From contig NZ_PVUE01000009.1 of NCBI RefSeq assembly GCF_003003235.1, forward strand, positions 1 to 64,000: a stretch of DNA of 64,000 nucleotides. Reading direction: 5' to 3'. This DNA is from Antricoccus suffuscus. GTDB taxonomy: Bacteria; Actinomycetota; Actinomycetes; Mycobacteriales; Antricoccaceae. The notes beneath the pieces are model-generated. The model did not search any database, had not been told where the DNA came from, and was given only the letters and a program-made list of their open reading frames with translations. Of this stretch, positions 1 to 64,000 are shown in pieces. Positions within the stretch are counted from its first letter, which is position 1, and every line of letters begins with the position of its first letter. The position numbers were made by a program, and so were the translations under genes.

Positions 1-232
1 AGTCGTAGGTCGCTTCAGGGTCCTCGATAGGGGTCAGGAACGTCGGTAGCGCCCTCCGCTCATCCTGGTCACCCTCGTCCCCGTGGTCGTGGTCATGGTC
101 GGGTTCGGTGTGGCCGGTGGCCGCATCGACGGCATCACGCAGCCGGTCATTCGGGTCAGCTTCGACGACCGCGTCGGGCTGGCTGGGCTCGGTGGACCGT
201 TCGGGTGCGGCGTACTCGGGTCCGGTAGGCAT
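1..232 (-). CDS. N-terminal part of an acidic, His/Asp-rich protein (runs off the left edge)
   Basis: Reading leftward from the ATG at 230-232, an open frame continues to the window edge without a stop. A good ribosome binding site (AGGAG, about 6 bases before the ATG) supports this start. The visible 77 residues begin MPTGPEYAAPERS and are rich in Pro, Glu and Asp, with a cluster His-Thr-Glu-Pro-Asp-His-Asp-His-Asp-His near residues 45-54 that could bind metal or be a disordered linker. There is no signal peptide or membrane segment in this part. I do not recognise the family; the rest of the protein lies outside the window. The frame and RBS are observed; that it is expressed is inferred. 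Confidence 0.55.
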   Translation of the reverse strand, partial: MPTGPEYAAPERSTEPSQPDAVVEADPNDRLRDAVDAATGHTEPDHDHDHGDEGDQDERRALPTFLTPIEDPEATYD

Positions 233-755
233 GGGTGGCTCCTGTTCGGATTGCCGCGGCACCGGTTCTCGACACCGCGGTGGATGGGTCTTCTGGCCTC
301 GACGCTAGCCCGACCTACCGACACTTTCCGCGGGCCGCGTTCGGCCCTTTTTCGTCTATGTGGCAATGGTTTTGGTTCGCTGGACACGGGTACTGAGCGC
401 GGATGGCCAGGCGCGACGACCTTGTCGACAAGATCTGCGAACGCGACTTTTGATGTCATCGCGGATCATTCGGACCGCATCGATCGGTCGTCCGGATGGG
501 TCGTCGACCCTGCCAGTCGTTGTACATCTTGCCGGGGTAGATAGGGCAGACATCGCGCCACTCGCGGTGATCACAACGTCGGACCGGCGGTTTTCTGATA
601 TAGATCGGATCTGGCTGGTGAGCGCGAAAGTCAGAGATTGCATGTCAATTCCAGGTGTGCCAGATTAGGACAGTGACAACAGTTCGCGACATGCCTATGC
701 GCTGTCGTACGTCGCATGGGCGGCGCGGCAGGCGGATCTACTCCCGAGCGGACCG
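233..755. other. Intergenic region of about 520 bp
   Basis: No convincing gene is seen here. Several frames stay open on both strands but have Arg/Ser/Pro-rich compositions typical of chance frames in GC-rich DNA. The stretch separates the leftward gene at 1-232 from the rightward regulator at 756, so both promoters should lie in it. It contains one clear rightward terminator-like hairpin at 332-352. Confidence 0.5.
332..352 (+). terminator. Rho-independent terminator-like hairpin
   Basis: A perfect 6-bp stem, GGGCCG (332-337) and CGGCCC (342-347), encloses the loop CGTT and is followed directly by five T residues (348-352). The T run is only on the plus strand, so it would stop rightward transcription. 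No rightward gene is recognised before it, so the transcript it ends is unknown. Confidence 0.6.
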
Positions 756-3566
756 GTGACAGGCTCCGATGGCGGCCCCCAGATTGGTCGCCCCGCAGTC
801 GGTGGCCCCGAAGAGTTGTCCCGGAACGAGATCGATCACCGGTTGCGGGAGATTCTGCTGCCAGTCATCAATGGGTCGTCAAGGGCTGGCGCATCGGTGG
901 CGCTCACAGGACCGGCCGGCATCGGCAAGTCGTATTTGGCATCCGAGTTCGTCGATCAGGCTAGGTCGTCGCCGGCGCAGGTGCTGACCGCGGTCGGCGA
1001 CCCGGCTCGCCGCCGCAAGAGTTTCGCGGTCATCAATGATCTCGTCGGCGATCCGCCGCGGGGAGAGGATCCCACCGAGTTCGTGTTCACCCGCGTGGAC
1101 TCCATGTGTGCCGGTGGCCCCGTGCTGGTCTGGATCGACGACGTCCATCAGGTCGATGCAGCGTCACTGCGCGCCTTGCGTCGTCTGGTCTGGGCAGCGG
1201 GGAATCTGCCGTTGGCAGTCTTGCTGGCGGCGCGCACTCAGCCGTCCCGCGAGCAGGTTGACGTGATACTGCAGCAGACTGATCTCTGCATCCAAGTCGG
1301 CCCGATGGACCCGAAACTTATAAGGACCCTGGTCCATTCCCTGGTGGGTCGCTGGCCGGCGGCGAACCTGATGCGAGCGTTCGACGCGACCGGCGGGAAT
1401 CCGCTCTTCATCAAGGAACTGTTTAGAAGCCTGGAGTCGCGACGCGCGCTGCGTCCGGTCGGCCGCGACAGCCTCGACCTTTCTGATGACGCTGTATCGC
1501 CGACGGCTGAGCTCGGCCCGCTGGTGCGGGACCTGTTGCGGCAAATGGACGACGAGTCCGGGTTGGAACTGCTGAGCGCGTTGGCCGTACTCGCGACGCC
1601 GGCCAGCCTGGCCGACATCGCCGATCTAATGTTTACCTCCGTCGAGGCACTTCGACCCATGCTGGAACGGCTGCGGCGGAGCGGGTTGGTGATCGGGTCG
1701 TCGGGTTCGGACACCGACCTGATTGGCGTCAGCCACGACGTGTATCGGGATGCGGCATATGAGTTGATCGATGAACCCGCCCGGCGGGCGCTGCACAAAC
1801 GAGCCGCGGAATTGCTGCGGGCCAGCGGATCCAGCCCAGCGCTGGTCGCGCGGCACCTCTTGCGGGCGGCGGCCGGAGCAGACGCGACGGCTGACTCGGC
1901 GATCGAGCCAGCGTTATGGGAGGCGGCCCGCGAATCGACCGACTTCGCACCTGCCGTGGCGGCCGAGCTGCTCGCCGAGATCCCGACCTACGCGGCGGCA
2001 ACGGATCATGCCGGAACCGCGGTCGCTCAGCAGGCGCGAGCGTTGTTCCTGTCCGGGCAGATGCGACAGGCAGTCGACGTAGTGCAAGCGCAGCTGCCGG
2101 CCACCACCGACCCCAGGGCGCAAGCCGAGCTGTTCAGGCTTCTCATTCAATCCCAGGTCGACGCGGCACAAACCGCCGCCGCCCTGCGCACGATCGAGGG
2201 GCCGCTTGCCGCACCCGATCTGCCGCTGGAGACGCGCCACCAGCTCGAACAGGTCCACGCTTGGGTCAGGATCCTGAACGGTGACTGGCAGGCGGCGGCC
2301 GCTGACATCTCCGCGAGTATGCCGGCGTTAGTCGCGAGCGACGACCGCAACGCTCAAGCCCAAGCGCTGGTCTCGCTGAGCTGTGCCGCTCACCTGGACG
2401 GCCGATCGCTCGAAGCCAGCGCACTGATCGAGCAACAGTTCGCGCTTCAGCTGGACGACGAGGGACGGCAGGCACAGACCTCGGCGCTGGTATGGCCGCC
2501 CTTCTTCGACCTGTTCGCCCGCGGAGTCGAGCCCGCCCGGCAGGCAGTGTTGGACACGCGGCGCCGGTCGCAGGAGCTTGGTGCCAGCTGGCTCTCGGCG
2601 TACCACTGCTTCGTAGCCGCGGGAATCGCCTTCACCGCAGGCGATTGGAACGACGCGCTAGCCGAATACACGTCCGGGCTGGAGCTCGCCGAAGAGTCCG
2701 GCAGTGGTTGGATCTCGATCGCCATCGGACAGGTGGCATACATGGACGCGCATCGCGGCAACATCCGCGCCGCGCAGGACAGGCTGCGACACTTCAGCTC
2801 CCGAAGGTTGCCGTTGCAGTTTGGCTCGGACGATCCCGGCTGGGGAGCATTGGCCGCACTGGAAGCCTCGGGAGATACCGAAGCTGCCGCGGTGTTCGCC
2901 CGTGACCTCTGGGCCGCGGCGCCCGCCGGCGGCCCGATCTGGATGCTGCAGATCGCGCCGGACGTGTGTCGTGTTGGTCTGATCGGGTGGGCACCTGGGC
3001 TGTGTGAGCGGGTGGCCGAGGAGATCTCCGCTCTGGACTATTCCGGATCGCCAGCCTTCGCCCACAGCGTGGACCTCGTGATGGGCATGAGCGGTGGCGA
3101 CGTCGACCTCCTCGAGACCGCCGCGACGAGCGCAACCAATTACGGCTTCACCACGGTCGCCGGCTACGCGCTGGAGGAGGCGGCGTGCGCGGCGGCCACA
3201 GCATCGCAGTTACAGCGGGCTCGAGATCGCATGGAGGATGCCCTGGCGATCTATGACCGAATGGGGGCTGTGACCGACCGGGATCGGCTGCTTGCGCGAA
3301 CCCGGTCCTTGGGGGTACGCCGCGGCTCTCGCGAGCGACATCGGCCCGCTCGGACCGGTCCGGCGAGCCTGACCGCGACCGAGCGGCGGGTCGCCGGGCT
3401 CGTCCGGGAAGGTCTCACGAACCCCGAGATCGGTACCCGCCTGTACCTGTCTCCGCGCACGGTGCAGGTGCATGTCTCACATATCCTGGGCAAGCTCGAC
3501 CTTCGGTCGCGGGTGGACGTGGCCACCGCGATGGCATCGGAAGCGTTGGCGACGGACTCCCTCTAG
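756..3566 (+). CDS. LuxR-family regulator with N-terminal AAA ATPase (LAL type)
   Basis: This 936-residue protein has the layout of large ATP-binding LuxR (LAL) regulators. A Walker A loop GPAGIGKS lies at residues 52-59 and a Walker B with Asp-Asp at 128-129 (VLVWIDDVHQVD). The middle (about 350-860) is an Ala/Leu-rich helical region resembling tetratricopeptide-type repeats. The C-terminal 65 residues form a LuxR helix-turn-helix (LTATERRVAGLVREGLTNPE, then SPRTVQVHVSHILGKL). Such proteins are cytoplasmic transcription activators that sense a ligand through the repeat region. The GTG start at 756 gives a complete ATPase domain. The target genes are not evident; the downstream membrane protein and carotenoid oxygenase are candidates because they follow closely on the same strand. 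Confidence 0.85.
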   Translation: MTGSDGGPQIGRPAVGGPEELSRNEIDHRLREILLPVINGSSRAGASVALTGPAGIGKSYLASEFVDQARSSPAQVLTAVGDPARRRKSFAVINDLVGDPPRGEDPTEFVFTRVDSMCAGGPVLVWIDDVHQVDAASLRALRRLVWAAGNLPLAVLLAARTQPSREQVDVILQQTDLCIQVGPMDPKLIRTLVHSLVGRWPAANLMRAFDATGGNPLFIKELFRSLESRRALRPVGRDSLDLSDDAVSPTAELGPLVRDLLRQMDDESGLELLSALAVLATPASLADIADLMFTSVEALRPMLERLRRSGLVIGSSGSDTDLIGVSHDVYRDAAYELIDEPARRALHKRAAELLRASGSSPALVARHLLRAAAGADATADSAIEPALWEAARESTDFAPAVAAELLAEIPTYAAATDHAGTAVAQQARALFLSGQMRQAVDVVQAQLPATTDPRAQAELFRLLIQSQVDAAQTAAALRTIEGPLAAPDLPLETRHQLEQVHAWVRILNGDWQAAAADISASMPALVASDDRNAQAQALVSLSCAAHLDGRSLEASALIEQQFALQLDDEGRQAQTSALVWPPFFDLFARGVEPARQAVLDTRRRSQELGASWLSAYHCFVAAGIAFTAGDWNDALAEYTSGLELAEESGSGWISIAIGQVAYMDAHRGNIRAAQDRLRHFSSRRLPLQFGSDDPGWGALAALEASGDTEAAAVFARDLWAAAPAGGPIWMLQIAPDVCRVGLIGWAPGLCERVAEEISALDYSGSPAFAHSVDLVMGMSGGDVDLLETAATSATNYGFTTVAGYALEEAACAAATASQLQRARDRMEDALAIYDRMGAVTDRDRLLARTRSLGVRRGSRERHRPARTGPASLTATERRVAGLVREGLTNPEIGTRLYLSPRTVQVHVSHILGKLDLRSRVDVATAMASEALATDSL

Positions 3567-3584
3567 ATATAGGCCACTTGGCAG

Positions 3585-4259
3585 ATGTCTCCTGCCGCGA
3601 AAGACGCCAGGGTTGTCCGTATGAATCCCATCGCCGTCGTGATCGGCTTTCTGCCGTTCATCGCATTCGACATTCTCAGTGAGCGCGATTTCTCCCACGC
3701 CATCGGTTGGGCGTCGGTCGTTGCCCTGGCGCTGACCGCATTTTTCGCGGCAACCGGTGGCAAGAACAAAGGCTCGGCCGTACTTAACGGCGCATCCGTG
3801 GTCATCTTCGTGGTGATCGCTGGGCTGGACTTCCTCGGCGGATCCGGCGTCGGGCGCTGGCTGGTCACCTGGTCGGCTGCTCTGGTCGCGGTCGTCCTTG
3901 GTGTGTTCATCCTGGCGATGGTGCCGATCCGGCCCTTTACCGAGGAGTTCGCCCGTCAGAGCGTTCCGAAGCAGTACTGGAGTTCGCCGACTTTCGGGCG
4001 GGTCAACCGGGTGCTGTCGACTGCCTGGGGTGCGGGGCTGTTGGCGATTGGACTGCTCTCCGTCGTGTTGGTCGCGCTTCAACGGGCCGACGTCGACCTC
4101 ACCGACGGCTACCTCGACCTTCTGCTGAACTGGGTGATCCCGATCGTCATCTATATCGCGTTGGTGAAGTTGACGATCTCCTACCCCGAGCGTGCCCGGG
4201 GTGTCGCCAGAGCGGAGGCCGAGAGCACCGAGGCACTTGAAGCGGGGCGGTCGGCATGA
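3585..4259 (+). CDS. Predicted integral membrane protein of unknown function
   Basis: The 224-residue protein has about six hydrophobic segments, for example IAVVIGFLPFIAFDIL near residues 14-29, a pair around 45-90, and others near 95-115, 145-165 and 180-195. The C-terminus is charged and Glu/Ala-rich (SYPERARGVARAEAESTE). I cannot place it in a named family with confidence. The stop overlaps the ATG of the carotenoid oxygenase (ATGA at 4256), so the two are probably translated together and may be functionally linked. An internal ATG at 3621 (MNPIAVV) directly before the first membrane segment is an alternative start; neither has a strong ribosome binding site. Confidence 0.7.
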   Translation: MSPAAKDARVVRMNPIAVVIGFLPFIAFDILSERDFSHAIGWASVVALALTAFFAATGGKNKGSAVLNGASVVIFVVIAGLDFLGGSGVGRWLVTWSAALVAVVLGVFILAMVPIRPFTEEFARQSVPKQYWSSPTFGRVNRVLSTAWGAGLLAIGLLSVVLVALQRADVDLTDGYLDLLLNWVIPIVIYIALVKLTISYPERARGVARAEAESTEALEAGRSA

Positions 4260-5689
4260 ACGCGCTGCCTGCCCATGACCGCCCCGCGCTCGGACTTGTG
4301 GACGCGGCCGCGGATCCTCACCTGAGCGGTGCCTTCGAGCCGGTCGTCGACGAGGTCGAATTGCCGGGGCTGACCGTAATCGGCGAGCTTCCCGTCGAGC
4401 TGAACGGGATGTATGTGCGCAACGGCCCGAACCCGCGTTTCACCCCGCTCGGCTCGTACCTCTACCCGATCGACGGCGACGGCATGGTGCACCGGATGCA
4501 GATCGCCGATGGCACGGCGGCGTACTCGAATCGGTTCGTCCGAACGCCGGCGATGGACCTTGAGGAACAGCGGGGTCGGGCGCTGTGGCCCGGGATCATG
4601 AGTGGGGGTGGGCTGCCCGACCCCGCCGACGTCGGTCCCGATCTCGCCTATGTCACCCGGGACATCCCGGACGTCAACATCGTGCGGCACGCGGGTCGCA
4701 TCCTCGCCCTTGCCGAATCCGCGAACCCGTTCTGCTTGAGTCCGGACGTGCGGACCGTCGGTCGTGAACTATTCGATGGGGCGATCCCGCTGGGCATAAC
4801 GGCGCACCCGAAGATCGATCCGGTAACCGGCGAGATGTTTGTCTTCTGCTACATGGAGGAGCCTCCGTACCTCACGTGGTCGGTGCTCGGTCCCGACGGC
4901 GGAGTGGTACGTGCGCCGACGCCCGTGTCCGGCGTGGACACGTCGTTCATGATCCACGACATGGCACTGACCAGCACCGCCGTCGTGCTGTTTCTCGCGC
5001 CGTTGCTGATTGACGTAGCCGCAATGATGAGCGGCGGGTCGCCACTTTCCTGGCGACCGGAGCTAGGCACGCGCATCGCGATCATCCCCCGCGACGGCGG
5101 GGCGGTGCGCTGGGTGTCCGACGAGGCGTTCTGGCTGTGGCACACGGCGAATGCATTCGACCTCGACGATGGCCGACTAGTGGTCGACTACGTGCAGTAC
5201 GACCACCCCGGCATGGGGTTGTCGACGCTGCCGAAAACGACGTCACTTATACGCGCCACCATCGATCCCGGCGCCGGAAACGTCACCCGGGCCACCGTGG
5301 ACGAGGCCTCGATCGAGTTCCCGCGGATCGACGACCGGCGGATGGGACAGGAGCATGACTGGATCGCGGTCGCCGCCGAGACTGGACGACGGGAGCTGCC
5401 GCACGGCACGGGGGACGCCATCCGCTGGTACCGGCCGAGTGACGGGACGATGCTGCAATGGACCGCGGACGACCTCCTGCTCGGTGAGCCGACCTTTGCG
5501 GCGCGGCCGGGGGACCCCGATCCCGATCACGGATGGTGGATGACGTTCGCTACTGAGCCAAATGGATCGGAGAGCTGGTTCCTATTAGTGCCCGCTGCCG
5601 ACCCTGCGTCGGGGCCGGTGGCCCGAGTGCGGATCCCTGTGCGGGTCCCGCTCGGGCTGCACGGGAACTGGTTACCCGACGAGGAATGA
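4256..5689 (+). CDS. Carotenoid oxygenase (RPE65/CCD family)
   Basis: Length (477 residues) and motifs match the non-haem iron carotenoid cleavage dioxygenases. The four iron-binding histidines can be placed at 184 (GITAHPKID), 234 (MIHDMALT), 296 (WLWHTANAF) and 469 (GLHGNWLPDEE). N-terminal family hallmarks GMYVRNGPNP and DGDGMVHRM are present. Members split conjugated double bonds of carotenoids, apocarotenoids or stilbene-like phenylpropanoids with O2; the substrate cannot be read from the sequence. The start overlaps the stop of the preceding membrane protein. No carotenoid biosynthesis gene is in the window, so the substrate may be imported or environmental. Confidence 0.92.
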   Translation: MNALPAHDRPALGLVDAAADPHLSGAFEPVVDEVELPGLTVIGELPVELNGMYVRNGPNPRFTPLGSYLYPIDGDGMVHRMQIADGTAAYSNRFVRTPAMDLEEQRGRALWPGIMSGGGLPDPADVGPDLAYVTRDIPDVNIVRHAGRILALAESANPFCLSPDVRTVGRELFDGAIPLGITAHPKIDPVTGEMFVFCYMEEPPYLTWSVLGPDGGVVRAPTPVSGVDTSFMIHDMALTSTAVVLFLAPLLIDVAAMMSGGSPLSWRPELGTRIAIIPRDGGAVRWVSDEAFWLWHTANAFDLDDGRLVVDYVQYDHPGMGLSTLPKTTSLIRATIDPGAGNVTRATVDEASIEFPRIDDRRMGQEHDWIAVAAETGRRELPHGTGDAIRWYRPSDGTMLQWTADDLLLGEPTFAARPGDPDPDHGWWMTFATEPNGSESWFLLVPAADPASGPVARVRIPVRVPLGLHGNWLPDEE

Positions 5690-5729
5690 GCCAAGGCACG
5701 TCCTGTAGATAACACCACCATCAACACGG

Positions 5730-7073
5730 ATGTTCGCGACATCGCGGCAGCTCGTGCCGGCGGCTACCGTAGTCAGCGTGACCACGACTTTTACCCAGCA
5801 GGTACGCCGCTCGGCCGGCGATGCCCCTCCCGTTGCGCGATATCGCGCAATCCCTGGAGGCGCGGCGATTTTGTCGACGGTCTTGGCCGGCTTGATCGGC
5901 TTCCCGACGTTTGTCACGATCGTCGTGCTCCTACCGCTGTCGTTCGGTCTCGCCCCGCTGGTTATCCCATCGCTCATCCTGCTGGTGATCTTGTGGTGGC
6001 TCAACGACGGACTCACGTATGTGCATCGCTCACGTCTCGCATCGCTCATTGGCCTGCGCATCCCAGCGGCGCGACGCCCCGACACCCACTACTCATTCGT
6101 CAAAGGCACCCTCGTTCGGTTGAAGAGCAGGTCGACGTGGCGGCAACTGACGTACCACACGCTCGTCGGTCTGCTGAACTTCGTGATGACCAACCTCCTC
6201 GTTGCCTGGATCGCGATGTCGGTCCTGTGCGCGACCGTCTTTGCCACGACCTGGTCTCTGAGCATGGCCGGCCTGGATCAAACTCCGTGGGTGCCGGAAG
6301 CCCTCGCGATCCGCATCACCTTCACCGTCATCGGCATCGTTGCGTTCATCCTCACCCCGTGGGTGGCCCGCGCGATGGCATGTATGGATGGAATTCTGGC
6401 GATCGCGTTACTCGGCCCGAGCCGTAACCGCGCGTTGAGCGAAAAGGTAGAAACGCTCTCCAAGAGTCGCGCCGGCGTCGTCGACGCCGCCGATGCCGAA
6501 CGCCGCCGCATAGAGCGCGACCTGCATGACGGCACTCAGCAACGGCTGACGTCTCTCGCGATGAACCTTGGTATCGCGAAGGCAACCTTCAAGGACCTGC
6601 CCATGCCGGCCAGAAAAGCGCTCGACGACGCACACGACGAGGCCAAGCAGGCCCTCGTCGAGCTGCGAATGCTGGTGCGCGGCCTGCACCCGGCGGTGCT
6701 CGATGACCGCGGTCTGGACGCCGCACTCTCGGGCATCGTCGCGAGGTCCCCGATCCCGATCCAACTCGACGTCGACCTACCTATGCGCCCGGCCCGCACG
6801 ATCGAGGCGGTCGCCTACTTCGTGATCTCCGAGGCGCTGACCAACGTGATTAAGCATGCCCGCGCCAACGTCGTACAGGTCGTCGTCACCTCGGACGGAG
6901 AGTGGCTGTCACTGCGCGTCACCGACGACGGGGTCGGCGGCGCGGATCATGCCAAGGGCAGCGGTCTGGATGGCCTCAAACAGCGAATCGACGCTGTAGA
7001 TGGACATTTACTGATCGACTCACCGGTCGGGGGACCGACCCATATTCTCGCGGAGCTACCGTGCGCGTCGTAA
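5730..7073 (+). CDS. Sensor histidine kinase, NarL-type with putative sensor domain
   Basis: The N-terminal half has four or five membrane segments (about residues 45-98 and 145-225) arranged like the putative 'Sensor' domain seen in actinobacterial kinases. It is followed by a HisKA_3 dimerisation region with the phospho-acceptor His266 in IERDLHDGTQQR and a short HATPase domain ending GSGLDGLKQRIDAVDGH. The protein is 447 residues from the ATG at 5730; a GTG at 5778 (VTTTFTQQ) is an alternative. The gene overlaps the response regulator by 13 bases, which marks them as a pair. The signal is unknown; the coupled DUF4097 protein suggests an envelope-related role. Confidence 0.9.
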   Translation: MFATSRQLVPAATVVSVTTTFTQQVRRSAGDAPPVARYRAIPGGAAILSTVLAGLIGFPTFVTIVVLLPLSFGLAPLVIPSLILLVILWWLNDGLTYVHRSRLASLIGLRIPAARRPDTHYSFVKGTLVRLKSRSTWRQLTYHTLVGLLNFVMTNLLVAWIAMSVLCATVFATTWSLSMAGLDQTPWVPEALAIRITFTVIGIVAFILTPWVARAMACMDGILAIALLGPSRNRALSEKVETLSKSRAGVVDAADAERRRIERDLHDGTQQRLTSLAMNLGIAKATFKDLPMPARKALDDAHDEAKQALVELRMLVRGLHPAVLDDRGLDAALSGIVARSPIPIQLDVDLPMRPARTIEAVAYFVISEALTNVIKHARANVVQVVVTSDGEWLSLRVTDDGVGGADHAKGSGLDGLKQRIDAVDGHLLIDSPVGGPTHILAELPCAS

Positions 7074-7720
7074 TCGCCGAAGACTCGACCCTGCTACGTG
7101 AGGGGCTCATCCGGCTGCTCAGCGTCGCCGACATCGAGGTCGTCGAGGCGGTCGACAACGCCGAAGACCTGCTGCGGGCGGTCGAACAACATGCTCCGGA
7201 CCTCGCGCTGGTCGACGTACGGATGCCGCCATCATTTACCGACGAGGGGATCCGCGCCGCCCTAGTCGTACGCTCGACCTGGCCGGATGTCGCCCTGCTG
7301 ATCCTGTCGCAGTACGTCGAAGAGCGCTACGCGACAGATCTCCTGAGCGGTACGACGAAGGCGGTCGGCTATCTGCTCAAGGACCGGGTTGCGGACGTCG
7401 AGGACTTCATTGTCGCGTTGCGCCGAGTGGCTGCGGGCGGTACGGCGCTTGACCCCGAGGTCGTGGCGCAACTGCTGATCCGTCGGTCCGGTGATCCGCT
7501 GGAGGCCCTGACACCACGCGAGCGCGACGTACTCGAGCTGATGGCCGAGGGCCGGTCCAACGGCGGAATCGCCGAGGCACTTGTGGTCAGTGAGAGCGCG
7601 GTAGCAAAGCACGTCAACGCCATCTTCACCAAGCTCGACATGTCTCAGACGGAAAGTCCGCACCGCCGCGTCGTGGCGGTCCTGCAGTTTCTTGCGGCCT
7701 CGAAAGGCGCGCGATCGTGA
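7061..7720 (+). CDS. Response regulator, NarL/LuxR type
   Basis: Starting from the GTG at 7061, inside the end of the kinase gene, the 219-residue protein reads VRVVIAEDSTLLREG. The receiver domain carries the acidic pair Glu7/Asp8 and phosphorylatable Asp52 (LALVDVRMPP). A LuxR-type helix-turn-helix follows (LTPRERDVLELMAEGRSNGG, then SESAVAKHVNAIFTKLDM). A longer upstream reading of the same frame lies inside the kinase gene and is not homologous to receivers, which argues for the GTG start. It is the partner of the kinase at 5730 and overlaps the next gene by GTGA. Confidence 0.9.
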   Translation: MRVVIAEDSTLLREGLIRLLSVADIEVVEAVDNAEDLLRAVEQHAPDLALVDVRMPPSFTDEGIRAALVVRSTWPDVALLILSQYVEERYATDLLSGTTKAVGYLLKDRVADVEDFIVALRRVAAGGTALDPEVVAQLLIRRSGDPLEALTPRERDVLELMAEGRSNGGIAEALVVSESAVAKHVNAIFTKLDMSQTESPHRRVVAVLQFLAASKGARS

Positions 7721-8601
7721 CAACCACTATGTATAGACATGACTACGACCCGGACGTGCGCGCGGCCGACAATCCATCACCGGAGACTAGGCGCGGTTGG
7801 ATCATCGCCGGCTCGGTCCTTACCGTGCTCGCCATTGCAGGAGCGTTGCTCCAGATGTATTTGCTGGTGTCATTGCGTACAGGCTCGGACTCCAAGAACT
7901 ATCCCGGCGCGATCTCGGCGTTGACGGTCTCAAATGTGAGCTCGTCCGATATACAGATCATCGCCGACGATTCGGTTGACGGTGCCCGCGTAGAGCGGTC
8001 GATGCATTGGTCCGGCACTTCGTCGGACGAACCCCACTCGACGAGCGTGTTGACCGACGGCGTACTCAAGATCGGCGACGAATGCGCCGGTACGTCGAAC
8101 TGCAATATCGACTATCGAATCTATGTCTCGCCGGACATCAAGGTCGATGCACAGACATCAAGCGGTGATCTGGACTTGCGTGGAGTCCACGGTGACGTCG
8201 TCGCGAAGGCGAATTCGGGTGACGTGCGGCTGACGGGGATCGAGGGTGCTGTCGAGGTGTCCGCGGACTCCGGTGACGTCACGCTGACCGATATCGACGG
8301 CAACGTCGACACCAAGGCCAACTCCGGCAATATCCGCGCCAGCGGTATCCGCGCAAAGGTCTTCACTGCGCATGCCGACAGCGGAGATATCCGGGTAGAC
8401 CTGACTAAGGATGCAGACAACATCAGCGTGAGCGCCTCGTCGGGTTCGATTTACCTGACCGTTCCGGGTCTCACGCCGTACGACGTGCAGGCCTCGGCCA
8501 GCAGTGGAAGTACCGCAGTCGACATCCCGGTCGACAACGGATCCGCGCGGCCACTGATCGCGAAGGCCGACTCCGGGGACGTGCGGATCGACAAGAACTA
8601 G
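7717..8601 (+). CDS. DUF4097-family membrane-anchored beta-repeat protein
   Basis: The 294-residue protein has one membrane segment (about 28-51) after a charged N-terminus, then a repetitive region with recurring units of the form SGDVRLTGI, SGDVTLTDI and SGNIRASGI. This is typical of DUF4097, a beta-solenoid-like domain found next to kinases and other envelope-stress systems. The repeats face outside if the single segment is a signal anchor. GTG start at 7717 overlaps the response regulator stop, so it is the third gene of the operon and likely an effector or accessory sensor. A hairpin at 8628-8685 follows the gene. Confidence 0.85.
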   Translation: MTTTMYRHDYDPDVRAADNPSPETRRGWIIAGSVLTVLAIAGALLQMYLLVSLRTGSDSKNYPGAISALTVSNVSSSDIQIIADDSVDGARVERSMHWSGTSSDEPHSTSVLTDGVLKIGDECAGTSNCNIDYRIYVSPDIKVDAQTSSGDLDLRGVHGDVVAKANSGDVRLTGIEGAVEVSADSGDVTLTDIDGNVDTKANSGNIRASGIRAKVFTAHADSGDIRVDLTKDADNISVSASSGSIYLTVPGLTPYDVQASASSGSTAVDIPVDNGSARPLIAKADSGDVRIDKN

Positions 8602-8627
8602 CGCATGCACTTCGGCGCGACGCTTCT

Positions 8628-8685
8628 GTAATGATGGTGGAAGATCAGGCACGGCAGTCCATGCCTGATCTTCCACCATCATTAC
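8628..8685. repeat. 24-bp perfect inverted repeat (hairpin or operator)
   Basis: Left arm 8628-8651 (begins GTAATGATGGTGG) and right arm 8662-8685 (ends CCACCATCATTAC) are exactly complementary over 24 bp around a 10-base spacer. It lies 27 bases after the DUF4097 stop and ends 13 bases before the ATG of the crotonase gene, just touching its ribosome binding site region. There is no T run, so a classical terminator is only one option; a regulator binding site or a leader hairpin controlling 8699 is equally possible. Confidence 0.85.
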
Positions 8686-8698
8686 GGCAGGAGCGATC

Positions 8699-9430
8699 AT
8701 GGATCTCGTTGTCAGGACCGATGAAGACTTTGTTACCACGCTGAGCCTCAACCGGCCCGAGAAGCTCAACGCTCTCACGCCGGCGGTCTTCGAACAGCTC
8801 CGCGAACATCTCGAGGACCTTGCCGAGGACGATGACGTGCGGGTCGTCGTGCTTACTGGTGCCGGTCGGTCGTTCTGCGCAGGAAACGATCTCGGCGGCA
8901 TCTCGGAGCGCAAAGCCGCCGAACCAGGGAAGTACGAACAGTCCGAAACCGTTGACCTCCTCGAAGCCCTGCCGCAGCCGACAATCTGCCGCATCCAGGG
9001 GCACTGCTTCACCGGCGGTCTTGAGCTCGCGCTCGCGTGCGACATCCTGGTCGCCGCTTCCGACGCGAAGATCGGCGACACTCACGGACAGTGGGGTCTG
9101 GTGCCGATTTGGGGCATGTCGGTCCGGCTGCCGGAGCGAGTCGGGCGCTCTAAGGCCAAGGAACTGATGTTTACCAGCCGGCGGATTTCCGGTGCTGACG
9201 CGGCCGAGATTGGCCTCGTCGACCGTGCCGTGCCCGCTTCCGAGCTCGATCAAACGGTCGCCGATCTGGCTGCCGAAATCGCCAAGAACTCGCCGTACAG
9301 TAACCGAATCAACAAGAGGCTGGTCGCATCTGGCGTCTCGGTGCCGCGCGAGACCGCGTTGCTACTCGAACGCACTCGGCCCTTCGGCGTACCGGCCGAT
9401 ATGGCCGAACGGATGAGTCGCGGCATCTAG
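8699..9430 (+). CDS. Enoyl-CoA hydratase/isomerase family protein (crotonase)
   Basis: The 243-residue protein has the crotonase fold signatures: an oxyanion-hole segment SFCAGNDLGGIS near residues 60-71 and GHCFTGGLELALACDILVAA near 101-120. These enzymes hydrate, isomerise or cleave acyl-CoA thioesters in the cytoplasm. The ribosome binding site is CAGGAG seven bases before the ATG. The SDR at 9458 follows in the same direction after 27 bases, so the two may act in one acyl-CoA or ring-degradation pathway. The strong inverted repeat just upstream is its obvious candidate regulatory element. The exact substrate is not predictable. Confidence 0.88.
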   Translation: MDLVVRTDEDFVTTLSLNRPEKLNALTPAVFEQLREHLEDLAEDDDVRVVVLTGAGRSFCAGNDLGGISERKAAEPGKYEQSETVDLLEALPQPTICRIQGHCFTGGLELALACDILVAASDAKIGDTHGQWGLVPIWGMSVRLPERVGRSKAKELMFTSRRISGADAAEIGLVDRAVPASELDQTVADLAAEIAKNSPYSNRINKRLVASGVSVPRETALLLERTRPFGVPADMAERMSRGI

Positions 9431-9457
9431 TTGACGTCGACCAGCTAGCGGGCGAAC

Positions 9458-10261
9458 ATGACCGAGTCACTGCGCGGGCGAGTCGCTGTGGTCACCGGCG
9501 TAAGCAGGCGCCGCGGGATCGGGTTCGCGGTCGCAACGCGGTTGGCTGCGATGGGCGCGGACGTCTTCATCACCCACTACGCGGCCCACGACGACGCGCA
9601 GCCGTGGGGATCTGACGACGTCGGCGAGGTCGTCGCTGAACTGGCGCGGAATTCGCCAGGCCGGATCGCGGATCTGAGCGCCGACCTCGCACAGCCGTCG
9701 GCGGTCAGCGCGGTTATCGAGTCCGCGGTCGAGTCGTTCGGGCACGTGGACATCCTGATCTGCAACCAGGCCAGGAGCGGTGAGGATGGCGGATTGCTCG
9801 ACCTCGACGCAGGTCAGCTTGACGGCCATTGGCAGGTCGATGCGCGCGCCACTTTGCTGCTTACCCAACACTTTGCCCGGCAGCACGATGGGCGTGATGG
9901 CGGCCGGGTTGTCTGGATGACCTCGGGACAGCAGCTCGGCCCGATGCCTGGTGAAGTGGCGTACGCCGCGGCAAAGGCGGCGCTCGTCGGCGTACTTCCT
10001 ACTGTCGCGGACGAATTGGTGAGCCGGAACATCCTTTTGAATGCGATAAATCCGGGCCCCGTGAACACCGGTTACTTAGATCCGTCGACGGCTGACCGGG
10101 GTGATGAGGACCTGGCGCGGGTGCGAGCGGCGTTCCCGCAGGGGCGGTACGGCGAACCTGACGATCCTGCGCGCCTCATTGCGTGGCTAGTCTCCGACGA
10201 GGGTCGCTGGGTGGTCGGTCAAGTGATCAACTCGGAGGGCGGATTCCGCCGTGGTGGTTAG
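9458..10261 (+). CDS. Short-chain dehydrogenase/reductase
   Basis: This 267-residue SDR has an N-terminal NAD(P) site VAVVTGVSRRRGIGFAVATR, an active-site Ser in WMTSGQQLG and the catalytic Tyr-x-x-x-Lys in GEVAYAAAKAAL. The C-terminal segment GEPDDPARLIAWLVSDEGRW and QVINSEGG are typical of FabG-like members. It probably oxidises or reduces a hydroxy/keto group with NAD(P)(H). It follows the crotonase gene closely and converges with the TSUP gene, overlapping it by 4 bases. Substrate unknown. Confidence 0.88.
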   Translation: MTESLRGRVAVVTGVSRRRGIGFAVATRLAAMGADVFITHYAAHDDAQPWGSDDVGEVVAELARNSPGRIADLSADLAQPSAVSAVIESAVESFGHVDILICNQARSGEDGGLLDLDAGQLDGHWQVDARATLLLTQHFARQHDGRDGGRVVWMTSGQQLGPMPGEVAYAAAKAALVGVLPTVADELVSRNILLNAINPGPVNTGYLDPSTADRGDEDLARVRAAFPQGRYGEPDDPARLIAWLVSDEGRWVVGQVINSEGGFRRGG

Positions 10262-10983
10262 CCCGCAAAGGCCCTAATAAGGGTCAGAACGCCGCTCACG
10301 ACCAGGGTGCCGAGTACGAGTCGTCGGAAATGCGGTCCCGTCAGACGGTGAAATAGCTTGTCACCAAGGAACCATCCGATGACGAGCGCGGGAATCGCCG
10401 TAGCGGCGACGGTGACGCTTTGTCCGGTGAATTGGTCGGTGAGTACGAAACCGATGACCACGATGATGATTTGAACGGTGAACGCCGCCTGTAGCGTCGC
10501 TCGGAAGCTTCTCGGCGAGAGCCCCATCGCCTGAAACGCCGCAACGAGAGGTGGTCCATTCATTCCGGTCGAGGCCAGCAGAACGCCGCTCGATACACCT
10601 GCGACGATCTCGGTGCGTGGGCCGCGAGGAACTGTCAATCCGAATGCGATGATCGCGGCGAAGACCAGCACGACCACCGCGATGACGGCATTCAGAAGGT
10701 GCTCGTCAAAGGTGGCTAGGACATACAGACCGATCGGGATCCCGACGAAACTGGCCAACGTAACGACAATGACGGACCGCCATTGGACATGCGACCACTC
10801 GCGGATCGCAATCACGGCAGTGAGTGCGAGTTCCACGGTCGTAATCGCGACAACGGCGGTGTGTGCGTCAACCGCTAGGGCCAGCAGTGGGACGCCGAGT
10901 AGCGCAAATCCGAACCCGGTCAGAGCCTGCGCAGCGGCGGAAAAGGCCGCGACGCAGAAGGACGTAATCAGCAGCGCGGTCAC
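10258..10983 (-). CDS. TSUP (TauE/SafE) family membrane transporter
   Basis: The 241-residue protein is hydrophobic throughout, with about eight membrane segments, and has the Gly/Pro-containing helices of the sulfite exporter TauE/SafE family (for example ALTGFGFALLGVPLLAL at 19-35 and VSSGVLLASTGMNGPPLVAAF in the middle). Members move small anions such as sulfite or sulfonates across the inner membrane. It is transcribed away from the MocR regulator at 11193, with about 210 bp between them, a layout often seen when the regulator controls its neighbour. The transported compound is not evident. Confidence 0.85.
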   Translation of the reverse strand: MTALLITSFCVAAFSAAAQALTGFGFALLGVPLLALAVDAHTAVVAITTVELALTAVIAIREWSHVQWRSVIVVTLASFVGIPIGLYVLATFDEHLLNAVIAVVVLVFAAIIAFGLTVPRGPRTEIVAGVSSGVLLASTGMNGPPLVAAFQAMGLSPRSFRATLQAAFTVQIIIVVIGFVLTDQFTGQSVTVAATAIPALVIGWFLGDKLFHRLTGPHFRRLVLGTLVVSGVLTLIRAFAG

Positions 10984-11107
10984 GGGAAGGCGAATCTAAT
11001 GAGGATGGCGGCATCCCGCGAACGTCCGAAGACACTCTGGCGTTGCGTGGTCATGCCAGGTGCTCCGATCTCGTGGGTTTGGTCGATGCCGTTGCCGGTG
11101 AGGTAAT

Positions 11108-11125
11108 TGTCAGGTGAGTCTGACA
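11108..11125. promoter_or_regulatory. Small palindrome between TSUP and MocR genes
   Basis: TGTCAG (11108-11113) and CTGACA (11120-11125) are inverted repeats around six bases, in the divergent promoter region. It could be an operator for the MocR protein or another regulator. This is a short match and may be chance. Confidence 0.3.
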
Positions 11126-11192
11126 CTCTTGCATCTGGCTTGTGAAGTACCAGAATGGTGCCCAGTTAACAGGCCAGACCGGAGGGGCCAGG

Positions 11193-12629
11193 ATGGGACG
11201 CACATCAGCGGAGTCGTTGGTGCACCAGGTGCAGCGGATTATCGAACGCCAGATCATCTCCCGGACGCTAGGTCCCGCGGGTCGGCTGCCCAGCTCACGG
11301 TTGCTGGCCGCACAGCTAGGCGTGTCGAGGTCGACGGTCGTTGCCGCGTTGGATCTTCTCGTTGCTCAGGGCTACGTCGAGTCTCGCCCGCGCAGTGGGC
11401 TGTTTGTCAATCCCGAACTACTGCGGATTCCGACGGGGTCAACAAGTTCCGCAGACGGCACAGCGCCGGACCGCTGGGACAAACTGCTTCCAGCGGTCCG
11501 AACTGCCACCAGGACCGGGTCAGAGCCCTCCTGGTGGCACGCGCCGTACCCGTTCATCACAGGACAGTCCGACCCGCGCATGTTTCCTCGGTCGGCCTGG
11601 CTGCGGGCGCTGCGCGATGCGCTCGATGCAGACCACCTGGTTTGGAGCACGGCGGAGCACGGCGGCGACGACCCGTTACTGGCGGAGCAGATCTGTGGAC
11701 GTATCGCGGCCATCCGTGGTGTGGACTGCAACCCGGACCAGGTGCTGATCACGCTGGGCAGTCAACACGCACTGTCGATGATCGCGGACCTTCTGACCGG
11801 CCCGGGTACCCAGGCGATTGTCGAAGATCCCGGCTACCCCGACGCGCGCCAGATACTTGGGTCCCATGGCGCGACCGTGCGTGCTGGGCGAGTGGACGGT
11901 GCCGGTCTCGTCGTCAACGAGAACCTGAACGGCGCGGATCTGGTGTATGTAACCCCCAGTCATCAGCACCCCACCAACGTAACGATGAGCGTCGAGCGAC
12001 GAATCGAACTCCTCGAAGCAGCTGACGCCGAGGACTTCACGATCGTGGAGGATGACTACGACAGCGAGCTGCGGTACCGCGGAGCCCCGAGCCCTGCCCT
12101 CGCCTCTCTCGACGGAACCGGGCGCACGATCTACCTGGGCACGTTTTCGAAGTTCATAGCGCCGGGACTGCGCGTCGGTTTCGTTGTAGCGGACGCCCGT
12201 CTGATCGCTGCTATGCGTGATCGATTGCGTCTGACGATTCGGCAAGCCCCGGGCCTCATGCAGAGAGCGCTCGCAATTTTCATCCGAAATGGTGACTACG
12301 CTCGAGCCCTGGCCGCGCATCGCGCAGAGCTTTCCAAGCGATGGAGCCTCCTACAGTCCGAGTTGGAGGATCAGCTTGGCTGGACCGGCAACTATCCCCC
12401 CGGCGGGACCAGCCTGTGGATGCGCGCACCGGACCGCATCGACTGGCGACAGGTGGCGGTGCACGCGCGAGTGCACGGAGTATTGCTTGAGCCGCCGGCC
12501 GAACACTGGGCCGAGCCGCAGGCACCGCTGCGACATCTTCGCCTTGGGTTTGCCGCGATTCCACTACGCCAGATCCCCGGCGGCATCCGCGAGTTGGCGG
12601 CCGCGTACCGGATTGTCGCAGACGGGTGA
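11193..12629 (+). CDS. MocR-type regulator: GntR helix-turn-helix fused to PLP aminotransferase domain
   Basis: The N-terminal ~70 residues are a winged helix of GntR type (PAGRLPSSRLLAAQLGVSRS, then VAALDLLVAQGYVESRPRSG). The remainder is a fold-type I aminotransferase with the PLP-binding lysine in YLGTFSKFIAPGLRVGFV and a preceding DDYDSELRY. This is the MocR/PdxR/TauR architecture; such proteins sense PLP or amino compounds and act as activators or repressors. ATG 11193 has GGAGG seven bases upstream and is preferred over an ATG at 11142. It is divergent from the TSUP gene and precedes the peptide transporter genes, either of which it may control. Confidence 0.9.
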   Translation: MGRTSAESLVHQVQRIIERQIISRTLGPAGRLPSSRLLAAQLGVSRSTVVAALDLLVAQGYVESRPRSGLFVNPELLRIPTGSTSSADGTAPDRWDKLLPAVRTATRTGSEPSWWHAPYPFITGQSDPRMFPRSAWLRALRDALDADHLVWSTAEHGGDDPLLAEQICGRIAAIRGVDCNPDQVLITLGSQHALSMIADLLTGPGTQAIVEDPGYPDARQILGSHGATVRAGRVDGAGLVVNENLNGADLVYVTPSHQHPTNVTMSVERRIELLEAADAEDFTIVEDDYDSELRYRGAPSPALASLDGTGRTIYLGTFSKFIAPGLRVGFVVADARLIAAMRDRLRLTIRQAPGLMQRALAIFIRNGDYARALAAHRAELSKRWSLLQSELEDQLGWTGNYPPGGTSLWMRAPDRIDWRQVAVHARVHGVLLEPPAEHWAEPQAPLRHLRLGFAAIPLRQIPGGIRELAAAYRIVADG

Positions 12630-12964
12630 CCAGCTAACGGCGCTCGACCTGCTGGCAGGTAACGATTCGGTATAGGCACGCATCCCGCGTGGTTGGTCAT
12701 CGGCGCCCGCGCATCGCGATTTCTTTGACGTTTTGCCTTAGCAGGGGCGAGATACCTGTGGAGAGTCGACTGAAATTTTCGGTTATCGAACATTAACGTC
12801 GAATCTGGACTGCTACATCACGCTATTTCTGGCTCTGTACTAACCAGATGGACCCTGCCACTCTCTGAGAACCGATCCGAGCCCCAGCGGCTACGTAGGC
12901 GATGACGCCGCGGGTCGGAGCCCGTCCCCGGTCACCCCGACTCCGAGAAGAAACGGCTAACTTC
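12630..12964. other. Intergenic region of 335 bp before the ABC transporter operon
   Basis: No gene seen. The middle, around 12720-12830, is poorer in G+C than its surroundings and should contain the promoter for the transporter operon. A rightward frame from 12902 is only a 5' extension of the binding-protein gene. I see no riboswitch or clear terminator. Confidence 0.45.
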
Positions 12965-14563
12965 ATGGTTAAACGTCGTATTACCGTCGTACTCATTGCG
13001 ATCGTGACGCTGTTGGCAACCGCGTGCGGTAGCGGCGGTGGAGCCGGGAGCCCCAGTGCCAGCGACACGGTGATCATCGGAACCACGCAGGTTCCCCGCA
13101 CGCTCATCCCAGCCGTGCAGTCGGGTTTCGCGACCGCACTGCCGGGTGCGCAGTTGTTTGCCAGCCCGGTGTACTACGACGACAGTTTCGACCCGAAACC
13201 ATACCTGGCGAAGTCATGGGAATTTACCGATGACAAGAAGCAACTCACTCTGCATCTGGTCAAGGACGCGAAATTCCACGACGAGACGCCCATCACCTCA
13301 GAGGATGTCGCGTTCTCGATCGGGCTAGTCAAGGCGCACCATCCGTTTGGTGAGCAGTTGTTCGGCAAGGTCACATCGGTGGACACTCCCGATCCGCAGA
13401 CCGTTGTCATTCATCTTTCGAGCCCGTCGCCGGCCATCATGATCGCGATGTCGCCACTGTTTCTTCCGGTCATGCCGAAGCACATATACGAGAAGGTCGA
13501 CAACTGGACGAACTCGCCGCTGAATCTGTCAGACGTGGTCGGTTCTGGACCGTACAAACTGGTTAGCTACGACAAAGGCAGCAAGCTGGTGCTGAAGAAG
13601 TTCGACGACTTCTTCATGAAGGACCGCGTCAAAGTCAACAACGTGATCTATCAGTTCTTTCCCGAAGCGAACTCGCTGGTGCTGGGAATGCAAAGCGGCG
13701 AGCTTAACCTGACCGCATCCAGCTCGCCGTCGACGACGAACCAGCTGAAGAAGATCAGTGGCGTGACGGTGGCCGATAAGGGCTATGAGGGTGTCGGCTA
13801 CATGAGCCAGATCGACCTCAACCTCAAGAGTAAATACCTGAGCGACGTGAAGGTGCGCGAAGCCATCCGAATGGCAATCGACGTAAAGGGTAATTCCAAG
13901 CAGCTTTACGACGGTGCGGTGAATCTAGCGCGCGGCCCCATTGCACCGGGCAGCCCATACTTCGACAAGAAGATCAACGACAAGTACTCGTACGACACGA
14001 AGAAGGCAGGCGCCCTCCTCGACGATGCTGGATACCCCAAGGACGGCTCCGGCAAGCGATTTGAACTGCGGCTGACCTACATTCCGGGAATCCCTGACTC
14101 GCAGCAGGGAGTCGCGAATCTGGTCAAGGAGAATCTCGCCAAGATCGGCATCGTGGTCAACCTGGAGACCGCTCCGGACTTCCCTACCTGGTCAAACAAG
14201 GTCGCCAACTTCGACTACGACATGACCGTCGACGCTCAGTACAACTGGGGCGACCCGTCGATTGGGGTAGATCGACAATTCCTGTGCAACAACATTCGTC
14301 CGGGTGTGGTCTGGGCGAATATGGCCCAGTACTGCAACCCGAAGGCAGATGCGCTCCTGAGCGAGGCCGCATCGGCCACAGACGAGAAGACACGCAAGGG
14401 TCTATATGACCAATTCCAGGACATTGTCACCGACGACATCCCGTACATCTGGATGACCGACGTACCGCTCGTCAACGCATACAACCAGACAGTGTCGAAA
14501 GCGCCGAACGGCATCTGGGGACTGATGAGCCCGATGTTCGACATGACCGTTACCAAGAAGTAG
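12965..14563 (+). CDS. ABC transporter substrate-binding lipoprotein, peptide/nickel family (SBP_bac_5)
   Basis: From ATG 12965 the protein begins with a lipoprotein signal (MVKRRITVV, lipobox Leu-Ala-Thr-Ala-Cys with Cys21), followed by a Gly/Ser linker. The 532-residue body has family-5 features such as DPKPYLAKSWEFTDDKKQL, FHDETPITSEDVAFS and VREAIRMAIDV. It should be lipid-anchored outside the membrane and deliver dipeptides, oligopeptides or similar solutes. An upstream frame from 12902 would bury the signal peptide and is rejected. It heads an operon with two permeases and two ATPases, followed by an amidohydrolase that could act on the imported solute. Confidence 0.92.
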   Translation: MVKRRITVVLIAIVTLLATACGSGGGAGSPSASDTVIIGTTQVPRTLIPAVQSGFATALPGAQLFASPVYYDDSFDPKPYLAKSWEFTDDKKQLTLHLVKDAKFHDETPITSEDVAFSIGLVKAHHPFGEQLFGKVTSVDTPDPQTVVIHLSSPSPAIMIAMSPLFLPVMPKHIYEKVDNWTNSPLNLSDVVGSGPYKLVSYDKGSKLVLKKFDDFFMKDRVKVNNVIYQFFPEANSLVLGMQSGELNLTASSSPSTTNQLKKISGVTVADKGYEGVGYMSQIDLNLKSKYLSDVKVREAIRMAIDVKGNSKQLYDGAVNLARGPIAPGSPYFDKKINDKYSYDTKKAGALLDDAGYPKDGSGKRFELRLTYIPGIPDSQQGVANLVKENLAKIGIVVNLETAPDFPTWSNKVANFDYDMTVDAQYNWGDPSIGVDRQFLCNNIRPGVVWANMAQYCNPKADALLSEAASATDEKTRKGLYDQFQDIVTDDIPYIWMTDVPLVNAYNQTVSKAPNGIWGLMSPMFDMTVTKK

Positions 14564-14609
14564 CCGTGAGTCCACGACCGGTGCCGATGAACCGAACGGA
14601 GGTATGTCG

Positions 14610-15590
14610 ATGACGCGATTCATCGCTTCGCGAGTACTGCAGGCGATCTTGTTGATACTCGCGGTGATCGTGCTCAACTTCCTGCTGATCCATCTGGCCC
14701 CGGGTGATGCCGCGGGTGCGATCGCCGGGAGTCAGGGCGGGTCATCGCCCGCTCAGATGGCACAGATCCGGCACGACTTCGGACTGGACAAGCCGCTACT
14801 TGTGCAGCTTGGTAGCTACCTCTGGCAAGTACTGCATGGAAACTTCGGGTACTCCTTTTGGATGAACAGTTCGGTGATGGACCTGGTTCTGCCGCGGTTG
14901 GGGGCGACGTTGTTGCTCGCTGTGACAGGGTTGCTGATCGGTGCGTTTGTCGGCACCTTGATGGGTCTGTACTCCGCCTGGAAACCACGCGGCATCATGT
15001 CGTATGTCGTGACGGTGGTGGCACTGGTCGGGTTCTCGGCGCCGGCGTTCTGGACTGGAATCATGCTGGTGATCATCTTCGCCATTTGGGTGCCGTTCTT
15101 CCCGACCGCGGGTATGCAGAGCATCATCGTCCCGGACGGCGCGCTGAACGTCGTCGGGGACGTTGCATGGCACCTGGTACTCCCCGCCTTCACGCTAGGG
15201 ATCATCTACATCGCGTTGTATGCCCGCACCGGGCGGGCGAGCATGCTCGAAGTCCTCGGCTCGGACTACATCAGGACCGCGTGGGCTAAGGGCCTGCGAT
15301 CACGCAAGGTCGTCTTCAAACACGCATTCCGCAATGCGCTGATCCCGTTGGTGACCCTCGCGGGGCTGCAGGTCGGATCTCTGATCTCCAGCGCAATCCT
15401 GATCGAAGTGGTGTTCAACTGGCCGGGAATCGGGCGGTTGGCGCTGGATTCGGTTAGCCGTCGCGATACCCCGGTGCTGCTGGGAATTCTGGCGATGAGC
15501 GCCGTACTAGTCATCGTCGCGAACCTGATCACCGACATCGTCTACCGGATCATCGATCCACGCATCAGCGTCAAGAGTGAGGCATCATGA
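14610..15590 (+). CDS. ABC transporter permease, DppB/OppB type
   Basis: The 326-residue membrane protein has a DppB-like N-terminus (ASRVLQAILLILAVIVLNFL) and the EAA-loop region RTAWAKGLRSRKVVFKHAF before the final helices. About six membrane segments are visible. It forms the channel with the permease at 15587. ATG 14610 lies seven bases after GGAGG and is preferred to the ATG at 14604, which is too close to that site. Its stop overlaps the next gene's ATG. Confidence 0.9.
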   Translation: MTRFIASRVLQAILLILAVIVLNFLLIHLAPGDAAGAIAGSQGGSSPAQMAQIRHDFGLDKPLLVQLGSYLWQVLHGNFGYSFWMNSSVMDLVLPRLGATLLLAVTGLLIGAFVGTLMGLYSAWKPRGIMSYVVTVVALVGFSAPAFWTGIMLVIIFAIWVPFFPTAGMQSIIVPDGALNVVGDVAWHLVLPAFTLGIIYIALYARTGRASMLEVLGSDYIRTAWAKGLRSRKVVFKHAFRNALIPLVTLAGLQVGSLISSAILIEVVFNWPGIGRLALDSVSRRDTPVLLGILAMSAVLVIVANLITDIVYRIIDPRISVKSEAS

Positions 15591-16468
15591 GCGCGGTCCC
15601 GATCGACATCACCAACGCACCGGTTCAGGCTCGACAAGTATCGGCATGGCAGGTGTTTCGGCGAAACAAGTCCGCGGTGACCGGATTGGTCATCTTGCTG
15701 ATTATCGTGTTGGCGACGATTTTCGGTCCGATGCTCTACCGGGTCTCACCGTTCGCGGTGGTCGGGCCAACGCACCTAGCGCCCGGGGCATCGGGCGCCC
15801 CGTTGCTGGGCACCGACAAGCTGGGGCGTGACATCTTTGCCGGAATCCTCAACGGCGGGCGGGTCACGCTGTTGGTGGGTGCGGCCGCGGCCGCACTGTC
15901 GGCAGTGATCGGACTCGTCGTAGGCGGGCTTTCCGGTTTCTACGGGGGATTTGCCGATTCGGCACTGATGCGCTTCACCGAGTTTTTCCAAGTACTTCCC
16001 GCATTGTTGCTGGCGCTGGTGGTCGTCAGCCTGTTTGGTCCGAACTTCCTAACGATCACGATCTCGATCGGGATCGTGACTTGGCCCGGGACGGCGCGCT
16101 TGATCCGAGCAGAGTTCCTGCGGATACGGCAGTTGGAGTATGTGAAGGCCGCGAAGTCCATCGGTGCGAGAGATCTGCGCATCATGCTGCGCTTGGTGTT
16201 GCCTAATGCGCTGCCCCCGGCGTTGGTCTACACCACGTTGATCATCGGAATCTCGATGCTGCTAGAAGCGGGCCTGAGCTTTATCGGCGCGACCAACCCG
16301 AACACGCTGAGTTGGGGACTGATGCTGGGCGACAACCGTGACCAGATCCTGGTCGCCTGGTGGCCCGTCGTCTTCCCCGGGCTGGCGATTTTCTTCTCCG
16401 TTCTCAGTGTCAGTCTTATCGGAGATGGCCTCAACGACGCATTGAACCCGAAGGGACGGGACCGATGA
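15587..16468 (+). CDS. ABC transporter permease, DppC/OppC type
   Basis: This 293-residue permease has the long N-terminal extension typical of DppC (FRRNKSAVTGLVILLIIV, then GAPLLGTDKLGRDIFAGIL) and an EAA loop (YVKAAKSIGARDLRIMLRLV). About six membrane segments are seen. The start overlaps the previous stop by ATGA, and its own stop overlaps the ATG of the first ATPase gene, so the subunits are translationally coupled. Confidence 0.9.
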   Translation: MSAVPIDITNAPVQARQVSAWQVFRRNKSAVTGLVILLIIVLATIFGPMLYRVSPFAVVGPTHLAPGASGAPLLGTDKLGRDIFAGILNGGRVTLLVGAAAAALSAVIGLVVGGLSGFYGGFADSALMRFTEFFQVLPALLLALVVVSLFGPNFLTITISIGIVTWPGTARLIRAEFLRIRQLEYVKAAKSIGARDLRIMLRLVLPNALPPALVYTTLIIGISMLLEAGLSFIGATNPNTLSWGLMLGDNRDQILVAWWPVVFPGLAIFFSVLSVSLIGDGLNDALNPKGRDR

Positions 16469-17322
16469 GCGAACAACCACTGCTCGACGTGCGGGGCCTC
16501 ACCGTGAAATTTGGGGACTCCGTCGCCGTGGATGACTTGAGCTTTACCCTCGGTGCGGGCGAGATCCTCGCGATCGTGGGCGAGTCCGGCTCGGGCAAGA
16601 GCGTTACGGCGATGTCCATCATGCGGCTGATCGAGCTCTCCACGACTGGAAAGATCATCAGCGGCGAAATTAATCTTCGGCAGCCGGATGGGTCGGTCAT
16701 CGACCTGTGCCGGACGAGTGAAAGCCAACTTCGCCGAGTCCGCGGCAATGCGATCTCGATGATCTTTCAGGAGCCACTGACGTGCCTCAACCCGCTCTAT
16801 ACCGTCGGCAACCAGATCATCGAGGCAATCACGACTCATCGACCGGCGAGCGCGAAAGCCGCGCACGATCGCTGCCTCGAGCTGATGGACATGGTCCGGA
16901 TTCCGGAAGCAGCACGGCGGATACGACAGTATCCGCATGAATTGTCCGGAGGAATGCGCCAACGAGTGATGATCGCGATGGCATTGGCCTGCGAGCCGCG
17001 GATCATCATCGCCGACGAACCCACGACCGCCCTAGACGTGACGATCCAGGCGCAAATTCTGTCGCTGATACTGGACCTGCGCGACCGGATCGGGGCGGCG
17101 GTCATTTTCATCACCCATGACATGGGCGTTGTCGCTGAGGTCGCCGACCGGGTGCTAGTCATGCGCCGTTCGAAGTTTGTTGAGGAAGCTTCCGTAATGG
17201 ACATATTCAGCAACCCGCAAGAGGCGTATACCAAAGATCTGCTCGCCGCTGTGCCACGGCTAGGCAGCATGAGCGGCAAGACCAAGCCCGAACGCTTCGT
17301 GGTCAGCGGAGCGGCGCTGTGA
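16465..17322 (+). CDS. ABC transporter ATP-binding protein, DppD type
   Basis: The ATPase has Walker A GESGSGKS, the signature LSGGMRQRVMIAMALA, Walker B RIIIADEPTTALD and the switch His in FITHDMGVVAEVADR. ATG 16465 overlaps the permease stop and places 285 residues in the correct register; a longer reading from 16360 lies inside the permease gene. It ends shortly after the oligopeptide-transporter tail and pairs with the ATPase at 17319. The tail lacks an obvious Cys cluster for an iron-sulfur site. Confidence 0.9.
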   Translation: MSEQPLLDVRGLTVKFGDSVAVDDLSFTLGAGEILAIVGESGSGKSVTAMSIMRLIELSTTGKIISGEINLRQPDGSVIDLCRTSESQLRRVRGNAISMIFQEPLTCLNPLYTVGNQIIEAITTHRPASAKAAHDRCLELMDMVRIPEAARRIRQYPHELSGGMRQRVMIAMALACEPRIIIADEPTTALDVTIQAQILSLILDLRDRIGAAVIFITHDMGVVAEVADRVLVMRRSKFVEEASVMDIFSNPQEAYTKDLLAAVPRLGSMSGKTKPERFVVSGAAL

Positions 17323-18284
17323 ACCGCGCGTTAGCCGAGGCGGCCGTCGCCAGCGGCAGTGACTCGGTCGGGGCAGGCGAGAATCTGCTGGAGATCCGCA
17401 ACCTGGTCAAACGATTTCCGCTGCCCAGCGGAATGAAGGTGCACGCCGTCGAAGATGTGTCTCTGTCGATATGCCGGGGTGAAACCCTCGCCCTGGTCGG
17501 CGAGAGCGGTTGCGGCAAGACGACGTTGGCGCAACTTGCGATGCGCCTACTCACGCCCGATAGTGGTCAGATCCTGCTCGATGGGGTGGACATCGCGCAC
17601 CTCTCGCGCCGTGCGCTGCGCCCGTATCGCTCGGCACTTCAGATGGTTTTTCAGGATCCCTACGCCAGCCTCAACCCGCGCGCCACGATCGGTGCGTCTA
17701 TTGCAGAACCGCTGCGCGTACATAAACGTGGCACGCGAAGCGAGATTCAGGAACGGGTGCGGGACCTACTTGAGCTGGTCGGGCTAGAGCGCGACCTGGT
17801 GAATCGCTTCCCACATCAATTCTCGGGCGGACAGCGTCAGCGGATCTGCATCGCGCGGGCGTTGGCGCTCAATCCGCGACTGCTCGTCGCCGACGAGGCC
17901 GTGTCCGCGCTCGATGTCTCGGTACAGGCGACGGTACTGAACTTGATGATGGACTTACAGGACGAGTTGGGTATCGGGTTGCTATTCGTCAGTCACGACC
18001 TCGCCGTGGTCGAGCGGTTGGCGCACCGGGTCGCCGTGATGTACCTGGGGCAGGTGGTGGAGTTGGGTAGCCGGCGAGACATATTCGAAGATCCGTGTCA
18101 TTCGTATACCCGGCGGCTACTGTCCGCCGTGCCAGTTCCCGACCCGTCGGTACGCGGCAAACGTGAAATGCTCAGCGGCGAGATCCCCAGTCCGGTCTGG
18201 CCGAAGGGCGAAGGGCCCGAGGTCGTCGACCTACGTGAGGTGTCCCCAGGTCACTGGGTGGCAGCAGAAATAGAAGGTGCCTAG
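17319..18284 (+). CDS. ABC transporter ATP-binding protein, DppF type
   Basis: The 321-residue second ATPase carries Walker A GESGCGKTT, the Q-loop region QMVFQDPYASLNPR, signature FSGGQRQRICIARALAL and Walker B LLVADEAVSALD, with a C-terminal oligopeptide-transporter tail (MLSGEIPSPVWP). GTG start at 17319 overlaps the DppD stop (GTGA). The DEAVSALD wording and QRQRI signature are normal for DppF. With the four preceding genes it makes a complete importer. Confidence 0.9.
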   Translation: MNRALAEAAVASGSDSVGAGENLLEIRNLVKRFPLPSGMKVHAVEDVSLSICRGETLALVGESGCGKTTLAQLAMRLLTPDSGQILLDGVDIAHLSRRALRPYRSALQMVFQDPYASLNPRATIGASIAEPLRVHKRGTRSEIQERVRDLLELVGLERDLVNRFPHQFSGGQRQRICIARALALNPRLLVADEAVSALDVSVQATVLNLMMDLQDELGIGLLFVSHDLAVVERLAHRVAVMYLGQVVELGSRRDIFEDPCHSYTRRLLSAVPVPDPSVRGKREMLSGEIPSPVWPKGEGPEVVDLREVSPGHWVAAEIEGA

Positions 18285-18301
18285 TGTCGAAGGAGCACGT
18301 C

Positions 18302-19951
18302 GTGACTGAGCAGGACCTCGTTATCTACCCGGCGAAGTTGGTCCGCACGATGGATCCGTCCCGACCGACGGCCGAGGCGGTCGCGGTTCGCGGGGATCGG
18401 ATTCGCGCGGTCGGCTCGATGGAGGAGTTGGCGGCGTACGGCGAAGCGCGCATAGACGACCGCTACGCCGATGCGGTGCTGCTTCCGGGGTTCGTCGAGG
18501 CGCACACGCATATCTTCGGCGGCGCGATGTGGCAGCACACGTACGTCGGATATCAGGAGCGGATGAGCCCGGATGGCAAACGCTGGCCGGGGTGCACCAC
18601 ACTGCAGGCGGTTCTCGACAGGCTGCGGGAGGCCCATACCGCCATGCCCGATCCGACCGCGCCGCTGACGGCGTGGGGATTGGATCCGATCTTCTTCCCC
18701 GGTGAACGGTTGGACCGACGCTTACTGGATCAGGTTTCATCGACTCGGCCTATCTTCGTGATGCACCAGAGCTTCCACCTGGCGACCGTCAACAGCGCCG
18801 TGCTGACGGCGGACAACATCACGGCCGACACGTCGGTCGAGGGTGTCGCGAAGGATGCCGCTGGGAATCCGACTGGCGAATTGCAGGAGTCACCGGCAAT
18901 GGCCCTCGTCAAGAGCGTCCCGGCGATGATGCCCGGTGTCAGCGGGATGGATGACGCGCTACGTAGCTTCGGCGCCGATGCGCGCAATCATGGCGTTACG
19001 ACGGCGGTTGATTTGGCGAATCGCAGCCTGATGAGCGATGCGATGATCGATGCGATGCGCCGAATCGTCGACGACGAAGCGTTCCCGATTCGCACGTCGA
19101 TCTTCCACCTCGCGAACGGTCAAGGCAGCAGTCCGGAAGCCGTGCAGCGACTGCTGGACCTGCGTGCCACAAATAGCGCGAAACTGCGGTTCGGTCACGT
19201 GAAGTTTGTGCTCGACGGGTCGATCCAGGGATTCACTGCCCGGTTGCAGGAACCCGGCTACCTGCCCGACGGGCGCAACGGAATCTGGGTCGTGCCGCCG
19301 GAGATCTTCTCTGAGCAGTTCGAAATGTTCCATCGCGCCGGCCTTCTCGTGCATGCGCATACCAACGGTGACGAATCAACGGAGCTGTTCCTCGACGCGG
19401 TGGAGGCAGCGTTCGAACACCACCCGCGGCTCGATCACCGCCACACCGCTACGCATTCTCAGCTGTCGACTCCCGCGCAGTACCGACGGATGAGCGCACT
19501 GGGAGTATGCGCGAACATATTCGTCAACCACATCTACTACTGGGGCGATGAACATCGCGATCGGATACTCGGACCGGACCGGGCGCATCGGATGAACGCT
19601 ACCGCGACGGCGTTGCGGGCCGGTGTGCCAATCTCGCTACATTGCGACTCGCCTGTGACCCCGCTTGATGTACTCGCGACTGTGTCCATCGCTGCCACCC
19701 GAACGACCGCCTCGGGCGCAGTTCTGGGCGAGCACGAGAAGATCAGCGTTGAGCAGGCGCTGCAAGCGATGACTGTCGGGTCCTCGTACATGTTGAAGAT
19801 GGACCACGAGGTCGGCAGTATCGAGGCGGGTAAGTATGCCGACTTCGCGGTGCTCGAAAGCGATCCGCTGGCGTGCGAGCCGGATGAGGTACGCGACATC
19901 ACGATCAGGGGAACGATGATCGGCGGGCGCGTGTGTGACGTCCCCGGCTAA
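18302..19951 (+). CDS. Amidohydrolase family protein (YtcJ-like, amidohydrolase_3)
   Basis: The 549-residue protein has the metal-binding HxH in FVEAHTHIFGG, a long central region of the amidohydrolase_3 type (QSFHLATVNSAVL), and the C-terminal metal-binding segments HRHTATHSQLS and SLHCDSPVTP. The ending VGSIEAGKYADFAVL is typical of the superfamily. Such enzymes hydrolyse amide, N-formyl or related bonds with one or two bound metal ions. GTG 18302 lies seven bases after AAGGAG and is preferred to the GTG at 18284 that overlaps the transporter stop. It probably acts on the compound brought in by the transporter. The overlapping CobW gene may supply its metal. Confidence 0.87.
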   Translation: MTEQDLVIYPAKLVRTMDPSRPTAEAVAVRGDRIRAVGSMEELAAYGEARIDDRYADAVLLPGFVEAHTHIFGGAMWQHTYVGYQERMSPDGKRWPGCTTLQAVLDRLREAHTAMPDPTAPLTAWGLDPIFFPGERLDRRLLDQVSSTRPIFVMHQSFHLATVNSAVLTADNITADTSVEGVAKDAAGNPTGELQESPAMALVKSVPAMMPGVSGMDDALRSFGADARNHGVTTAVDLANRSLMSDAMIDAMRRIVDDEAFPIRTSIFHLANGQGSSPEAVQRLLDLRATNSAKLRFGHVKFVLDGSIQGFTARLQEPGYLPDGRNGIWVVPPEIFSEQFEMFHRAGLLVHAHTNGDESTELFLDAVEAAFEHHPRLDHRHTATHSQLSTPAQYRRMSALGVCANIFVNHIYYWGDEHRDRILGPDRAHRMNATATALRAGVPISLHCDSPVTPLDVLATVSIAATRTTASGAVLGEHEKISVEQALQAMTVGSSYMLKMDHEVGSIEAGKYADFAVLESDPLACEPDEVRDITIRGTMIGGRVCDVPG

Positions 19952-20849
19952 GCCCGTTTCGATGACCGTGGTCGGCGGCTACCTAGGCGCCGGTAAGACG
20001 ACACTGATCAACTCGCTGCTCGCTTCGGCGGAGGGCGTACGAATTGCCGTGATCGTCAATGACTTCGGAGACATCAATATCGACGCAGACTTGATCAAGT
20101 CACGCGATGCGAAGACGCTTGAGTTGTCGAACGGGTGCATCTGCTGCGATTTATCTGACGGTATGGCCTCGGTCATGGACCAGATCCGTGCCCTGCGGCC
20201 CGCACCGGACCATGTCGTCGTCGAAGTCAGCGGAGTGGGTGATCCCGCGGCTGTGGCGCGGTGGGCGGATCATCCGGGGTTCCGCCGTAACGGCGTGGTG
20301 GTCTGTGCCGACGTAACGGATGTTCGCCGACGGGCTGAGGGTCGCTGGAGCGCCGACACAGTGCGCGGTCAACTGCGCGCGGGCGACGTACTGCTTCTGA
20401 CCAAGCAAGAGGTGGCAAGCGAGGGTGAAGCAAGGCTCGTGCGTGCGTGGCTGCGCGAGGTCGCGCCAGGCGTACCGGTGCTGGATGGCAGTCTCGAGAC
20501 GATCGGCACCCTGCTCGATCCGCTGCTGCGACGGGGTAGTGACGAGCGCACCGAGCATGCGGACCACGTGCGTTGGTCGGGCACTACCGGGCGGACCGTG
20601 GAACTGACGAAGCTACGGACGATTCTGACTAGAATGCCGGAACGTGTGGTGCGCGCCAAGGGAATTGTGCGCTCGGTTGACGATCCGCTGCGGCGAACCA
20701 TTGTGCAACTGGCCGGCGCACGGGTCGACTGTTATGACGATGGCGAGTGGCAAGACGGTGAGGTGTCCCGACTCGCAGTGATCGCGATCGGCGACGAGCC
20801 GATCGATCAAGTCATACCCGCGGGCCTGCGCGCGCTTTTTACTTCTTAG
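19935..20849 (+). CDS. CobW-type G3E GTPase (metal chaperone family)
   Basis: The protein (304 residues) opens with the P-loop GYLGAGKTTL (Lys21) and has the family metal-binding CxCC in NGCICCDLSD (Cys68, Cys70, Cys71). A C-terminal CobW domain spans about 210-300. Members load zinc, cobalt or similar ions into target enzymes using GTP. The GTG start at 19935 overlaps the amidohydrolase gene by 17 bases; ATG 19962 would keep the P-loop and is possible. Coupling to a metal-dependent amidohydrolase suggests, by inference, that it metallates that enzyme. Confidence 0.85.
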   Translation: MTSPAKPVSMTVVGGYLGAGKTTLINSLLASAEGVRIAVIVNDFGDINIDADLIKSRDAKTLELSNGCICCDLSDGMASVMDQIRALRPAPDHVVVEVSGVGDPAAVARWADHPGFRRNGVVVCADVTDVRRRAEGRWSADTVRGQLRAGDVLLLTKQEVASEGEARLVRAWLREVAPGVPVLDGSLETIGTLLDPLLRRGSDERTEHADHVRWSGTTGRTVELTKLRTILTRMPERVVRAKGIVRSVDDPLRRTIVQLAGARVDCYDDGEWQDGEVSRLAVIAIGDEPIDQVIPAGLRALFTS

Positions 20850-22362
20850 CCTGAGCGCGTGAATCGCGCAGTTCTTGTTTACGGATCTTGCCCACGCTGG
20901 TGCGTGGAAGCTCCTCGAGTACGACGAACTCCTGCGGCACCTTGAACTTCGACATCCGCTCGCGGCACCACTCCATCAGCGCATCGGCGTCGAACGTCGT
21001 GTCGGCATTCGGTACGACGTAGACCACGATCGCCTCGTCGCGCATTGCATCCGGTACGCCGACAGCTGCGCACTCAAAGACGGAGGGGTGATCGTTGACG
21101 ACTCGTTCGATCTCGCCGGCGCTCACGTTTTCACCGGCTCGTTTGATCATGTCCTTGGTGCGATCGACGAAGTAGTAGAAACCGTCGGTGTCCCGGCGTG
21201 CGACGTCGCCGGTGTGCAGCCAGCCGCCGACGAAAGTCTCGCTGGTGGCTTCGCGCCGACCGAGATAGCCGGCTGCGATCGTCTCGCCCATCACCCCGCG
21301 CACCAGTAGGTTGCCGGGTGTGCCATCGGGTACGTCGTCGCCCTTATCGTCGACAAGTCGCAGCTGCACGTCCGGCAGTGCCCGGCCCATGCTGTCGTAG
21401 CGGCGCTCGTCGCTGACCGGATTGAGCGTCGGCGGGATGACTGTCTCGGTCATGCCGTAGCCGTGCAGCAGCAAGGTGTCGAAGCGGCGCTCGAACTCCT
21501 CGGCCTGTGCCGTCCCGATGCTCTGAGCAAACATGACGAACCGCAAAGTCGCTTTGTGGTCGTCGGGGCCTTCCGGGTTGGCGAGGATCATCCGGATCGG
21601 TGCGGCGAAAAGGCTCGCACACGTAGCCTTGTGGCGGACCGCCTGCGCGCCCCACAACGTCGCCGAAAAGCGGGGCATAACCGCGATCGAGGCGCCCTTG
21701 ATGAGCGCCGACATCGTGCAGTAGTACTGCGCGTTGGCGTGGAAGAACGGAAGTACGACGAGCCAGCGGTCGTCGGCGGTGATGCCGTAGTGAGCGGCGC
21801 TGGCGTGGCCGACGGCCAGATAGTTCTCGTTGGTGATCAGCACGCCTTTGGGCAGGCTCGTCGTACCGGACGTGTAGAGGATCGCGGCCAGGTCGGACCC
21901 GAGCGCCTTCAAGAAGCCCTTGAACGGCTTCGCGGAGATCCGGCTCTTGTTCCACTGGGTCAGGTTGATGACCTTGACACCCGGTAGGTCGGCGACGGCC
22001 TTACGTACGTTCGACTCAAGGTTGGTCTGTACGACGCTGAGCATCGCGCCCGAGTCGCCGATGAAGTGCGTCAGTTCGGCCGGGCTGGACAGCGGGTTGG
22101 TGGGCACCATGATGGCCCCGAGGAGGTTGCACGCGAACCACAGGTCCAGGAACTCTTGGCAGTTCTCCATGTGCAGGTGAACTCTTTTGCCGTGCGATAC
22201 ACCCGCGTTGGCCAGCACCGATGCCGCTCGGCGTACCCGATCCAACTCCGCCGCGTAGGTGACCGTGGAGGTCTTTTGCTTGTCGTTCTCGAAGGTGGCG
22301 AAGATGCGCTCAGGGTCGTCGGCATACGCCGCAAGCAGGGCGACCGGGGAGGTAGGTCTCAT
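20839..22362 (-). CDS. Acyl-CoA synthetase of the ANL superfamily (CaiC-like)
   Basis: The 507-residue enzyme has the AMP-binding loop AAILYTSGTTSLPKGVLITN, the YGMTE motif (LLHGYGMTETVIPP), the hinge region WLHTGDVARRDTDGFYYFVD and the catalytic C-terminal lysine in TSVGKIRKQEL. It converts a carboxylic acid, ATP and CoA to an acyl-CoA; overall it most resembles the crotonobetaine/carnitine or medium-chain group, which is a weak inference. The gene converges with the CobW gene (11-bp overlap) and is divergent from the ligase at 22543. Confidence 0.88.
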   Translation of the reverse strand: MRPTSPVALLAAYADDPERIFATFENDKQKTSTVTYAAELDRVRRAASVLANAGVSHGKRVHLHMENCQEFLDLWFACNLLGAIMVPTNPLSSPAELTHFIGDSGAMLSVVQTNLESNVRKAVADLPGVKVINLTQWNKSRISAKPFKGFLKALGSDLAAILYTSGTTSLPKGVLITNENYLAVGHASAAHYGITADDRWLVVLPFFHANAQYYCTMSALIKGASIAVMPRFSATLWGAQAVRHKATCASLFAAPIRMILANPEGPDDHKATLRFVMFAQSIGTAQAEEFERRFDTLLLHGYGMTETVIPPTLNPVSDERRYDSMGRALPDVQLRLVDDKGDDVPDGTPGNLLVRGVMGETIAAGYLGRREATSETFVGGWLHTGDVARRDTDGFYYFVDRTKDMIKRAGENVSAGEIERVVNDHPSVFECAAVGVPDAMRDEAIVVYVVPNADTTFDADALMEWCRERMSKFKVPQEFVVLEELPRTSVGKIRKQELRDSRAQAKK

Positions 22363-22386
22363 AGACTGAACATACCCGCCCTCGGT

Positions 22387-22400
22387 TGGTCACTAGACCA
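22387..22400. promoter_or_regulatory. Short palindrome in divergent acyl-CoA ligase promoter region
   Basis: TGGTC (22387-22391) and GACCA (22396-22400) flank ACTA between the divergent ligase genes. It could be an operator for a TetR- or GntR-type fatty-acid regulator. It is short and may be chance. Confidence 0.25.
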
Positions 22401-22542
22401 TTACGGTTCACCTGAATCGAACCTAAGCGTGCACTGGTAGGGCAGAGTGAGCCACACTAGTTTCAAAACCGCTCATATCGGGGCCAGTGCGTGCTCGATG
22501 TGAGATTTCGGCGTGAGTTAGATCCTTTGGGGAGAGGTCGCA

Positions 22543-24177
22543 ATGCAAGGAACAATGCAGCAGTCACAGTTGACGTTGGTGGACATCTTCGAGCGCGCCG
22601 AACGGATGTTTCCGGACCACGCGATCATCACGGGTGGGCCCAATCCACACCGCTATACGTACGGCGACTGGGCGAAACGGACTCGCCAGCTCGGCACGGT
22701 CCTGGACAACCTCGGCCTGAGCGCGGACGCGCGGGTGGGCAGCTTCTGCTGGAACCACTACCGACACCTTGAGCTCTACTTCGCCGCGCCGTGCAGTGGA
22801 CGAGTCCTGCACACACTCAACATCCGGCTGTTTCCCGAGCAGTTGGTGTACGTCGTCAACCACGCCGAGGACGAGGCGATCTTCGTCGACCGCTCGCTGC
22901 TGCCGTTGTTCCTGCCGATCCTCGACCAGCTCACGACCGTCAAGCACGTCGTGGTCATCGACGACGGCAGCGGCCCGGAGGTCCCCAACGACCCTCGGTT
23001 CAGCGACTACGAAACGCTTCTGGACGGTGCGGCTCCCGCGCAGTTCCACATCGATGACGAAAACCAGGCATCGTCGATGTGTTACACGTCCGGTACGACG
23101 GGCAATCCCAAGGGCGTGCTGTACTCACACCGGTCGACGTGGCTGCACTCCATGGCGGTCACCTCTACGACGACGATCGGGTTGGACAACAACGACCGTG
23201 TGCTGGTGATCGTGCCGATGTTTCACGCCAACGCGTGGGGTACGCCGTACGCCGCACCGATGTGCGGCGCCGAGCTCATCTTCCCCGGATCGGACATGTC
23301 GCCGGCCAACCTGGCCGGCCTGATCCAGGACGAAAAAGCCACCTTTGCGATGGGTGTGCCGACGATCTGGCAGGGCATTGCTCCGATCATCGACGACTAC
23401 GACTTCTCTTCGCTACGGCGCATCACCGCGGGCGGTTCTGCTACCCCGGAGTCGGTCATCAAGTTTTTCGAGGACAAGCTCGGTATCGAGATGATCTGCG
23501 GCTGGGGCATGACCGAGACCTCGCCGGTCGCGAGCATCTCCAATGTCGATCACCGCGATCAAGGCAAGAGTCCTGACGAGAAGGTCAAGATTCACGCCAA
23601 AGCGGGCACGATCGTCGCCGGCGTACAGGCGCGAATCGTTGAGCCCGATACGACGACCGCGCTGCCGTGGGACGACGAGGCGAACGGCGAGTTGCAGGTG
23701 CGCGGCCCGTGGATTGCCGCCGACTACTACAAGCCGGATGCGGGCGTGGAGCTCACGACCGAAGATGGATGGATGAAGACCGGCGACATAGCGGCGATCT
23801 CGCAGTACGGCGTACTGCGGCTGATCGATCGCACCAAGGACCTGGTGAAGTCCGGCGGTGAATGGATCTCATCGGTCGACGTGGAAAACATCATCATGGG
23901 TCATCCGGATGTCGCCGAGGCGGCGATCGTCGCGATCCCGCACCCCAAGTGGACCGAGCGGCCGCTGGCCTGCGTCGTACTCAAGCCAGGGGTCGAGCAG
24001 TCGGACGCGAAGAAGGCCGAGATCCTTGAGTTCCTTGCCCCTCAAATCGCGAAATGGTGGATGCCGGACGCGCTCGAATTCATCGACGAGGTGCCGAAGA
24101 CCAGCGTCGGGAAATTCTCGAAGAAGGACCTGCGTTCGAAGTTCGACAGCTACGAGCTTCCCGAGGTCGCCCGATGA
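22543..24177 (+). CDS. Long-chain fatty-acid-CoA ligase type enzyme
   Basis: This 544-residue ANL enzyme carries SSMCYTSGTTGNPKGVLYSH, the GWGMTETSP motif, the hinge GWMKTGDIAAISQYGVLRLI and the catalytic lysine in PKTSVGKFSKKDL. The N-terminal pattern LVDIFERAERMFPDHAIITG is that of the medium/long-chain acyl-CoA synthetase group. The ATG at 22543 follows GGGGAGAGG. It activates a fatty or aryl acid for beta-oxidation or lipid synthesis. The lipid phosphatase/kinase gene follows after 16 bases and may share its transcript. Confidence 0.9.
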   Translation: MQGTMQQSQLTLVDIFERAERMFPDHAIITGGPNPHRYTYGDWAKRTRQLGTVLDNLGLSADARVGSFCWNHYRHLELYFAAPCSGRVLHTLNIRLFPEQLVYVVNHAEDEAIFVDRSLLPLFLPILDQLTTVKHVVVIDDGSGPEVPNDPRFSDYETLLDGAAPAQFHIDDENQASSMCYTSGTTGNPKGVLYSHRSTWLHSMAVTSTTTIGLDNNDRVLVIVPMFHANAWGTPYAAPMCGAELIFPGSDMSPANLAGLIQDEKATFAMGVPTIWQGIAPIIDDYDFSSLRRITAGGSATPESVIKFFEDKLGIEMICGWGMTETSPVASISNVDHRDQGKSPDEKVKIHAKAGTIVAGVQARIVEPDTTTALPWDDEANGELQVRGPWIAADYYKPDAGVELTTEDGWMKTGDIAAISQYGVLRLIDRTKDLVKSGGEWISSVDVENIIMGHPDVAEAAIVAIPHPKWTERPLACVVLKPGVEQSDAKKAEILEFLAPQIAKWWMPDALEFIDEVPKTSVGKFSKKDLRSKFDSYELPEVAR

Positions 24178-24193
24178 TTTGGGTACGTCGTTG

Positions 24194-25672
24194 ATGAACA
24201 AGACGGACTGGCGCCGCGTTACACGCACTGTCAGTACTCTCGACCGTGAAGTGTTCTCGGCCGTGGCCCGGACTGACAGCCCGGTCCTCGACTCGGTGAT
24301 GCCCAAGGTCTCGCGGGCCGCGGACTATTCGCTGCTGTGGATGGCGATCGCCGCTGGCATGCGGCTGTCTCGTAGCCGGGTGACCAATCGTGCGGCGGCG
24401 CGTGGCATCGGTACGCTCGCGGTGTCGAGTCTGGTGACCAACCAGATCGCGAAACGTGTGAGGGCGCGGAAGCGACCCCTGACTGAGGGAGTGCCGCTCG
24501 CTCGGCTGGCCAAGCGAATGCCGACCTCGCATTCGTTCCCATCCGGCCACTCGGCCAGCGCAGCGGCGTTCGCGATCGGCGCGGGGATGGAAAGCGCGCC
24601 GATCGGCCTGGGCCTAGCAGCGCTCGGAGGCGCCGTCGGATTCTCGCGCGTCGCGACCGGCGCGCACTACCCCTCCGATGTGATCGGCGGTTTTGCGATC
24701 GGTGCCGGATTAGCGGTACTGGGCGCCAAGCTCATTCCGCCGGTGCGCGTCCCACCACCCGGTCGTTCCGAGCCGCTGCAGGTCGAGCTGCCGCGGCGCG
24801 CCGACGGTGCGGGCTTAGTCGTCGTTGCCAACCCGGCGTCCGGGAGCGGACGCGGCGGCGAGGTCATCGATGAGATCAAGCAGAAACTGCCCAAGGCCGA
24901 GGTGGTCCGGCTCGAAAAGGACGACGACGTCGAAGAGATTCTCGACAAGGCGGCCGCCCGCGGCGACGTCCTCGGCATCGCCGGCGGCGACGGCACGGTC
25001 TGCGCCGCGGCGGTTGCCGCGATGAAGCATGACGTACCACTCGCGGTATTCCCGGGCGGCACGTTCAACCACTTCGCCGGCGACCTCGGTGTCGGGGAGG
25101 TCGACGATGTCGTCGACGCTGTGTCGCAGGGCACGGCGACCAAGGTCGACGTCGCCTACCTCAACGACAAGGCGTTCCTCAATACGGCCAGCGCCGGGTC
25201 TTATCCGGAGTTCGTGCGGATCCGCGAGAAGTACGAGAAGCGGATCGGTAAGCCGCTCGCCGCCGCGCTCGCCGGATTCCGCGTGATGCGTAGCGACCCG
25301 ACTTCGCGAGTCCGCTACGACGGCAAAGAGTTCGAAATGCAGCTGCTGTTCATCGGCAACAGCCTCTACGAACCGCGCGGATTCGCGCCGTCGCTTCGTA
25401 CCAGGCTTGCAGACGGATTACTCGACGTTCGCATCCTGCAGGGCGCGACCGCCTTCTCGTTGGCGAAGGTCGTGGGGTCGCTGCTGACCGGCCAGCTCAG
25501 TCGCAACAAGCGCTATCACGAGATCGATGCGCCCGAGTTCGAAATGGAGATCCTGGACGGTGCGGTATCACTCGCGCGAGATGGCGAGCTCGGTGAGGAG
25601 GCGGATCGGCTGTCACTTCGAGTCGACTATCGCGCCTTGACGGTCTATCGCCCGCCGTACGCCGAGATCTAA
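24194..25672 (+). CDS. PAP2 phosphatase - diacylglycerol/sphingosine kinase-like fusion
   Basis: The first ~185 residues (from ATG 24194) form a PAP2 domain with KRVRARKRP, TSHSFPSGHSASAAAFA and SRVATGAHYPSDVIGG. The rest is a lipid kinase domain with ANPASGSGRGG, AGGDGTVCAAA and FPGGTFNHFAGDLG. The two activities on one chain (492 residues) could dephosphorylate and phosphorylate membrane lipids such as phosphatidic acid or polyprenyl phosphates. The combination is known in actinobacteria from memory. A longer frame from 23858 overlaps the ligase gene out of frame and is not used. The tail overlaps the convergent PAP2 gene by 60 bases. Confidence 0.88.
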   Translation: MNKTDWRRVTRTVSTLDREVFSAVARTDSPVLDSVMPKVSRAADYSLLWMAIAAGMRLSRSRVTNRAAARGIGTLAVSSLVTNQIAKRVRARKRPLTEGVPLARLAKRMPTSHSFPSGHSASAAAFAIGAGMESAPIGLGLAALGGAVGFSRVATGAHYPSDVIGGFAIGAGLAVLGAKLIPPVRVPPPGRSEPLQVELPRRADGAGLVVVANPASGSGRGGEVIDEIKQKLPKAEVVRLEKDDDVEEILDKAAARGDVLGIAGGDGTVCAAAVAAMKHDVPLAVFPGGTFNHFAGDLGVGEVDDVVDAVSQGTATKVDVAYLNDKAFLNTASAGSYPEFVRIREKYEKRIGKPLAAALAGFRVMRSDPTSRVRYDGKEFEMQLLFIGNSLYEPRGFAPSLRTRLADGLLDVRILQGATAFSLAKVVGSLLTGQLSRNKRYHEIDAPEFEMEILDGAVSLARDGELGEEADRLSLRVDYRALTVYRPPYAEI

Positions 25673-26293
25673 CCTCGGTGCCGTGAGCGTGTAAACCAGC
25701 ACGACCCAGGCAAGACCGAGCCCGAAACCGGCGAGCACATCACTCAGGTGGTGTACGGCGAGCGCCAGACGCGAAAAGCCGACAGCCAGGATGACAACGG
25801 TCCCGGCGGTGGTGGCAATCGCGCGCCACATGGTGGAGGCGATCGGCCAGATGAGCAGCAGCAGCGACATGACGCCGACCGTTACGCCAAGCGCGTGCCC
25901 GGACGGGAACGACGAACTGAACGCCGAGACGGCCGCCTCGTTGGGACGCGGTCGGTCAACGATGAGTTTGGTGACTGCAAGGATTAGCCCGCCGATGCCG
26001 ACGCCGGCCGCGAGAAAAAGCACGATTCGGTATCGCTTACGCGCGAGGCAGACGACGCCGACAATGAGCGCAACGCCCCGAAACGTGGTCGGGCCGAAGA
26101 TCGTGCTGATGGTCTCCTGGGTGTGCACCCAAGCCGAACCCGGTACGGCGTACGGCGTGAGGGCATCGAGGACCGCTTGATCGGCGCTCAGGAGCGGGCC
26201 GAACCGGGTGAGGTAGCCGACCAGCATCAGCACGAAGACGACGAAACCGAACTGTCCCGACAACCGGAGGGTCCGAGGTGGCAGCGGATGCAC
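25613..26293 (-). CDS. PAP2-family membrane phosphatase
   Basis: The 226-residue protein has several membrane segments and the three PAP2 motifs: KLIVDRPRPNE, FPSGHALGV and SRLALAVHHLSDVLAG. It removes phosphate from lipid substrates such as phosphatidate or undecaprenyl diphosphate at the membrane. The GTG at 26291-26293 (start VHPLPPRTLR) is chosen because a longer frame runs through the divergent aldolase gene in antisense and has no family similarity there. Its end overlaps the end of the PAP2-kinase fusion gene. Confidence 0.82.
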   Translation of the reverse strand: MHPLPPRTLRLSGQFGFVVFVLMLVGYLTRFGPLLSADQAVLDALTPYAVPGSAWVHTQETISTIFGPTTFRGVALIVGVVCLARKRYRIVLFLAAGVGIGGLILAVTKLIVDRPRPNEAAVSAFSSSFPSGHALGVTVGVMSLLLLIWPIASTMWRAIATTAGTVVILAVGFSRLALAVHHLSDVLAGFGLGLAWVVLVYTLTAPRLDLGVRRAIDRQGAIVDSK

Positions 26294-26312
26294 CTGCCTA
26301 CGATAACTAACT

Positions 26313-27155
26313 ATGAATGATCCGAGCACCCAGTCATCCTCCTCAGGCCCGCGGACCGCGCGTACTTTTCTGTTCGTGCCGGGCACCAGGCCCGAGCGTT
26401 TCGCCAAGGCGGCCGCGTCCGGTGCCGACGAGATCATCATCGACCTTGAAGACGCAGTTAACCCTGAGGATAAGGAACGCGCTCGAGATCTTGCCCTCGA
26501 AGGACTCCGTACGACGGCGGCCGTCGTACGGATCAACAGCGTCGGCACGCCCTGGTACGAGGCCGATCTCGCCGCGTTGAGCGGCGCGACAGGTCTGCGC
26601 GGAGTCGTCCTGCCGAAGGCCGAGTCCGAGGATGTGATCGCTCACGTTGTCACCGCACTGCCGCCGGGCATCGCGATCCTCCCGCTGGTGGAGTCGGCGC
26701 GGGGGATCCAAAACGCGTCCCTGATCGCCGCCGCGGACGGCGTGACGCGATTGCTGTTCGGCAACCTCGACTTTGCGCTCGACTCCGGCATCACGGTGCG
26801 GTCGGACACCGAGGACGAGCTGCTCTACGCGCGCAGTGCGCTCGTCGTCGCGTCACGGGCGGCCGGGCTGCCCGGTCCGGTTGACGGCCCGGTGCCGGAG
26901 ATCAATGACGACACGCTGTGCTCGCGACGTTCGGTTCGCGCACTGTCGCTCGGGTTCAGCGGCAAGCTGTGCATTCATCCGCGGCAGATTCCCCTTGTGC
27001 ACCAGGCGTTCGCGCCGACAGCCGAGGAGGTCGCCTGGGCGACGCAGGTGCTCGTGGCAGTCAACGGCGCCACCGAAGGCGCGGTGAAGGTGGACGGCAA
27101 GATGATCGACCGGCCGGTCATCTTGCGCGCGGAAAATATCCTCGCCCGGCGCTAA
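26313..27155 (+). CDS. HpcH/HpaI aldolase / citrate lyase beta (CitE-like) family protein
   Basis: The 280-residue TIM-barrel protein has CitE hallmarks: FVPGTRPERFAKAAASGADE, IIIDLEDAV with metal and substrate residues, VVLPKAES and the C-terminal GFSGKLCIHPRQI. Members cleave or form C-C bonds of acyl-CoA or oxo-acid substrates such as citramalyl-CoA, malyl-CoA or (S)-citryl-CoA with Mg2+. No citrate lyase alpha or gamma subunit is nearby, so it is more likely a free-standing malyl/citramalyl-CoA-type enzyme. It starts 20 bases from the divergent PAP2 gene and overlaps the convergent permease gene by 4 bases. No ribosome binding site is clear. Confidence 0.85.
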   Translation: MNDPSTQSSSSGPRTARTFLFVPGTRPERFAKAAASGADEIIIDLEDAVNPEDKERARDLALEGLRTTAAVVRINSVGTPWYEADLAALSGATGLRGVVLPKAESEDVIAHVVTALPPGIAILPLVESARGIQNASLIAAADGVTRLLFGNLDFALDSGITVRSDTEDELLYARSALVVASRAAGLPGPVDGPVPEINDDTLCSRRSVRALSLGFSGKLCIHPRQIPLVHQAFAPTAEEVAWATQVLVAVNGATEGAVKVDGKMIDRPVILRAENILARR

Positions 27156-28591
27156 TCGAGATCCTCTTCGAAGGTGCCGACCAAACGAGCGCGCTCGGGT
27201 GTCCGCCAACGCACCACGAGATACCAAAGGACCCCCAGTATGAGCAGCCCGATGTAGATGTAGGGCAGGATGTTGTACGGCGACGGTGGAATCGGTACGA
27301 GATTTTTGTAAACCACGTAGACGATGGCGGCCGTAGCGGCCACGGCAATCACGACGTGGTAGGCGCGCATAGCGCCGTGACGGGTCATGAAAATTGGCAT
27401 TCCGATCGCCATCAACAGGTAGGCAGTGAGGTAACCGAAAGTGCCGATAGTGCCCGTGTATGCGTAAATGTCTAACGGAGTCGTCCCGGATAGCAGCATG
27501 ATCACCGGCACGAGCAGTACCGGCGGCAGCAGCATCATGAGTGCGATGTGCGGGGTGCGGTGGCGAGGATGGGTCTTGGCCAGTGCCGCGGGCATGACCC
27601 GCTCGTGCGCCATGGTGTAGAAGATCCGTGACGCCGCGTTGACGCTCGCGATCGTTACCGCGAAGAACGACATCGTGACGCCCAGGTCGATGACGTAGCG
27701 GAAACCGCTCACGTGGGCCACGACTGCCAGGTCGTCCATCGGCGCGGCACTTTTGGACAATCCCGCCACGCTGAGGCCCTTCACGGTGACGTACGCGGAG
27801 AATACGTACATCACGCCGACCGCGATGGCCGAGAAGAGCACCGCGCGTGGGATCGCACGATGTGGGTCGCGGGCCTCGGCGCCCAGGGCCGCCGAACTCT
27901 CGAACCCGACGAAGCCGAGCACGGCAAGCACCACGCCGAAGGTGATCCCGTTGCTGCTCGTGCCGGTCAGGCTAGTCTGCGCGGAATCGGCGACGCCGGT
28001 GCGGAACAGGGTCACTACAAGCAGGACAAGAATCGCCCCAATAGAGAAGATTTCCAGCACTAGCCCGAAGCGGGTGGAGAGCTTGATGCCGGCGACCGCC
28101 AACCCAATTGCCGCAACGGCGGCAATTACAAAGATCACGAGCTGAGCGGGTCGCGACTCCGCGTGTATGCCGAACGCTGCTAAGAAGCTGGACCCGTAGA
28201 CGGCGGTCCCGACGATACCGATCATCGCGATGAAGACGTACCCGATGGCCAGGGCCCAGCCGGCAATGAAGGCGCCGGTCGCGCCGAGGCTATGCGCCAC
28301 GTAACTGTAGAGCGACCCGGTGGAGGCGATCCGGTTGCCGAACTGGACGATGCACAGGCCGATGAGTACGACGGTGATCATCGCGAGGCCGTAGGACAGC
28401 CAAGTGCCGTGACCGGCGGACAGGACAACGAGTGCCGGACCGGTAGCCATGACCGCGCTGGGCGCGATGCCCGCCAGCGACTGGGCGAATACCTCGACCC
28501 CGCCCATCGACTTGCTTGCCAGCCCGGCGTGCGTGATATCGGTATCGATTTCGGGGTCCGGCGGGCCCTCGGTAATCGAGTGTGCGCTCAC
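27152..28591 (-). CDS. APC-superfamily amino acid/amine permease
   Basis: The 479-residue protein has about twelve membrane segments and APC signatures (GVEVFAQSLAGIAPSAVMAT near the N-terminus and GFVGFESSAALGAEARDPHR in the middle). The GTG start at 28591 overlaps the stop of the copper amine oxidase gene (GTGA), so the two are co-translated. By context it should import the primary amine that the oxidase consumes, or a related compound; which amine is not shown. Confidence 0.88.
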   Translation of the reverse strand: MSAHSITEGPPDPEIDTDITHAGLASKSMGGVEVFAQSLAGIAPSAVMATGPALVVLSAGHGTWLSYGLAMITVVLIGLCIVQFGNRIASTGSLYSYVAHSLGATGAFIAGWALAIGYVFIAMIGIVGTAVYGSSFLAAFGIHAESRPAQLVIFVIAAVAAIGLAVAGIKLSTRFGLVLEIFSIGAILVLLVVTLFRTGVADSAQTSLTGTSSNGITFGVVLAVLGFVGFESSAALGAEARDPHRAIPRAVLFSAIAVGVMYVFSAYVTVKGLSVAGLSKSAAPMDDLAVVAHVSGFRYVIDLGVTMSFFAVTIASVNAASRIFYTMAHERVMPAALAKTHPRHRTPHIALMMLLPPVLLVPVIMLLSGTTPLDIYAYTGTIGTFGYLTAYLLMAIGMPIFMTRHGAMRAYHVVIAVAATAAIVYVVYKNLVPIPPSPYNILPYIYIGLLILGVLWYLVVRWRTPERARLVGTFEEDLD

Positions 28592-30567
28592 TGGAGGTCT
28601 TCGTTACCCGCGTGATCGGCATCGTGGCAGGCTGGCATGCTCGGCGGGAGATCTAACGCCGGGTTACCGTCGAAGAAGCCCTCTGGTTTGAGATGGAAGC
28701 CCAATTTCATGGTGGGCATCACCGGCCAGTCCTCGGGCCTCACGATGTGGTGCGAGCAGAAGGTGTACCAGACGACGACATCGGTGTTCTCCGTGGAGCG
28801 ACCCTCGGTGATATATGAGGGAAGGCCGTCACCGCCCGCGTGCTGGTTGGGGTAGTCCCCGCCGGCGTATCGCTGAGTGGGGTCGTAGGGGGTGACCCAG
28901 AGGTGCTTGTAAGCAAAACCGCCACGTGCCGCGGTCTGCGTACCCTCACCGGCCATCGGCACCGTGTTCTCACCCGGCATCAGCTTGTAGCCGACCGGAT
29001 CACCGACGCCATTCTGGACGTCCGGGTTTGTGATCTTCCAATAGCGGGCCTTGAGCGGGTCGATCATCCGCCCCGAGTCGCTTTCGGTAGCGATGAGAGT
29101 CTTGCGGGTCCGCCAGGCGTTTCCGGTCTCGTTGCCGGGGCCCATTGGAACGGCCTCCGAGTCGACCTCGTAGACGGAGTTGTTGGAGCCGTCGATAGCC
29201 ATGTCGAGACGGACGTTGAAGAAGTGCTGATGGTTGGGTCCGTAAAGGTTGGGCGCAACGAGGGTTCCGTATTCTGGGCGTACGCCGTCCGCTAGTGCGC
29301 CAGCGGAGATGACGCCGGTGGCTTTGGCCTCGAACTCGATGTTGCCGTCCGTATAGAGGTACCAGAAGAACCCGTACTCGTAGTTTCCGACGGTGGCGTA
29401 GCAGGAGATGACCAGCCGCCGGGAGCGCCGCACCTCTACCTTCTCGGTGCGGTAGTCGGTGTGCTTCCACGCGGCTCCGACGTCTTCTTCGTGCATGCAG
29501 ATTGCGTTCGGGATCGTAAGGGGGTTGCCGTCATTGTCGTTAACGACCGCGTCGAAGTAGTAGATCTCGCCGAGGCAGTCGCAGCCGAGCTCGAGCGGGT
29601 TGAGCAGGAATCCGATGCCGTACTCGCCCTCGTCGAAGACGTTCTTGAAACGGTGCGTGGGTGCGGGGTCGCCGTAGGGGATGTACATCTCGGACATCGA
29701 TGCGCGATGGATCACCGAACGCAATCGCCCTTTGTCGTGGTAACCGATTGTGTGTAGCACTAGACCTTCGCGCGGGGTGAAGCCGACGACTAGCTGCCAC
29801 TTCTGCCAGTTCACCAAGTGCCCATCGACGGTAAAGCTTGCCCCTTCGGGCTGAGTGATCTCCAGCGGTTTGACATCCGAACGGAGCGCATCGAAGTCGG
29901 GCCAATTGTCCGGTTTGGTCATTAGCTCCGGTGTGTAGTTTCCGGGTCGTGGCGGCAGCGGGACCACCCCGTGGTCGGTCACCTCGATGACCTCGCGGCG
30001 GTCCATATCAACGACGGCGAGGAGGCCTTCGACCGGACGCGCGTATCCGTTGTCGTCCGGGCTGGTGCGGATAAACGTCAGCGGCCGAAGTAGACGTCGT
30101 CCGGCGTCGGTATCCGGGCTGTATCCGGTGGCCCATGGGTCGAGCATGGCGAGACTGAAATCGGTGACGCCGCGCTTACGTACCGCCTCCTGCCACCGTG
30201 GGTCGGCCCGCACTAAGTCCTCAGCAGCGAAGAACTCTTCGAGCATCACGCTAGGTTGTACGCCGTCGAGCTCGCGCCAGGACTCGACAGCCGCAGGATC
30301 GAGCGAGACAACTGATTCGATGGTGTGGTGGGTTTCGCGGTCGTAGAGTACGACGAATGCCTGCCGTCGGACCGTGGATCCATCCGCGCCTGCAAGTTGG
30401 GACTTCGTCGGTTCCTGGAGGGCGATCGAGACGAAGCGGACCGAAGCGGTGAGTTCACGCTCCGAACGCAACGTCTGGGCGGCGACCGCGACCTCTTCGG
30501 TGCTCAGTGGGTCTAGCGCATGCCGGTTGGTGGTGGTGACAGCCTGGGAAGCGATTGTTGACGTCAT
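28588..30567 (-). CDS. Primary-amine oxidase (copper, TPQ cofactor)
   Basis: The 659-residue enzyme belongs to the copper amine oxidases. The self-processed TPQ tyrosine is Tyr396 in TVGNYEYGFFW; the likely catalytic base is Asp312 in FDEGEYGIGF; copper ligands are His446 and His448 in GPNHQHFFNV plus a histidine in CSHHIVRPEDWPVMP near residue 620. It converts primary amines, O2 and water to aldehyde, ammonia and H2O2. No signal peptide is seen, so it is probably cytoplasmic. The start ATG is preceded by AGGAAG. It is coupled to the APC permease downstream and divergent from the OmpR-type regulator. Confidence 0.95.
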   Translation of the reverse strand: MTSTIASQAVTTTNRHALDPLSTEEVAVAAQTLRSERELTASVRFVSIALQEPTKSQLAGADGSTVRRQAFVVLYDRETHHTIESVVSLDPAAVESWRELDGVQPSVMLEEFFAAEDLVRADPRWQEAVRKRGVTDFSLAMLDPWATGYSPDTDAGRRLLRPLTFIRTSPDDNGYARPVEGLLAVVDMDRREVIEVTDHGVVPLPPRPGNYTPELMTKPDNWPDFDALRSDVKPLEITQPEGASFTVDGHLVNWQKWQLVVGFTPREGLVLHTIGYHDKGRLRSVIHRASMSEMYIPYGDPAPTHRFKNVFDEGEYGIGFLLNPLELGCDCLGEIYYFDAVVNDNDGNPLTIPNAICMHEEDVGAAWKHTDYRTEKVEVRRSRRLVISCYATVGNYEYGFFWYLYTDGNIEFEAKATGVISAGALADGVRPEYGTLVAPNLYGPNHQHFFNVRLDMAIDGSNNSVYEVDSEAVPMGPGNETGNAWRTRKTLIATESDSGRMIDPLKARYWKITNPDVQNGVGDPVGYKLMPGENTVPMAGEGTQTAARGGFAYKHLWVTPYDPTQRYAGGDYPNQHAGGDGLPSYITEGRSTENTDVVVWYTFCSHHIVRPEDWPVMPTMKLGFHLKPEGFFDGNPALDLPPSMPACHDADHAGNEDLQ

Positions 30568-30773
30568 CTGGGGGACTTCCTGACGTATCTGTAAAGCTTG
30601 CGAAGCAACCGTCGCGACGCGAGGTTAAAAACTTCGATGACAACTGTACTGCGGTGAGACCGTGGTCACAATATGGCGTTCACGGGATTTCAAAGTCCCA
30701 AAGGGAATGACAACATAGAAAATTCACAGGAAATCGCCAACTGTTACTCAGCAGATGGCTGGATACTCGTTGC

Positions 30774-31511
30774 ATGAGTATGAGTAGTAGTGCGTCGCGA
30801 GCCGAGCTGCGCCGTCCGGACGGGGAACCGCCCAGAGTGCTCGTCGTAGACGACGAGCAGACACTGTCCGAGCTGCTGTCCATGGCCCTGCGCTATGAAG
30901 GTTGGGACGTCAAGAGCGCCCCGGACGGTCGAAGCTCCATCGCGCTCGCGCGCAAGTTCCGGCCGGACGCGGTCGTGCTCGACATCATGCTGCCCGACCT
31001 GGACGGGCTTGAGGTGCTACGCCAGATGCGCGCGGACAGCCCCACCGTCCCGGTCCTGTTCCTGACCGCGAAGGACGCTGTTGAGGACCGAATCGCCGGG
31101 CTGACTGCGGGCGGTGATGACTACGTCACCAAACCGTTCAGCCTCGAGGAGGTAGTGGCCCGGCTGCGCGCGTTGCTGCGTCGCTCGACCATGGCCGCGG
31201 CGGAGTCTGACTCGCTGATTGTCGTCGGTGACCTGACGCTCGACGAGGACAGTCGGGAGGTCCGCCGCGCCGGTAAGGAAATCAACCTGACCGCGACAGA
31301 GTTTGAGCTGCTGCGCTACCTCATGCGCAACCGCAAGCGAGTATTGAGCAAGGCGCAGATCCTGGACCGAGTCTGGAACTATGACTTCGGGGGTCAGGCG
31401 AATGTCGTCGAGCTATACATCTCATACCTGCGTAAGAAAATCGACGCCGGGCGAGCCCCGATGATCCATACGATGCGCGGCGCCGGTTACGTCTTGAAGC
31501 CAGCAGAGTAA
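30774..31511 (+). CDS. Response regulator, OmpR/PhoB family
   Basis: After a short Ser-rich leader, the receiver begins RVLVVDDEQTLSELL and carries the phosphorylatable Asp70 (VVLDIMLPD) and Lys in VTKPFSLEEV. A winged helix-turn-helix follows (LTATEFELLRYLMRNRKRVL to MIHTMRGAGYVLKP). The protein is 245 residues; a second ATG at 30780 is possible and no strong ribosome binding site is visible. It pairs with the kinase 7 bases downstream. Its likely targets include the three glycosyltransferase genes that follow. Confidence 0.92.
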   Translation: MSMSSSASRAELRRPDGEPPRVLVVDDEQTLSELLSMALRYEGWDVKSAPDGRSSIALARKFRPDAVVLDIMLPDLDGLEVLRQMRADSPTVPVLFLTAKDAVEDRIAGLTAGGDDYVTKPFSLEEVVARLRALLRRSTMAAAESDSLIVVGDLTLDEDSREVRRAGKEINLTATEFELLRYLMRNRKRVLSKAQILDRVWNYDFGGQANVVELYISYLRKKIDAGRAPMIHTMRGAGYVLKPAE

Positions 31512-31518
31512 GTAAGCC

Positions 31519-33066
31519 GTGGCGCAGCCAGGCCCGGTAGCACCTCCACCAGTCCCACCGCCGCCGGAGGTCTCAAGGGTCCGTCGCGGCCGGCCGTGGA
31601 CGCTGCGCAAGAGGCTGGTCGTCGGGCTGACCGGCCTGCTCGCGATTGCGATCGTCATCATCGGGACTGCGACGCCGATCATCCTGCACCAGTTTCTGGT
31701 CGCCCGTGTCGACCAATCGGTGCAGTCGGCTTCGGACCGGTCGATCCGGGTGGTCATCCTGCCGCCGGACAATGCCAATGACCCGGGCGGGCACCAAAAT
31801 GGTCCGGAGTTCCTTCTGCAGCCGGGCCAGGCCGAGGGCACTGTCGGCGCGTTAAAACGTGACGGCAGACTGATCTCCGCCGCCGTACTCGATTCGCGCG
31901 GCAATCCGGGCCCGATCCCCGGATCGGCGCTCGACCAGCTGAACGCCGTAAAGGCCGATGGCAAGATCCGGACGGTGCATCTCGGCGGGCTCGGAGACTA
32001 CCGAGTGATCGCCGTGCAGACGGGCAACGACGTCAGAATCACCGGGATCCCGATGTCAGGGTCGGAGGCGACAGTACGACGCCTGGTCATTGTCGAGCTT
32101 GCGGTCGCCGGCAGTGTCCTGATCATCGCGGCACTGGCTGGTGCCGGAGTGGTCGGCTGGTCGCTACGGCCACTTCGCCGGATCACCGCGACCGCACGCC
32201 GAGTCAGCGAAATGCCGCTGCACGAAGGGCAGGTGTTGCTCGCAGAACGTGTGCCGCCGCACGACGCGGACGGGCGCACCGAGGTTGGACAGGTCGGCGC
32301 GGCCCTCAATCAGATGCTCGGTCACATGCAGCACGCATTCGATGCGCGGCACCGCAGCGAGATGAGGCTGCGCACGTTCATCGCCGATGCCAGCCATGAG
32401 CTGCGCACGCCGCTGGCCGCGATCCGCGGGTACGCCGAGCTGACCCGACGCAGTCCCGAACCGATTCCCGCCGAGGTCGCGCATGCGATCGGTCGAGTCG
32501 AGTCCGAAGGTGCGCGGATGACAACCCTTGTCGAGGATTTACTTCTGCTGGTACGCCTCGATTCTGGTCGGCCGCTCGCCCACGAGACGGTGGATCTATC
32601 AGCGATCGTGATCGACGCCGTCGGCGATGCGCACGCCGCCGGGCCGGACCACAACTGGCTGTTGGAGATACCTGACGACCCGGTTGAGATAACCGGCGAC
32701 GCACTGCGGATGCACCAAGTGCTGGCGAATTTGCTGGCAAACGCACGCACACACACGCCGGCGGGTACGACGGTGACAACGTCCGTGGAGTCCCGGGACG
32801 GCAGCGCGATAATGACCGTCGCCGATGATGGTCCCGGGATCTCGCCGGAACTGTTGCCGAATGTCTTCGACCGCTTCGCCCGCGGCGACTCGTCGCGCTC
32901 TCGGGGCAACGGCAGCAGCACCGGCCTCGGCCTCGCTATCGTCTCCGCGATTGTCGCTTCACACGGCGGTCGTGTGGAGGTGCAAAGCGCGCAGGGGTCC
33001 ACCCGATTCATGATCACCATTCCGGTTGGCGTGCCGCCGATGTCGGCATCGGGACCCGATCAATAG
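31519..33066 (+). CDS. Sensor histidine kinase, EnvZ-type
   Basis: The 515-residue kinase has a Pro-rich cytoplasmic start, a first membrane helix (about 33-57), an extracellular sensor region (about 58-190), a second helix (191-213), a HAMP linker (LRPLRRITATARRVSEMPL), a HisKA domain with His293 in ADASHELRTPLAAI, and an HATPase domain with DDGPGISPE and a Gly-rich lid. The start is GTG 31519, close behind the response regulator. Overall it resembles MprB/TcrY-like actinobacterial kinases. The sensed signal is unknown. Confidence 0.92.
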   Translation: MAQPGPVAPPPVPPPPEVSRVRRGRPWTLRKRLVVGLTGLLAIAIVIIGTATPIILHQFLVARVDQSVQSASDRSIRVVILPPDNANDPGGHQNGPEFLLQPGQAEGTVGALKRDGRLISAAVLDSRGNPGPIPGSALDQLNAVKADGKIRTVHLGGLGDYRVIAVQTGNDVRITGIPMSGSEATVRRLVIVELAVAGSVLIIAALAGAGVVGWSLRPLRRITATARRVSEMPLHEGQVLLAERVPPHDADGRTEVGQVGAALNQMLGHMQHAFDARHRSEMRLRTFIADASHELRTPLAAIRGYAELTRRSPEPIPAEVAHAIGRVESEGARMTTLVEDLLLLVRLDSGRPLAHETVDLSAIVIDAVGDAHAAGPDHNWLLEIPDDPVEITGDALRMHQVLANLLANARTHTPAGTTVTTSVESRDGSAIMTVADDGPGISPELLPNVFDRFARGDSSRSRGNGSSTGLGLAIVSAIVASHGGRVEVQSAQGSTRFMITIPVGVPPMSASGPDQ

Positions 33067-33185
33067 CATCGCTGACCAGTAGCACCGCCGGGCAATCACA
33101 GGTCGCTCTCAGTGAGGGCACCGAGGGCTACTAGAGCCGGCTGACAGCCTGGAGGAGTTAGCCGATTATCCCTTGGAGACTCCCC

Positions 33186-35207
33186 ATGGCAGTAACGCTG
33201 GTAGCCCCGACGACCGAGCCGGATTCACCGTCCGCTGCGCCAGAAGGTGTCGGTCGTTCGCCGTGGTATCGCAGCCTTGTCCGCGGCCGCCCCGACGACC
33301 CAGCGTGGGTGCGCCCGAGCCTGCTGGCGCTGCTGTTGGGTACGGCGGTGCTGTTCATATACGGGCTCAGCGCTTCGGGTTACGCCAACTCGTTTTACTC
33401 CGCCGCCGTACAGGCTGGATCGCAGTCGTGGAAGGCGTTCTTCTACGGAAGCTCCGACGCGGCCAACTCCATAACGGTCGACAAGACGCCGGCGTCGCTG
33501 TGGGCTATGGCGATCTCGGTGCGCATCTTCGGACTCAGTTCATGGAGCATTCTTGTTCCGCAAGCGTTGATGGGCGTTGCATCGGTCGGGCTGCTCTACC
33601 TGACGGTGCGTCGCTGGTACGGCGCCGGCGCCGGACTGCTCGCCGGGCTGACGCTGGCGTTGACGCCGGTTGCGGCGCTGATGTTCCGGTTCAACAACCC
33701 CGATGCAATGCTCGTGCTGGTCATGATCGCCGCCGTATATGTCACTGTGCGAGCGATCGAGAAGGCCAGCTGGCGGCTGATGTTCGTGGTCGGTCTGCTC
33801 ATCGGGCTGGGGTTCCTCACCAAGATGCTTCAGGTCTTGCTCGTCGTACCGGCCTTGGCGATCGCCTACCTGGTCGCGGCGCCGACATCGTTCTGGCGGC
33901 GGGTCAGAGATCTGTTCGTCGCTGGCAGTGGTTTGGTCATCGGCGCGGGTTGGTGGATCGCGATCGTCAGCTTGGTGCCGGCGGCCGATCGCCCCTATAT
34001 AGGCGGTTCGCAGGACAATTCGGTCCTTGAGCTGGCGTTGGGCTACAACGGGTTCGGCCGGCTCACCGGAAACGAGACCGGCAGCGTCGGCGGTGGCGGG
34101 GGAGGCGCCGGCGGCGGCTGGGGCGCGACCGGCATCGGTCGGATGTTCAACAGCGAGATGGGTGGCCAGGTCTCCTGGCTGCTTCCGGCTGCGCTGATCC
34201 TGCTGGTGGCCGGTGTGGTGCTGGCCTGGAACGCGAAGCGAACCGACCAACGACGTACCGGCTACATCATCTGGGGCGGCTGGCTGCTGGTCACCGGGCT
34301 CGTATTCAGCTTTATGGCGGGCATCTTCCACGCGTATTACACCGTCGCGCTCGCTCCGGCAGTCGCGGCTCTGGTCGGCATGGGTACGGCGGCACTGTGG
34401 TCGAGGCGAGAACGCTGGTGGGCCCGAGCCGTGCTTGCGGCGACGATGGTGGTCACGTCTGCGTGGTCATTCGTGTTGCTCGGCCGCAGCTTGGACTTCC
34501 TGCCTTGGCTGCGTTGGGTCGTGGTGGCGTCCGGGGCGGTCGCGACTGCGGCACTGGTCGTGACCTTCGTGCTGCCGCGCAAGCTAGTGATCGCCGTTGC
34601 CGCGCTGGCGATCGTCTCGGCACTTGCCGGGCCGGCGGCGTACACCGGCTCTACCGTCGCGACCGGTCACAGCGGTTCGATCGTGTCGGCCGGGCCGAGC
34701 ATCGGCGGCCAGGGAGGCCCCGGCGGCGGCCGACCTGGCGGACAAGGAATGCCAGGTGGACAAGGCCGTCCGACGCAGGGCACGTTCCCGATGCCTGGCA
34801 CCGGGACCGCTCAGGGCCGTATAAGCCGCGGGGCAGGCGGGTTGCTCGACGCCGGTTCGGTTGGCAGCGAGATCACCGCGTTGCTGCAGAAGAGCGCCGA
34901 CTCCTACACCTGGGTTGCCGCGACCGTCGGATCGCAAAGTTCGGCGGGCTATCAGCTCGCGACCGGGGACCCAGTGATGGCGATCGGCGGGTTCAACGGC
35001 AGCGACCCGTCGCCGACGCTCGCGCAGTTCAAGGCATACGTCGCCGCCGGCAAGATCCACTACTTCATCGGCGGTGGCATGGGTGGCGGTCGCGCGCAGG
35101 ACGGCGGGAGCAGCGCCGCGTCGCAGATCGCAAGTTGGGTTGCGAAGAGCTTCACTGCGCAGACCGTCGGCGGCGCCACGGTCTATGACCTAACGGCGGC
35201 GCTCTGA
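33186..35207 (+). CDS. GT39-like (PMT/ArnT superfamily) membrane glycosyltransferase, paralogue 1
   Basis: The 673-residue protein has ten or more membrane segments. The first extracellular loop has the catalytic-type acidic motif VDKTPASLWAMAISV and is followed by MFRFNNPDAMLVLV, both typical of the YkcB-like branch of the PMT_2 superfamily, which moves sugars from polyprenyl-phosphate carriers to acceptors outside the membrane. A Gly-rich insert (SVGGGGGGAGGGWGATG) lies near residue 300. A Gly/Pro/Gln-rich linker (about 505-550) leads to a C-terminal soluble domain. It shares clear sequence with the gene at 35262. The two-component system upstream and the GT2-GtrA gene downstream suggest one regulated glycan pathway. 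Confidence 0.88.
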   Translation: MAVTLVAPTTEPDSPSAAPEGVGRSPWYRSLVRGRPDDPAWVRPSLLALLLGTAVLFIYGLSASGYANSFYSAAVQAGSQSWKAFFYGSSDAANSITVDKTPASLWAMAISVRIFGLSSWSILVPQALMGVASVGLLYLTVRRWYGAGAGLLAGLTLALTPVAALMFRFNNPDAMLVLVMIAAVYVTVRAIEKASWRLMFVVGLLIGLGFLTKMLQVLLVVPALAIAYLVAAPTSFWRRVRDLFVAGSGLVIGAGWWIAIVSLVPAADRPYIGGSQDNSVLELALGYNGFGRLTGNETGSVGGGGGGAGGGWGATGIGRMFNSEMGGQVSWLLPAALILLVAGVVLAWNAKRTDQRRTGYIIWGGWLLVTGLVFSFMAGIFHAYYTVALAPAVAALVGMGTAALWSRRERWWARAVLAATMVVTSAWSFVLLGRSLDFLPWLRWVVVASGAVATAALVVTFVLPRKLVIAVAALAIVSALAGPAAYTGSTVATGHSGSIVSAGPSIGGQGGPGGGRPGGQGMPGGQGRPTQGTFPMPGTGTAQGRISRGAGGLLDAGSVGSEITALLQKSADSYTWVAATVGSQSSAGYQLATGDPVMAIGGFNGSDPSPTLAQFKAYVAAGKIHYFIGGGMGGGRAQDGGSSAASQIASWVAKSFTAQTVGGATVYDLTAAL

Positions 35208-35261
35208 GTCAAGGGCAACCGCAACAGTTTCTGCTTAGGTAAGCAACCGTAAGGTTGCCAC

Positions 35262-37172
35262 GTGGATACAAGGCGTGGCGAAGCGCTAGACAGGCGGCCG
35301 CGCTGGGAGCGTCCCGCGTTAGGTGCCCTCCTGCTTGGCACCTTGGTACTTTATGTCTACAACCTCAGCCAGTCAGTTTGGGCCAATCCGTTTTACGCGG
35401 CCGCGGTACAGGCCGGGTCGCATTCGTGGAAGGCAGCCTTCTACGGCGGGTTCGACTTTGCCGGCGGTATCACCGTCGACAAGCCGCCTGCGGCGCTGTG
35501 GATCGGTGATGCGTCGGTCCGGTTGTTCGGGCTCAGCTCCTGGAGCCTGCTCGTGCCGCAGGCGCTGCTGGGCGTCGCGACCGTCGCCGTACTGTACGCC
35601 GCGGTACGTCGCTGGTACGGTGCCCCGGCCGCGTTCGCCGCGGGCATCGTTCTTGCAGTGACGCCGATCGCGGCGTTGATGTTCCGGTTCAACAATCCGG
35701 ACGCGCTGCTTACGTTTCTGATGACCTGCGGCGCGTACGCGACGATGCGCGCGATCGACAGTGAGGCGGTGCCGAACCGGCGCTGGCCGCGCACGGCCCT
35801 CGCGTGGATGTGCATCGTCGGGATAATCCTGGGATTTGCGTTTCTCACGAAACTCCTGCAGGCATTGCTGGTCATCCCGGCGTTCGCAGTCGCTTATCTC
35901 GTCGCCGGCAGTACGGCGTTGTCGCGCCGCGTGTTGCATCTGTTAGCCGCCGCCGGCGCGATGATCGTCGCCGCCGGCTGGTGGATCCTGACCGTCAGCC
36001 TGGTGCCGGCCGGCGACCGTCCGTTCGTCGGCGGATCACAGACCAACTCGATCCTCGAGCTCACATTCGGCTATAACGGATTCGGCCGGCTGACCGGCGA
36101 CGAGACTGGCAGCGTGCACCTGTCGACGCACCGGAGCTGGGGCGACTTCGGCCTGCTGCGAATGTGGGGGCCGAAACTAGGCGGACAGATCGGCTGGTTC
36201 CTCATCGCGGCGCTCGTCGCGTTGGTGGCGGGTCTGTGGGCGACCCGGCATGCGCCGCGCACCGATATCGCGCGTGCCGGCTATCTCGTCTGGGGCGGCT
36301 GGCTGCTCGTGACCGGCGTCGTGTTCAGCTATATGCAGGGCATCTTTCACGAGTACTACACGATCGCCTTGGCGCCCGCTATCGCGGCCCTGGTGGGGAT
36401 CGGAGCCGCGGCGGCGTACCGACACCGGGAACGGCGGGCGGTCCGGCTCACCGTAGCGCTCACCATCGCAGCGACCGCCGGTACATCGTTTGTGTTTCTG
36501 CAGCGGTCGGCCTATTTCTTGCCGCCGCTGCGTTGGGTCGTCCTGGTCGGGCTACTTGTCGTGGCCGTCGGGATTTTCGTCGTACCGACGGCCGGTCGGC
36601 GGCCTGGGCGAGTGCTGGTTGCGCTGGCCGCGGTTCTTGCGCTCGCCGGTCCGGTGGCGTTTGTTGGCAACACCGTCAGTAGCGGTTACATGGGCTCGAT
36701 TGTTGCGGCCGGCCCAATGCCCACGAAGTCGGGGCCGATGCACACCCTGCGTACCAAGGACCGGGCAGTCAAGGGGCAGTTGCCGAAGCACGCCGGCGGG
36801 CTGTTGTTCGCATCGAAGCCGGCACCGGAACTGGTGGCATACCTCAAGCAGGGCGGAGAGGCGCGCTGGTTGGTGGCCACGGTCGGTGCCCAACGGGCGG
36901 CCGGCTACCAGCTCGCGCTGGATCGACCGGTGATGGCAATTGGCGGCTTCAACGGCAGTGATCCCTATCCGACGGTTGCACAGTTCAAGGAGTACGTCGC
37001 CCACGGCGATATCCGATGGTTTGCCGATGGTCCGCCCCTGGGTGGAAGTGCTGGCGGCGGCCAGGTCGGCGGAAGCCGCGCGAGCGCCATCATCACCAAA
37101 TGGGTGCGCGACACCTTCACGCTGCAGTTCGTCGGCGGCATCGAGATCTACGATCTGACGAAGCCGCGCTGA
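35262..37172 (+). CDS. GT39-like (PMT/ArnT superfamily) membrane glycosyltransferase, paralogue 2
   Basis: This 636-residue paralogue repeats the main features of 33186: VDKPPAALWIGDASVRLFGL, MFRFNNPDALLTFL, GYNGFGRLTGDETGSV, and the C-terminal region VMAIGGFNGSDPYPTVAQFK. The Gly-rich loop and linker of the first copy are replaced by shorter sequences (HLSTHRSWGDFG; MPTKSGPMHTLRTKDRAVKG). The GTG at 35262 is used; an inverted repeat (GCAACC-GTAA-GGTTGC) lies just before it. The pair is probably a tandem duplication that has diverged, perhaps for different acceptors or sugars. Confidence 0.88.
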   Translation: MDTRRGEALDRRPRWERPALGALLLGTLVLYVYNLSQSVWANPFYAAAVQAGSHSWKAAFYGGFDFAGGITVDKPPAALWIGDASVRLFGLSSWSLLVPQALLGVATVAVLYAAVRRWYGAPAAFAAGIVLAVTPIAALMFRFNNPDALLTFLMTCGAYATMRAIDSEAVPNRRWPRTALAWMCIVGIILGFAFLTKLLQALLVIPAFAVAYLVAGSTALSRRVLHLLAAAGAMIVAAGWWILTVSLVPAGDRPFVGGSQTNSILELTFGYNGFGRLTGDETGSVHLSTHRSWGDFGLLRMWGPKLGGQIGWFLIAALVALVAGLWATRHAPRTDIARAGYLVWGGWLLVTGVVFSYMQGIFHEYYTIALAPAIAALVGIGAAAAYRHRERRAVRLTVALTIAATAGTSFVFLQRSAYFLPPLRWVVLVGLLVVAVGIFVVPTAGRRPGRVLVALAAVLALAGPVAFVGNTVSSGYMGSIVAAGPMPTKSGPMHTLRTKDRAVKGQLPKHAGGLLFASKPAPELVAYLKQGGEARWLVATVGAQRAAGYQLALDRPVMAIGGFNGSDPYPTVAQFKEYVAHGDIRWFADGPPLGGSAGGGQVGGSRASAIITKWVRDTFTLQFVGGIEIYDLTKPR

Positions 37173-37214
37173 CCACGCGACGACACACTACGACATCCGG
37201 ACAGGTCGATTAAA

Positions 37215-37232
37215 GGTTCAGTTCAGGTTGAC
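37215..37232 (+). promoter_or_regulatory. Direct repeats upstream of the GT2-GtrA gene
   Basis: GTTCA occurs at 37216-37220 and 37221-37225, with GTTGA at 37227-37231. Spaced direct repeats of this kind are used by OmpR-family regulators, and such a regulator is encoded at 30774. It ends six bases before the ATG at 37238 or 18 bases before the ATG at 37250. Short and unproven. Confidence 0.3.
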
Positions 37233-37237
37233 GGAGC

Positions 37238-38482
37238 ATGATACGAACTATGACGACGCAACCAGTTAATGCTTCCTTGGCCCTTGACACCCCCACCGCG
37301 GTTGTCGATCTCGATCTGGTAATCCCGGTGTACAACGAGCAGAAGGACCTCGCTGCCGCCGTACGCCGACTGCACGACTACGCCACGAGCAATCTCGCGC
37401 ACTCGTTCCGGATCACCGTTGCCGATAACGCAAGCACTGACGACACCTGGCAGATCGCCACCGCCCTCGCGGAGGAGTTCGCTGAAGTGTCGGCGTATCA
37501 CCTCGATGCGAAGGGTCGTGGCCGAGCTCTTCGTGCGGTCTGGTCGCAATCGAACGCCGCCGTACAGGTCTACATGGACGTCGACCTCTCGACAGGGCTG
37601 AATGCGCTTCCCGCGCTAGTGGCCCCGCTGCTGTCGGGTCACTCGCAAATCGCCATCGGGACCAGGCTCGCCGGCACCTCAAACGTCGTGCGCGGCCCCA
37701 AACGCGAACTCATCTCGCGCTCGTACAACTTCATCCTTCGCCGGACGCTCGGCGTACATTTCAGCGACGCTCAGTGCGGGTTCAAGGCGATCCGGCGGGA
37801 TGCGGCCGCGGCGCTGTTACCCCTGGTCAAGGACACCGCATGGTTCTTCGACACCGAGCTGCTGGTGCTCGCCGAACGGTCTGGGATGCGCATTCACGAG
37901 GTGCCCGTCGACTGGATCGATGATCCAGAATCGACGGTGCATATCCGGTCGACTGCGATCGAAGACCTCAAAGGGATCGCGCGCATGCAGCGGTCGCTAC
38001 GACGCGATGCCGGTGCGCTACAACGGATCCGTGAGGATTTCAGCCCGCCGATTACAGCGCAGCCACCGTCCAGCGGGATCGTCGGTCAGTTGGTGAAGTT
38101 CGCGGGTATCGGCGTACTCAGCACTATCGCGTATGCGTTCATATTCCTTGCGATGAAGTCGTTTGAGTCCTCGCAAGTCGCCAACTTCAGTGCGTTGCTC
38201 ATCACTGCGATCGGCAATACCGCACTCAACCGGCGGTTTACGTTCGGGGTCCGGGGCCGCGTGTCAGCCGGACGCCACCAGCTCCAGGGACTTGGCGTGT
38301 TCATGGTGGGCTGGGCGATCACCAGCGCCGCGTTGTTCCTGTTGCACCGCTTCGATCCGGCACCGAGTCCGATTGTCGAGGTCGGCATACTGACGGTCGC
38401 AAACGGACTGGCGACGGTAGCGCGGTTTGTGCTCATGCGCGGTTGGGTCTTCAAAAAACGACCAACGCTGCCCGTGGGTTAG
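37238..38482 (+). CDS. GT2 polyprenyl-phosphate sugar transferase fused to GtrA domain
   Basis: Residues about 25-260 are a GT2 (GT-A fold) domain with DLVIPVYNEQKDLAAAV, DNASTDDTW and DVDLSTGL. Residues about 285-405 are a GtrA-like membrane domain with four hydrophobic helices (VKFAGIGVLSTIAYAFIFLA onward). The fusion probably makes a polyprenyl-phosphate-linked hexose in the cytoplasm and flips it, supplying the two GT39 enzymes before it. A second ATG at 37250 (MTTQPVN) is an equally good start. The 66-base gap to the preceding gene contains possible regulator repeats. Confidence 0.9.
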   Translation: MIRTMTTQPVNASLALDTPTAVVDLDLVIPVYNEQKDLAAAVRRLHDYATSNLAHSFRITVADNASTDDTWQIATALAEEFAEVSAYHLDAKGRGRALRAVWSQSNAAVQVYMDVDLSTGLNALPALVAPLLSGHSQIAIGTRLAGTSNVVRGPKRELISRSYNFILRRTLGVHFSDAQCGFKAIRRDAAAALLPLVKDTAWFFDTELLVLAERSGMRIHEVPVDWIDDPESTVHIRSTAIEDLKGIARMQRSLRRDAGALQRIREDFSPPITAQPPSSGIVGQLVKFAGIGVLSTIAYAFIFLAMKSFESSQVANFSALLITAIGNTALNRRFTFGVRGRVSAGRHQLQGLGVFMVGWAITSAALFLLHRFDPAPSPIVEVGILTVANGLATVARFVLMRGWVFKKRPTLPVG

Positions 38483-38494
38483 AGCGCTGGCGAA

Positions 38495-38938
38495 CTAGGA
38501 CTGCTGCTGACCAAACTGAGGCGGAGTTCCCGGTGACTGCGGACGCTGGCCTGGAGCCGGCGGCTGAGCACCCTGCTGAGGCGCGCCCGGCTGACCGAAC
38601 TGGGGAGGCTGCTGCGCGGCGAAGCCCGGCTGTCCCTGCGGTGCCCCGAATCCGGGCTGGCCTTGCTGCGGTGCGCCGTACTGCTGCTGACCGTACTGCT
38701 GCTGACCGTAAGGCTGCTGGGTACGGTGTGCGTCCTCGAGCGCGGCCTTCTTGGCCTTCTTCTGCTTCTCCATCATCATGCCGCCGACGATGAGTCCTAC
38801 GCCAACGATCCCGATGATGATCCCGGCGACCGGCTGAGCGTCGTACAGGAACTCGGTGAGCGAGAACGTGTAGTCGAAGGAGTAAAGGATTGCCGATCCA
38901 AAGCCATAAAGGACCAGGATGATGCCGATGCCAGCCAT
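38495..38938 (-). CDS. Small membrane protein with Gln/Gly/Pro-rich tail
   Basis: From the ATG at 38936-38938 the protein (147 residues) has two membrane segments (MAGIGIILVLYGFGSAILYS and AGIIIGIVGVGLIVGGMMM) followed by a Lys-rich stop-transfer stretch and about 80 residues of low-complexity tail with repeats such as YGQQQYGQQQYGAPQQGQPG. The tail is likely disordered and cytoplasmic. Family unknown; similar short membrane proteins with Gln/Pro-rich tails occur in actinobacteria. An upstream frame to 39034 has poor composition. It converges on the GT2-GtrA gene, 12 bases from its stop. Confidence 0.7.
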   Translation of the reverse strand: MAGIGIILVLYGFGSAILYSFDYTFSLTEFLYDAQPVAGIIIGIVGVGLIVGGMMMEKQKKAKKAALEDAHRTQQPYGQQQYGQQQYGAPQQGQPGFGAPQGQPGFAAQQPPQFGQPGAPQQGAQPPAPGQRPQSPGTPPQFGQQQS

Positions 38939-39091
38939 GTAAATCCGTTTCGTCGTGAGGGGGCGTGCGCAGCCGCTTGGGGTCGGCCACCGATACAGTG
39001 ACGCACGGTATCGACATCCGGATCCGGCTATCACGAAAAAAAGATCCCGGATTGTCGAACTTCACGTGAATCCCACGAAGGAGCAGCGGTC

Positions 39092-39865
39092 ATGGATCTT
39101 GGAATCAAGGGGAAAACGGCACTGGTGTGTGCCTCGACCGGCGGACTCGGCGCGGCAACGGCACGAGCGCTCGCCGCGGATGGCGCCCAGGTCGTGTTCA
39201 GCGGCCGGCGCGGCGAGACCGCGGCTGCTGAGGCGGCGGCGTACCCCGGCTGCGTCGGCATCGAGGCCGACCTGAGCAGCGTCGATGGCGCGCGCAAGCT
39301 GTATGACGCGGCGGTCACCGAGGTGGGTCAGATCGACATCCTCGTGCTCAACGGGCCCGGCCCGCGGCCCGGTACCGCGAGCAAGGTCGACGCAGAAGAC
39401 CTGACCATCGCTTTCACCTCCTTGATGCTGGTGCAGCAGAGCCTCATCGAAGCCGCGCTACCGCACATGCGTGAGCAAAAGTGGGGCCGGATCCTGTCGA
39501 TCGCGTCCAGCGGCGTCGTCGCGCCGATCACCGGACTGGCGCTGTCGAACGTCGGCCGGATGGCGCTGGCCGGTTACCTCAAGGCGTTGTCCAACGAGGT
39601 CGCCGCGGAGGGCATCACCGTCAACATGTTGTTGCCGGGGCGGATCGCCACCGACCGGCTGATCTCCCTCGACAACAATGCAGCCGAGCAGAGTGGTAAG
39701 TCGGTCGAACAGATCCGTGCCGCCGGCGCCAAATCCATCCCGACCGGACGGTATGGCGATCCTGCCGAGTTCGGCGCGGTCGGCGCATTCCTGTGCAGCG
39801 CGCAGGCGTCGTACGTCAACGGCATCGCGATGCGCTGCGACGGCGGGCTGGTCAGCACTCTCTGA
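39092..39865 (+). CDS. SDR-family oxidoreductase with atypical active site
   Basis: The 257-residue protein has a Rossmann start (GKTALVCASTGGLGAATARA), NGPGP in place of NAG, and a catalytic-region Ser in SIASSGVV. At the place of the usual Tyr-x-x-x-Lys it reads LALSNVGRMAL, that is Ser152-Asn-Val-Gly-Arg156. From memory a branch of SDRs carries this SNxxR pattern, and their chemistry is uncertain. The C-terminus (GRYGDPAEFGAVGAFLCSAQASYVNG) is normal for FabG-like proteins. A clear ribosome binding site (AAGGAG) precedes the ATG. Confidence 0.85.
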   Translation: MDLGIKGKTALVCASTGGLGAATARALAADGAQVVFSGRRGETAAAEAAAYPGCVGIEADLSSVDGARKLYDAAVTEVGQIDILVLNGPGPRPGTASKVDAEDLTIAFTSLMLVQQSLIEAALPHMREQKWGRILSIASSGVVAPITGLALSNVGRMALAGYLKALSNEVAAEGITVNMLLPGRIATDRLISLDNNAAEQSGKSVEQIRAAGAKSIPTGRYGDPAEFGAVGAFLCSAQASYVNGIAMRCDGGLVSTL

Positions 39866-40078
39866 CGGTCTCGTCTGGCAGATCCTGCAACTGGTGAGCG
39901 GAATGGGCGCGTGGCGCACGCGTGCCCGCATGGTGGTCACGAGCGTGTCTCGTTTTGGCGACGAAAACACACTGGTTCAATACACCCTAGATATATTCTA
40001 CATTCTTCGGTTAATTTGACGTAAGTGTGCCGTAGGGCACGCGTAAAGACAGTAGACCAATGGATGGGGAACGTCAGT

Positions 40079-41338
40079 ATGGGGACAAAAGTTCGGGTGC
40101 TCGTGACCGGTATGGTCGCGTGCTCGCTAGCCTTCGCCGGGTGTAGCACCAAGGGCGGTAACTCTGGGGAGGCCAAAACGGGCTCGGGCGGTCTTAAGAC
40201 CGACTTCGGCATCACAGATGACACCATTACGCTTGGCAACTTGACCGACACCTCCGGTGTATTCAAAGACATCGGGCTTGCGATCTCCGCCGGTCACGAG
40301 ATCTGGGCCAAAGAGCTCAACGCCGCAGGTGGAATCTGTGGCCGGCAGATCAAGATCGAGACCAAGGACACCGGTTACGCCGCCGACAAGGCCGTGCCGC
40401 TGTACGCCGCGATGAGCGGCAAGGTGGCGGCCATGATTCAGATCATCGGGTCGCCGGTGGTTGCCGCGCTCAAGGACAGCCTGGTCAGCGACAAGATGGT
40501 GACGATTCCGGCCACTCAGGCGGCGACCAACCTCGACATCCCGGGCATGATGATGGTCGGTCCGACCTACGACGTCGAGATCATCAACGGGCTGTCCTAC
40601 CTCCAGAAGCAGGGCCTGATTAAGGATGGCCAGAAGTTCGGCCACATCTACATCGAAGGTGAATACGGGACAAGCGGGTTCAACGGCTCGTCGTACTACG
40701 CAAAGAAGCACAACCAGACGATCGTCCCGGTCAAGATCGGTTCCGGTGACAACGACATGTCCGCCGCGGTCACGCAACTCAAGAGCCAGAACGTCGATGC
40801 GGTCATCATGACCTCCACCGGCAATCAGCTCAGCTCGGCTGCGACTCAGATGGCGGCTCAGGGCATGGGCGCGCTGCCGCTTCTCGGTAGCAACCCCACC
40901 TGGTCCCCGAAGCTCGTCAATACGCCCGCGGTTCCTGCCCTTGGCAACTACTACCGCTCGGTCGGTATTGCGCCGTACGGCGCAGATGTGCCTTTGGTGA
41001 CCAAGATCAACGCGGCGTACGAGGCCGATTTCACCGAGCCGCCCGAGGACCACGTCAACACCGGCTACGCGTTCGGGCTCGTTCTTCAGGCGGTCCTGGA
41101 ACAGGGCTGCAAGGACAAGGACATGACCCGCGCACACCTGGTCGATCTCTCGACCAAGGTCAAGGTCGACACCGAGGGGATCACGGCGCCGCTGGACTAC
41201 TCCAAGTCAGGCAAGCCCTCGACCACCTCGACGTACATCGAGATGATGGATCCGGCCGCGCCCGGCGGGATGAAGGTCGTGGCTGACCTCGCGGCTGCTC
41301 CCGAAGCGAAGGACTACAAGAGCCCGCTTCAGAAGTAA
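40079..41338 (+). CDS. ABC transporter substrate-binding lipoprotein, Leu/Ile/Val family
   Basis: From ATG 40079 the protein starts with a lipoprotein signal (MGTKVRVLVTGM, lipobox Leu-Ala-Phe-Ala-Gly-Cys, Cys22). The 419-residue mature part has the type I periplasmic fold: ITLGNLTDTSGVFKDIGLA, AGGICGRQIKIETKDTGY, and KDSLVSDKMVTIPATQA. It should bind a branched-chain amino acid, an amide or an aromatic acid outside the membrane. No permease or ATPase gene is adjacent, so it is an orphan whose partner lies elsewhere. GGGGAA lies upstream of the chosen ATG. An AT-rich stretch near 39975-40020 may hold its promoter. Confidence 0.88.
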   Translation: MGTKVRVLVTGMVACSLAFAGCSTKGGNSGEAKTGSGGLKTDFGITDDTITLGNLTDTSGVFKDIGLAISAGHEIWAKELNAAGGICGRQIKIETKDTGYAADKAVPLYAAMSGKVAAMIQIIGSPVVAALKDSLVSDKMVTIPATQAATNLDIPGMMMVGPTYDVEIINGLSYLQKQGLIKDGQKFGHIYIEGEYGTSGFNGSSYYAKKHNQTIVPVKIGSGDNDMSAAVTQLKSQNVDAVIMTSTGNQLSSAATQMAAQGMGALPLLGSNPTWSPKLVNTPAVPALGNYYRSVGIAPYGADVPLVTKINAAYEADFTEPPEDHVNTGYAFGLVLQAVLEQGCKDKDMTRAHLVDLSTKVKVDTEGITAPLDYSKSGKPSTTSTYIEMMDPAAPGGMKVVADLAAAPEAKDYKSPLQK

Positions 41339-41355
41339 TTCGCACCTCATACATG

Positions 41356-41394
41356 GCACGCGCACTGTTCGTTTTCTATGAATAGTGCGCGTGC
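41356..41394. promoter_or_regulatory. 15-bp-arm inverted repeat between binding protein and ArsR genes
   Basis: The left arm 41356-41370 (GCACGCGCACTGTTC) and right arm 41380-41394 (GAATAGTGCGCGTGC) pair over 15 bp with one G-T pair around a 9-base loop. It lies 17 bases after the stop of the binding-protein gene and 17 bases before the ATG of the ArsR-type regulator. It could be a terminator for the first or an autoregulatory operator for the second. Confidence 0.7.
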
Positions 41395-41411
41395 TGTGTT
41401 GGAATAAGGCA

Positions 41412-42014
41412 ATGACCTCACCGCTTCGATCCGATGCGCAGGCCGCCAGGGACGTCGTTATCTTCAAAGCACTGGCTAATGCCGTCCGACTCCAAATCGT
41501 TTCGATTGTGGCTGCGGCGCCCGAGGGGCAGGTGAGTGCCGGCCACATCGTCGACCAGTTTGCGCTGTCTCAGCCGACGATCAGCCACCATCTGAAGGTG
41601 CTGCGCGATGCCGGCGTACTCACCGCGCACAAGACGTCGACCTTCGTGTTCTATCGCTTTACTCCGCAGGTGCGGCAGGCCGTGTCGGGCCTGATCCCGG
41701 CCGAGCCTGTCGCGCAGCCGCCTGCGCAGATGCCAAGACCGGTGCGTCGATCGCCCACTCCGCGCCATGCGGATATCGACGGCGTGCCGATTAGGTCTCG
41801 CCCGACCGAGATCGCGCCCTCCGAGATCGCGCCGGCCGAGATCGCGCCGGCCGAGTGCGATGCGCCCAAGGTGAAGGTGCCGGCATCGGACAAACCGGGC
41901 AAGACACAGAAGCAGGCGAAGGCAGACAAAGTGGGCAAGCCCGGCAAGTCTGGCAAGCCGGAGAAGTCTGGCAAGTCCGGCAAGAAAAAGCGCGGCAAGA
42001 AGAAAAAGAAGTAG
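41412..42014 (+). CDS. ArsR-family regulator with a long Lys/Gly-rich tail
   Basis: Residues 1-95 (from ATG 41412) form an ArsR winged helix: FKALANAVRLQIVSIVAAAP, SAGHIVDQFALSQPTISHHL and KVLRDAGVLTAHKTSTFVFY. After about residue 100 the chain becomes Pro-rich, then a repeat of Glu-Ile-Ala-Pro units (SEIAPAEIAPAE), and it ends in about 40 residues dominated by Lys and Gly (KSGKPEKSGKSGKKKRGKKK). The tail resembles histone-H1-like or HU-like extensions and probably adds non-specific DNA binding; it is not normal for ArsR proteins of about 100-120 residues. No metal-binding Cys cluster is seen, so the signal may not be a metal. Confidence 0.8.
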   Translation: MTSPLRSDAQAARDVVIFKALANAVRLQIVSIVAAAPEGQVSAGHIVDQFALSQPTISHHLKVLRDAGVLTAHKTSTFVFYRFTPQVRQAVSGLIPAEPVAQPPAQMPRPVRRSPTPRHADIDGVPIRSRPTEIAPSEIAPAEIAPAECDAPKVKVPASDKPGKTQKQAKADKVGKPGKSGKPEKSGKSGKKKRGKKKKK

Positions 42015-42208
42015 AACGCCGGTCACGGGAACACGGCTCTGGACTGCTCGGGTGGTGCGGGCCCAACCAAAGTAAATCGTACAAATGTGCCAGTCCGCAT
42101 CGTTCTCCGGAGTTCCTTGCTGCGTAACGTCACATATGTACTGGGTTGGGCTTGTTGGCCGGGCGACCACTGAGCGACCTGCGGCCGAGGCGATAGCATC
42201 TGTCGATC

Positions 42209-45200
42209 ATGGCTACCGACTCGTATCTTCGATTTCCCCATATCAGCAACGACCGCGTCGTCTTCGTCGCGGAAGACGATCTCTGGCTCACCGACACCTC
42301 CGGTGGGCGTGCCTATCGGCTGACCGCCGAGCAGACCCCGATCCGGTCACCGCGTATCTCCCCGGACGGCACGAAGGTCGCCTGGACCCCGCTTCGCGAT
42401 GGCGCGCAGGAGGTTTACGTCCAGTCGATCGATGGCGGCAGCGCGACCAGGCTTACCTACTGGGGACAGGACCGCACGGTTGTGCGTGGTTGGCTGTCGG
42501 ACAGCGAGATCCTCGTCTTGTCAACAAAGGGCGAGGCCGATCGCTCCCGAATCTTCGCGTACGCCGTACCCGTCGATGGCACGCCGTCGCGGCCGCTGCC
42601 GTACGGCTGGGCGCACGACATTGCTCTCGGGCCAGACAAAGGCGCGCTACTGTCCAGCTCGACGACCGTGGAACCGGCATGGTGGAAGCGCTATCGCGGC
42701 GGTACGGCGGCGCAGTTGTGGCTGGACTCGAAGGGGGACGGGCAGTTCACCCGGATTTTCGAGGACCTGCCGTCCAGTCTCGTCAGCCCGCTGTGGACGA
42801 AAACCGGGCGCGCGCAACGCATCGGTTTCGTCTCCGATCACGAGGACCGCGGCCAGATCTACAGTGCCCCACTGCAACGCGGCACGGCCAAGAGCGCGCA
42901 GCTGGTGCGGCACACCAACCACGACTTCTACGCCCGGCATGCCAGCAGTGACGGCACCCAGATCGTCTACGTCGCCGGCGGTTCGCTGTGGAGGCTGCCG
43001 TCGCTGGATGAGAGCGTCGTACCAGTGGAGATCGACGTACGACTCGGTGGCGCGCGCTCGTCGACGCAGCCCGTCGTACTCGACCTCGGCGGCGTCGTCT
43101 CGGACATCAGCCCCGACAAGACCGGCCGCGCCTCCGTTGTGGCGGCCCGCGGTTCGGTGCATTGGCTGCCGCACCGGGACGGTCCTGCGCGGGTGCTGGC
43201 CGAAGGCTCCGACGTACGCCGACGCCGACCGATCGTGCTCGGCGACGGCGCCCGCGTGGTGTGGGTGACGGACGCGGACGGCGACGATGCGTTGCAGATC
43301 GTCGACGCGGGAGCGGACGAGTCTCCCAAGACGCTGGTGCGAGCCGGACAGCTCGGCCGGGTGACCGAGCTCGTCGGTTCTCCTGACGGCAAGCGGCTCG
43401 CGGTCGCCAGCCACGACGGTCGCCTGCTGGCCATCGACGTACCGGCCAAGATATCGCGAGCCGTGCGGCCCAAGGAGATCGCCAAGAGCGTGAACGGCGA
43501 CCTCGGTGACCTCGCATTCTCGCCGGACTCGCGGTGGCTCGCCTGGTCGCATCCCGGTGGGGAGTCGCTGGCCCAGATCAGGCTGGTGCAGCTCGGTACG
43601 CCGCGGGCAACACCGATCGACGTCACCGCGCCACGGTTCAACGACTTCTCGCCGACTTTTACCAGCGACGGCAAGCATCTGGCGTTCTTGTCCTACCGCA
43701 GCTTCGACCCGATCTACGACTCGTACGTCTTCGACCTGTCGTTTCCCGGTGGTTGCCGGCCATATCTGGTGCCACTCGCGGCCGATACGCCGTCGCCGTT
43801 CGACGCCCGCGTCGGCGGACGGGCGCTGGACCCCGAGACCGACGAGGTCGACGACTCCGAGTCGACCGTCGCCGCGCCGCGCAAGACCACCCACGTGGCG
43901 AAGGCCGATACGACGGACGCGGTCAAGATCCCGCAGACCACGGTCGACGTCGACGGGCTGGACCAACGGATCGTGCCGTTCCCGGTCGAGGCCGGGCGCA
44001 ATGGTTATCTGCAAAGCGTCCAGGGTGGCGCGATTTGGATGAGCTATCCGCTGACTGGCGAGCTTGGTGAGGACTTGGCGCCGGTCACGGACGAGCCGGC
44101 GCGACCCTCATTGCAGCATCTCGATCTTGCTACCGGCAAGGTGCAGACACTGCTCGATGCGGTTGACTCGGTGGCCGTCACCGGCGACGGCGCGCGCATT
44201 GTCGTGTACGCCGACCAGGGACTGCGAGTGCAACCGAGCAACCGCAAGGTCGAGGCTGACAGCCCCGACAACCTTGAGGTCGACCTCAGCCGGGCCCGGG
44301 TGCAGATCGACCCCAAGAAGCAGTGGGCCCAGATGTACGCCGAGGCCTGGCGGCTGATGCGCGACAACTACTGGCGTGCCGACATGGGCGGCGTCGACTG
44401 GCAGGGCGCGTTCGACCGATACCAGCCGCTGCTGGAACGGCTCGGCTCGCACGACGAGCTCGTCGACCTCATCTGGGAGCTGCAGGGCGAGCTCGGCTCG
44501 TCGCACGCCTACGTCACGCCTCGCGCCACGATGTCCGACCCGGTACGCCGGCAAGGCCTACTCGGCGCCGACATCTCCTACCGGGCAGGCAAATGGGTGA
44601 TCGACCGGATCGTCCCGGGAGAGTCCTCGGCGCGCTACGCGCGCTCGCCGTTGCTGGCCGCCGGTGTCGGCGCGAAACCGGGTGATGCGATTACCGAAGT
44701 CGCGGGTCGCCCGACGGCGATCGACGTATCGCCGGCGTCTCTGTTGCTGGGGATGGCCGGCAAGCCGGTGGAAATCACGCTGCAACCCAAGGGCAGGGGA
44801 GCGCGCCCGAGGCGTGTAGTCGTCACGCCGATTGGCGAGGAGTTCAGCCTCCGCTACCAAGACTGGGTCAACGACCGGCGCCGCTACGTGCACGACAAGA
44901 CCGGCGGCAAGGTCGGCTACCTGCACGTGCCGGACATGGTGTCGGCCGGTTGGGCGCAACTGCACCGCGACCTGCGCACCGAGATTGGCCGGGACGCTGT
45001 CGTCGTCGACGTACGAGGCAACCGCGGCGGGCACACCTCGCAGTTGATCATCGAGAAGCTGGCCCGCACGATCGTGGGTTGGGACATCAGCCGCGGCTAC
45101 GAGCCGTACTCGTACCCGGTCGACGCGCGCCGCGGTCCGATGGTCGCAGTCACCGACATGCACGCCGGATCGGACGGCGACATCGTTACCGCCGCGATCC

Positions 45201-45490
45201 GCTCTCTCGGGCTCGGCCCGGTCATCGGCACCCGCACCTGGGGCGGTGTCGTCGGCATCGACGGTCGCTACTCGCTCGTCGACGGTACGTCGGTGACGCA
45301 GCCGCGTTACGCGTTCTGGTTTGAGAAGTTCGGCTGGTCGGTCGAGAACTACGGCGTCGACCCGGACATCGAGGTGCCGGTCGCGCCGCAGGATCTGGTG
45401 GCCCGCAACGACGTACAGCTCGATTTCGCGATCGACCTCGTACTGAAGGAGCTCAAGAAGACCCCCGCCAAAACCGCTCCGTCGATCTAA
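42209..45490 (+). CDS. Tricorn-type protease (S41 family)
   Basis: The 1093-residue protein has an N-terminal beta-propeller region (RVVFVAEDDLWLTDTSGG onward), a PDZ-like domain (about 780-860) and a C-terminal S41 protease domain. The catalytic set of tricorn can be placed: Ser765-His766 in ELGSSHAYV, nucleophile Ser988 in DMHAGSDGD and Glu1046 in SVENYGVDPDIEVP. Tricorn cuts peptides released by larger proteases such as the proteasome, in the cytoplasm. Length and order agree with the family. No proteasome gene is in the window. A proline iminopeptidase, a known tricorn partner in archaea, is encoded at 59859 but is not linked. Confidence 0.93.
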   Translation: MATDSYLRFPHISNDRVVFVAEDDLWLTDTSGGRAYRLTAEQTPIRSPRISPDGTKVAWTPLRDGAQEVYVQSIDGGSATRLTYWGQDRTVVRGWLSDSEILVLSTKGEADRSRIFAYAVPVDGTPSRPLPYGWAHDIALGPDKGALLSSSTTVEPAWWKRYRGGTAAQLWLDSKGDGQFTRIFEDLPSSLVSPLWTKTGRAQRIGFVSDHEDRGQIYSAPLQRGTAKSAQLVRHTNHDFYARHASSDGTQIVYVAGGSLWRLPSLDESVVPVEIDVRLGGARSSTQPVVLDLGGVVSDISPDKTGRASVVAARGSVHWLPHRDGPARVLAEGSDVRRRRPIVLGDGARVVWVTDADGDDALQIVDAGADESPKTLVRAGQLGRVTELVGSPDGKRLAVASHDGRLLAIDVPAKISRAVRPKEIAKSVNGDLGDLAFSPDSRWLAWSHPGGESLAQIRLVQLGTPRATPIDVTAPRFNDFSPTFTSDGKHLAFLSYRSFDPIYDSYVFDLSFPGGCRPYLVPLAADTPSPFDARVGGRALDPETDEVDDSESTVAAPRKTTHVAKADTTDAVKIPQTTVDVDGLDQRIVPFPVEAGRNGYLQSVQGGAIWMSYPLTGELGEDLAPVTDEPARPSLQHLDLATGKVQTLLDAVDSVAVTGDGARIVVYADQGLRVQPSNRKVEADSPDNLEVDLSRARVQIDPKKQWAQMYAEAWRLMRDNYWRADMGGVDWQGAFDRYQPLLERLGSHDELVDLIWELQGELGSSHAYVTPRATMSDPVRRQGLLGADISYRAGKWVIDRIVPGESSARYARSPLLAAGVGAKPGDAITEVAGRPTAIDVSPASLLLGMAGKPVEITLQPKGRGARPRRVVVTPIGEEFSLRYQDWVNDRRRYVHDKTGGKVGYLHVPDMVSAGWAQLHRDLRTEIGRDAVVVDVRGNRGGHTSQLIIEKLARTIVGWDISRGYEPYSYPVDARRGPMVAVTDMHAGSDGDIVTAAIRSLGLGPVIGTRTWGGVVGIDGRYSLVDGTSVTQPRYAFWFEKFGWSVENYGVDPDIEVPVAPQDLVARNDVQLDFAIDLVLKELKKTPAKTAPSI

Positions 45491-45538
45491 CTACTACCCG
45501 GGGCCCGGTGGTTGTTAGTAGTGCGAAACAATCACCAC

Positions 45539-46759
45539 ATGCCTTTAGCCGTCATTGCGCTCTTAGGGGCGTTGTCGGCCGTCGGTCCGTTCGCGCTCGA
45601 CCTCTACTTGCCGGCGTTGCCGCAGCTCGCCAACGACTTGGGTATTGGCGCGTCGCAGGCGCAGCTTTCGCTGACTGCGTGCATGGTCGGCCTGGCGTGC
45701 GGCCAACTGGTCACCGGCATCTTCAGTGATGCATTCGGTCGCCGCAAGCCGCTGATGATCGGGATCTCGCTGTTCATGGTGTTCTCGGCGGCCTGTGTTG
45801 TCGCGCCAAACATCTGGCTATTGATCGCTTTCCGGTTTCTTCAGGGCCTCGGCGGGGGTGCCGGCGTTGTGATCGCGCGCGCGGTGATTCGTGACCGTTG
45901 CGTGGGCGAGCAGATGGTCAAGATGCTCACGACCGTGATGATGCTGCTCGGTCTTGCGCCCATCGCGGCGCCGCTCGCGGGCGGCCTGCTCACCCAGATC
46001 ACCAACTGGCGCGGCATCTTCGTCGTACTGTCGATTATTGCGGCCTGCATGCTCGCCGGGGCGCTCTTCTTGCCCGAGACGCTGCATGTCGATAATCGGC
46101 GCAGCGGCGGTGCCGCGCCGATCCTCAATGACTTCAAGGCGATCCTCAAAGACCCCTCATGGCGATACGGAGCAGGGGCGGTCGCATTTGTCTGCGGAAC
46201 CGTCTTCGTCTACATCTCAGGCTCGTCGTTCATCCTGCAGGACATTTACGGCTTCACCCCGGTCCAGTACGCCGTGTTCTTCGCGTGCAACGGGACCGGT
46301 TTCATCATCTTCAGCCAGCTCAACCGGCTCACGAGATTCTGGACCCCGACGCAACGGCAGACGATCGCGATCGGTGGCGTCGTCGCCTCGACGTTGCTTC
46401 TTGCCGCCGCGGCGCTGCTGCCGTCCCACCCGCTGTGGCTGGTCCTGCCCGGTTTCTTCCTCACGACTTCCTCGCACGGCTTCGGCTCGCCAAACGGGAT
46501 CGCGATCGCGATGCAGAACCACGGCAAGCGCGCAGGGTCCGCGTCGGCGTTGCAGGGCCTCACGCAGTTCGCGGTCGGCGCGCTCGCCGTACCTTTCGCG
46601 GGCGAGTCCGTCGGCTCGGTCGCAACGGCGATCGGTGTCATGTCGCTGATCGCGGTGGTCTTCCGCGTCACGTCCGGCAGGCACGCCGCGCGCGATACGA
46701 CGAAAGCGGAGGTCGTGACGGCCGCGCCCGCCGAGGCTCCGGAAGGCGCACCGACCTAA
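45539..46759 (+). CDS. MFS drug efflux pump, Bcr/CflA type
   Basis: The protein (406 residues from ATG 45539) has about twelve membrane segments. It has the Bcr/CflA N-terminus DLYLPALPQLANDLGIGASQ, motif A GQLVTGIFSDAFGRRKPLMI, and motif C-like RFLQGLGGGAGVVIARAVI. Members export drugs or metabolites by proton antiport. Alternative starts at TTG 45512 and GTG 45521 exist; no ribosome binding site is strong, so the start is uncertain. A tandem repeat begins nine bases after the stop. Confidence 0.87.
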   Translation: MPLAVIALLGALSAVGPFALDLYLPALPQLANDLGIGASQAQLSLTACMVGLACGQLVTGIFSDAFGRRKPLMIGISLFMVFSAACVVAPNIWLLIAFRFLQGLGGGAGVVIARAVIRDRCVGEQMVKMLTTVMMLLGLAPIAAPLAGGLLTQITNWRGIFVVLSIIAACMLAGALFLPETLHVDNRRSGGAAPILNDFKAILKDPSWRYGAGAVAFVCGTVFVYISGSSFILQDIYGFTPVQYAVFFACNGTGFIIFSQLNRLTRFWTPTQRQTIAIGGVVASTLLLAAAALLPSHPLWLVLPGFFLTTSSHGFGSPNGIAIAMQNHGKRAGSASALQGLTQFAVGALAVPFAGESVGSVATAIGVMSLIAVVFRVTSGRHAARDTTKAEVVTAAPAEAPEGAPT

Positions 46760-46767
46760 CCCCGGCG

Positions 46768-46914
46768 ATCCGTCACGAAAGTCCGCTCGTCCGTCGCGAA
46801 TGTCCCGCCGTCCGTCGCGAATGTCCCGCCGTCCGTCACGAATGTCCCGCCGTCCGTCGCGAATGTCCCGCCGTCCGTCACGAATGTCCCGCCGTCCGTC
46901 ACGAAACTCTTCGA
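46768..46914. repeat. 21-bp tandem repeat, seven units
   Basis: Five near-identical units of 21 bp (GTCCGTCGCGAATGTCCCGC plus one C) run from 46789 to 46893, varying only at one A/G position (GTCGCG or GTCACG). A more diverged unit precedes (46768-46788) and a diverged unit follows (46894-46914). It sits between the MFS stop and the ArsR promoter. The first unit shares a 16-base identical run (CCCGGCGATCCGTCAC) with the repeat at 57574-57636. Confidence 0.9.
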
Positions 46915-46916
46915 AT

Positions 46917-46946
46917 CACTTGTACTCATGAACATGAGTACAAGTG
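46917..46946. promoter_or_regulatory. Probable ArsR operator palindrome
   Basis: Perfect 14-bp arms, CACTTGTACTCATG (46917-46930) and its complement (46933-46946), are separated by AA. It lies 43 bases before the ATG of the ArsR gene at 46990, where an autorepression operator is expected. A 12-2-12-type palindrome is the usual shape for ArsR/SmtB operators. Confidence 0.7.
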
Positions 46947-46989
46947 GGCGCTTGTGATAAGGTTGCGCTAGCCGACCGAGGGGATAGTG

Positions 46990-47343
46990 ATGAGCGCTGA
47001 ACCAGCCGCCGGCGCCGACCTCGACCTCGACCTCGACCTCGACCTGCGTGCGCTGGCCGATGCGAACCGGCGCAAGATCCTCGCCGCAATCCGTGTTGAA
47101 CCGCGTGCGGTGGGCTTCATCGCCGAGCGGGTCGGACTGTCGCAACAGACGACATCGCATCATCTCGGCGTACTGCGCGCTGCCGGACTGGCCGCGAGCA
47201 CCCGCGAAGGAACGCGTCACTTGTACGCCGTCAAAGCCGACGGATTGGCAGCGGTGCGTTCGTACTTGGACGATTTTTGGCCCACGAAGCTTTCGGCCCT
47301 CAAGGCCGCGGTCGAATCGCGGGAACTGGGCCGTCATGGCTGA
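46990..47343 (+). CDS. ArsR-family transcriptional regulator
   Basis: This 117-residue protein has a short acidic start with Asp-Leu repeats (DLDLDLDLDLRALAD) and an ArsR winged helix (NRRKILAAIRVEPRAVGFIA, then LSQQTTSHHLGVLRAAGL and TREGTRHLYAVKADGL). ATG 46990 has GAGGGGA upstream; a GTG three bases earlier is also in frame. It overlaps the SRPBCC gene by 8 bases, a very common ArsR-SRPBCC pair in actinobacteria. The signal is unlikely to be a metal because no Cys is present in the DNA-binding helix. Confidence 0.88.
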   Translation: MSAEPAAGADLDLDLDLDLRALADANRRKILAAIRVEPRAVGFIAERVGLSQQTTSHHLGVLRAAGLAASTREGTRHLYAVKADGLAAVRSYLDDFWPTKLSALKAAVESRELGRHG

Positions 47344-47770
47344 CTACACGAGTTCGATCGACATCGACGCGCCCCCGGCTGCGGTCTTCGAGTATCTGAC
47401 CACTGAGGCAGGAATGACGGCCTGGATGGGCCAGTACGCCGAACTCGATCCGCGCCCCGGTGGAGGCTTTGCTGTCGACATCGCCGGTTACCCGATCAGG
47501 GGCCGATATTTGTACGTCGAGCCACCCACGCGCGTGATCGTCTCATGGGGAATCGCTGGAAATGCTGATCTACCGGCGGGCGCCTCCACGGTCGAGTTCC
47601 GGCTCACCGCCATCGAATGCGGCACGCGAGTCCACTTGACCCACTCAGACCTTCCCGAGACCGAGGTGGAGGGCCACACCGACGGCTGGCAGCACTTCCT
47701 GCAACGGCTGCGCACTGCGGCATCAGGTGGAGACGCCGGCCCCGACCACTGGCGACCGATCCGCGGCTGA
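47336..47770 (+). CDS. SRPBCC/AHSA1-domain protein
   Basis: The 144-residue protein begins YTSSIDIDAPPAAVFEYLTT and has the AHSA1-like pattern WMGQYAELDPRPGGGFAVDI and FRLTAIECGTRVHLTHSDLP. The fold has a deep hydrophobic cavity for ligands. ATG 47336 lies within the end of the ArsR gene. The role of this partner is unknown; it may bind the compound that the regulator responds to. Confidence 0.87.
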   Translation: MADYTSSIDIDAPPAAVFEYLTTEAGMTAWMGQYAELDPRPGGGFAVDIAGYPIRGRYLYVEPPTRVIVSWGIAGNADLPAGASTVEFRLTAIECGTRVHLTHSDLPETEVEGHTDGWQHFLQRLRTAASGGDAGPDHWRPIRG

Positions 47771-47806
47771 AGCCGCAGCCAATGACTGTCAACGAAGGAG
47801 CACTTC

Positions 47807-48166
47807 ATGGCGCAGACAACCGCATACGACATCGTGCAGGACTATCACCGGGCGTGGACCACCGGAGACATCGATCGGGCCATGAACCGGGTCGCCGACA
47901 ACATCACCTGCCGCGCACCGGGAGTTGACCTCAGCGGCAAAGAGGCCTACCGCCAGTTCATCGCTGGTTTTGCGCCTGCCCTGACCGGTCTGTCCGACAT
48001 CGCTCAATTTAATGACGGGGACCGCGTGGCGCTGTTTTACTACCCACAGACCGCGGCGACTAGTACGGCGCCGGCCGCCGAGTGTTTCACTGTCCACGAC
48101 GGGAAGATCACCGAAAGCGTTCTCATCTTCGACCGCCTCTCCTTCGGCCCGCCTGCCGATGCGTAA
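47807..48166 (+). CDS. SnoaL/NTF2-like domain protein
   Basis: The 119-residue protein has the SnoaL-like cone fold pattern: DIVQDYHRAWTTGDIDRAMN, the central KEAYRQFIAGFAPAL and ending AAECFTVHDGKITESVLIFD. Such domains serve as small enzymes or binding proteins; the active residues vary, so no reaction is assigned. AAGGAG precedes the ATG. It follows the SRPBCC gene by 36 bases and overlaps the TfoX gene by 8, so the four small genes from 46990 probably form one operon. Confidence 0.8.
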   Translation: MAQTTAYDIVQDYHRAWTTGDIDRAMNRVADNITCRAPGVDLSGKEAYRQFIAGFAPALTGLSDIAQFNDGDRVALFYYPQTAATSTAPAAECFTVHDGKITESVLIFDRLSFGPPADA

Positions 48167-48506
48167 CCAGTACGCCCCGCAGTCTGATCTGGTCGAACGT
48201 CTGCGCGCACTGCTCGCCGATGAGTCGTCGACACGAGAGGTACCGATGTTCGGCGGCCGGTCGTTCATGGTTAGGAACAAGATGGTCGCCAGCGCACGGA
48301 AACGCGGTGCCCTGCTGGTCCGTGTCGATGCCGAACGGCACGACGAACTGACCCGTTTGCCTGGAGCGTCGCAGGCGGAGATGGGGACCGGCAGGACGAT
48401 GGGACCCGGTTGGATCTCGGTATCGGCCGAATCGATTACGAGTGATGAGCAGCTGTCCTTTTGGTTAGGTGTTGCCATTGACTACAACGGGAGAAGTGCG
48501 AAGTAA
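48159..48506 (+). CDS. TfoX N-terminal domain protein
   Basis: From ATG 48159 the 115-residue protein reads QSDLVERLRALLADESSTRE and VPMFGGRSFMVRNKMVASAR, the TfoX N-terminal domain pattern (MFGG with following basic residues). In proteobacteria the domain takes part in competence regulation, but free-standing actinobacterial forms are uncharacterised. The start overlaps the SnoaL-like stop by 8 bases. Longer readings of the frame pass through that gene and are not used. Confidence 0.8.
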   Translation: MRNQYAPQSDLVERLRALLADESSTREVPMFGGRSFMVRNKMVASARKRGALLVRVDAERHDELTRLPGASQAEMGTGRTMGPGWISVSAESITSDEQLSFWLGVAIDYNGRSAK

Positions 48507-48569
48507 GCCGCTGGCGACGCAGTCAGGCCTCGCGCTCACGCATACTCATCGACCTCGCCTAGATCACGG

Positions 48570-50522
48570 TTAAGCGGTGGCGAGCGCGGTGACCGGAGCG
48601 ACGCGGGCCGCCTTGCGGGCCGGCATGACCGAGGCCAGTACGCCGCCGGCCAGCGCCAGTACGACGACCACACCCATCTGCAGCCACGGGATAGCCACGA
48701 CCAGGCCGAGTTCTTGAACGGCGGACGCAGCCCCGGCCAGCCCGAAGCCGATACCGAGTACGACGCCGATCGTCGTACCGACCAGTGCCAGGAGCAGTCC
48801 TTCGGCCATGAGCATGCCGCGCATCTGACTGCGCTGCAGGCCAAGTGCGCGCATCAGACCCGACTCGCGGGTGCGCTCGATGACCGACAGGGCGAGCGTA
48901 TTGGCGATACCGACGACCGCGATGACGGCGGCGACCGCCAGCATCGACGACGCAACCGTGGTCATAACGTCGAGAACGCTGCTCAGCGACTTGCGCTCGT
49001 CGCCGGACATGTCGACCTGCTGGAGCACGGTCGCGCGTGCCGACGCGGCAGCGACCTGAAGCGTGACGATGAGCCCCACACCGACGATCAGTGCGGTAGC
49101 GGTGCTGGTGGCGCGGGCGGGATGGCGCAGGACATTGGCCACCGCCATCTTGCCCGGTGTACCCGACGCGCGGAACGGTCCACCCAGCAGGCGAGTCATC
49201 GGTGCAACTATCAGCTGCGCACCAAGGAGAATCCCGATGACGGTCACTATTCCGCCGCCGGTCGCGATCACCAGTTGACCCGTCCAAGCGCCCAATAACA
49301 GCGGCACGAGGCCGAGGATCGTGAGGACGAACGAGACGACCTTGCGGGTGGTGCTCAGCTGCTTGCCGCCGACCGAAGCCTCGACCGGGCGCAGCGCCGC
49401 GATGGGCGCGATACCCATGATTCGGGCGGAAGGGGCTAGGGCAGCCAGCACGGTCACGACGACTCCCACGACGAGCGCGAAGCCGAGACCGAGAGGTGAG
49501 AGCCGGATCCCAGCGTCCGTGAGCCCGGTGAGGTGTGCGCCAATGACCGCAATGCCGACGCCGAGACCGGTGCCGAGCACCGAGCCGACCACGCCGATCG
49601 CGGTCGCTTCGATCAGCACCTGGCGGCGTACCTGCGCACTTGTCGCGCCAACTAGCCGCTGTAGTGCGATTTGTTGACGACGCTGAGTGAGCAGGATTGT
49701 GAACGTGTTAGCGATGACGATCGCGGCGACGGCCAGCGCGATCGCGGCGAACACCCCGAGGATCGTCGAGATGACCGTGGTTCCTCCCGAGGCCTGCTGT
49801 ACGGCGTCCTGCCGCGCGGTGTCACCGGTCACGACGGTCGCGTCCGAGCCGAGTTGCGTCTTCAGATGGGTGACCGCCGCGTCGGCCGACGCCCCGTCCG
49901 CCAGCTGCGCGATGTACTTCGTCGTAGTCAGCTCGTGGTTGTCGAGGAAGAAGGCCGCGGTGACATACGACGTACCTCGATCGGCCGCGAGCAGTCCCGA
50001 ATCCGCTTTGGTGATGCCGACGACCTTCAGCGTGATGGGCGCCGCGCCCTCGCCATACGGCTTGATCGCGAACTGGTCGCCGACGTGCAACCCGCGGGCT
50101 TTCGCCGTGCCCGGGTCGAGCGTGACCTGCGCTGCGTCCTTGGGCCACGCGCCCGCCGACAGTTCGGTGGTGCGCAAGCTTGCGGCTCCAGGGTCGCTTT
50201 CTACCCGCATCGTGGCCGCGCTGTCATCCACGATGTCGAAGAAGCCCAACCCGATCATCGCCGACGCGCTCACGGACGGGTCATCGCGCAGAGCCTGACC
50301 TGCCTTGTCGACGGCAGCCGGATCGTCGGTTTCCATGCTGACCACGACATCCGCTGGCGCCAGCGGTTGAGCGACGGCGCGTTCGATAGCGGCGCCGGCG
50401 GTGGAGCCGAAGACCGCGGCCGCCGAGGCAAAAGCGGTTCCGATGGCAATCGCGACGAGTACGGCGACCAGCCGCGTCGGTCGATGTTTGAGCTCGGCCC
50501 AGGCTGTTTTGAGCATGCTCAT
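48570..50522 (-). CDS. ABC transporter permease, MacB/FtsX type, with reduced second extracellular domain
   Basis: Starting from ATG 50520-50522 (MSMLKTAWAELKHRP), the 650-residue protein has an N-terminal helix, a MacB-like extracellular domain (about 45-240), an FtsX core of three helices with a Gln-Arg-Arg-Gln motif (LTQRRQQIALQRLVG), two further helices, and a second FtsX core ending VMPARKAARVAPVTALATA. Relatives that I recall are about 840-860 residues with a second large extracellular domain; here the loop between the last two halves (about 485-520) is only about 35 residues. The start overlaps the ATPase stop by ATGA. It probably exports a lipid, peptide or drug, or acts as a mechanotransmitter. 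Confidence 0.85.
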   Translation of the reverse strand: MSMLKTAWAELKHRPTRLVAVLVAIAIGTAFASAAAVFGSTAGAAIERAVAQPLAPADVVVSMETDDPAAVDKAGQALRDDPSVSASAMIGLGFFDIVDDSAATMRVESDPGAASLRTTELSAGAWPKDAAQVTLDPGTAKARGLHVGDQFAIKPYGEGAAPITLKVVGITKADSGLLAADRGTSYVTAAFFLDNHELTTTKYIAQLADGASADAAVTHLKTQLGSDATVVTGDTARQDAVQQASGGTTVISTILGVFAAIALAVAAIVIANTFTILLTQRRQQIALQRLVGATSAQVRRQVLIEATAIGVVGSVLGTGLGVGIAVIGAHLTGLTDAGIRLSPLGLGFALVVGVVVTVLAALAPSARIMGIAPIAALRPVEASVGGKQLSTTRKVVSFVLTILGLVPLLLGAWTGQLVIATGGGIVTVIGILLGAQLIVAPMTRLLGGPFRASGTPGKMAVANVLRHPARATSTATALIVGVGLIVTLQVAAASARATVLQQVDMSGDERKSLSSVLDVMTTVASSMLAVAAVIAVVGIANTLALSVIERTRESGLMRALGLQRSQMRGMLMAEGLLLALVGTTIGVVLGIGFGLAGAASAVQELGLVVAIPWLQMGVVVVLALAGGVLASVMPARKAARVAPVTALATA

Positions 50523-51301
50523 GCCCCCAGTCCGCGCATCGCGTCGAGTACGTCGTCGGACGTCGGCTTCTCGATCTGGCCGACCAGCTGGCCATCGGAC
50601 AGCAACACCACGCGGTCGGCGTACGTCGCAGCGATCGGGTCGTGTGTGACCATCACGATGGTTTGTCCGCCCTCGCGGGAGGCCGTGCGCAGAATGTCGA
50701 GGAGGTTCTGCCCGGACCTGGTGTCGAGCGCGCCAGTGGGTTCGTCGGCGAAGATGACGTCCGGCGACGTGATCAGGGCCCGCGCGATCGCGACTCGCTG
50801 CTGTTGGCCGCCTGACAACTGGCTGGGCAGGTGATCGAGCCGTCCTTCGATGCCAAGCCGGCGCGCGGCGAAGTCGAGCCGTGACTTGTCGATCTTCTTG
50901 CCGGCCAGTTCGATCGGCAGCACGATGTTCTGCCGAGCGGTGAGGGTGGGCAGCAGGTTGAAGGACTGGAAGATGAAGCCGATGTGGTCGCGGCGCAGCT
51001 CGGTGACCTGGCGGTCGCGCAGCGTCGTGATCTCGCGGCCACCGATCTCGATTGAGCCCTGGTCGACGGTGTCCAGGCCAGCCAAGCAATGCATCAGCGT
51101 CGACTTGCCTGAACCGGACGGACCCATGATCGCGGTAAAGGAGCCCTGACCGAAGGCGATGCTGACGTTGTCGACGGCTACGACGCGGCCCTGACCGTCG
51201 CCGTACACCTTGCTCACATCGCGGGCGCTGACCGCCGCCAGCGTCCGGCCGCCGATCGGGGCTTGAGGGGGATCTTGCAGGGCGCGTGCCTCGCTCGGCA
51301 T
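50519..51301 (-). CDS. ABC transporter ATP-binding protein, LolD/MacB type
   Basis: The 260-residue ATPase has Walker A MGPSGSGKSTLMHCLAGLD, signature QLSGGQQQRVAIARALI, Walker B VIFADEPTGALD and a switch His (VMVTHDPIAATYADRV), all typical of the MacB/LolD branch. ATG 51301 follows AAGGAAA. It is co-translated with the permease at 48570. The two-component kinase at 52162 is on the same strand, a common arrangement with MacB-like transporters, but a rightward gene now lies between them. Confidence 0.92.
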   Translation of the reverse strand: MPSEARALQDPPQAPIGGRTLAAVSARDVSKVYGDGQGRVVAVDNVSIAFGQGSFTAIMGPSGSGKSTLMHCLAGLDTVDQGSIEIGGREITTLRDRQVTELRRDHIGFIFQSFNLLPTLTARQNIVLPIELAGKKIDKSRLDFAARRLGIEGRLDHLPSQLSGGQQQRVAIARALITSPDVIFADEPTGALDTRSGQNLLDILRTASREGGQTIVMVTHDPIAATYADRVVLLSDGQLVGQIEKPTSDDVLDAMRGLGA

Positions 51302-51430
51302 GGTGAAATTTCCTTACGTCGTAGGTTTTCGTCGAACTCTTACGAGGCTAGGAAAACGTCCAGGTCGGGCACATCGGAGCGACGTCTCGACCTTGTGGGT
51401 ACGGCGTACGACGAGAGTCTGATCCGGCCT

Positions 51431-51446
51431 GGTCGTGGGTACGACC
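51431..51446. promoter_or_regulatory. Small palindrome near ABC transporter and CMD promoters
   Basis: GGTCGT (51431-51436) and ACGACC (51441-51446) flank GGGT, 20 bases before the ATG of the CMD gene and about 130 bases before the leftward ABC ATPase. Could be an operator for either gene; short and uncertain. Confidence 0.3.
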
Positions 51447-51465
51447 ACGGTCGTAGAGTCACGGC

Positions 51466-51816
51466 ATGACTGCTTATCACGATCACTCGGACATGAAGCA
51501 TCTCAAGGACCTCAAGGAGAACGCTCCGCGCGAGTTCGCGGCGTGGCTCGCGCTGGACAACATCGTGGGCATTGAGGACGGCGCTATCCCGCGCAAGTAC
51601 CGCGAATTGATTGCACTCGCGGCAGCGCACGTGACCCAGTGCCCTTACTGCCTCGATGCGCACACGGCCAATGCCGTCAAGGTCGGTGCGACGAAGCAAG
51701 AGGTCGCCGAGACCGGCCTCATCGCGGCGGCGTTGCGTGCCGGTGCCGGAGCTACGCATGCGGCATTGGTGATGAAGATGTACGACGAGCACGCCGAGAA
51801 GGCCAACAAGTCCTAG
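51466..51816 (+). CDS. Carboxymuconolactone decarboxylase (AhpD-like) family protein
   Basis: The 116-residue protein has the family helix KYRELIALAAAHVTQCPYCL with the CxxC pair followed by DAHTANAVKVGATKQEVAET. In AhpD-like members the CxxC carries peroxidase-reducing or thiol activity; true decarboxylases lack it, so a redox role is more likely. It is transcribed against the neighbouring ABC and two-component genes and its 3' end overlaps the broken response regulator frame, suggesting it moved into this place. Confidence 0.88.
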   Translation: MTAYHDHSDMKHLKDLKENAPREFAAWLALDNIVGIEDGAIPRKYRELIALAAAHVTQCPYCLDAHTANAVKVGATKQEVAETGLIAAALRAGAGATHAALVMKMYDEHAEKANKS

Positions 51817-52165
51817 CCCGACACGCTACGTAAGCAGGCGCCCCTTTGAGGATGAACCCCGCGGCGCCGGCGCGCAGTGCCGCGTGTAAATGCTCGTCGG
51901 TGTCAAACGTCGTTAGGATCAGCACCTTGGGCGCGCGGTCGCCGAACTCCTCTAGCACCTGCTCGGTCGCGGAGATCCCGTCGACGCGCGGCATCCGGAT
52001 GTCCATCAACACGACGTCGGCCGGCACGCGACGAAGTTGTGCGACGACCGCCTCGCCGTCTCCGACTTCGCCGACGACTCGCATATCGTCTTGCGATTCG
52101 ATGACCATAGCCAGCCCGCCGCGGACAAGCGCCTGGTCGTCGACCAGTAGTACGCCGATGCTCAT
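51752..52165 (-). pseudogene. Truncated NarL-type response regulator (receiver domain only)
   Basis: The protein starts normally (MSIGVLLVDDQALVRGGLAM), has the phosphorylatable Asp55 (VVLMDIRMPR), and continues to GAAGFILKGAP at residue 110, where family members go on into a linker and a LuxR helix-turn-helix. Instead the frame continues as 27 residues of Arg/Ser-rich sequence antisense to the CMD gene and stops. About 100 residues of output domain are missing and no remnant is seen to the left. The start overlaps the kinase stop (ATGA), so the pair was intact once. A free-standing receiver that still works is possible, but a broken gene is more likely. Confidence 0.65.
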
Positions 52166-53376
52166 CTATCAACTCCTGTTCGGGTCAGCGGGAACACCGC
52201 CGACACACTAAAGCCGCCACCGACCCGCGGACCGGCCCGCAGCGTCGCGCCGTACTGCTGGGCACGCTCACGCATGCCGGTAATCCCGTTGCCCAGACCG
52301 TCGTTACCCGGAGCGTTACTCGCTGCGGCGGAGCCGCGCCCATCGTCGTCGACGCGTACCGAAAGTACGTCGCCCGCCACCTCAAGGCAGATCGTCACGG
52401 CGGCGGACGGTCCCGCATGCTTGATGACGTTGGTCAGCGCCTCCTGCACGATCCGGTAGGTCGCAAGCTGTAGGCCGAGAGGCGCGAGCTCGAGCTGCCC
52501 GGTCCGGCGTACGTCGATCACGAGCCCGGTCGCGCGCACCTTGGCAATCATGGAGTCGAGGTCGGCGAGTGACCGTGTCGGATGAAGGTCGGCGCTCGGG
52601 TCCGAAGCGCTGGCGCGCAACGCCGCGACCCGACCGCGGATCTCACCGAGCGCGTCGCGGCTGGTGTCGGCGATCTGTGCGAGCACGGTCGCGGCAACCT
52701 CCGGACGCTTCTCGACGGCCATCACCGCGCCGTCGGCTTGACTGACGATGACGGCCAGGGTGTGCGCGATGATGTCGTGAGTCTCGGCGGCGAGCTGGGC
52801 GCGTTCACGGGCGACCGCGATCGTGGTCGACTGCTCGCGCTCGACCTCCATCAGTCGGTTGCGTTCGGCGAGCGAGGCGACCTCGGCGAGGTGGGTCTCG
52901 CGCTTCGTCCGCTGGTGCAGGCCGACCAGGAAGGCGACCAGTACGACGGCGAAACACGCGATGCCGTTGAGTGGATCGGCGTTACGCCATGCGTACAGCG
53001 GCGCGAGGATCGATCCGACGAGGCCGGCGCCGAGCGAAAACCACCACAGCGGACGCGGCCCGTACTTCACTGCGGCGTGGACGACGATCGGTACGGCGAT
53101 GATCGACGCCAGCGGATCGAACGCCGTCTGCTCGTGCCAGAACGCCACCGAGATCAAGCACACGATGACGGTGGCGATGACGACGTACGCCGGAAACCGG
53201 CGCCGGAAATACAGCGGCGCGAGCATCAGAAAGGACATCAGCGGCGCCGCCCACGATGTACCGCTGCCCGCGGCGAACAGGTAAGCACCGACGATCGGGA
53301 CGATCAAAATGGTTGCGAGTACGGCGTCGCCAGCCCAGGTGTGCCGGTCGAACCACCGAAAAATGCGCGAACCCAT
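52162..53376 (-). CDS. Sensor histidine kinase, NarL-type
   Basis: The 404-residue kinase has an N-terminal membrane domain with about five segments (18-150), a coiled linker, a HisKA_3 domain with phospho-acceptor His200 (LAAETHDIIAHTLAVI), and an HATPase domain (EALTNVIKHAGPSAAV, then DDDGRGSAA and GNGITGMRERAQQYGA). It is coupled to the truncated response regulator. If that regulator no longer binds DNA, this kinase is either useless or works with another regulator. Confidence 0.9.
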   Translation of the reverse strand: MGSRIFRWFDRHTWAGDAVLATILIVPIVGAYLFAAGSGTSWAAPLMSFLMLAPLYFRRRFPAYVVIATVIVCLISVAFWHEQTAFDPLASIIAVPIVVHAAVKYGPRPLWWFSLGAGLVGSILAPLYAWRNADPLNGIACFAVVLVAFLVGLHQRTKRETHLAEVASLAERNRLMEVEREQSTTIAVARERAQLAAETHDIIAHTLAVIVSQADGAVMAVEKRPEVAATVLAQIADTSRDALGEIRGRVAALRASASDPSADLHPTRSLADLDSMIAKVRATGLVIDVRRTGQLELAPLGLQLATYRIVQEALTNVIKHAGPSAAVTICLEVAGDVLSVRVDDDGRGSAAASNAPGNDGLGNGITGMRERAQQYGATLRAGPRVGGGFSVSAVFPLTRTGVDR

Positions 53377-53442
53377 GCTCGGAACTCTAGGCGTTAACCC
53401 GGATCAAAGTCGCCGGCAAGGCATGCGCAGTACCCTGGTTGG

Positions 53443-53838
53443 GTGATCCAACGGGCATTTGTCGACTACACCTTCCAGCGCCGCGCCGCGTTGGCCGACC
53501 TGCGCGCCGGCAGGCGGGGCCAGACCGAGGTGTGCGACGCGCATCCCTACTTGGTGCGGGCGGCGAGATACCACGGTGACAAGACCGATCGGCCGTGCCC
53601 GGTGTGCCGGGTGGAAAACGTCACGCTGGTGCATTACGTGTACGGCGACCAGTGGAAAGTTGGATCAGGTCAGGCCAAGACAGCGCGGCAGATTGCATCT
53701 ATGGCGGCCCGAGTGTCAGAGTTCAGCGTGTACGTCGTTGAGGTGTGTACGACTTGTGATTGGAACCACCTGATCGAGTCTTTTGTCACCGGCGTACCGG
53801 CAGACCCGGATACTGGTAAGCGACGCGTTCGTAAGTAG
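53443..53838 (+). CDS. DUF5318-family protein with two CxxC pairs
   Basis: The 131-residue protein has CPVC (about residues 52-55) and CTTC (about 102-105), a likely zinc-ribbon, with the N-terminus IQRAFVDYTFQRRAALADLR. From memory it matches the small protein next to ponA1 in mycobacteria (DUF5318). The GTG start at 53443 is supported by the conserved start of that group. It precedes the PBP gene by 67 bases on the same strand. Function unknown; the position suggests a role with cell-wall synthesis or simply a conserved neighbourhood. Confidence 0.82.
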   Translation: MIQRAFVDYTFQRRAALADLRAGRRGQTEVCDAHPYLVRAARYHGDKTDRPCPVCRVENVTLVHYVYGDQWKVGSGQAKTARQIASMAARVSEFSVYVVEVCTTCDWNHLIESFVTGVPADPDTGKRRVRK

Positions 53839-53905
53839 CGTCGGCTAATCAGGAATGTGGGAGGAGCGCGGTTGATTTTCGGGATGAGACGGTGGTGGGG
53901 TAGCG

Positions 53906-56101
53906 GTGTTCGCTAATACCTTCCGCAAGCCGCAGCGCCCGTACAGCCGCAGTTTCAAGATCACCCGAGTCATCGTGCTCGCGCTGGCGGTCATTACGTT
54001 TGTCGGTGCCGGCCTCATCGGGTACGCGTACAAGGCAATCGACGTGCCGCGCCCCGAGGACCTGTCCACCAGCCAGGTCTCCACGATCTACTACAACGAC
54101 GGTACGACGGAGATGGCCAGGCTCGGCCAGGAAAACCGCACGATCGTCCCCCTGAGCGCGGTGCCCGATCACGTGCAGAAGGCCGTGCTGTCCGCCGAAA
54201 ACCGCAGCTTCTACACCGACCCCGGCTTCTCGCCGAGCGGGATTCTGCGCGCGGTCTGGCTCAACCTCACGACCAGCGAGACACCGGGTGGTTCGACGAT
54301 CACCCAGCAGTACGTGAAGAACGCCTACCTCAGTGACGCGAAGACGCTCAGTCGCAAGTTCAAAGAGCTCATCATGTCGGTGAAGCTCGAGCAGGAATAC
54401 ACCAAGGACCAGATCCTCGGCTACTACCTCAACACGATCTACTTCGGGCGTGGCGCGTACGGGATAGAAGCAGCCTCCGAGGTGTACTTCGGTAAGCCCG
54501 TCCAACAACTGACTGTCTCCGAGGGCGCGGTATTGGCCTCGAGTATCCGCAGCCCCGCCGGCTACGACCCGCAGAACCATCCCGAGGCCGCGAAGGCGCG
54601 GTGGGACTATGTGATGAGTGGGCTGAAGGAGAAGGGCTGGATCACCTCGGCGCAGGCCAAAGAGGCGGCGTACCCGCAGGTGCTGCCGATCGGACCGGGC
54701 AAGCTCAACCAGCTGAATGGGCCCGAAGGCGTCATCGTCAACCGGGTGAAGAACGAGTTGGCCGCACTGGGGTACGACGAAGACAAGGTCTACAGCGAAG
54801 GTCTCAAGGTCACCACCACGATCTCGCCGGCGTACCAGAGCCAAGCGGTGGCGGCGGTACAGCAACAGCTCGAAGGGCAGCCGCAAAACCTGATCCCCGC
54901 TCTGGTGTCGGTCGATCCGACCAGCGGCGCGATCGTCGCGTACTACGGCAACTCGCAGGGCACCGGGTTTGACTACGCCGGCCGCGGCTATCGCCAGCCT
55001 GGCTCGTCGTTCAAGCCATTCGTGCTCGCGACGGCACTGGAAAACGGTTACGCCGACAGCACGTTGCGCGACGGCTCGTCGCCGCAGTACTTCCCAGACC
55101 GCACGCAACCGGTGCGCAACTCTGGTGGCTCGGGCTGTAGCTCCTGCTCGCTCAAGACGGCGATCACGCACTCCTACAACACGACGTTCTATGGGCTGAC
55201 CTACGACCTCGGCGGCGCGAAGGTGGCCGCGATGGCGCACCTGCTCGGCATCGCGCCGAAGCGGATCGACACCGGTACCCCGACTCTTCAGGAGACGGAC
55301 GGAACGGTCGCCTCAGGTATCGGAATCGGCCAGTACGAGGTCACCGTCAAGGACATGGCGTCGGCGTTCGCGACCTTCGCCGATGACGGGGTCTACAACG
55401 CGCCGTACATGGTCCAGAAGATCACCAACGCTGCCGGCAAGGTTCTCTACGAGCACAAGAATGCGGGCAAACAAGTCATTTCGCCGGACGTCGCCAACGA
55501 CGTGACGTACGCGCTCGACGACGTGGCGAGCTACTCGCACGACTCGCTGGCCAAGGGTCGTCCGAGCGCCACGAAGACCGGGACCGTGCAGCTCGGCGAC
55601 GAAAACAACAAGGACGCCTGGATGGTCGGCTACACGCCGAAGCAGCTCAGCACGGCAGTCTGGATCGGTACCGACGCCTCGGATCCGATCCTGACGTCGG
55701 CCGGCAAGATCATCTACGGCGCAGGCATCCCAGGGAAGATTTGGCAGCAATACATGGATGCCGCGCTGGACGGCAAGCCGGTCGAAAAGCTGCCCAACAA
55801 GGCGGTCATCAAGGCCACGAAGGGGAGCTCGGGCGGATCGAGTAGTTCGGGTAACTCCGGTAATTCGGGCAACTCGGGTGGATCGACCCCGTCGACCGAA
55901 CCGTCGAGCCCGCCGGCAGGTTCGACTACCCCGACGACTCCTCCGACCACGCCGCCGACCACCCCGACTACGCCCCCGACGACTCCTCCGACCACGCCAC
56001 CGCCGGCTTCGTCATCTTCATCGCCGTCGACGCCGCCCGCAAGCCCGCCGACGAAACCTCCTGGTCAGCTCGTTCCCGGCCTCCTCGGCCCTGGGGGCTA
56101 G
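53906..56101 (+). CDS. ponA1: Bifunctional class A penicillin-binding protein (PonA1-like)
   Basis: The 731-residue protein has a cytoplasmic start, one membrane helix (about 21-42), a GT51 transglycosylase domain (catalytic Glu98 in AVLSAENRSFYTDPG, then GGSTITQQYVKN and LGYYLNTIYFGRGAYGIEAA) and a transpeptidase domain with Ser367-x-x-Lys370 (QPGSSFKPF), SYN (THSYNTTFY) and KTGT. The last ~100 residues are Ser/Gly- then Thr/Pro-rich, typical of PonA1-like tails. It polymerises and cross-links peptidoglycan outside the membrane. GTG start at 53906. It sits between the DUF5318 and GT87-like genes, as in mycobacteria. Confidence 0.93.
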   Translation: MFANTFRKPQRPYSRSFKITRVIVLALAVITFVGAGLIGYAYKAIDVPRPEDLSTSQVSTIYYNDGTTEMARLGQENRTIVPLSAVPDHVQKAVLSAENRSFYTDPGFSPSGILRAVWLNLTTSETPGGSTITQQYVKNAYLSDAKTLSRKFKELIMSVKLEQEYTKDQILGYYLNTIYFGRGAYGIEAASEVYFGKPVQQLTVSEGAVLASSIRSPAGYDPQNHPEAAKARWDYVMSGLKEKGWITSAQAKEAAYPQVLPIGPGKLNQLNGPEGVIVNRVKNELAALGYDEDKVYSEGLKVTTTISPAYQSQAVAAVQQQLEGQPQNLIPALVSVDPTSGAIVAYYGNSQGTGFDYAGRGYRQPGSSFKPFVLATALENGYADSTLRDGSSPQYFPDRTQPVRNSGGSGCSSCSLKTAITHSYNTTFYGLTYDLGGAKVAAMAHLLGIAPKRIDTGTPTLQETDGTVASGIGIGQYEVTVKDMASAFATFADDGVYNAPYMVQKITNAAGKVLYEHKNAGKQVISPDVANDVTYALDDVASYSHDSLAKGRPSATKTGTVQLGDENNKDAWMVGYTPKQLSTAVWIGTDASDPILTSAGKIIYGAGIPGKIWQQYMDAALDGKPVEKLPNKAVIKATKGSSGGSSSSGNSGNSGNSGGSTPSTEPSSPPAGSTTPTTPPTTPPTTPTTPPTTPPTTPPPASSSSSPSTPPASPPTKPPGQLVPGLLGPGG

Positions 56102-56136
56102 CGTTCGATGCAGTCGATCGCTGGCGGACGGCAGGT

Positions 56137-57663
56137 GTGAGCGAGCCGCACGAGAGGTCGCCACGCGTGATTCCGACCTGGGAAGATCCCGTTGCCCGCG
56201 CGGCGAGCACGATCATTGGCGGCCCATGGGGCAAACACGCCGAGGTCGGCAAGGCGCGGTTCTTCACGCCGTTGCGGATCCTGCTGGCCTTCGCGACCCT
56301 GACGCTGCTGTTCGCGTGGGTGAAGGAACGCCCGTGCGCCTACGATCCGTGGACTAACAACACGCAGCTCACTCACATGTGCTACTCCGATGTCGCGGCG
56401 CTGTGGCACACCGACGGGCTCGACGCCAACGCCACGCCGTACTTCGACTACAACCCGGGAGAGCACCCGGCCGACCCAAGTAACCCGTCGTACCCGGGAG
56501 CCGTGCAAGCCCCCGTGCTGACCGGCGCCGTCATGTATATCGCCAACGCCATCGCCGCACCGGTTAATGCGCTGTCGGGGTCGATTTTTGACAAGGGCCG
56601 TGCGCTCTCCGGCTATGAGGGCTACTTCGTCGTGGCATGTCTGTTCCTTGGGCTGTGCTACTACGCGTCGGTATGGGCGACCGCGAAGACAGCGGGCCGG
56701 CGCGTCTGGGACGCGGCATTGGTCGCTCTGTCACCGTTGGTGTTCGTGCAGGCGTTCACCGACTGGACTCTTTTTGCCGTCGCGCTGACGTCGGTCGCGG
56801 TGATGTTGTGGGTACGACGACGATCCAGGCTCGCCGGGCTGTTCTTCGGGCTGGCGATCAGCGCGGCGATCTACCCGATCGTGCTTTTGATTGCGCTCGC
56901 CCTGCTCGCCTGGCGCACCGGCAGTTGGCGTCCGGCGCTGCGCGCGATCGGGGTCGCGATCGTGACTTGGCTCGTGGTCAACGTCCCGGTGATGCTCGGC
57001 GCATGGGACGGGTGGCGATTGGCATACGCCGGCGGCTGGGGGCGGGATGCCAACCCGGCGAGCTTGTGGGACATGGCTCAGCGGGCGCTGTCGAGTGAGG
57101 ATCAGTTTGCCTACAGACCTCTGCTTCGCGCGGGCACCCTCGACATCCTGGTGATCGTGTCGCTCGGTGTACTGGTGGTCGCGATCGGCTGGCTGGTGCT
57201 CACCGCGCCGACGGCTCCGACGTTCGCGCAGGTTGCGTTCCTGCTCGTGGCGGCGTACCTGCTGACCAGCAAGGACTGGAGCGCTCAGTATTCGCTCTAT
57301 CTGCTGCCGCTGGCGGCGCTTGCCCTCCCGGACTGGCGGGCGCTGATCCCGTGGCAGGTGACCGAGGCGGTGGTGTGGCTGATGACCATGCTGTGGCTTA
57401 TCCAGCGCAATATCAACGCCCAGAACGTCGACCTGGCCGCGCACAACAAGACAACCCGGCTGCTGAGCGGCGTGGACTATCCGTGGCTCGGGTTTGCGCT
57501 GGTGGTGCGGGCGGCGGCGGTGATCGTGCTCGCCGTACTCGTCATCCGGTCGATCCGTAGCTCCCGCCCCACCGATCCGTCACGTATATCTCGCGATCCG
57601 TCACTAAATCCCGGCGATCCGTCACTGACGGCCGGTCCTCAGCCGAGATGTCCGCGGAGGTAG
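56137..57663 (+). CDS. GT87-like integral membrane glycosyltransferase
   Basis: The 508-residue protein has a cytoplasmic start, a first helix near residue 50 (LRILLAFATLTLLFAWV), an extracellular region with MCYSDVAALWHTDGL and an acidic cluster, and about ten membrane segments, ending in VVRAAAVIVLAVLVIRSIRS. This is the pattern of GT-C type mannosyl- or arabinosyl-transferases (GT87), and by synteny it matches the gene after ponA1 in mycobacteria. The last ~30 residues (DPSRISRDPSLNPGDPSLTAG) are encoded by a 21-bp repeat and are not expected in the family. The end overlaps the convergent endonuclease IV gene by 25 bases. Confidence 0.8.
   Translation: MSEPHERSPRVIPTWEDPVARAASTIIGGPWGKHAEVGKARFFTPLRILLAFATLTLLFAWVKERPCAYDPWTNNTQLTHMCYSDVAALWHTDGLDANATPYFDYNPGEHPADPSNPSYPGAVQAPVLTGAVMYIANAIAAPVNALSGSIFDKGRALSGYEGYFVVACLFLGLCYYASVWATAKTAGRRVWDAALVALSPLVFVQAFTDWTLFAVALTSVAVMLWVRRRSRLAGLFFGLAISAAIYPIVLLIALALLAWRTGSWRPALRAIGVAIVTWLVVNVPVMLGAWDGWRLAYAGGWGRDANPASLWDMAQRALSSEDQFAYRPLLRAGTLDILVIVSLGVLVVAIGWLVLTAPTAPTFAQVAFLLVAAYLLTSKDWSAQYSLYLLPLAALALPDWRALIPWQVTEAVVWLMTMLWLIQRNINAQNVDLAAHNKTTRLLSGVDYPWLGFALVVRAAAVIVLAVLVIRSIRSSRPTDPSRISRDPSLNPGDPSLTAGPQPRCPRR
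57574..57636. repeat. 21-bp tandem repeat, three units, at the end of the GT87-like gene
   Basis: Units start with GATCCGTCAC at 57574, 57595 and 57616, with a degenerate unit at 57552. The run CCCGGCGATCCGTCAC (57610-57625) is identical to one in the repeat at 46761-46776. The repeat falls in the coding frame (7-residue period, Asp-Pro-Ser) and lies next to the end of the convergent endonuclease IV gene. Confidence 0.75.
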
Positions 57664-58433
57664 GCGATGTCCTGCGCCTGCTTGTCGCCCGGTGTCTCGC
57701 ACACGACGGGGCAGTCCGCTGCCTTGATGACCTCGACCAACTGCTCCGGTTCGATGGTGCCCTCGCCGATCGTCGTGTGCCGGTCGCGGCTGGAGCCGAA
57801 CTCGTCGCGTGAGTCGTTGCAGTGCACGAGATCAATCCGCCCGGTGATGGCCTTGATCTTCTCGACGGCGCTGACCAGGTCGATCCCGGCCGCGAAAGCG
57901 TGACAGGTATCGAGGCAAAACCCGGGTTTGTAGTCGCCGATCACGTCCCAGAGCCGGGCGATCTCATCGAGCGTGCGCGCCATGGAGTAGCTGCCGCCGG
58001 CGGTGTTTTCGATCAGGATCGGCACCTCGAAACCGCCGCGCTTCTCGGCCTCCTCAAACGCTTTGCGCCAGTTGTCGACACCTTTGGCCGGATCGTCGTC
58101 CTTCGTGACGTGTCCACCGTGTACGACGAGGCCGCGCGCGCCGACCGCCGCCGCAGCTTTCGAATGCGCGGCCAGCATCTTTCGTGACGGAATCCGGATC
58201 CGGTTGTTGGTCGAGGCGAGGTTGAGGACGTACGGCGAGTGGATGAAAACCGCGATCTTGTCGTTGTCCCACGAGTTGGCGAGCGCGTCCTGGTCGTCGC
58301 GCGGCTTCGGCGCCTTCCAGCCTTGCGGATCGGCGAGGAAGAACTGGACGACCTGGGCGTCGCGCTCCTTGCCTTCGCTTAGAGGGTCGTCGTCGAGGAC
58401 GTGAGCACCGATGATGACGTTATTGCCTGACAT
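57639..58433 (-). CDS. nfo: Deoxyribonuclease IV (endonuclease IV, AP endonuclease)
   Basis: From ATG 58431-58433 (MSGNNVIIGAHVLDDDPLSE) the 264-residue TIM-barrel enzyme carries the Nfo metal-binding segments FIHSPYVLNLAS, GLVVHGGHVTKDDD, LIENTAGGSYSMA, GFCLDTCHAFAAG and LVHCNDSRDEFGSSRDRH. It cuts DNA at abasic sites in base-excision repair using zinc ions. A longer reading to 58538 has an Arg/Ser-rich start with no similarity. It converges on the GT87-like gene. Confidence 0.92.
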   Translation of the reverse strand: MSGNNVIIGAHVLDDDPLSEGKERDAQVVQFFLADPQGWKAPKPRDDQDALANSWDNDKIAVFIHSPYVLNLASTNNRIRIPSRKMLAAHSKAAAAVGARGLVVHGGHVTKDDDPAKGVDNWRKAFEEAEKRGGFEVPILIENTAGGSYSMARTLDEIARLWDVIGDYKPGFCLDTCHAFAAGIDLVSAVEKIKAITGRIDLVHCNDSRDEFGSSRDRHTTIGEGTIEPEQLVEVIKAADCPVVCETPGDKQAQDIAYLRGHLG

Positions 58434-58579
58434 CTGTCCAAGGCTACTAGCGGGCGCCGACAGGAAACGGTCGCGTCGTCGTACGGCGAGCGTGTGAGTC
58501 CGGCTGCTCCTGGACCGGCGCACGTCCCTCCTTGTCACGCCACCCTGCGGCGAGCATCAATGCGCGTTCTCGGGCGCTT

Positions 58580-59041
58580 CTAGCCGAGGCCGTGGTCGGC
58601 CAGCCAGGTGCGGGCTAGGCGGACCGGCGCGCGGGCAAGCCAGGCATCCTGAATCAGCTCGGCCAGCTCGTCGCGGCTGATCTCGCCGATCCGGCTCGCG
58701 CGCAACAGCACGGACCGATGCCCGTTGAAATGTGGTGTGGTGAAGTACGGCGACGACTCGTCCTGGACCAGCGCAAGCTTGTCCTTCTCGGACTCGACCC
58801 AGAAGACGATGACGTCGGTGTAGCGCTCGCCGGTGTCCGGGTCGACGGCGTCCGGCCGCGGCGTACGGAAAAACACGAAGGACTTCTTGCGCACCTGATA
58901 GATCGCATTGCCCGCCGGCCCAATTTCGACCGCGACACCGGGCATCGCGGATGCTAGCTCTGCGATGTCTTCGACGCGTGCCGGTTGGTCACGTTTAGCC
59001 GCCACGCCATGCAGACTACTCGCCGGCTTCGGCGCGGTCAT
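58580..59041 (-). CDS. MmcQ/YjbR-family protein
   Basis: The 153-residue protein has the YjbR fold pattern: VEDIAELASAMPGVAVEIGP, NAIYQVRKKSFVFFRTPRPD and DELAELIQDAWLARAPVRLA, with PYFTTPHFNGHRSVLLRAS in the middle. Members are small DNA-binding-like proteins of unknown role. The start ATG lies at 59039-59041; there is no clear ribosome binding site. It is on the same strand as endonuclease IV but 146 bases away. Confidence 0.85.
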   Translation of the reverse strand: MTAPKPASSLHGVAAKRDQPARVEDIAELASAMPGVAVEIGPAGNAIYQVRKKSFVFFRTPRPDAVDPDTGERYTDVIVFWVESEKDKLALVQDESSPYFTTPHFNGHRSVLLRASRIGEISRDELAELIQDAWLARAPVRLARTWLADHGLG

Positions 59042-59181
59042 TGCGATTTCGCTCGTTCGTAGGTATAAATGTAGCCGCGTCGCGTGCGGTCGCCGAGTAG
59101 TTAGGCGGCTTCATGGAGGCGCCCACATTTTCCGGAGGCCATTGTGAGTCAACACTTCACGCGTCTGATCTGACGCCTCCG

Positions 59182-59251
59182 TCGCGGCTTGAGAGCCGCG
59201 GTTCTCCGTCCTGCAACGGACCTTTTGATACGTATCGGCTGCCCGCAGCCG
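59182..59251 (+). promoter_or_regulatory. Two hairpins in the leader of the deazaflavin-reductase gene
   Basis: CGCGGCT (59182-59188) pairs with AGCCGCG (59193-59199) around TGAG, and CGGCTGC (59236-59242) pairs with GCAGCCG (59245-59251) around CC. Both lie in the 274-bp gap before the ATG at 59316. No T run follows, and no known riboswitch was recognised. They may be chance in GC-rich DNA. Confidence 0.35.
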
Positions 59252-59315
59252 CCATTATTCATGCCGTTTTCCTGTCTGGCAATTACCTAAGTTTGCACTT
59301 ATTCAAGGAGTTTCT

Positions 59316-59768
59316 ATGCCCCAACCCGTACATCCGTTTGCCGCGCCCGCACCACGAATCCACGGCTTCAATCGCCCCGTTGTCGAAGAGTTCCGCGCCA
59401 ACGAAGGCCGCGTCGGCGGCCCGTTCGAGGGCGGCGACCTGTTGTTGCTCACAACAGTCGGCGCAAAGACCGGCCTGGAGCAGACCTCTCCGCTGGCCTA
59501 CATTCGCGATGGCGCAAGGCTTCTCGTCGTCGGTTCGGCGGGCGGGTCCCCGGCGCACCCGGCGTGGTACCGCAACATCCTTGCGCACCCGATGGTCAGG
59601 GTGGAAGTCGGGACCGAGACGTACGCCGCGGTCGCGATCCCGACTGAAGGCGACGAGCGACGCCAGCTGTTCGAGCGCATCGTCCAGACGGCGCCGGGTT
59701 TTGCCGACTATCAAGCTAAGGTCGCTCGCGCGCTTCCCGTCGTAGCCCTCGAGCGCTCGCGAGGATGA
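59316..59768 (+). CDS. Deazaflavin (F420)-dependent nitroreductase family protein (DDN-like)
   Basis: The 150-residue protein has the DDN-like split barrel pattern: VVEEFRANEGRVGGPFEGGD, LLLLTTVGAKTGLEQTSPLA, VVGSAGGSPAHPAWYRNILA and HPMVRVEVGTETYAAVA. Members reduce substrates with F420H2 or act as flavin-binding proteins, mainly in actinobacteria. ATG 59316 follows AAGGAG. The proline iminopeptidase follows after 90 bases on the same strand. Confidence 0.88.
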   Translation: MPQPVHPFAAPAPRIHGFNRPVVEEFRANEGRVGGPFEGGDLLLLTTVGAKTGLEQTSPLAYIRDGARLLVVGSAGGSPAHPAWYRNILAHPMVRVEVGTETYAAVAIPTEGDERRQLFERIVQTAPGFADYQAKVARALPVVALERSRG

Positions 59769-59858
59769 CCACCGAGTTGGAGGCGCATCGAGGAGGCAAC
59801 GCTAATTCCGCCATTGTCTGCAATTCCGTTCCCACCGCACTAGCCATAGACTCACCAC

Positions 59859-60836
59859 GTGTTTCCATCATGCGAACCCACCGCGACCGGGATGCTGCCA
59901 GTAGGCAATGGGCACGAGATCTACTGGGAAGAGTCCGGTAATCCAGACGGGATTCCGGCGATCTACCTGCACGGCGGTCCGGGGAGCGGCGCGGGTAACG
60001 GCTACCGGCGGATGTTCGACCCCGCCCTCTATCGGATCATTTCGCTCGATCAGCGCGGCTGCGGGCGCAGTCGTCCGTTGGCCAACAAAGCCGGCTACGA
60101 CCTCGCCGAAAACACCACGCCGCACTTGATCGCAGACATGGAGGCGGTGCGTAGGCATCTCGGCGTACGCCGGTGGCTGCTCAGTGGCGCCTCATGGGGG
60201 TCGACGCTCGCGCTCGCCTATGCGCAAGCGCATCCGGACAAGGTCCGCGGGATCGTGCTCACCGCGGTGACCACGACCAGCGCGGCCGAGGTCGAGTGGA
60301 TCACCGAAACTGTAGGTCGGGTCTTCCCCGAGGCCTGGGACGAGTTCGCCGGATACGCGGCGGCGGCCGATATCGGTTACATGCCAGGCAAAGGCAGGCT
60401 TGTCGACGCCTATGCGCGACTGTTGTCCGATCCCGATCCCGACGTACGGGGCGCCGCCGCAGTGGCGTGGTGCCGATGGGAGGAGGTACACATCCAGATC
60501 GGTGCCGGCGCCAACAAGCAGCGCGACTCCCGATACGACGACCCCTCCTTCCGTCAGGTTTTCGCGACACTCGTGACCCACTATTGGAGCAACCTCGGCT
60601 TCGCGCCAGAGGGCGGGTTGATCGGCGCGATGTCCAAACTGGCAGGGATCCCCGGCGTACTCATCCACGGTCGGCGCGACATCAGTGGGCCGGTCCAGAC
60701 TGCGTGGGACTTGCATAATGCCTGGCGCGGCAGTGAACTTATCGTCATCGAGGACGAAGGCCACGGCGGTGAACGGATCGCGGAAGCGTGGGCGGTCGCC
60801 ACCTCACGGCTGGCCGCACATACCTCACGAGGATGA
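59859..60836 (+). CDS. pip: Proline iminopeptidase (alpha/beta hydrolase, S33)
   Basis: The 325-residue enzyme shows HGGPGSGAGNGYRR for the oxyanion hole, the nucleophile in LSGASWGSTLALAYAQ, and a C-terminal His in DEGHGGERIAEAW; the Asp of the triad is in GRRDISGPVQTAWDL. This is the S33 prolyl aminopeptidase type, which removes N-terminal proline from peptides in the cytoplasm. The GTG start at 59859 (VFPSCEPTATGMLPVG) gives the normal family start; the motif GNGHEIYWEESGNPDG follows. The tricorn protease at 42209 is a possible pathway partner. Confidence 0.9.
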   Translation: MFPSCEPTATGMLPVGNGHEIYWEESGNPDGIPAIYLHGGPGSGAGNGYRRMFDPALYRIISLDQRGCGRSRPLANKAGYDLAENTTPHLIADMEAVRRHLGVRRWLLSGASWGSTLALAYAQAHPDKVRGIVLTAVTTTSAAEVEWITETVGRVFPEAWDEFAGYAAAADIGYMPGKGRLVDAYARLLSDPDPDVRGAAAVAWCRWEEVHIQIGAGANKQRDSRYDDPSFRQVFATLVTHYWSNLGFAPEGGLIGAMSKLAGIPGVLIHGRRDISGPVQTAWDLHNAWRGSELIVIEDEGHGGERIAEAWAVATSRLAAHTSRG

Positions 60837-60909
60837 GTGCGATGTCCATCGACAGAGCGCGGCGGTACGGTCAGACGAGATACCACCCGACAATCCATGG
60901 AGTACGCCG

Positions 60910-61668
60910 ATGCCAGCCGACCTTGTCGCCACGAAGCGCGACGGCCACGTCCTCATCATCACGATGCAACGCGACACGAAACGCAACGCGGTCGATCGGG
61001 CGATGGCCGATCAGCTCGACGTCGCGTTCAACGAGCTTGAGGATGACTCGGCTCTGTGGGCCGGCGTACTCGCCGGCAGCAGCGTCGCCTTCAGCGCAGG
61101 CAGCGACCTGAAGTCGGAGGGTGACTACTACACCGAACGCGGCGGCGAATATGCGATCATCCGGCGCCAACGGCGCAAACCGCTGATCGCTGCCGTCGAG
61201 GCCATGGCACTCGGCGGCGGGATGGAGATCGCGCTGGCCTGCGATCTGGTGATTGCCTCGGAGACGGCAACATTTGGGCTGCCTGAGGTCAAGCGGGGAC
61301 TGATCCCGGCATGCGCTGGCCTCTTTCGTGGACCGCGTGCCCTTCCCCTCAACATCGCGACGGAGCTGATCTTGACGGGTGACTCGATCTCTGCACAGCG
61401 CGCCGCCGAGCTCGGCTTCGCCAACCAGGTGGTGCCGACCGGTACGGCGCTAGAGGCCGCGAAGGCGCTCGCCGACAAAATCTGTCAGAACGGACCGGTC
61501 GCCGTACAGCTTGCGCTCGAGGCGATCCGCGCATCCGTCGCTACTAACGACGAGCTGGGCTGGACGCTCACCGAGAAGGCGCGTACGGCGGTGTACGCGT
61601 CCGAGGACCGCACCGAAGGCGTCTCGGCATTCTTCGAGAAACGCGCGCCACAATGGACTGGCCGTTAG
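60910..61668 (+). CDS. Enoyl-CoA hydratase/isomerase family protein
   Basis: From ATG 60910 (MPADLVATKRDGHVLIITMQ) the 252-residue crotonase has the oxyanion-hole segments VAFSAGSDLKSEGDY and AMALGGGMEIALACDLVIAS, and TFGLPEVKRGLIPACAG. A frame from 60685 lies within the pip gene and is rejected. GGAG precedes the ATG. The thioredoxin-fold gene at 61708 follows after 39 bases on the same strand, so an operon is likely. The substrate acyl-CoA is unknown. Confidence 0.9.
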   Translation: MPADLVATKRDGHVLIITMQRDTKRNAVDRAMADQLDVAFNELEDDSALWAGVLAGSSVAFSAGSDLKSEGDYYTERGGEYAIIRRQRRKPLIAAVEAMALGGGMEIALACDLVIASETATFGLPEVKRGLIPACAGLFRGPRALPLNIATELILTGDSISAQRAAELGFANQVVPTGTALEAAKALADKICQNGPVAVQLALEAIRASVATNDELGWTLTEKARTAVYASEDRTEGVSAFFEKRAPQWTGR

Positions 61669-61707
61669 TGTGCTAGGCGGCCGTACTTCTGCAACGTTGG
61701 AGGACTT

Positions 61708-63150
61708 ATGAGCACCTCGATCGACCTGCCTAATGGTTTAGTGGCCATCGTGAAGCAGGAGTGCGCGACCTGCCAGCTCGTCGAGCCGGTGCTGCAGTCA
61801 CTCACGGGCCGCGACGACGTCGCACTGACCGTCTATACCCAGGACGATCTGCAGTTTCCGGCCGGCGTCGATCCGGTCGACGACACCGAGCTTGAGGTGA
61901 GCTGGCATCTGGACATCGAGACGGTGCCCACGCTGATCCGGGTCAAGGACGGCCACGAGGTCGAGCGGACCGTCGGATGGATGCGCAGTGAATGGGAGCG
62001 GGTCGCCGGTATCGACGGACTCGGACCGGACCTACCAGAACACCGTCCGGGTTGCGGGTCGCTGTCGGTCGACCCTGACCTGGTCGACGCGCTCCGCGTG
62101 AAGTTCGAGGGGTCGAGCCTGCACTCGCGCCACGTGGAGTTGGCGGAGCAAGAGGATGAGTTCGAGGCGCTTTTCTCGCGCGGATGGACCGATGGCCTCC
62201 CCGTCGTACCTCCCACCGAGGAGCGTGTGCTGCGGATGCTCACCGGTACGACGCGAGGCCCGCAGGATGTCGTCGCCGTCATTCCGCCCGATCTCGTCCC
62301 GGTGACTGTCGAGAAGGTCGCGATCGCGGCGGTCATGGCGGGGTGTCTGCCGGAGTACCTGCCGTGGGTGCTGACCGCGGTCGAGGCCGTGTGCACCGAT
62401 GAGTTCAATATGCACGGCGTACTCGCCACGACGATGCCGGTGGGTCCGGTGATCGTGTGCAGCGGTCCCGGCACGCGGCGGATCGGGATGAACTCCGAGG
62501 GCAACGCACTCGGACAGGGCAATCGGGCCAACCTGACGATTGGTCGTGCCCTGCAGCTGGTCGTCCGCAACGTCGGCGGTGGCCGCCCGGGCGGCGTCGA
62601 TCGGGCCACGCAAGGCAACCCCGGAAAGCTGTCGTTTTGTTTCGCCGAACGTCCCGATACGCCGTTCGGTCCACTCGCCGAACATCACGGCGTCGCACCC
62701 GGCGTCGACGCGATCACCGTTTTTGCCGGCGAGGCGCCTCGATGCATCGTCGACCAGAAGACGCGTGATCCCGAGGGGCTCGCGGCCTCGATGGCCGTCT
62801 GCCTGCGGTCGGTGCACCATCCGAAGCTGGTCCAAGGTTTCGATGCCATCCTCGTACTCAGCCCCGAGCACGGTAGTCGCTTCGCGGACGCCGGCTGGGA
62901 TTACGACCGGGTCGTGCAGGAAATCCGTTCGCATGTCGATATCGATACCGACGAACTCATCTCCGGTGCCGGTGGCATCGCCGAAGGGATTCCCGCGTCG
63001 CTAGCGGGCAAGCGCATCAACAAGTTCGCACCGGGTGGTCTCATGCTCGCGTACGCCGGCGGCGAGGCGGGGCTCTTCTCGGCCGTCATCGGTGGCTGGG
63101 CGAATGGCGCCGTTGGATCGCGACCGGTCACTCGGGAAGTGGTAGCGTGA
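61708..63150 (+). CDS. Thioredoxin-like domain fused to a large uncharacterised domain, neighbour of the UGSC protein
   Basis: Residues 1-110 have a thioredoxin-like fold: CxxC at Cys19-Ala-Thr-Cys22, a cis-Pro candidate in ETVPTLIRVKDG, and a strand pattern VALTVYTQD. From about residue 155 a separate domain begins (SRGWTDGLPVVPPTEERVL) and runs to the end, with Gly-rich conserved-looking runs such as GPGTRRIGMNSEG, GQGNRANLTIGRAL, and RPGGVDRATQGNPGK. I do not recognise this second domain by name. The 480-residue protein is followed 25 bases later by the selenocysteine-candidate gene; the pair looks like one transcription unit with the crotonase. The CxxC domain may reduce or be reduced by the Sec-containing partner. 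Confidence 0.75.
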   Translation: MSTSIDLPNGLVAIVKQECATCQLVEPVLQSLTGRDDVALTVYTQDDLQFPAGVDPVDDTELEVSWHLDIETVPTLIRVKDGHEVERTVGWMRSEWERVAGIDGLGPDLPEHRPGCGSLSVDPDLVDALRVKFEGSSLHSRHVELAEQEDEFEALFSRGWTDGLPVVPPTEERVLRMLTGTTRGPQDVVAVIPPDLVPVTVEKVAIAAVMAGCLPEYLPWVLTAVEAVCTDEFNMHGVLATTMPVGPVIVCSGPGTRRIGMNSEGNALGQGNRANLTIGRALQLVVRNVGGGRPGGVDRATQGNPGKLSFCFAERPDTPFGPLAEHHGVAPGVDAITVFAGEAPRCIVDQKTRDPEGLAASMAVCLRSVHHPKLVQGFDAILVLSPEHGSRFADAGWDYDRVVQEIRSHVDIDTDELISGAGGIAEGIPASLAGKRINKFAPGGLMLAYAGGEAGLFSAVIGGWANGAVGSRPVTREVVA

Positions 63151-63175
63151 CGCCAGTCTCTGAAGGGCGGGTCCG

Positions 63176-63691
63176 ATGACTACGATCCTCGATCCCACTG
63201 GCGAACGCTCGCCGGTAGCACGGCAGCGCGTCGAGCGACCAGGGTCGCTCGACGGAAAGACCGTGGGGCTGCTCGATATTTCTAAACCACGTGGCGACAT
63301 ATTCCTCGACCGACTCGAGCAGCGGCTCGTCGGAGTAGGCGCCAAGGTACATCGATACAAGAAGCCCACCTTTACCAAACCGGCGCCGGCGGACTTGCGT
63401 TACGAGATCTCCACGCAGTGCGACATGGTCGTCGAAGCGCTCGCCGATTGAGGCAGTTGTACGTCGTGCAGTGTGCATGACATCAGTGATCTCGAACAGC
63501 GCGGGCTTCCGGGCGTCATGATCGCGACCACAGGGTTCGTGACGGCGGCCCAGACCCAGGCTGACGCTCTCGGCTTCGGCACGATCGCGCGTGTCTTCAC
63601 GCCGCACCCGGTCCAAGACCGCACCGACGACGAGATGCGTGAGTACGCCGACGGTGTTTTCGACTCCGTGGTCGAGCAGCTGACCAGCTAG
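63176..63691 (+). CDS. UGSC-family selenoprotein candidate (in-frame TGA read as selenocysteine)
   Basis: The frame from ATG 63176 runs for 91 codons, meets TGA at 63449-63451, and continues in the same frame for 79 more codons to TAG at 63691. The sequence on both sides reads as one protein: VVEALAD-U-GSCTSC-SVHDISDLEQRG, with Sec92, Cys95 and Cys98. Family members that I recall are named after this U/C-G-S-C motif, with Cys or Sec at the first position. The following hairpin (63463-63481) fits a bacterial SECIS. The 171-residue product is probably a cytoplasmic redox protein. If UGA were a real stop, only a 91-residue fragment would be made. Function unknown; it sits right behind the thioredoxin-fold fusion gene. 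Confidence 0.8.
63463..63481 (+). promoter_or_regulatory. Candidate bacterial SECIS hairpin
   Basis: GTCGTGC (63463-63469) pairs with GCATGAC (63475-63481), one pair being G-U, around the loop AGTGT. The loop holds the GU that SelB contacts in known bacterial elements and lies about 20 bases after the TGA, inside the usual spacing. It lies in the coding frame as expected in bacteria. Confidence 0.65.
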
Positions 63692-64000
63692 GCGGCGTTG
63701 TTGGCGGCCTCGGTCAGCAACGGCAGATATTTATCTAGCATCCATGGCAGACTCAACACGGTCACCGCGCTCGTCGCGTACACCATCGGCGGATCGGTGA
63801 TGGGGACGTAACTATCGGTGCTGACCGCCGTGAGGTCTTTGAATAGCTGGTTCCCCTCGATTTCGCTCTGTAGCTCGTCGTTGAGGTACCAGGCAACGAG
63901 TACGTCGGTCTTGACGTCGGAGAGAGTTTCCATGCTGACCTTCTTGGCGAAGGACTCTCCGCCACTGCTTTTCTGCTTGGCGATACTTGGCGATGGGGTG
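63688..64000 (-). CDS. C-terminal part of an iron-siderophore ABC transporter binding protein
   Basis: The frame is open from the right window edge to a stop at 63688-63690. About 103 residues are visible, ending DKYLPLLTEAANNAA. The pattern LVAWYLNDELQSEIEGNQLF, then DLTAVSTDSYVPITDPPMVY and SLPWMLDKYLPLL matches the C-terminal half of FecB/FepB-type siderophore-binding lipoproteins. The N-terminus, signal peptide and start lie outside. It converges on the UGSC gene with a 4-bp overlap. An apparent internal ATG at 63931 is not the start. Confidence 0.8.
   Translation of the reverse strand, partial: TPSPSIAKQKSSGGESFAKKVSMETLSDVKTDVLVAWYLNDELQSEIEGNQLFKDLTAVSTDSYVPITDPPMVYATSAVTVLSLPWMLDKYLPLLTEAANNAA

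Follow-up and report, generated by a model that had tools for sequence, protein, structure and literature searches.

A UGSC-family selenoprotein gene and its companion gene in Antricoccus suffuscus: probable distant kinship with GrdB/PrdB and a proposed thioredoxin-fed reductase

The window analysed here is a stretch of 64,000 nucleotides from the genome of Antricoccus suffuscus, and near its end a gene of the UGSC family of selenoproteins directly follows a companion gene on the same strand. The frame at 63176-63691 starts with ATG and runs over 91 codons to an in-frame TGA and over another 79 to a TAG, exactly as claimed in the initial annotation, which had found it interrupted only by the TGA at 63449-63451. 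The motif around this codon, previously read as U-G-S-C-T-S-C, is U92-G-S-C95-T-S-C98 and contains the [U/C]-G-S-C sequence by which the family is recognised. The features of the locus are as follows.

61708-63150, forward strand: companion gene, 480 amino acids, ending 25 nt before the UGSC start and placed by its adjacency to UGSC in relatives.
61708-62016, forward strand: N-terminal thioredoxin-like domain of the companion with a CxxC motif (C19-A-T-C22), assigned from PDB thioredoxins and a structure match.
62140-63147, forward strand: core domain of the companion, about 330 residues, with the motifs DGLPVxPPT ... MAGCxPE ... GxRANxTIGRA.
63176-63691, forward strand: UGSC family selenoprotein gene, 171 amino acids with Sec as residue 92 and the stop TAG at 63689-63691.
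63449-63451, forward strand: in-frame UGA, read as selenocysteine U92; TGA in 80 of the 80 nearest relatives and a Cys codon in 21 distant ones.
63458-63460, forward strand: Cys95, the likely resolving partner in a U-x-x-C pair, from its conservation across homologues.
63463-63481, forward strand: bacterial SECIS hairpin, 8 bp including an A-U closing pair, with the apical GUG at 63471-63473.

Two family models match the protein translated through the TGA: NCBIfam NF041046, UGSC family (seleno)protein (E 1.6e-48, 164.5 bits against a cut-off of 125), and Pfam PF24696 (E 3.9e-47, 161 bits against a cut-off of 25). Both matches span the full profile and exceed the curated cut-offs. With the family of these two models the gene shares the whole-length match, the UGSC motif, the SECIS and a Sec or Cys at the active position, and it differs from them in nothing essential. 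UGSC was described in 2008 as a major selenoprotein group in the Global Ocean Sampling (GOS) data (PMC2398784), and as of 2026 the family is listed without known function (PMC13188914). The gene at 63176-63691 is thus a real selenoprotein gene, and it belongs to a catalogued family for which NCBIfam and Pfam models already exist. Given that family, a selenoprotein comes as no surprise, and what the present analysis adds concerns its kin, its fold and its partner gene. The companion context, the paralogous Sec cassette described below, the fold and the kinship are absent from the literature sources that we found.

Among the 108 UGSC genes examined, the site codon is TGA in 87 and a Cys codon in 21; the homologue check that had been suggested for position 92 therefore finds either Sec (TGA) or Cys aligned there. 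The host genome contains selA (C6:150064, E 3.6e-93), selB (C2:298976, over the cut-off), selD (C6:156595, E 3.4e-114) and a tRNA-Sec with the anticodon UCA (C2:301556, 79 bits), which bears out the prediction that SelA, SelB, SelC and SelD would be encoded elsewhere in the genome. SelA is present in all 5 of 5 sampled genomes with the TGA form, and among the remaining sampled UGSC genomes five gave no SelA match and a sixth a partial, marginal match only. In a tree of the family the Sec and Cys labels are clustered, but the branches are long, and for that reason we claim no direction of change between the two residues. Cys95 is retained in the Sec homologues and in nearly all Cys homologues (as CGSC). 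Since Cys98 is not retained in the latter, Cys95 seems to be the likelier partner of Sec92.

The hairpin downstream of the UGA, described at the outset as a 7-bp stem with the loop AGTGT, does exist at 63463-63481 as GUCGUGC-AGUGU-GCAUGAC, with one G-U pair in the stem. RNAfold adds the A-U closing pair, giving 8 bp around GUG at -9.1 kcal/mol. It lies 12-30 nt downstream of the UGA, and its apical loop begins 18-19 nt past that codon, in agreement with the earlier statement that the distance fits bacterial SECIS elements (published range 16-37 nt). The bacterial SECIS model in PMC13188914 specifies a loop of 3-9 nt, the pattern N1-G-[G/U]-N-N2, a spacing of 16-37 nt and an MFE <= -7.5, and the hairpin falls within all of these limits. 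Taken alone it stands out only slightly: comparable hairpin criteria are satisfied by 354 of 20,000 synonymous recodings (1.8%), and its wider 39-nt context folds with an ordinary energy (z -0.1). The folding energy of one sequence is no useful SECIS test here, and a search of 63000-64000 against Rfam found nothing.

The SECIS reading is settled because it rests on comparison across genes rather than on folding of a single sequence. The stem keeps 6-7 of its 7 pairs in 86 of the 87 TGA genes and the loop AGTGT is kept in 85 of the 87, while in the Cys genes the hairpin is degraded, mostly to 3-5 of 7 pairs. Compensatory changes are seen at step 4 of the stem, where the pair is G-C, G-U, A-U or U-G, and at the top of the stem, where a paralogue has G-C instead of C-G. 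In the 81 close genes the hairpin codons are nearly frozen as ACG-TCG-TGC-AGT-GTG-CAY-GAC: codons 96, 98, 99, 100 and 102 have zero synonymous variation, and the synonymous entropy is 0.11 bits at codon 97 and 0.33 bits at codon 101, against a mean of 1.17 in other conserved columns.

These comparisons bear on two other interpretations of the TGA. If it were an ordinary stop, the gene would be broken in two fragments as a pseudogene or through a sequencing error. The frame alone does hold a stop codon, at which a conventional gene finder would cut the gene in two, as the initial annotation had anticipated. However, the TGA stands at exactly the same codon in 87 TGA genes, the full-length frame is conserved on both sides of it, the hairpin codons are almost without synonymous change and the Sec machinery of the genome is complete. 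The comparative sequence data have already refuted this interpretation, and we assign it a negligible probability. Reading of the UGA as some other amino acid, whether by general stop suppression or by an altered code, is equally improbable; nothing specific speaks for it, and it is opposed by the Cys at the aligned position in homologues, by the match of the hairpin to the bacterial SECIS pattern and by the presence of tRNA-Sec(UCA) together with SelA, SelB and SelD. Judging from the sequence comparisons, UGA codon 92 almost certainly inserts Sec in the UGSC protein.

In 76 of 80 relatives the companion gene immediately precedes UGSC in the same orientation, with a gap of -4 to 94 nt; in 3 of the other 4 the contig ends too soon upstream to show one. 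Its N-terminal domain is related to PDB thioredoxins (E 7.7e-4; structure match with Z of about 10), and C19 and C22 are invariant across 36 aligned sequences. The motifs of the core domain are conserved across 17 diverse companions, and the core matched no Pfam or NCBIfam family. A weak Foldseek match of the core to class I fumarase (E 1.2e-3, TM 0.2) was set aside. In distant Cys genomes UGSC adjoins a companion that consists of the core domain and lacks the thioredoxin domain, usually placed downstream, and electron delivery via the thioredoxin domain would therefore not be universal. The GOS authors reported a fusion of UGSC to an unnamed domain (PMC2398784), and our guess is that this domain, Unknown_1, corresponds to the companion. 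No neighbour other than the companion is constant across the 80 loci, so the context points to no substrate. Downstream of UGSC, at window 63688-64000 and L130:3689-9601, a gene for a substrate-binding protein runs in the opposite orientation; beyond it come genes whose products resemble, by eye, ribosomal proteins S6 and L9 and Ssb, followed by two FecCD-like permease genes. We saw no sign of a link between these downstream genes and UGSC.

Two further UGSC genes with an in-frame TGA are present in the host genome, and they lie at a second Sec locus.

C2:292604-301647: second Sec locus of the same genome, with three companion-family domains, one of them inside a fusion.

The gene at C2:292604 is a paralogue in one frame of 581 residues, in which a UGSC domain containing an in-frame TGA (codon 105) is followed by a companion core. 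The order of genes on contig C2 is an MFS transporter, this UGSC-companion fusion, the third UGSC gene with its TGA, a second companion, a thioredoxin-reductase-like protein, a third companion, an ArsP-like permease, selB and tRNA-Sec. The thioredoxin-reductase-like gene within the cassette supports a thioredoxin-fed redox cycle. An AlkZ-like DNA glycosylase gene (PF06224, L128:1235-2662) is also found at this locus, two genes upstream of the fusion.

It could be argued that UGSC and its neighbour have separate roles, with the companion serving some other pathway as an enzyme; its core is of no known family, and where a genome has several UGSC copies, a copy sometimes stands with no companion seen beside it. 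Separate action is nevertheless unlikely, since the two genes adjoin each other in 76 of 80 relatives and, in either order, in most distant Cys genomes, occur as a natural in-frame fusion and have no other constant neighbour. We consider it likely that UGSC and its partner work together.

An AlphaFold2 model built with 51 relatives gives an alpha/beta protein (pLDDT 88.5, pTM 0.85), in which a strand at 84-90 leads to U92 and a helix at 93-108, so that Sec follows the third strand. Among solved structures, the model matches flavodoxin, CheY, PurE and dipicolinate-synthase-like proteins. Since these are general Rossmann-like folds, the matches support the architecture and point to no particular family. 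There are no thioredoxin chains among the structure matches listed, and a PDB sequence search with the UGSC profile returned no relative. The fold of UGSC is thus predicted by the model to be Rossmann-like and not thioredoxin-like, although the GOS paper had guessed that it was likely Trx-like (PMC2398784).

That guess, the UxxC motif in UGSC and the thioredoxin domain encoded in the neighbouring gene would all suit a general Trx-fold thiol:disulfide oxidoreductase or peroxidase in place of a GrdB/PrdB-like reductase component. Such an enzyme is, however, at odds with the predicted Rossmann-like fold, in which Sec comes behind the third strand, with the structure matches to flavodoxin, CheY, PurE and dipicolinate-synthase-like proteins and with the profile kinship described below. 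Moreover, the likeness to thioredoxin resides in the N-terminal approximately 100 residues of the companion with their CxxC, that is, in the partner and not in UGSC. We therefore rate this possibility as unlikely.

The kinship of UGSC with GrdB/PrdB was visible in weak matches of the NCBIfam GrdF and GrdB models to 46 and 40 of the 51 UGSC members, respectively, across the Sec region (best E 1.4e-4 and 3.9e-5). For a comparison of profiles, a GRDB profile was made of 15 GrdB and 12 short PrdB-like proteins of the phylum, each of which has its in-frame TGA at the equivalent position. Alignment of the UGSC profile to it by hhalign yields a score of 58.8 (E 7e-8) and places Sec on Sec. The trimmed profile scores 53.3, versus 20.1 for the best of 150 column shuffles and 19.6 for the reversed profile. 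A 9-column match with a score of 133 in 1 of 8 early shuffle controls is treated as an artefact of the program, and it occurred in 0 of 150 after gap-rich columns had been removed. On these profile comparisons, UGSC and the Sec domain of GrdB/PrdB are very probably distant homologues. A paper stating this homology was not found in the literature searched, a search that was not exhaustive.

UGSC and GrdB/PrdB (PF07355, TIGR04483) share the homologous C-terminal Sec domain with its U-x-x-C, and small standalone PrdB-like forms occur in the same phylum. In contrast, UGSC is without the N-terminal region of GrdB and lies far below the cut-offs of the Grd families: its own genome shows no PF07355 match, and its TIGR01917 score is 16.5 bits against a cut-off of 602. 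Being below the family cut-offs (PF07355, TIGR01917/01918), it is a distant relative and not a member. GrdB and PrdB take part in the reductive cleavage of C-N bonds together with a pyruvoyl partner. The host genome of UGSC differs in having no gene of the GrdE/PrdA type (no PF09338), and without a pyruvoyl partner the activation of the substrate must differ from that in GrdB/PrdB. Comparison of the companion core with the GrdE and GRDB profiles detected no kinship (hhalign score of 12.6 and P 0.83 for GrdE), and pyruvoyl-type chemistry as in proline reductase is therefore unsupported for it.

Taken as a whole, the best explanation of the locus, to which we give a probability of about 0.9, is a UGSC selenoprotein with GrdB/PrdB kinship that would form a thioredoxin-fed two-component reductase with its partner. 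SelB and tRNA-Sec(UCA) would read UGA codon 92 as Sec under the direction of the SECIS hairpin, and the predicted fold would place Sec92 at the N-terminal end of a helix, straight after a beta-strand. The selenolate of Sec92 may then serve as nucleophile or reductant and attack or reduce a substrate that the core domain of the partner would bind or activate. Cys95 would presumably resolve Sec92 as a selenenylsulfide, which the CxxC thioredoxin domain of the partner might reduce before being recharged by thioredoxin reductase. We give the details of this scheme about an even chance of being correct. Somewhat more tentatively, UGSC and its partner could represent a new two-component selenoenzyme of actinobacteria, in which a stripped-down Sec domain of the GrdB/PrdB type is combined with a substrate domain of no known family and a built-in thioredoxin, and which works without a pyruvoyl partner.

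If this is true, UGSC, so far presumed to be Trx-like, would become a substrate reductase that can be tested as such and that acts outside anaerobic amino-acid fermentation. The family ranks among the commonest selenoproteins in water metagenomes; it now has a place beside the reductases of glycine and proline and a link to a single constant partner gene, and this kinship and the partner open its function to direct experiments.

Of 396 genomes sampled from the phylum, 76 have a PF07355 match. Actinobacterial genomes encode short PrdB-like selenoproteins that stand alone, seen at 12 loci and about 50 further places; most of these have U-P-[LVI]-C following the in-frame TGA. Full-length GrdB-type genes with an in-frame TGA and U-G-T-[GS]-T-R are also found. 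GrdE-type (PF09338) matches are present in 10 of 10 genomes searched that have full-length GrdB, nearly always near the GrdB gene.
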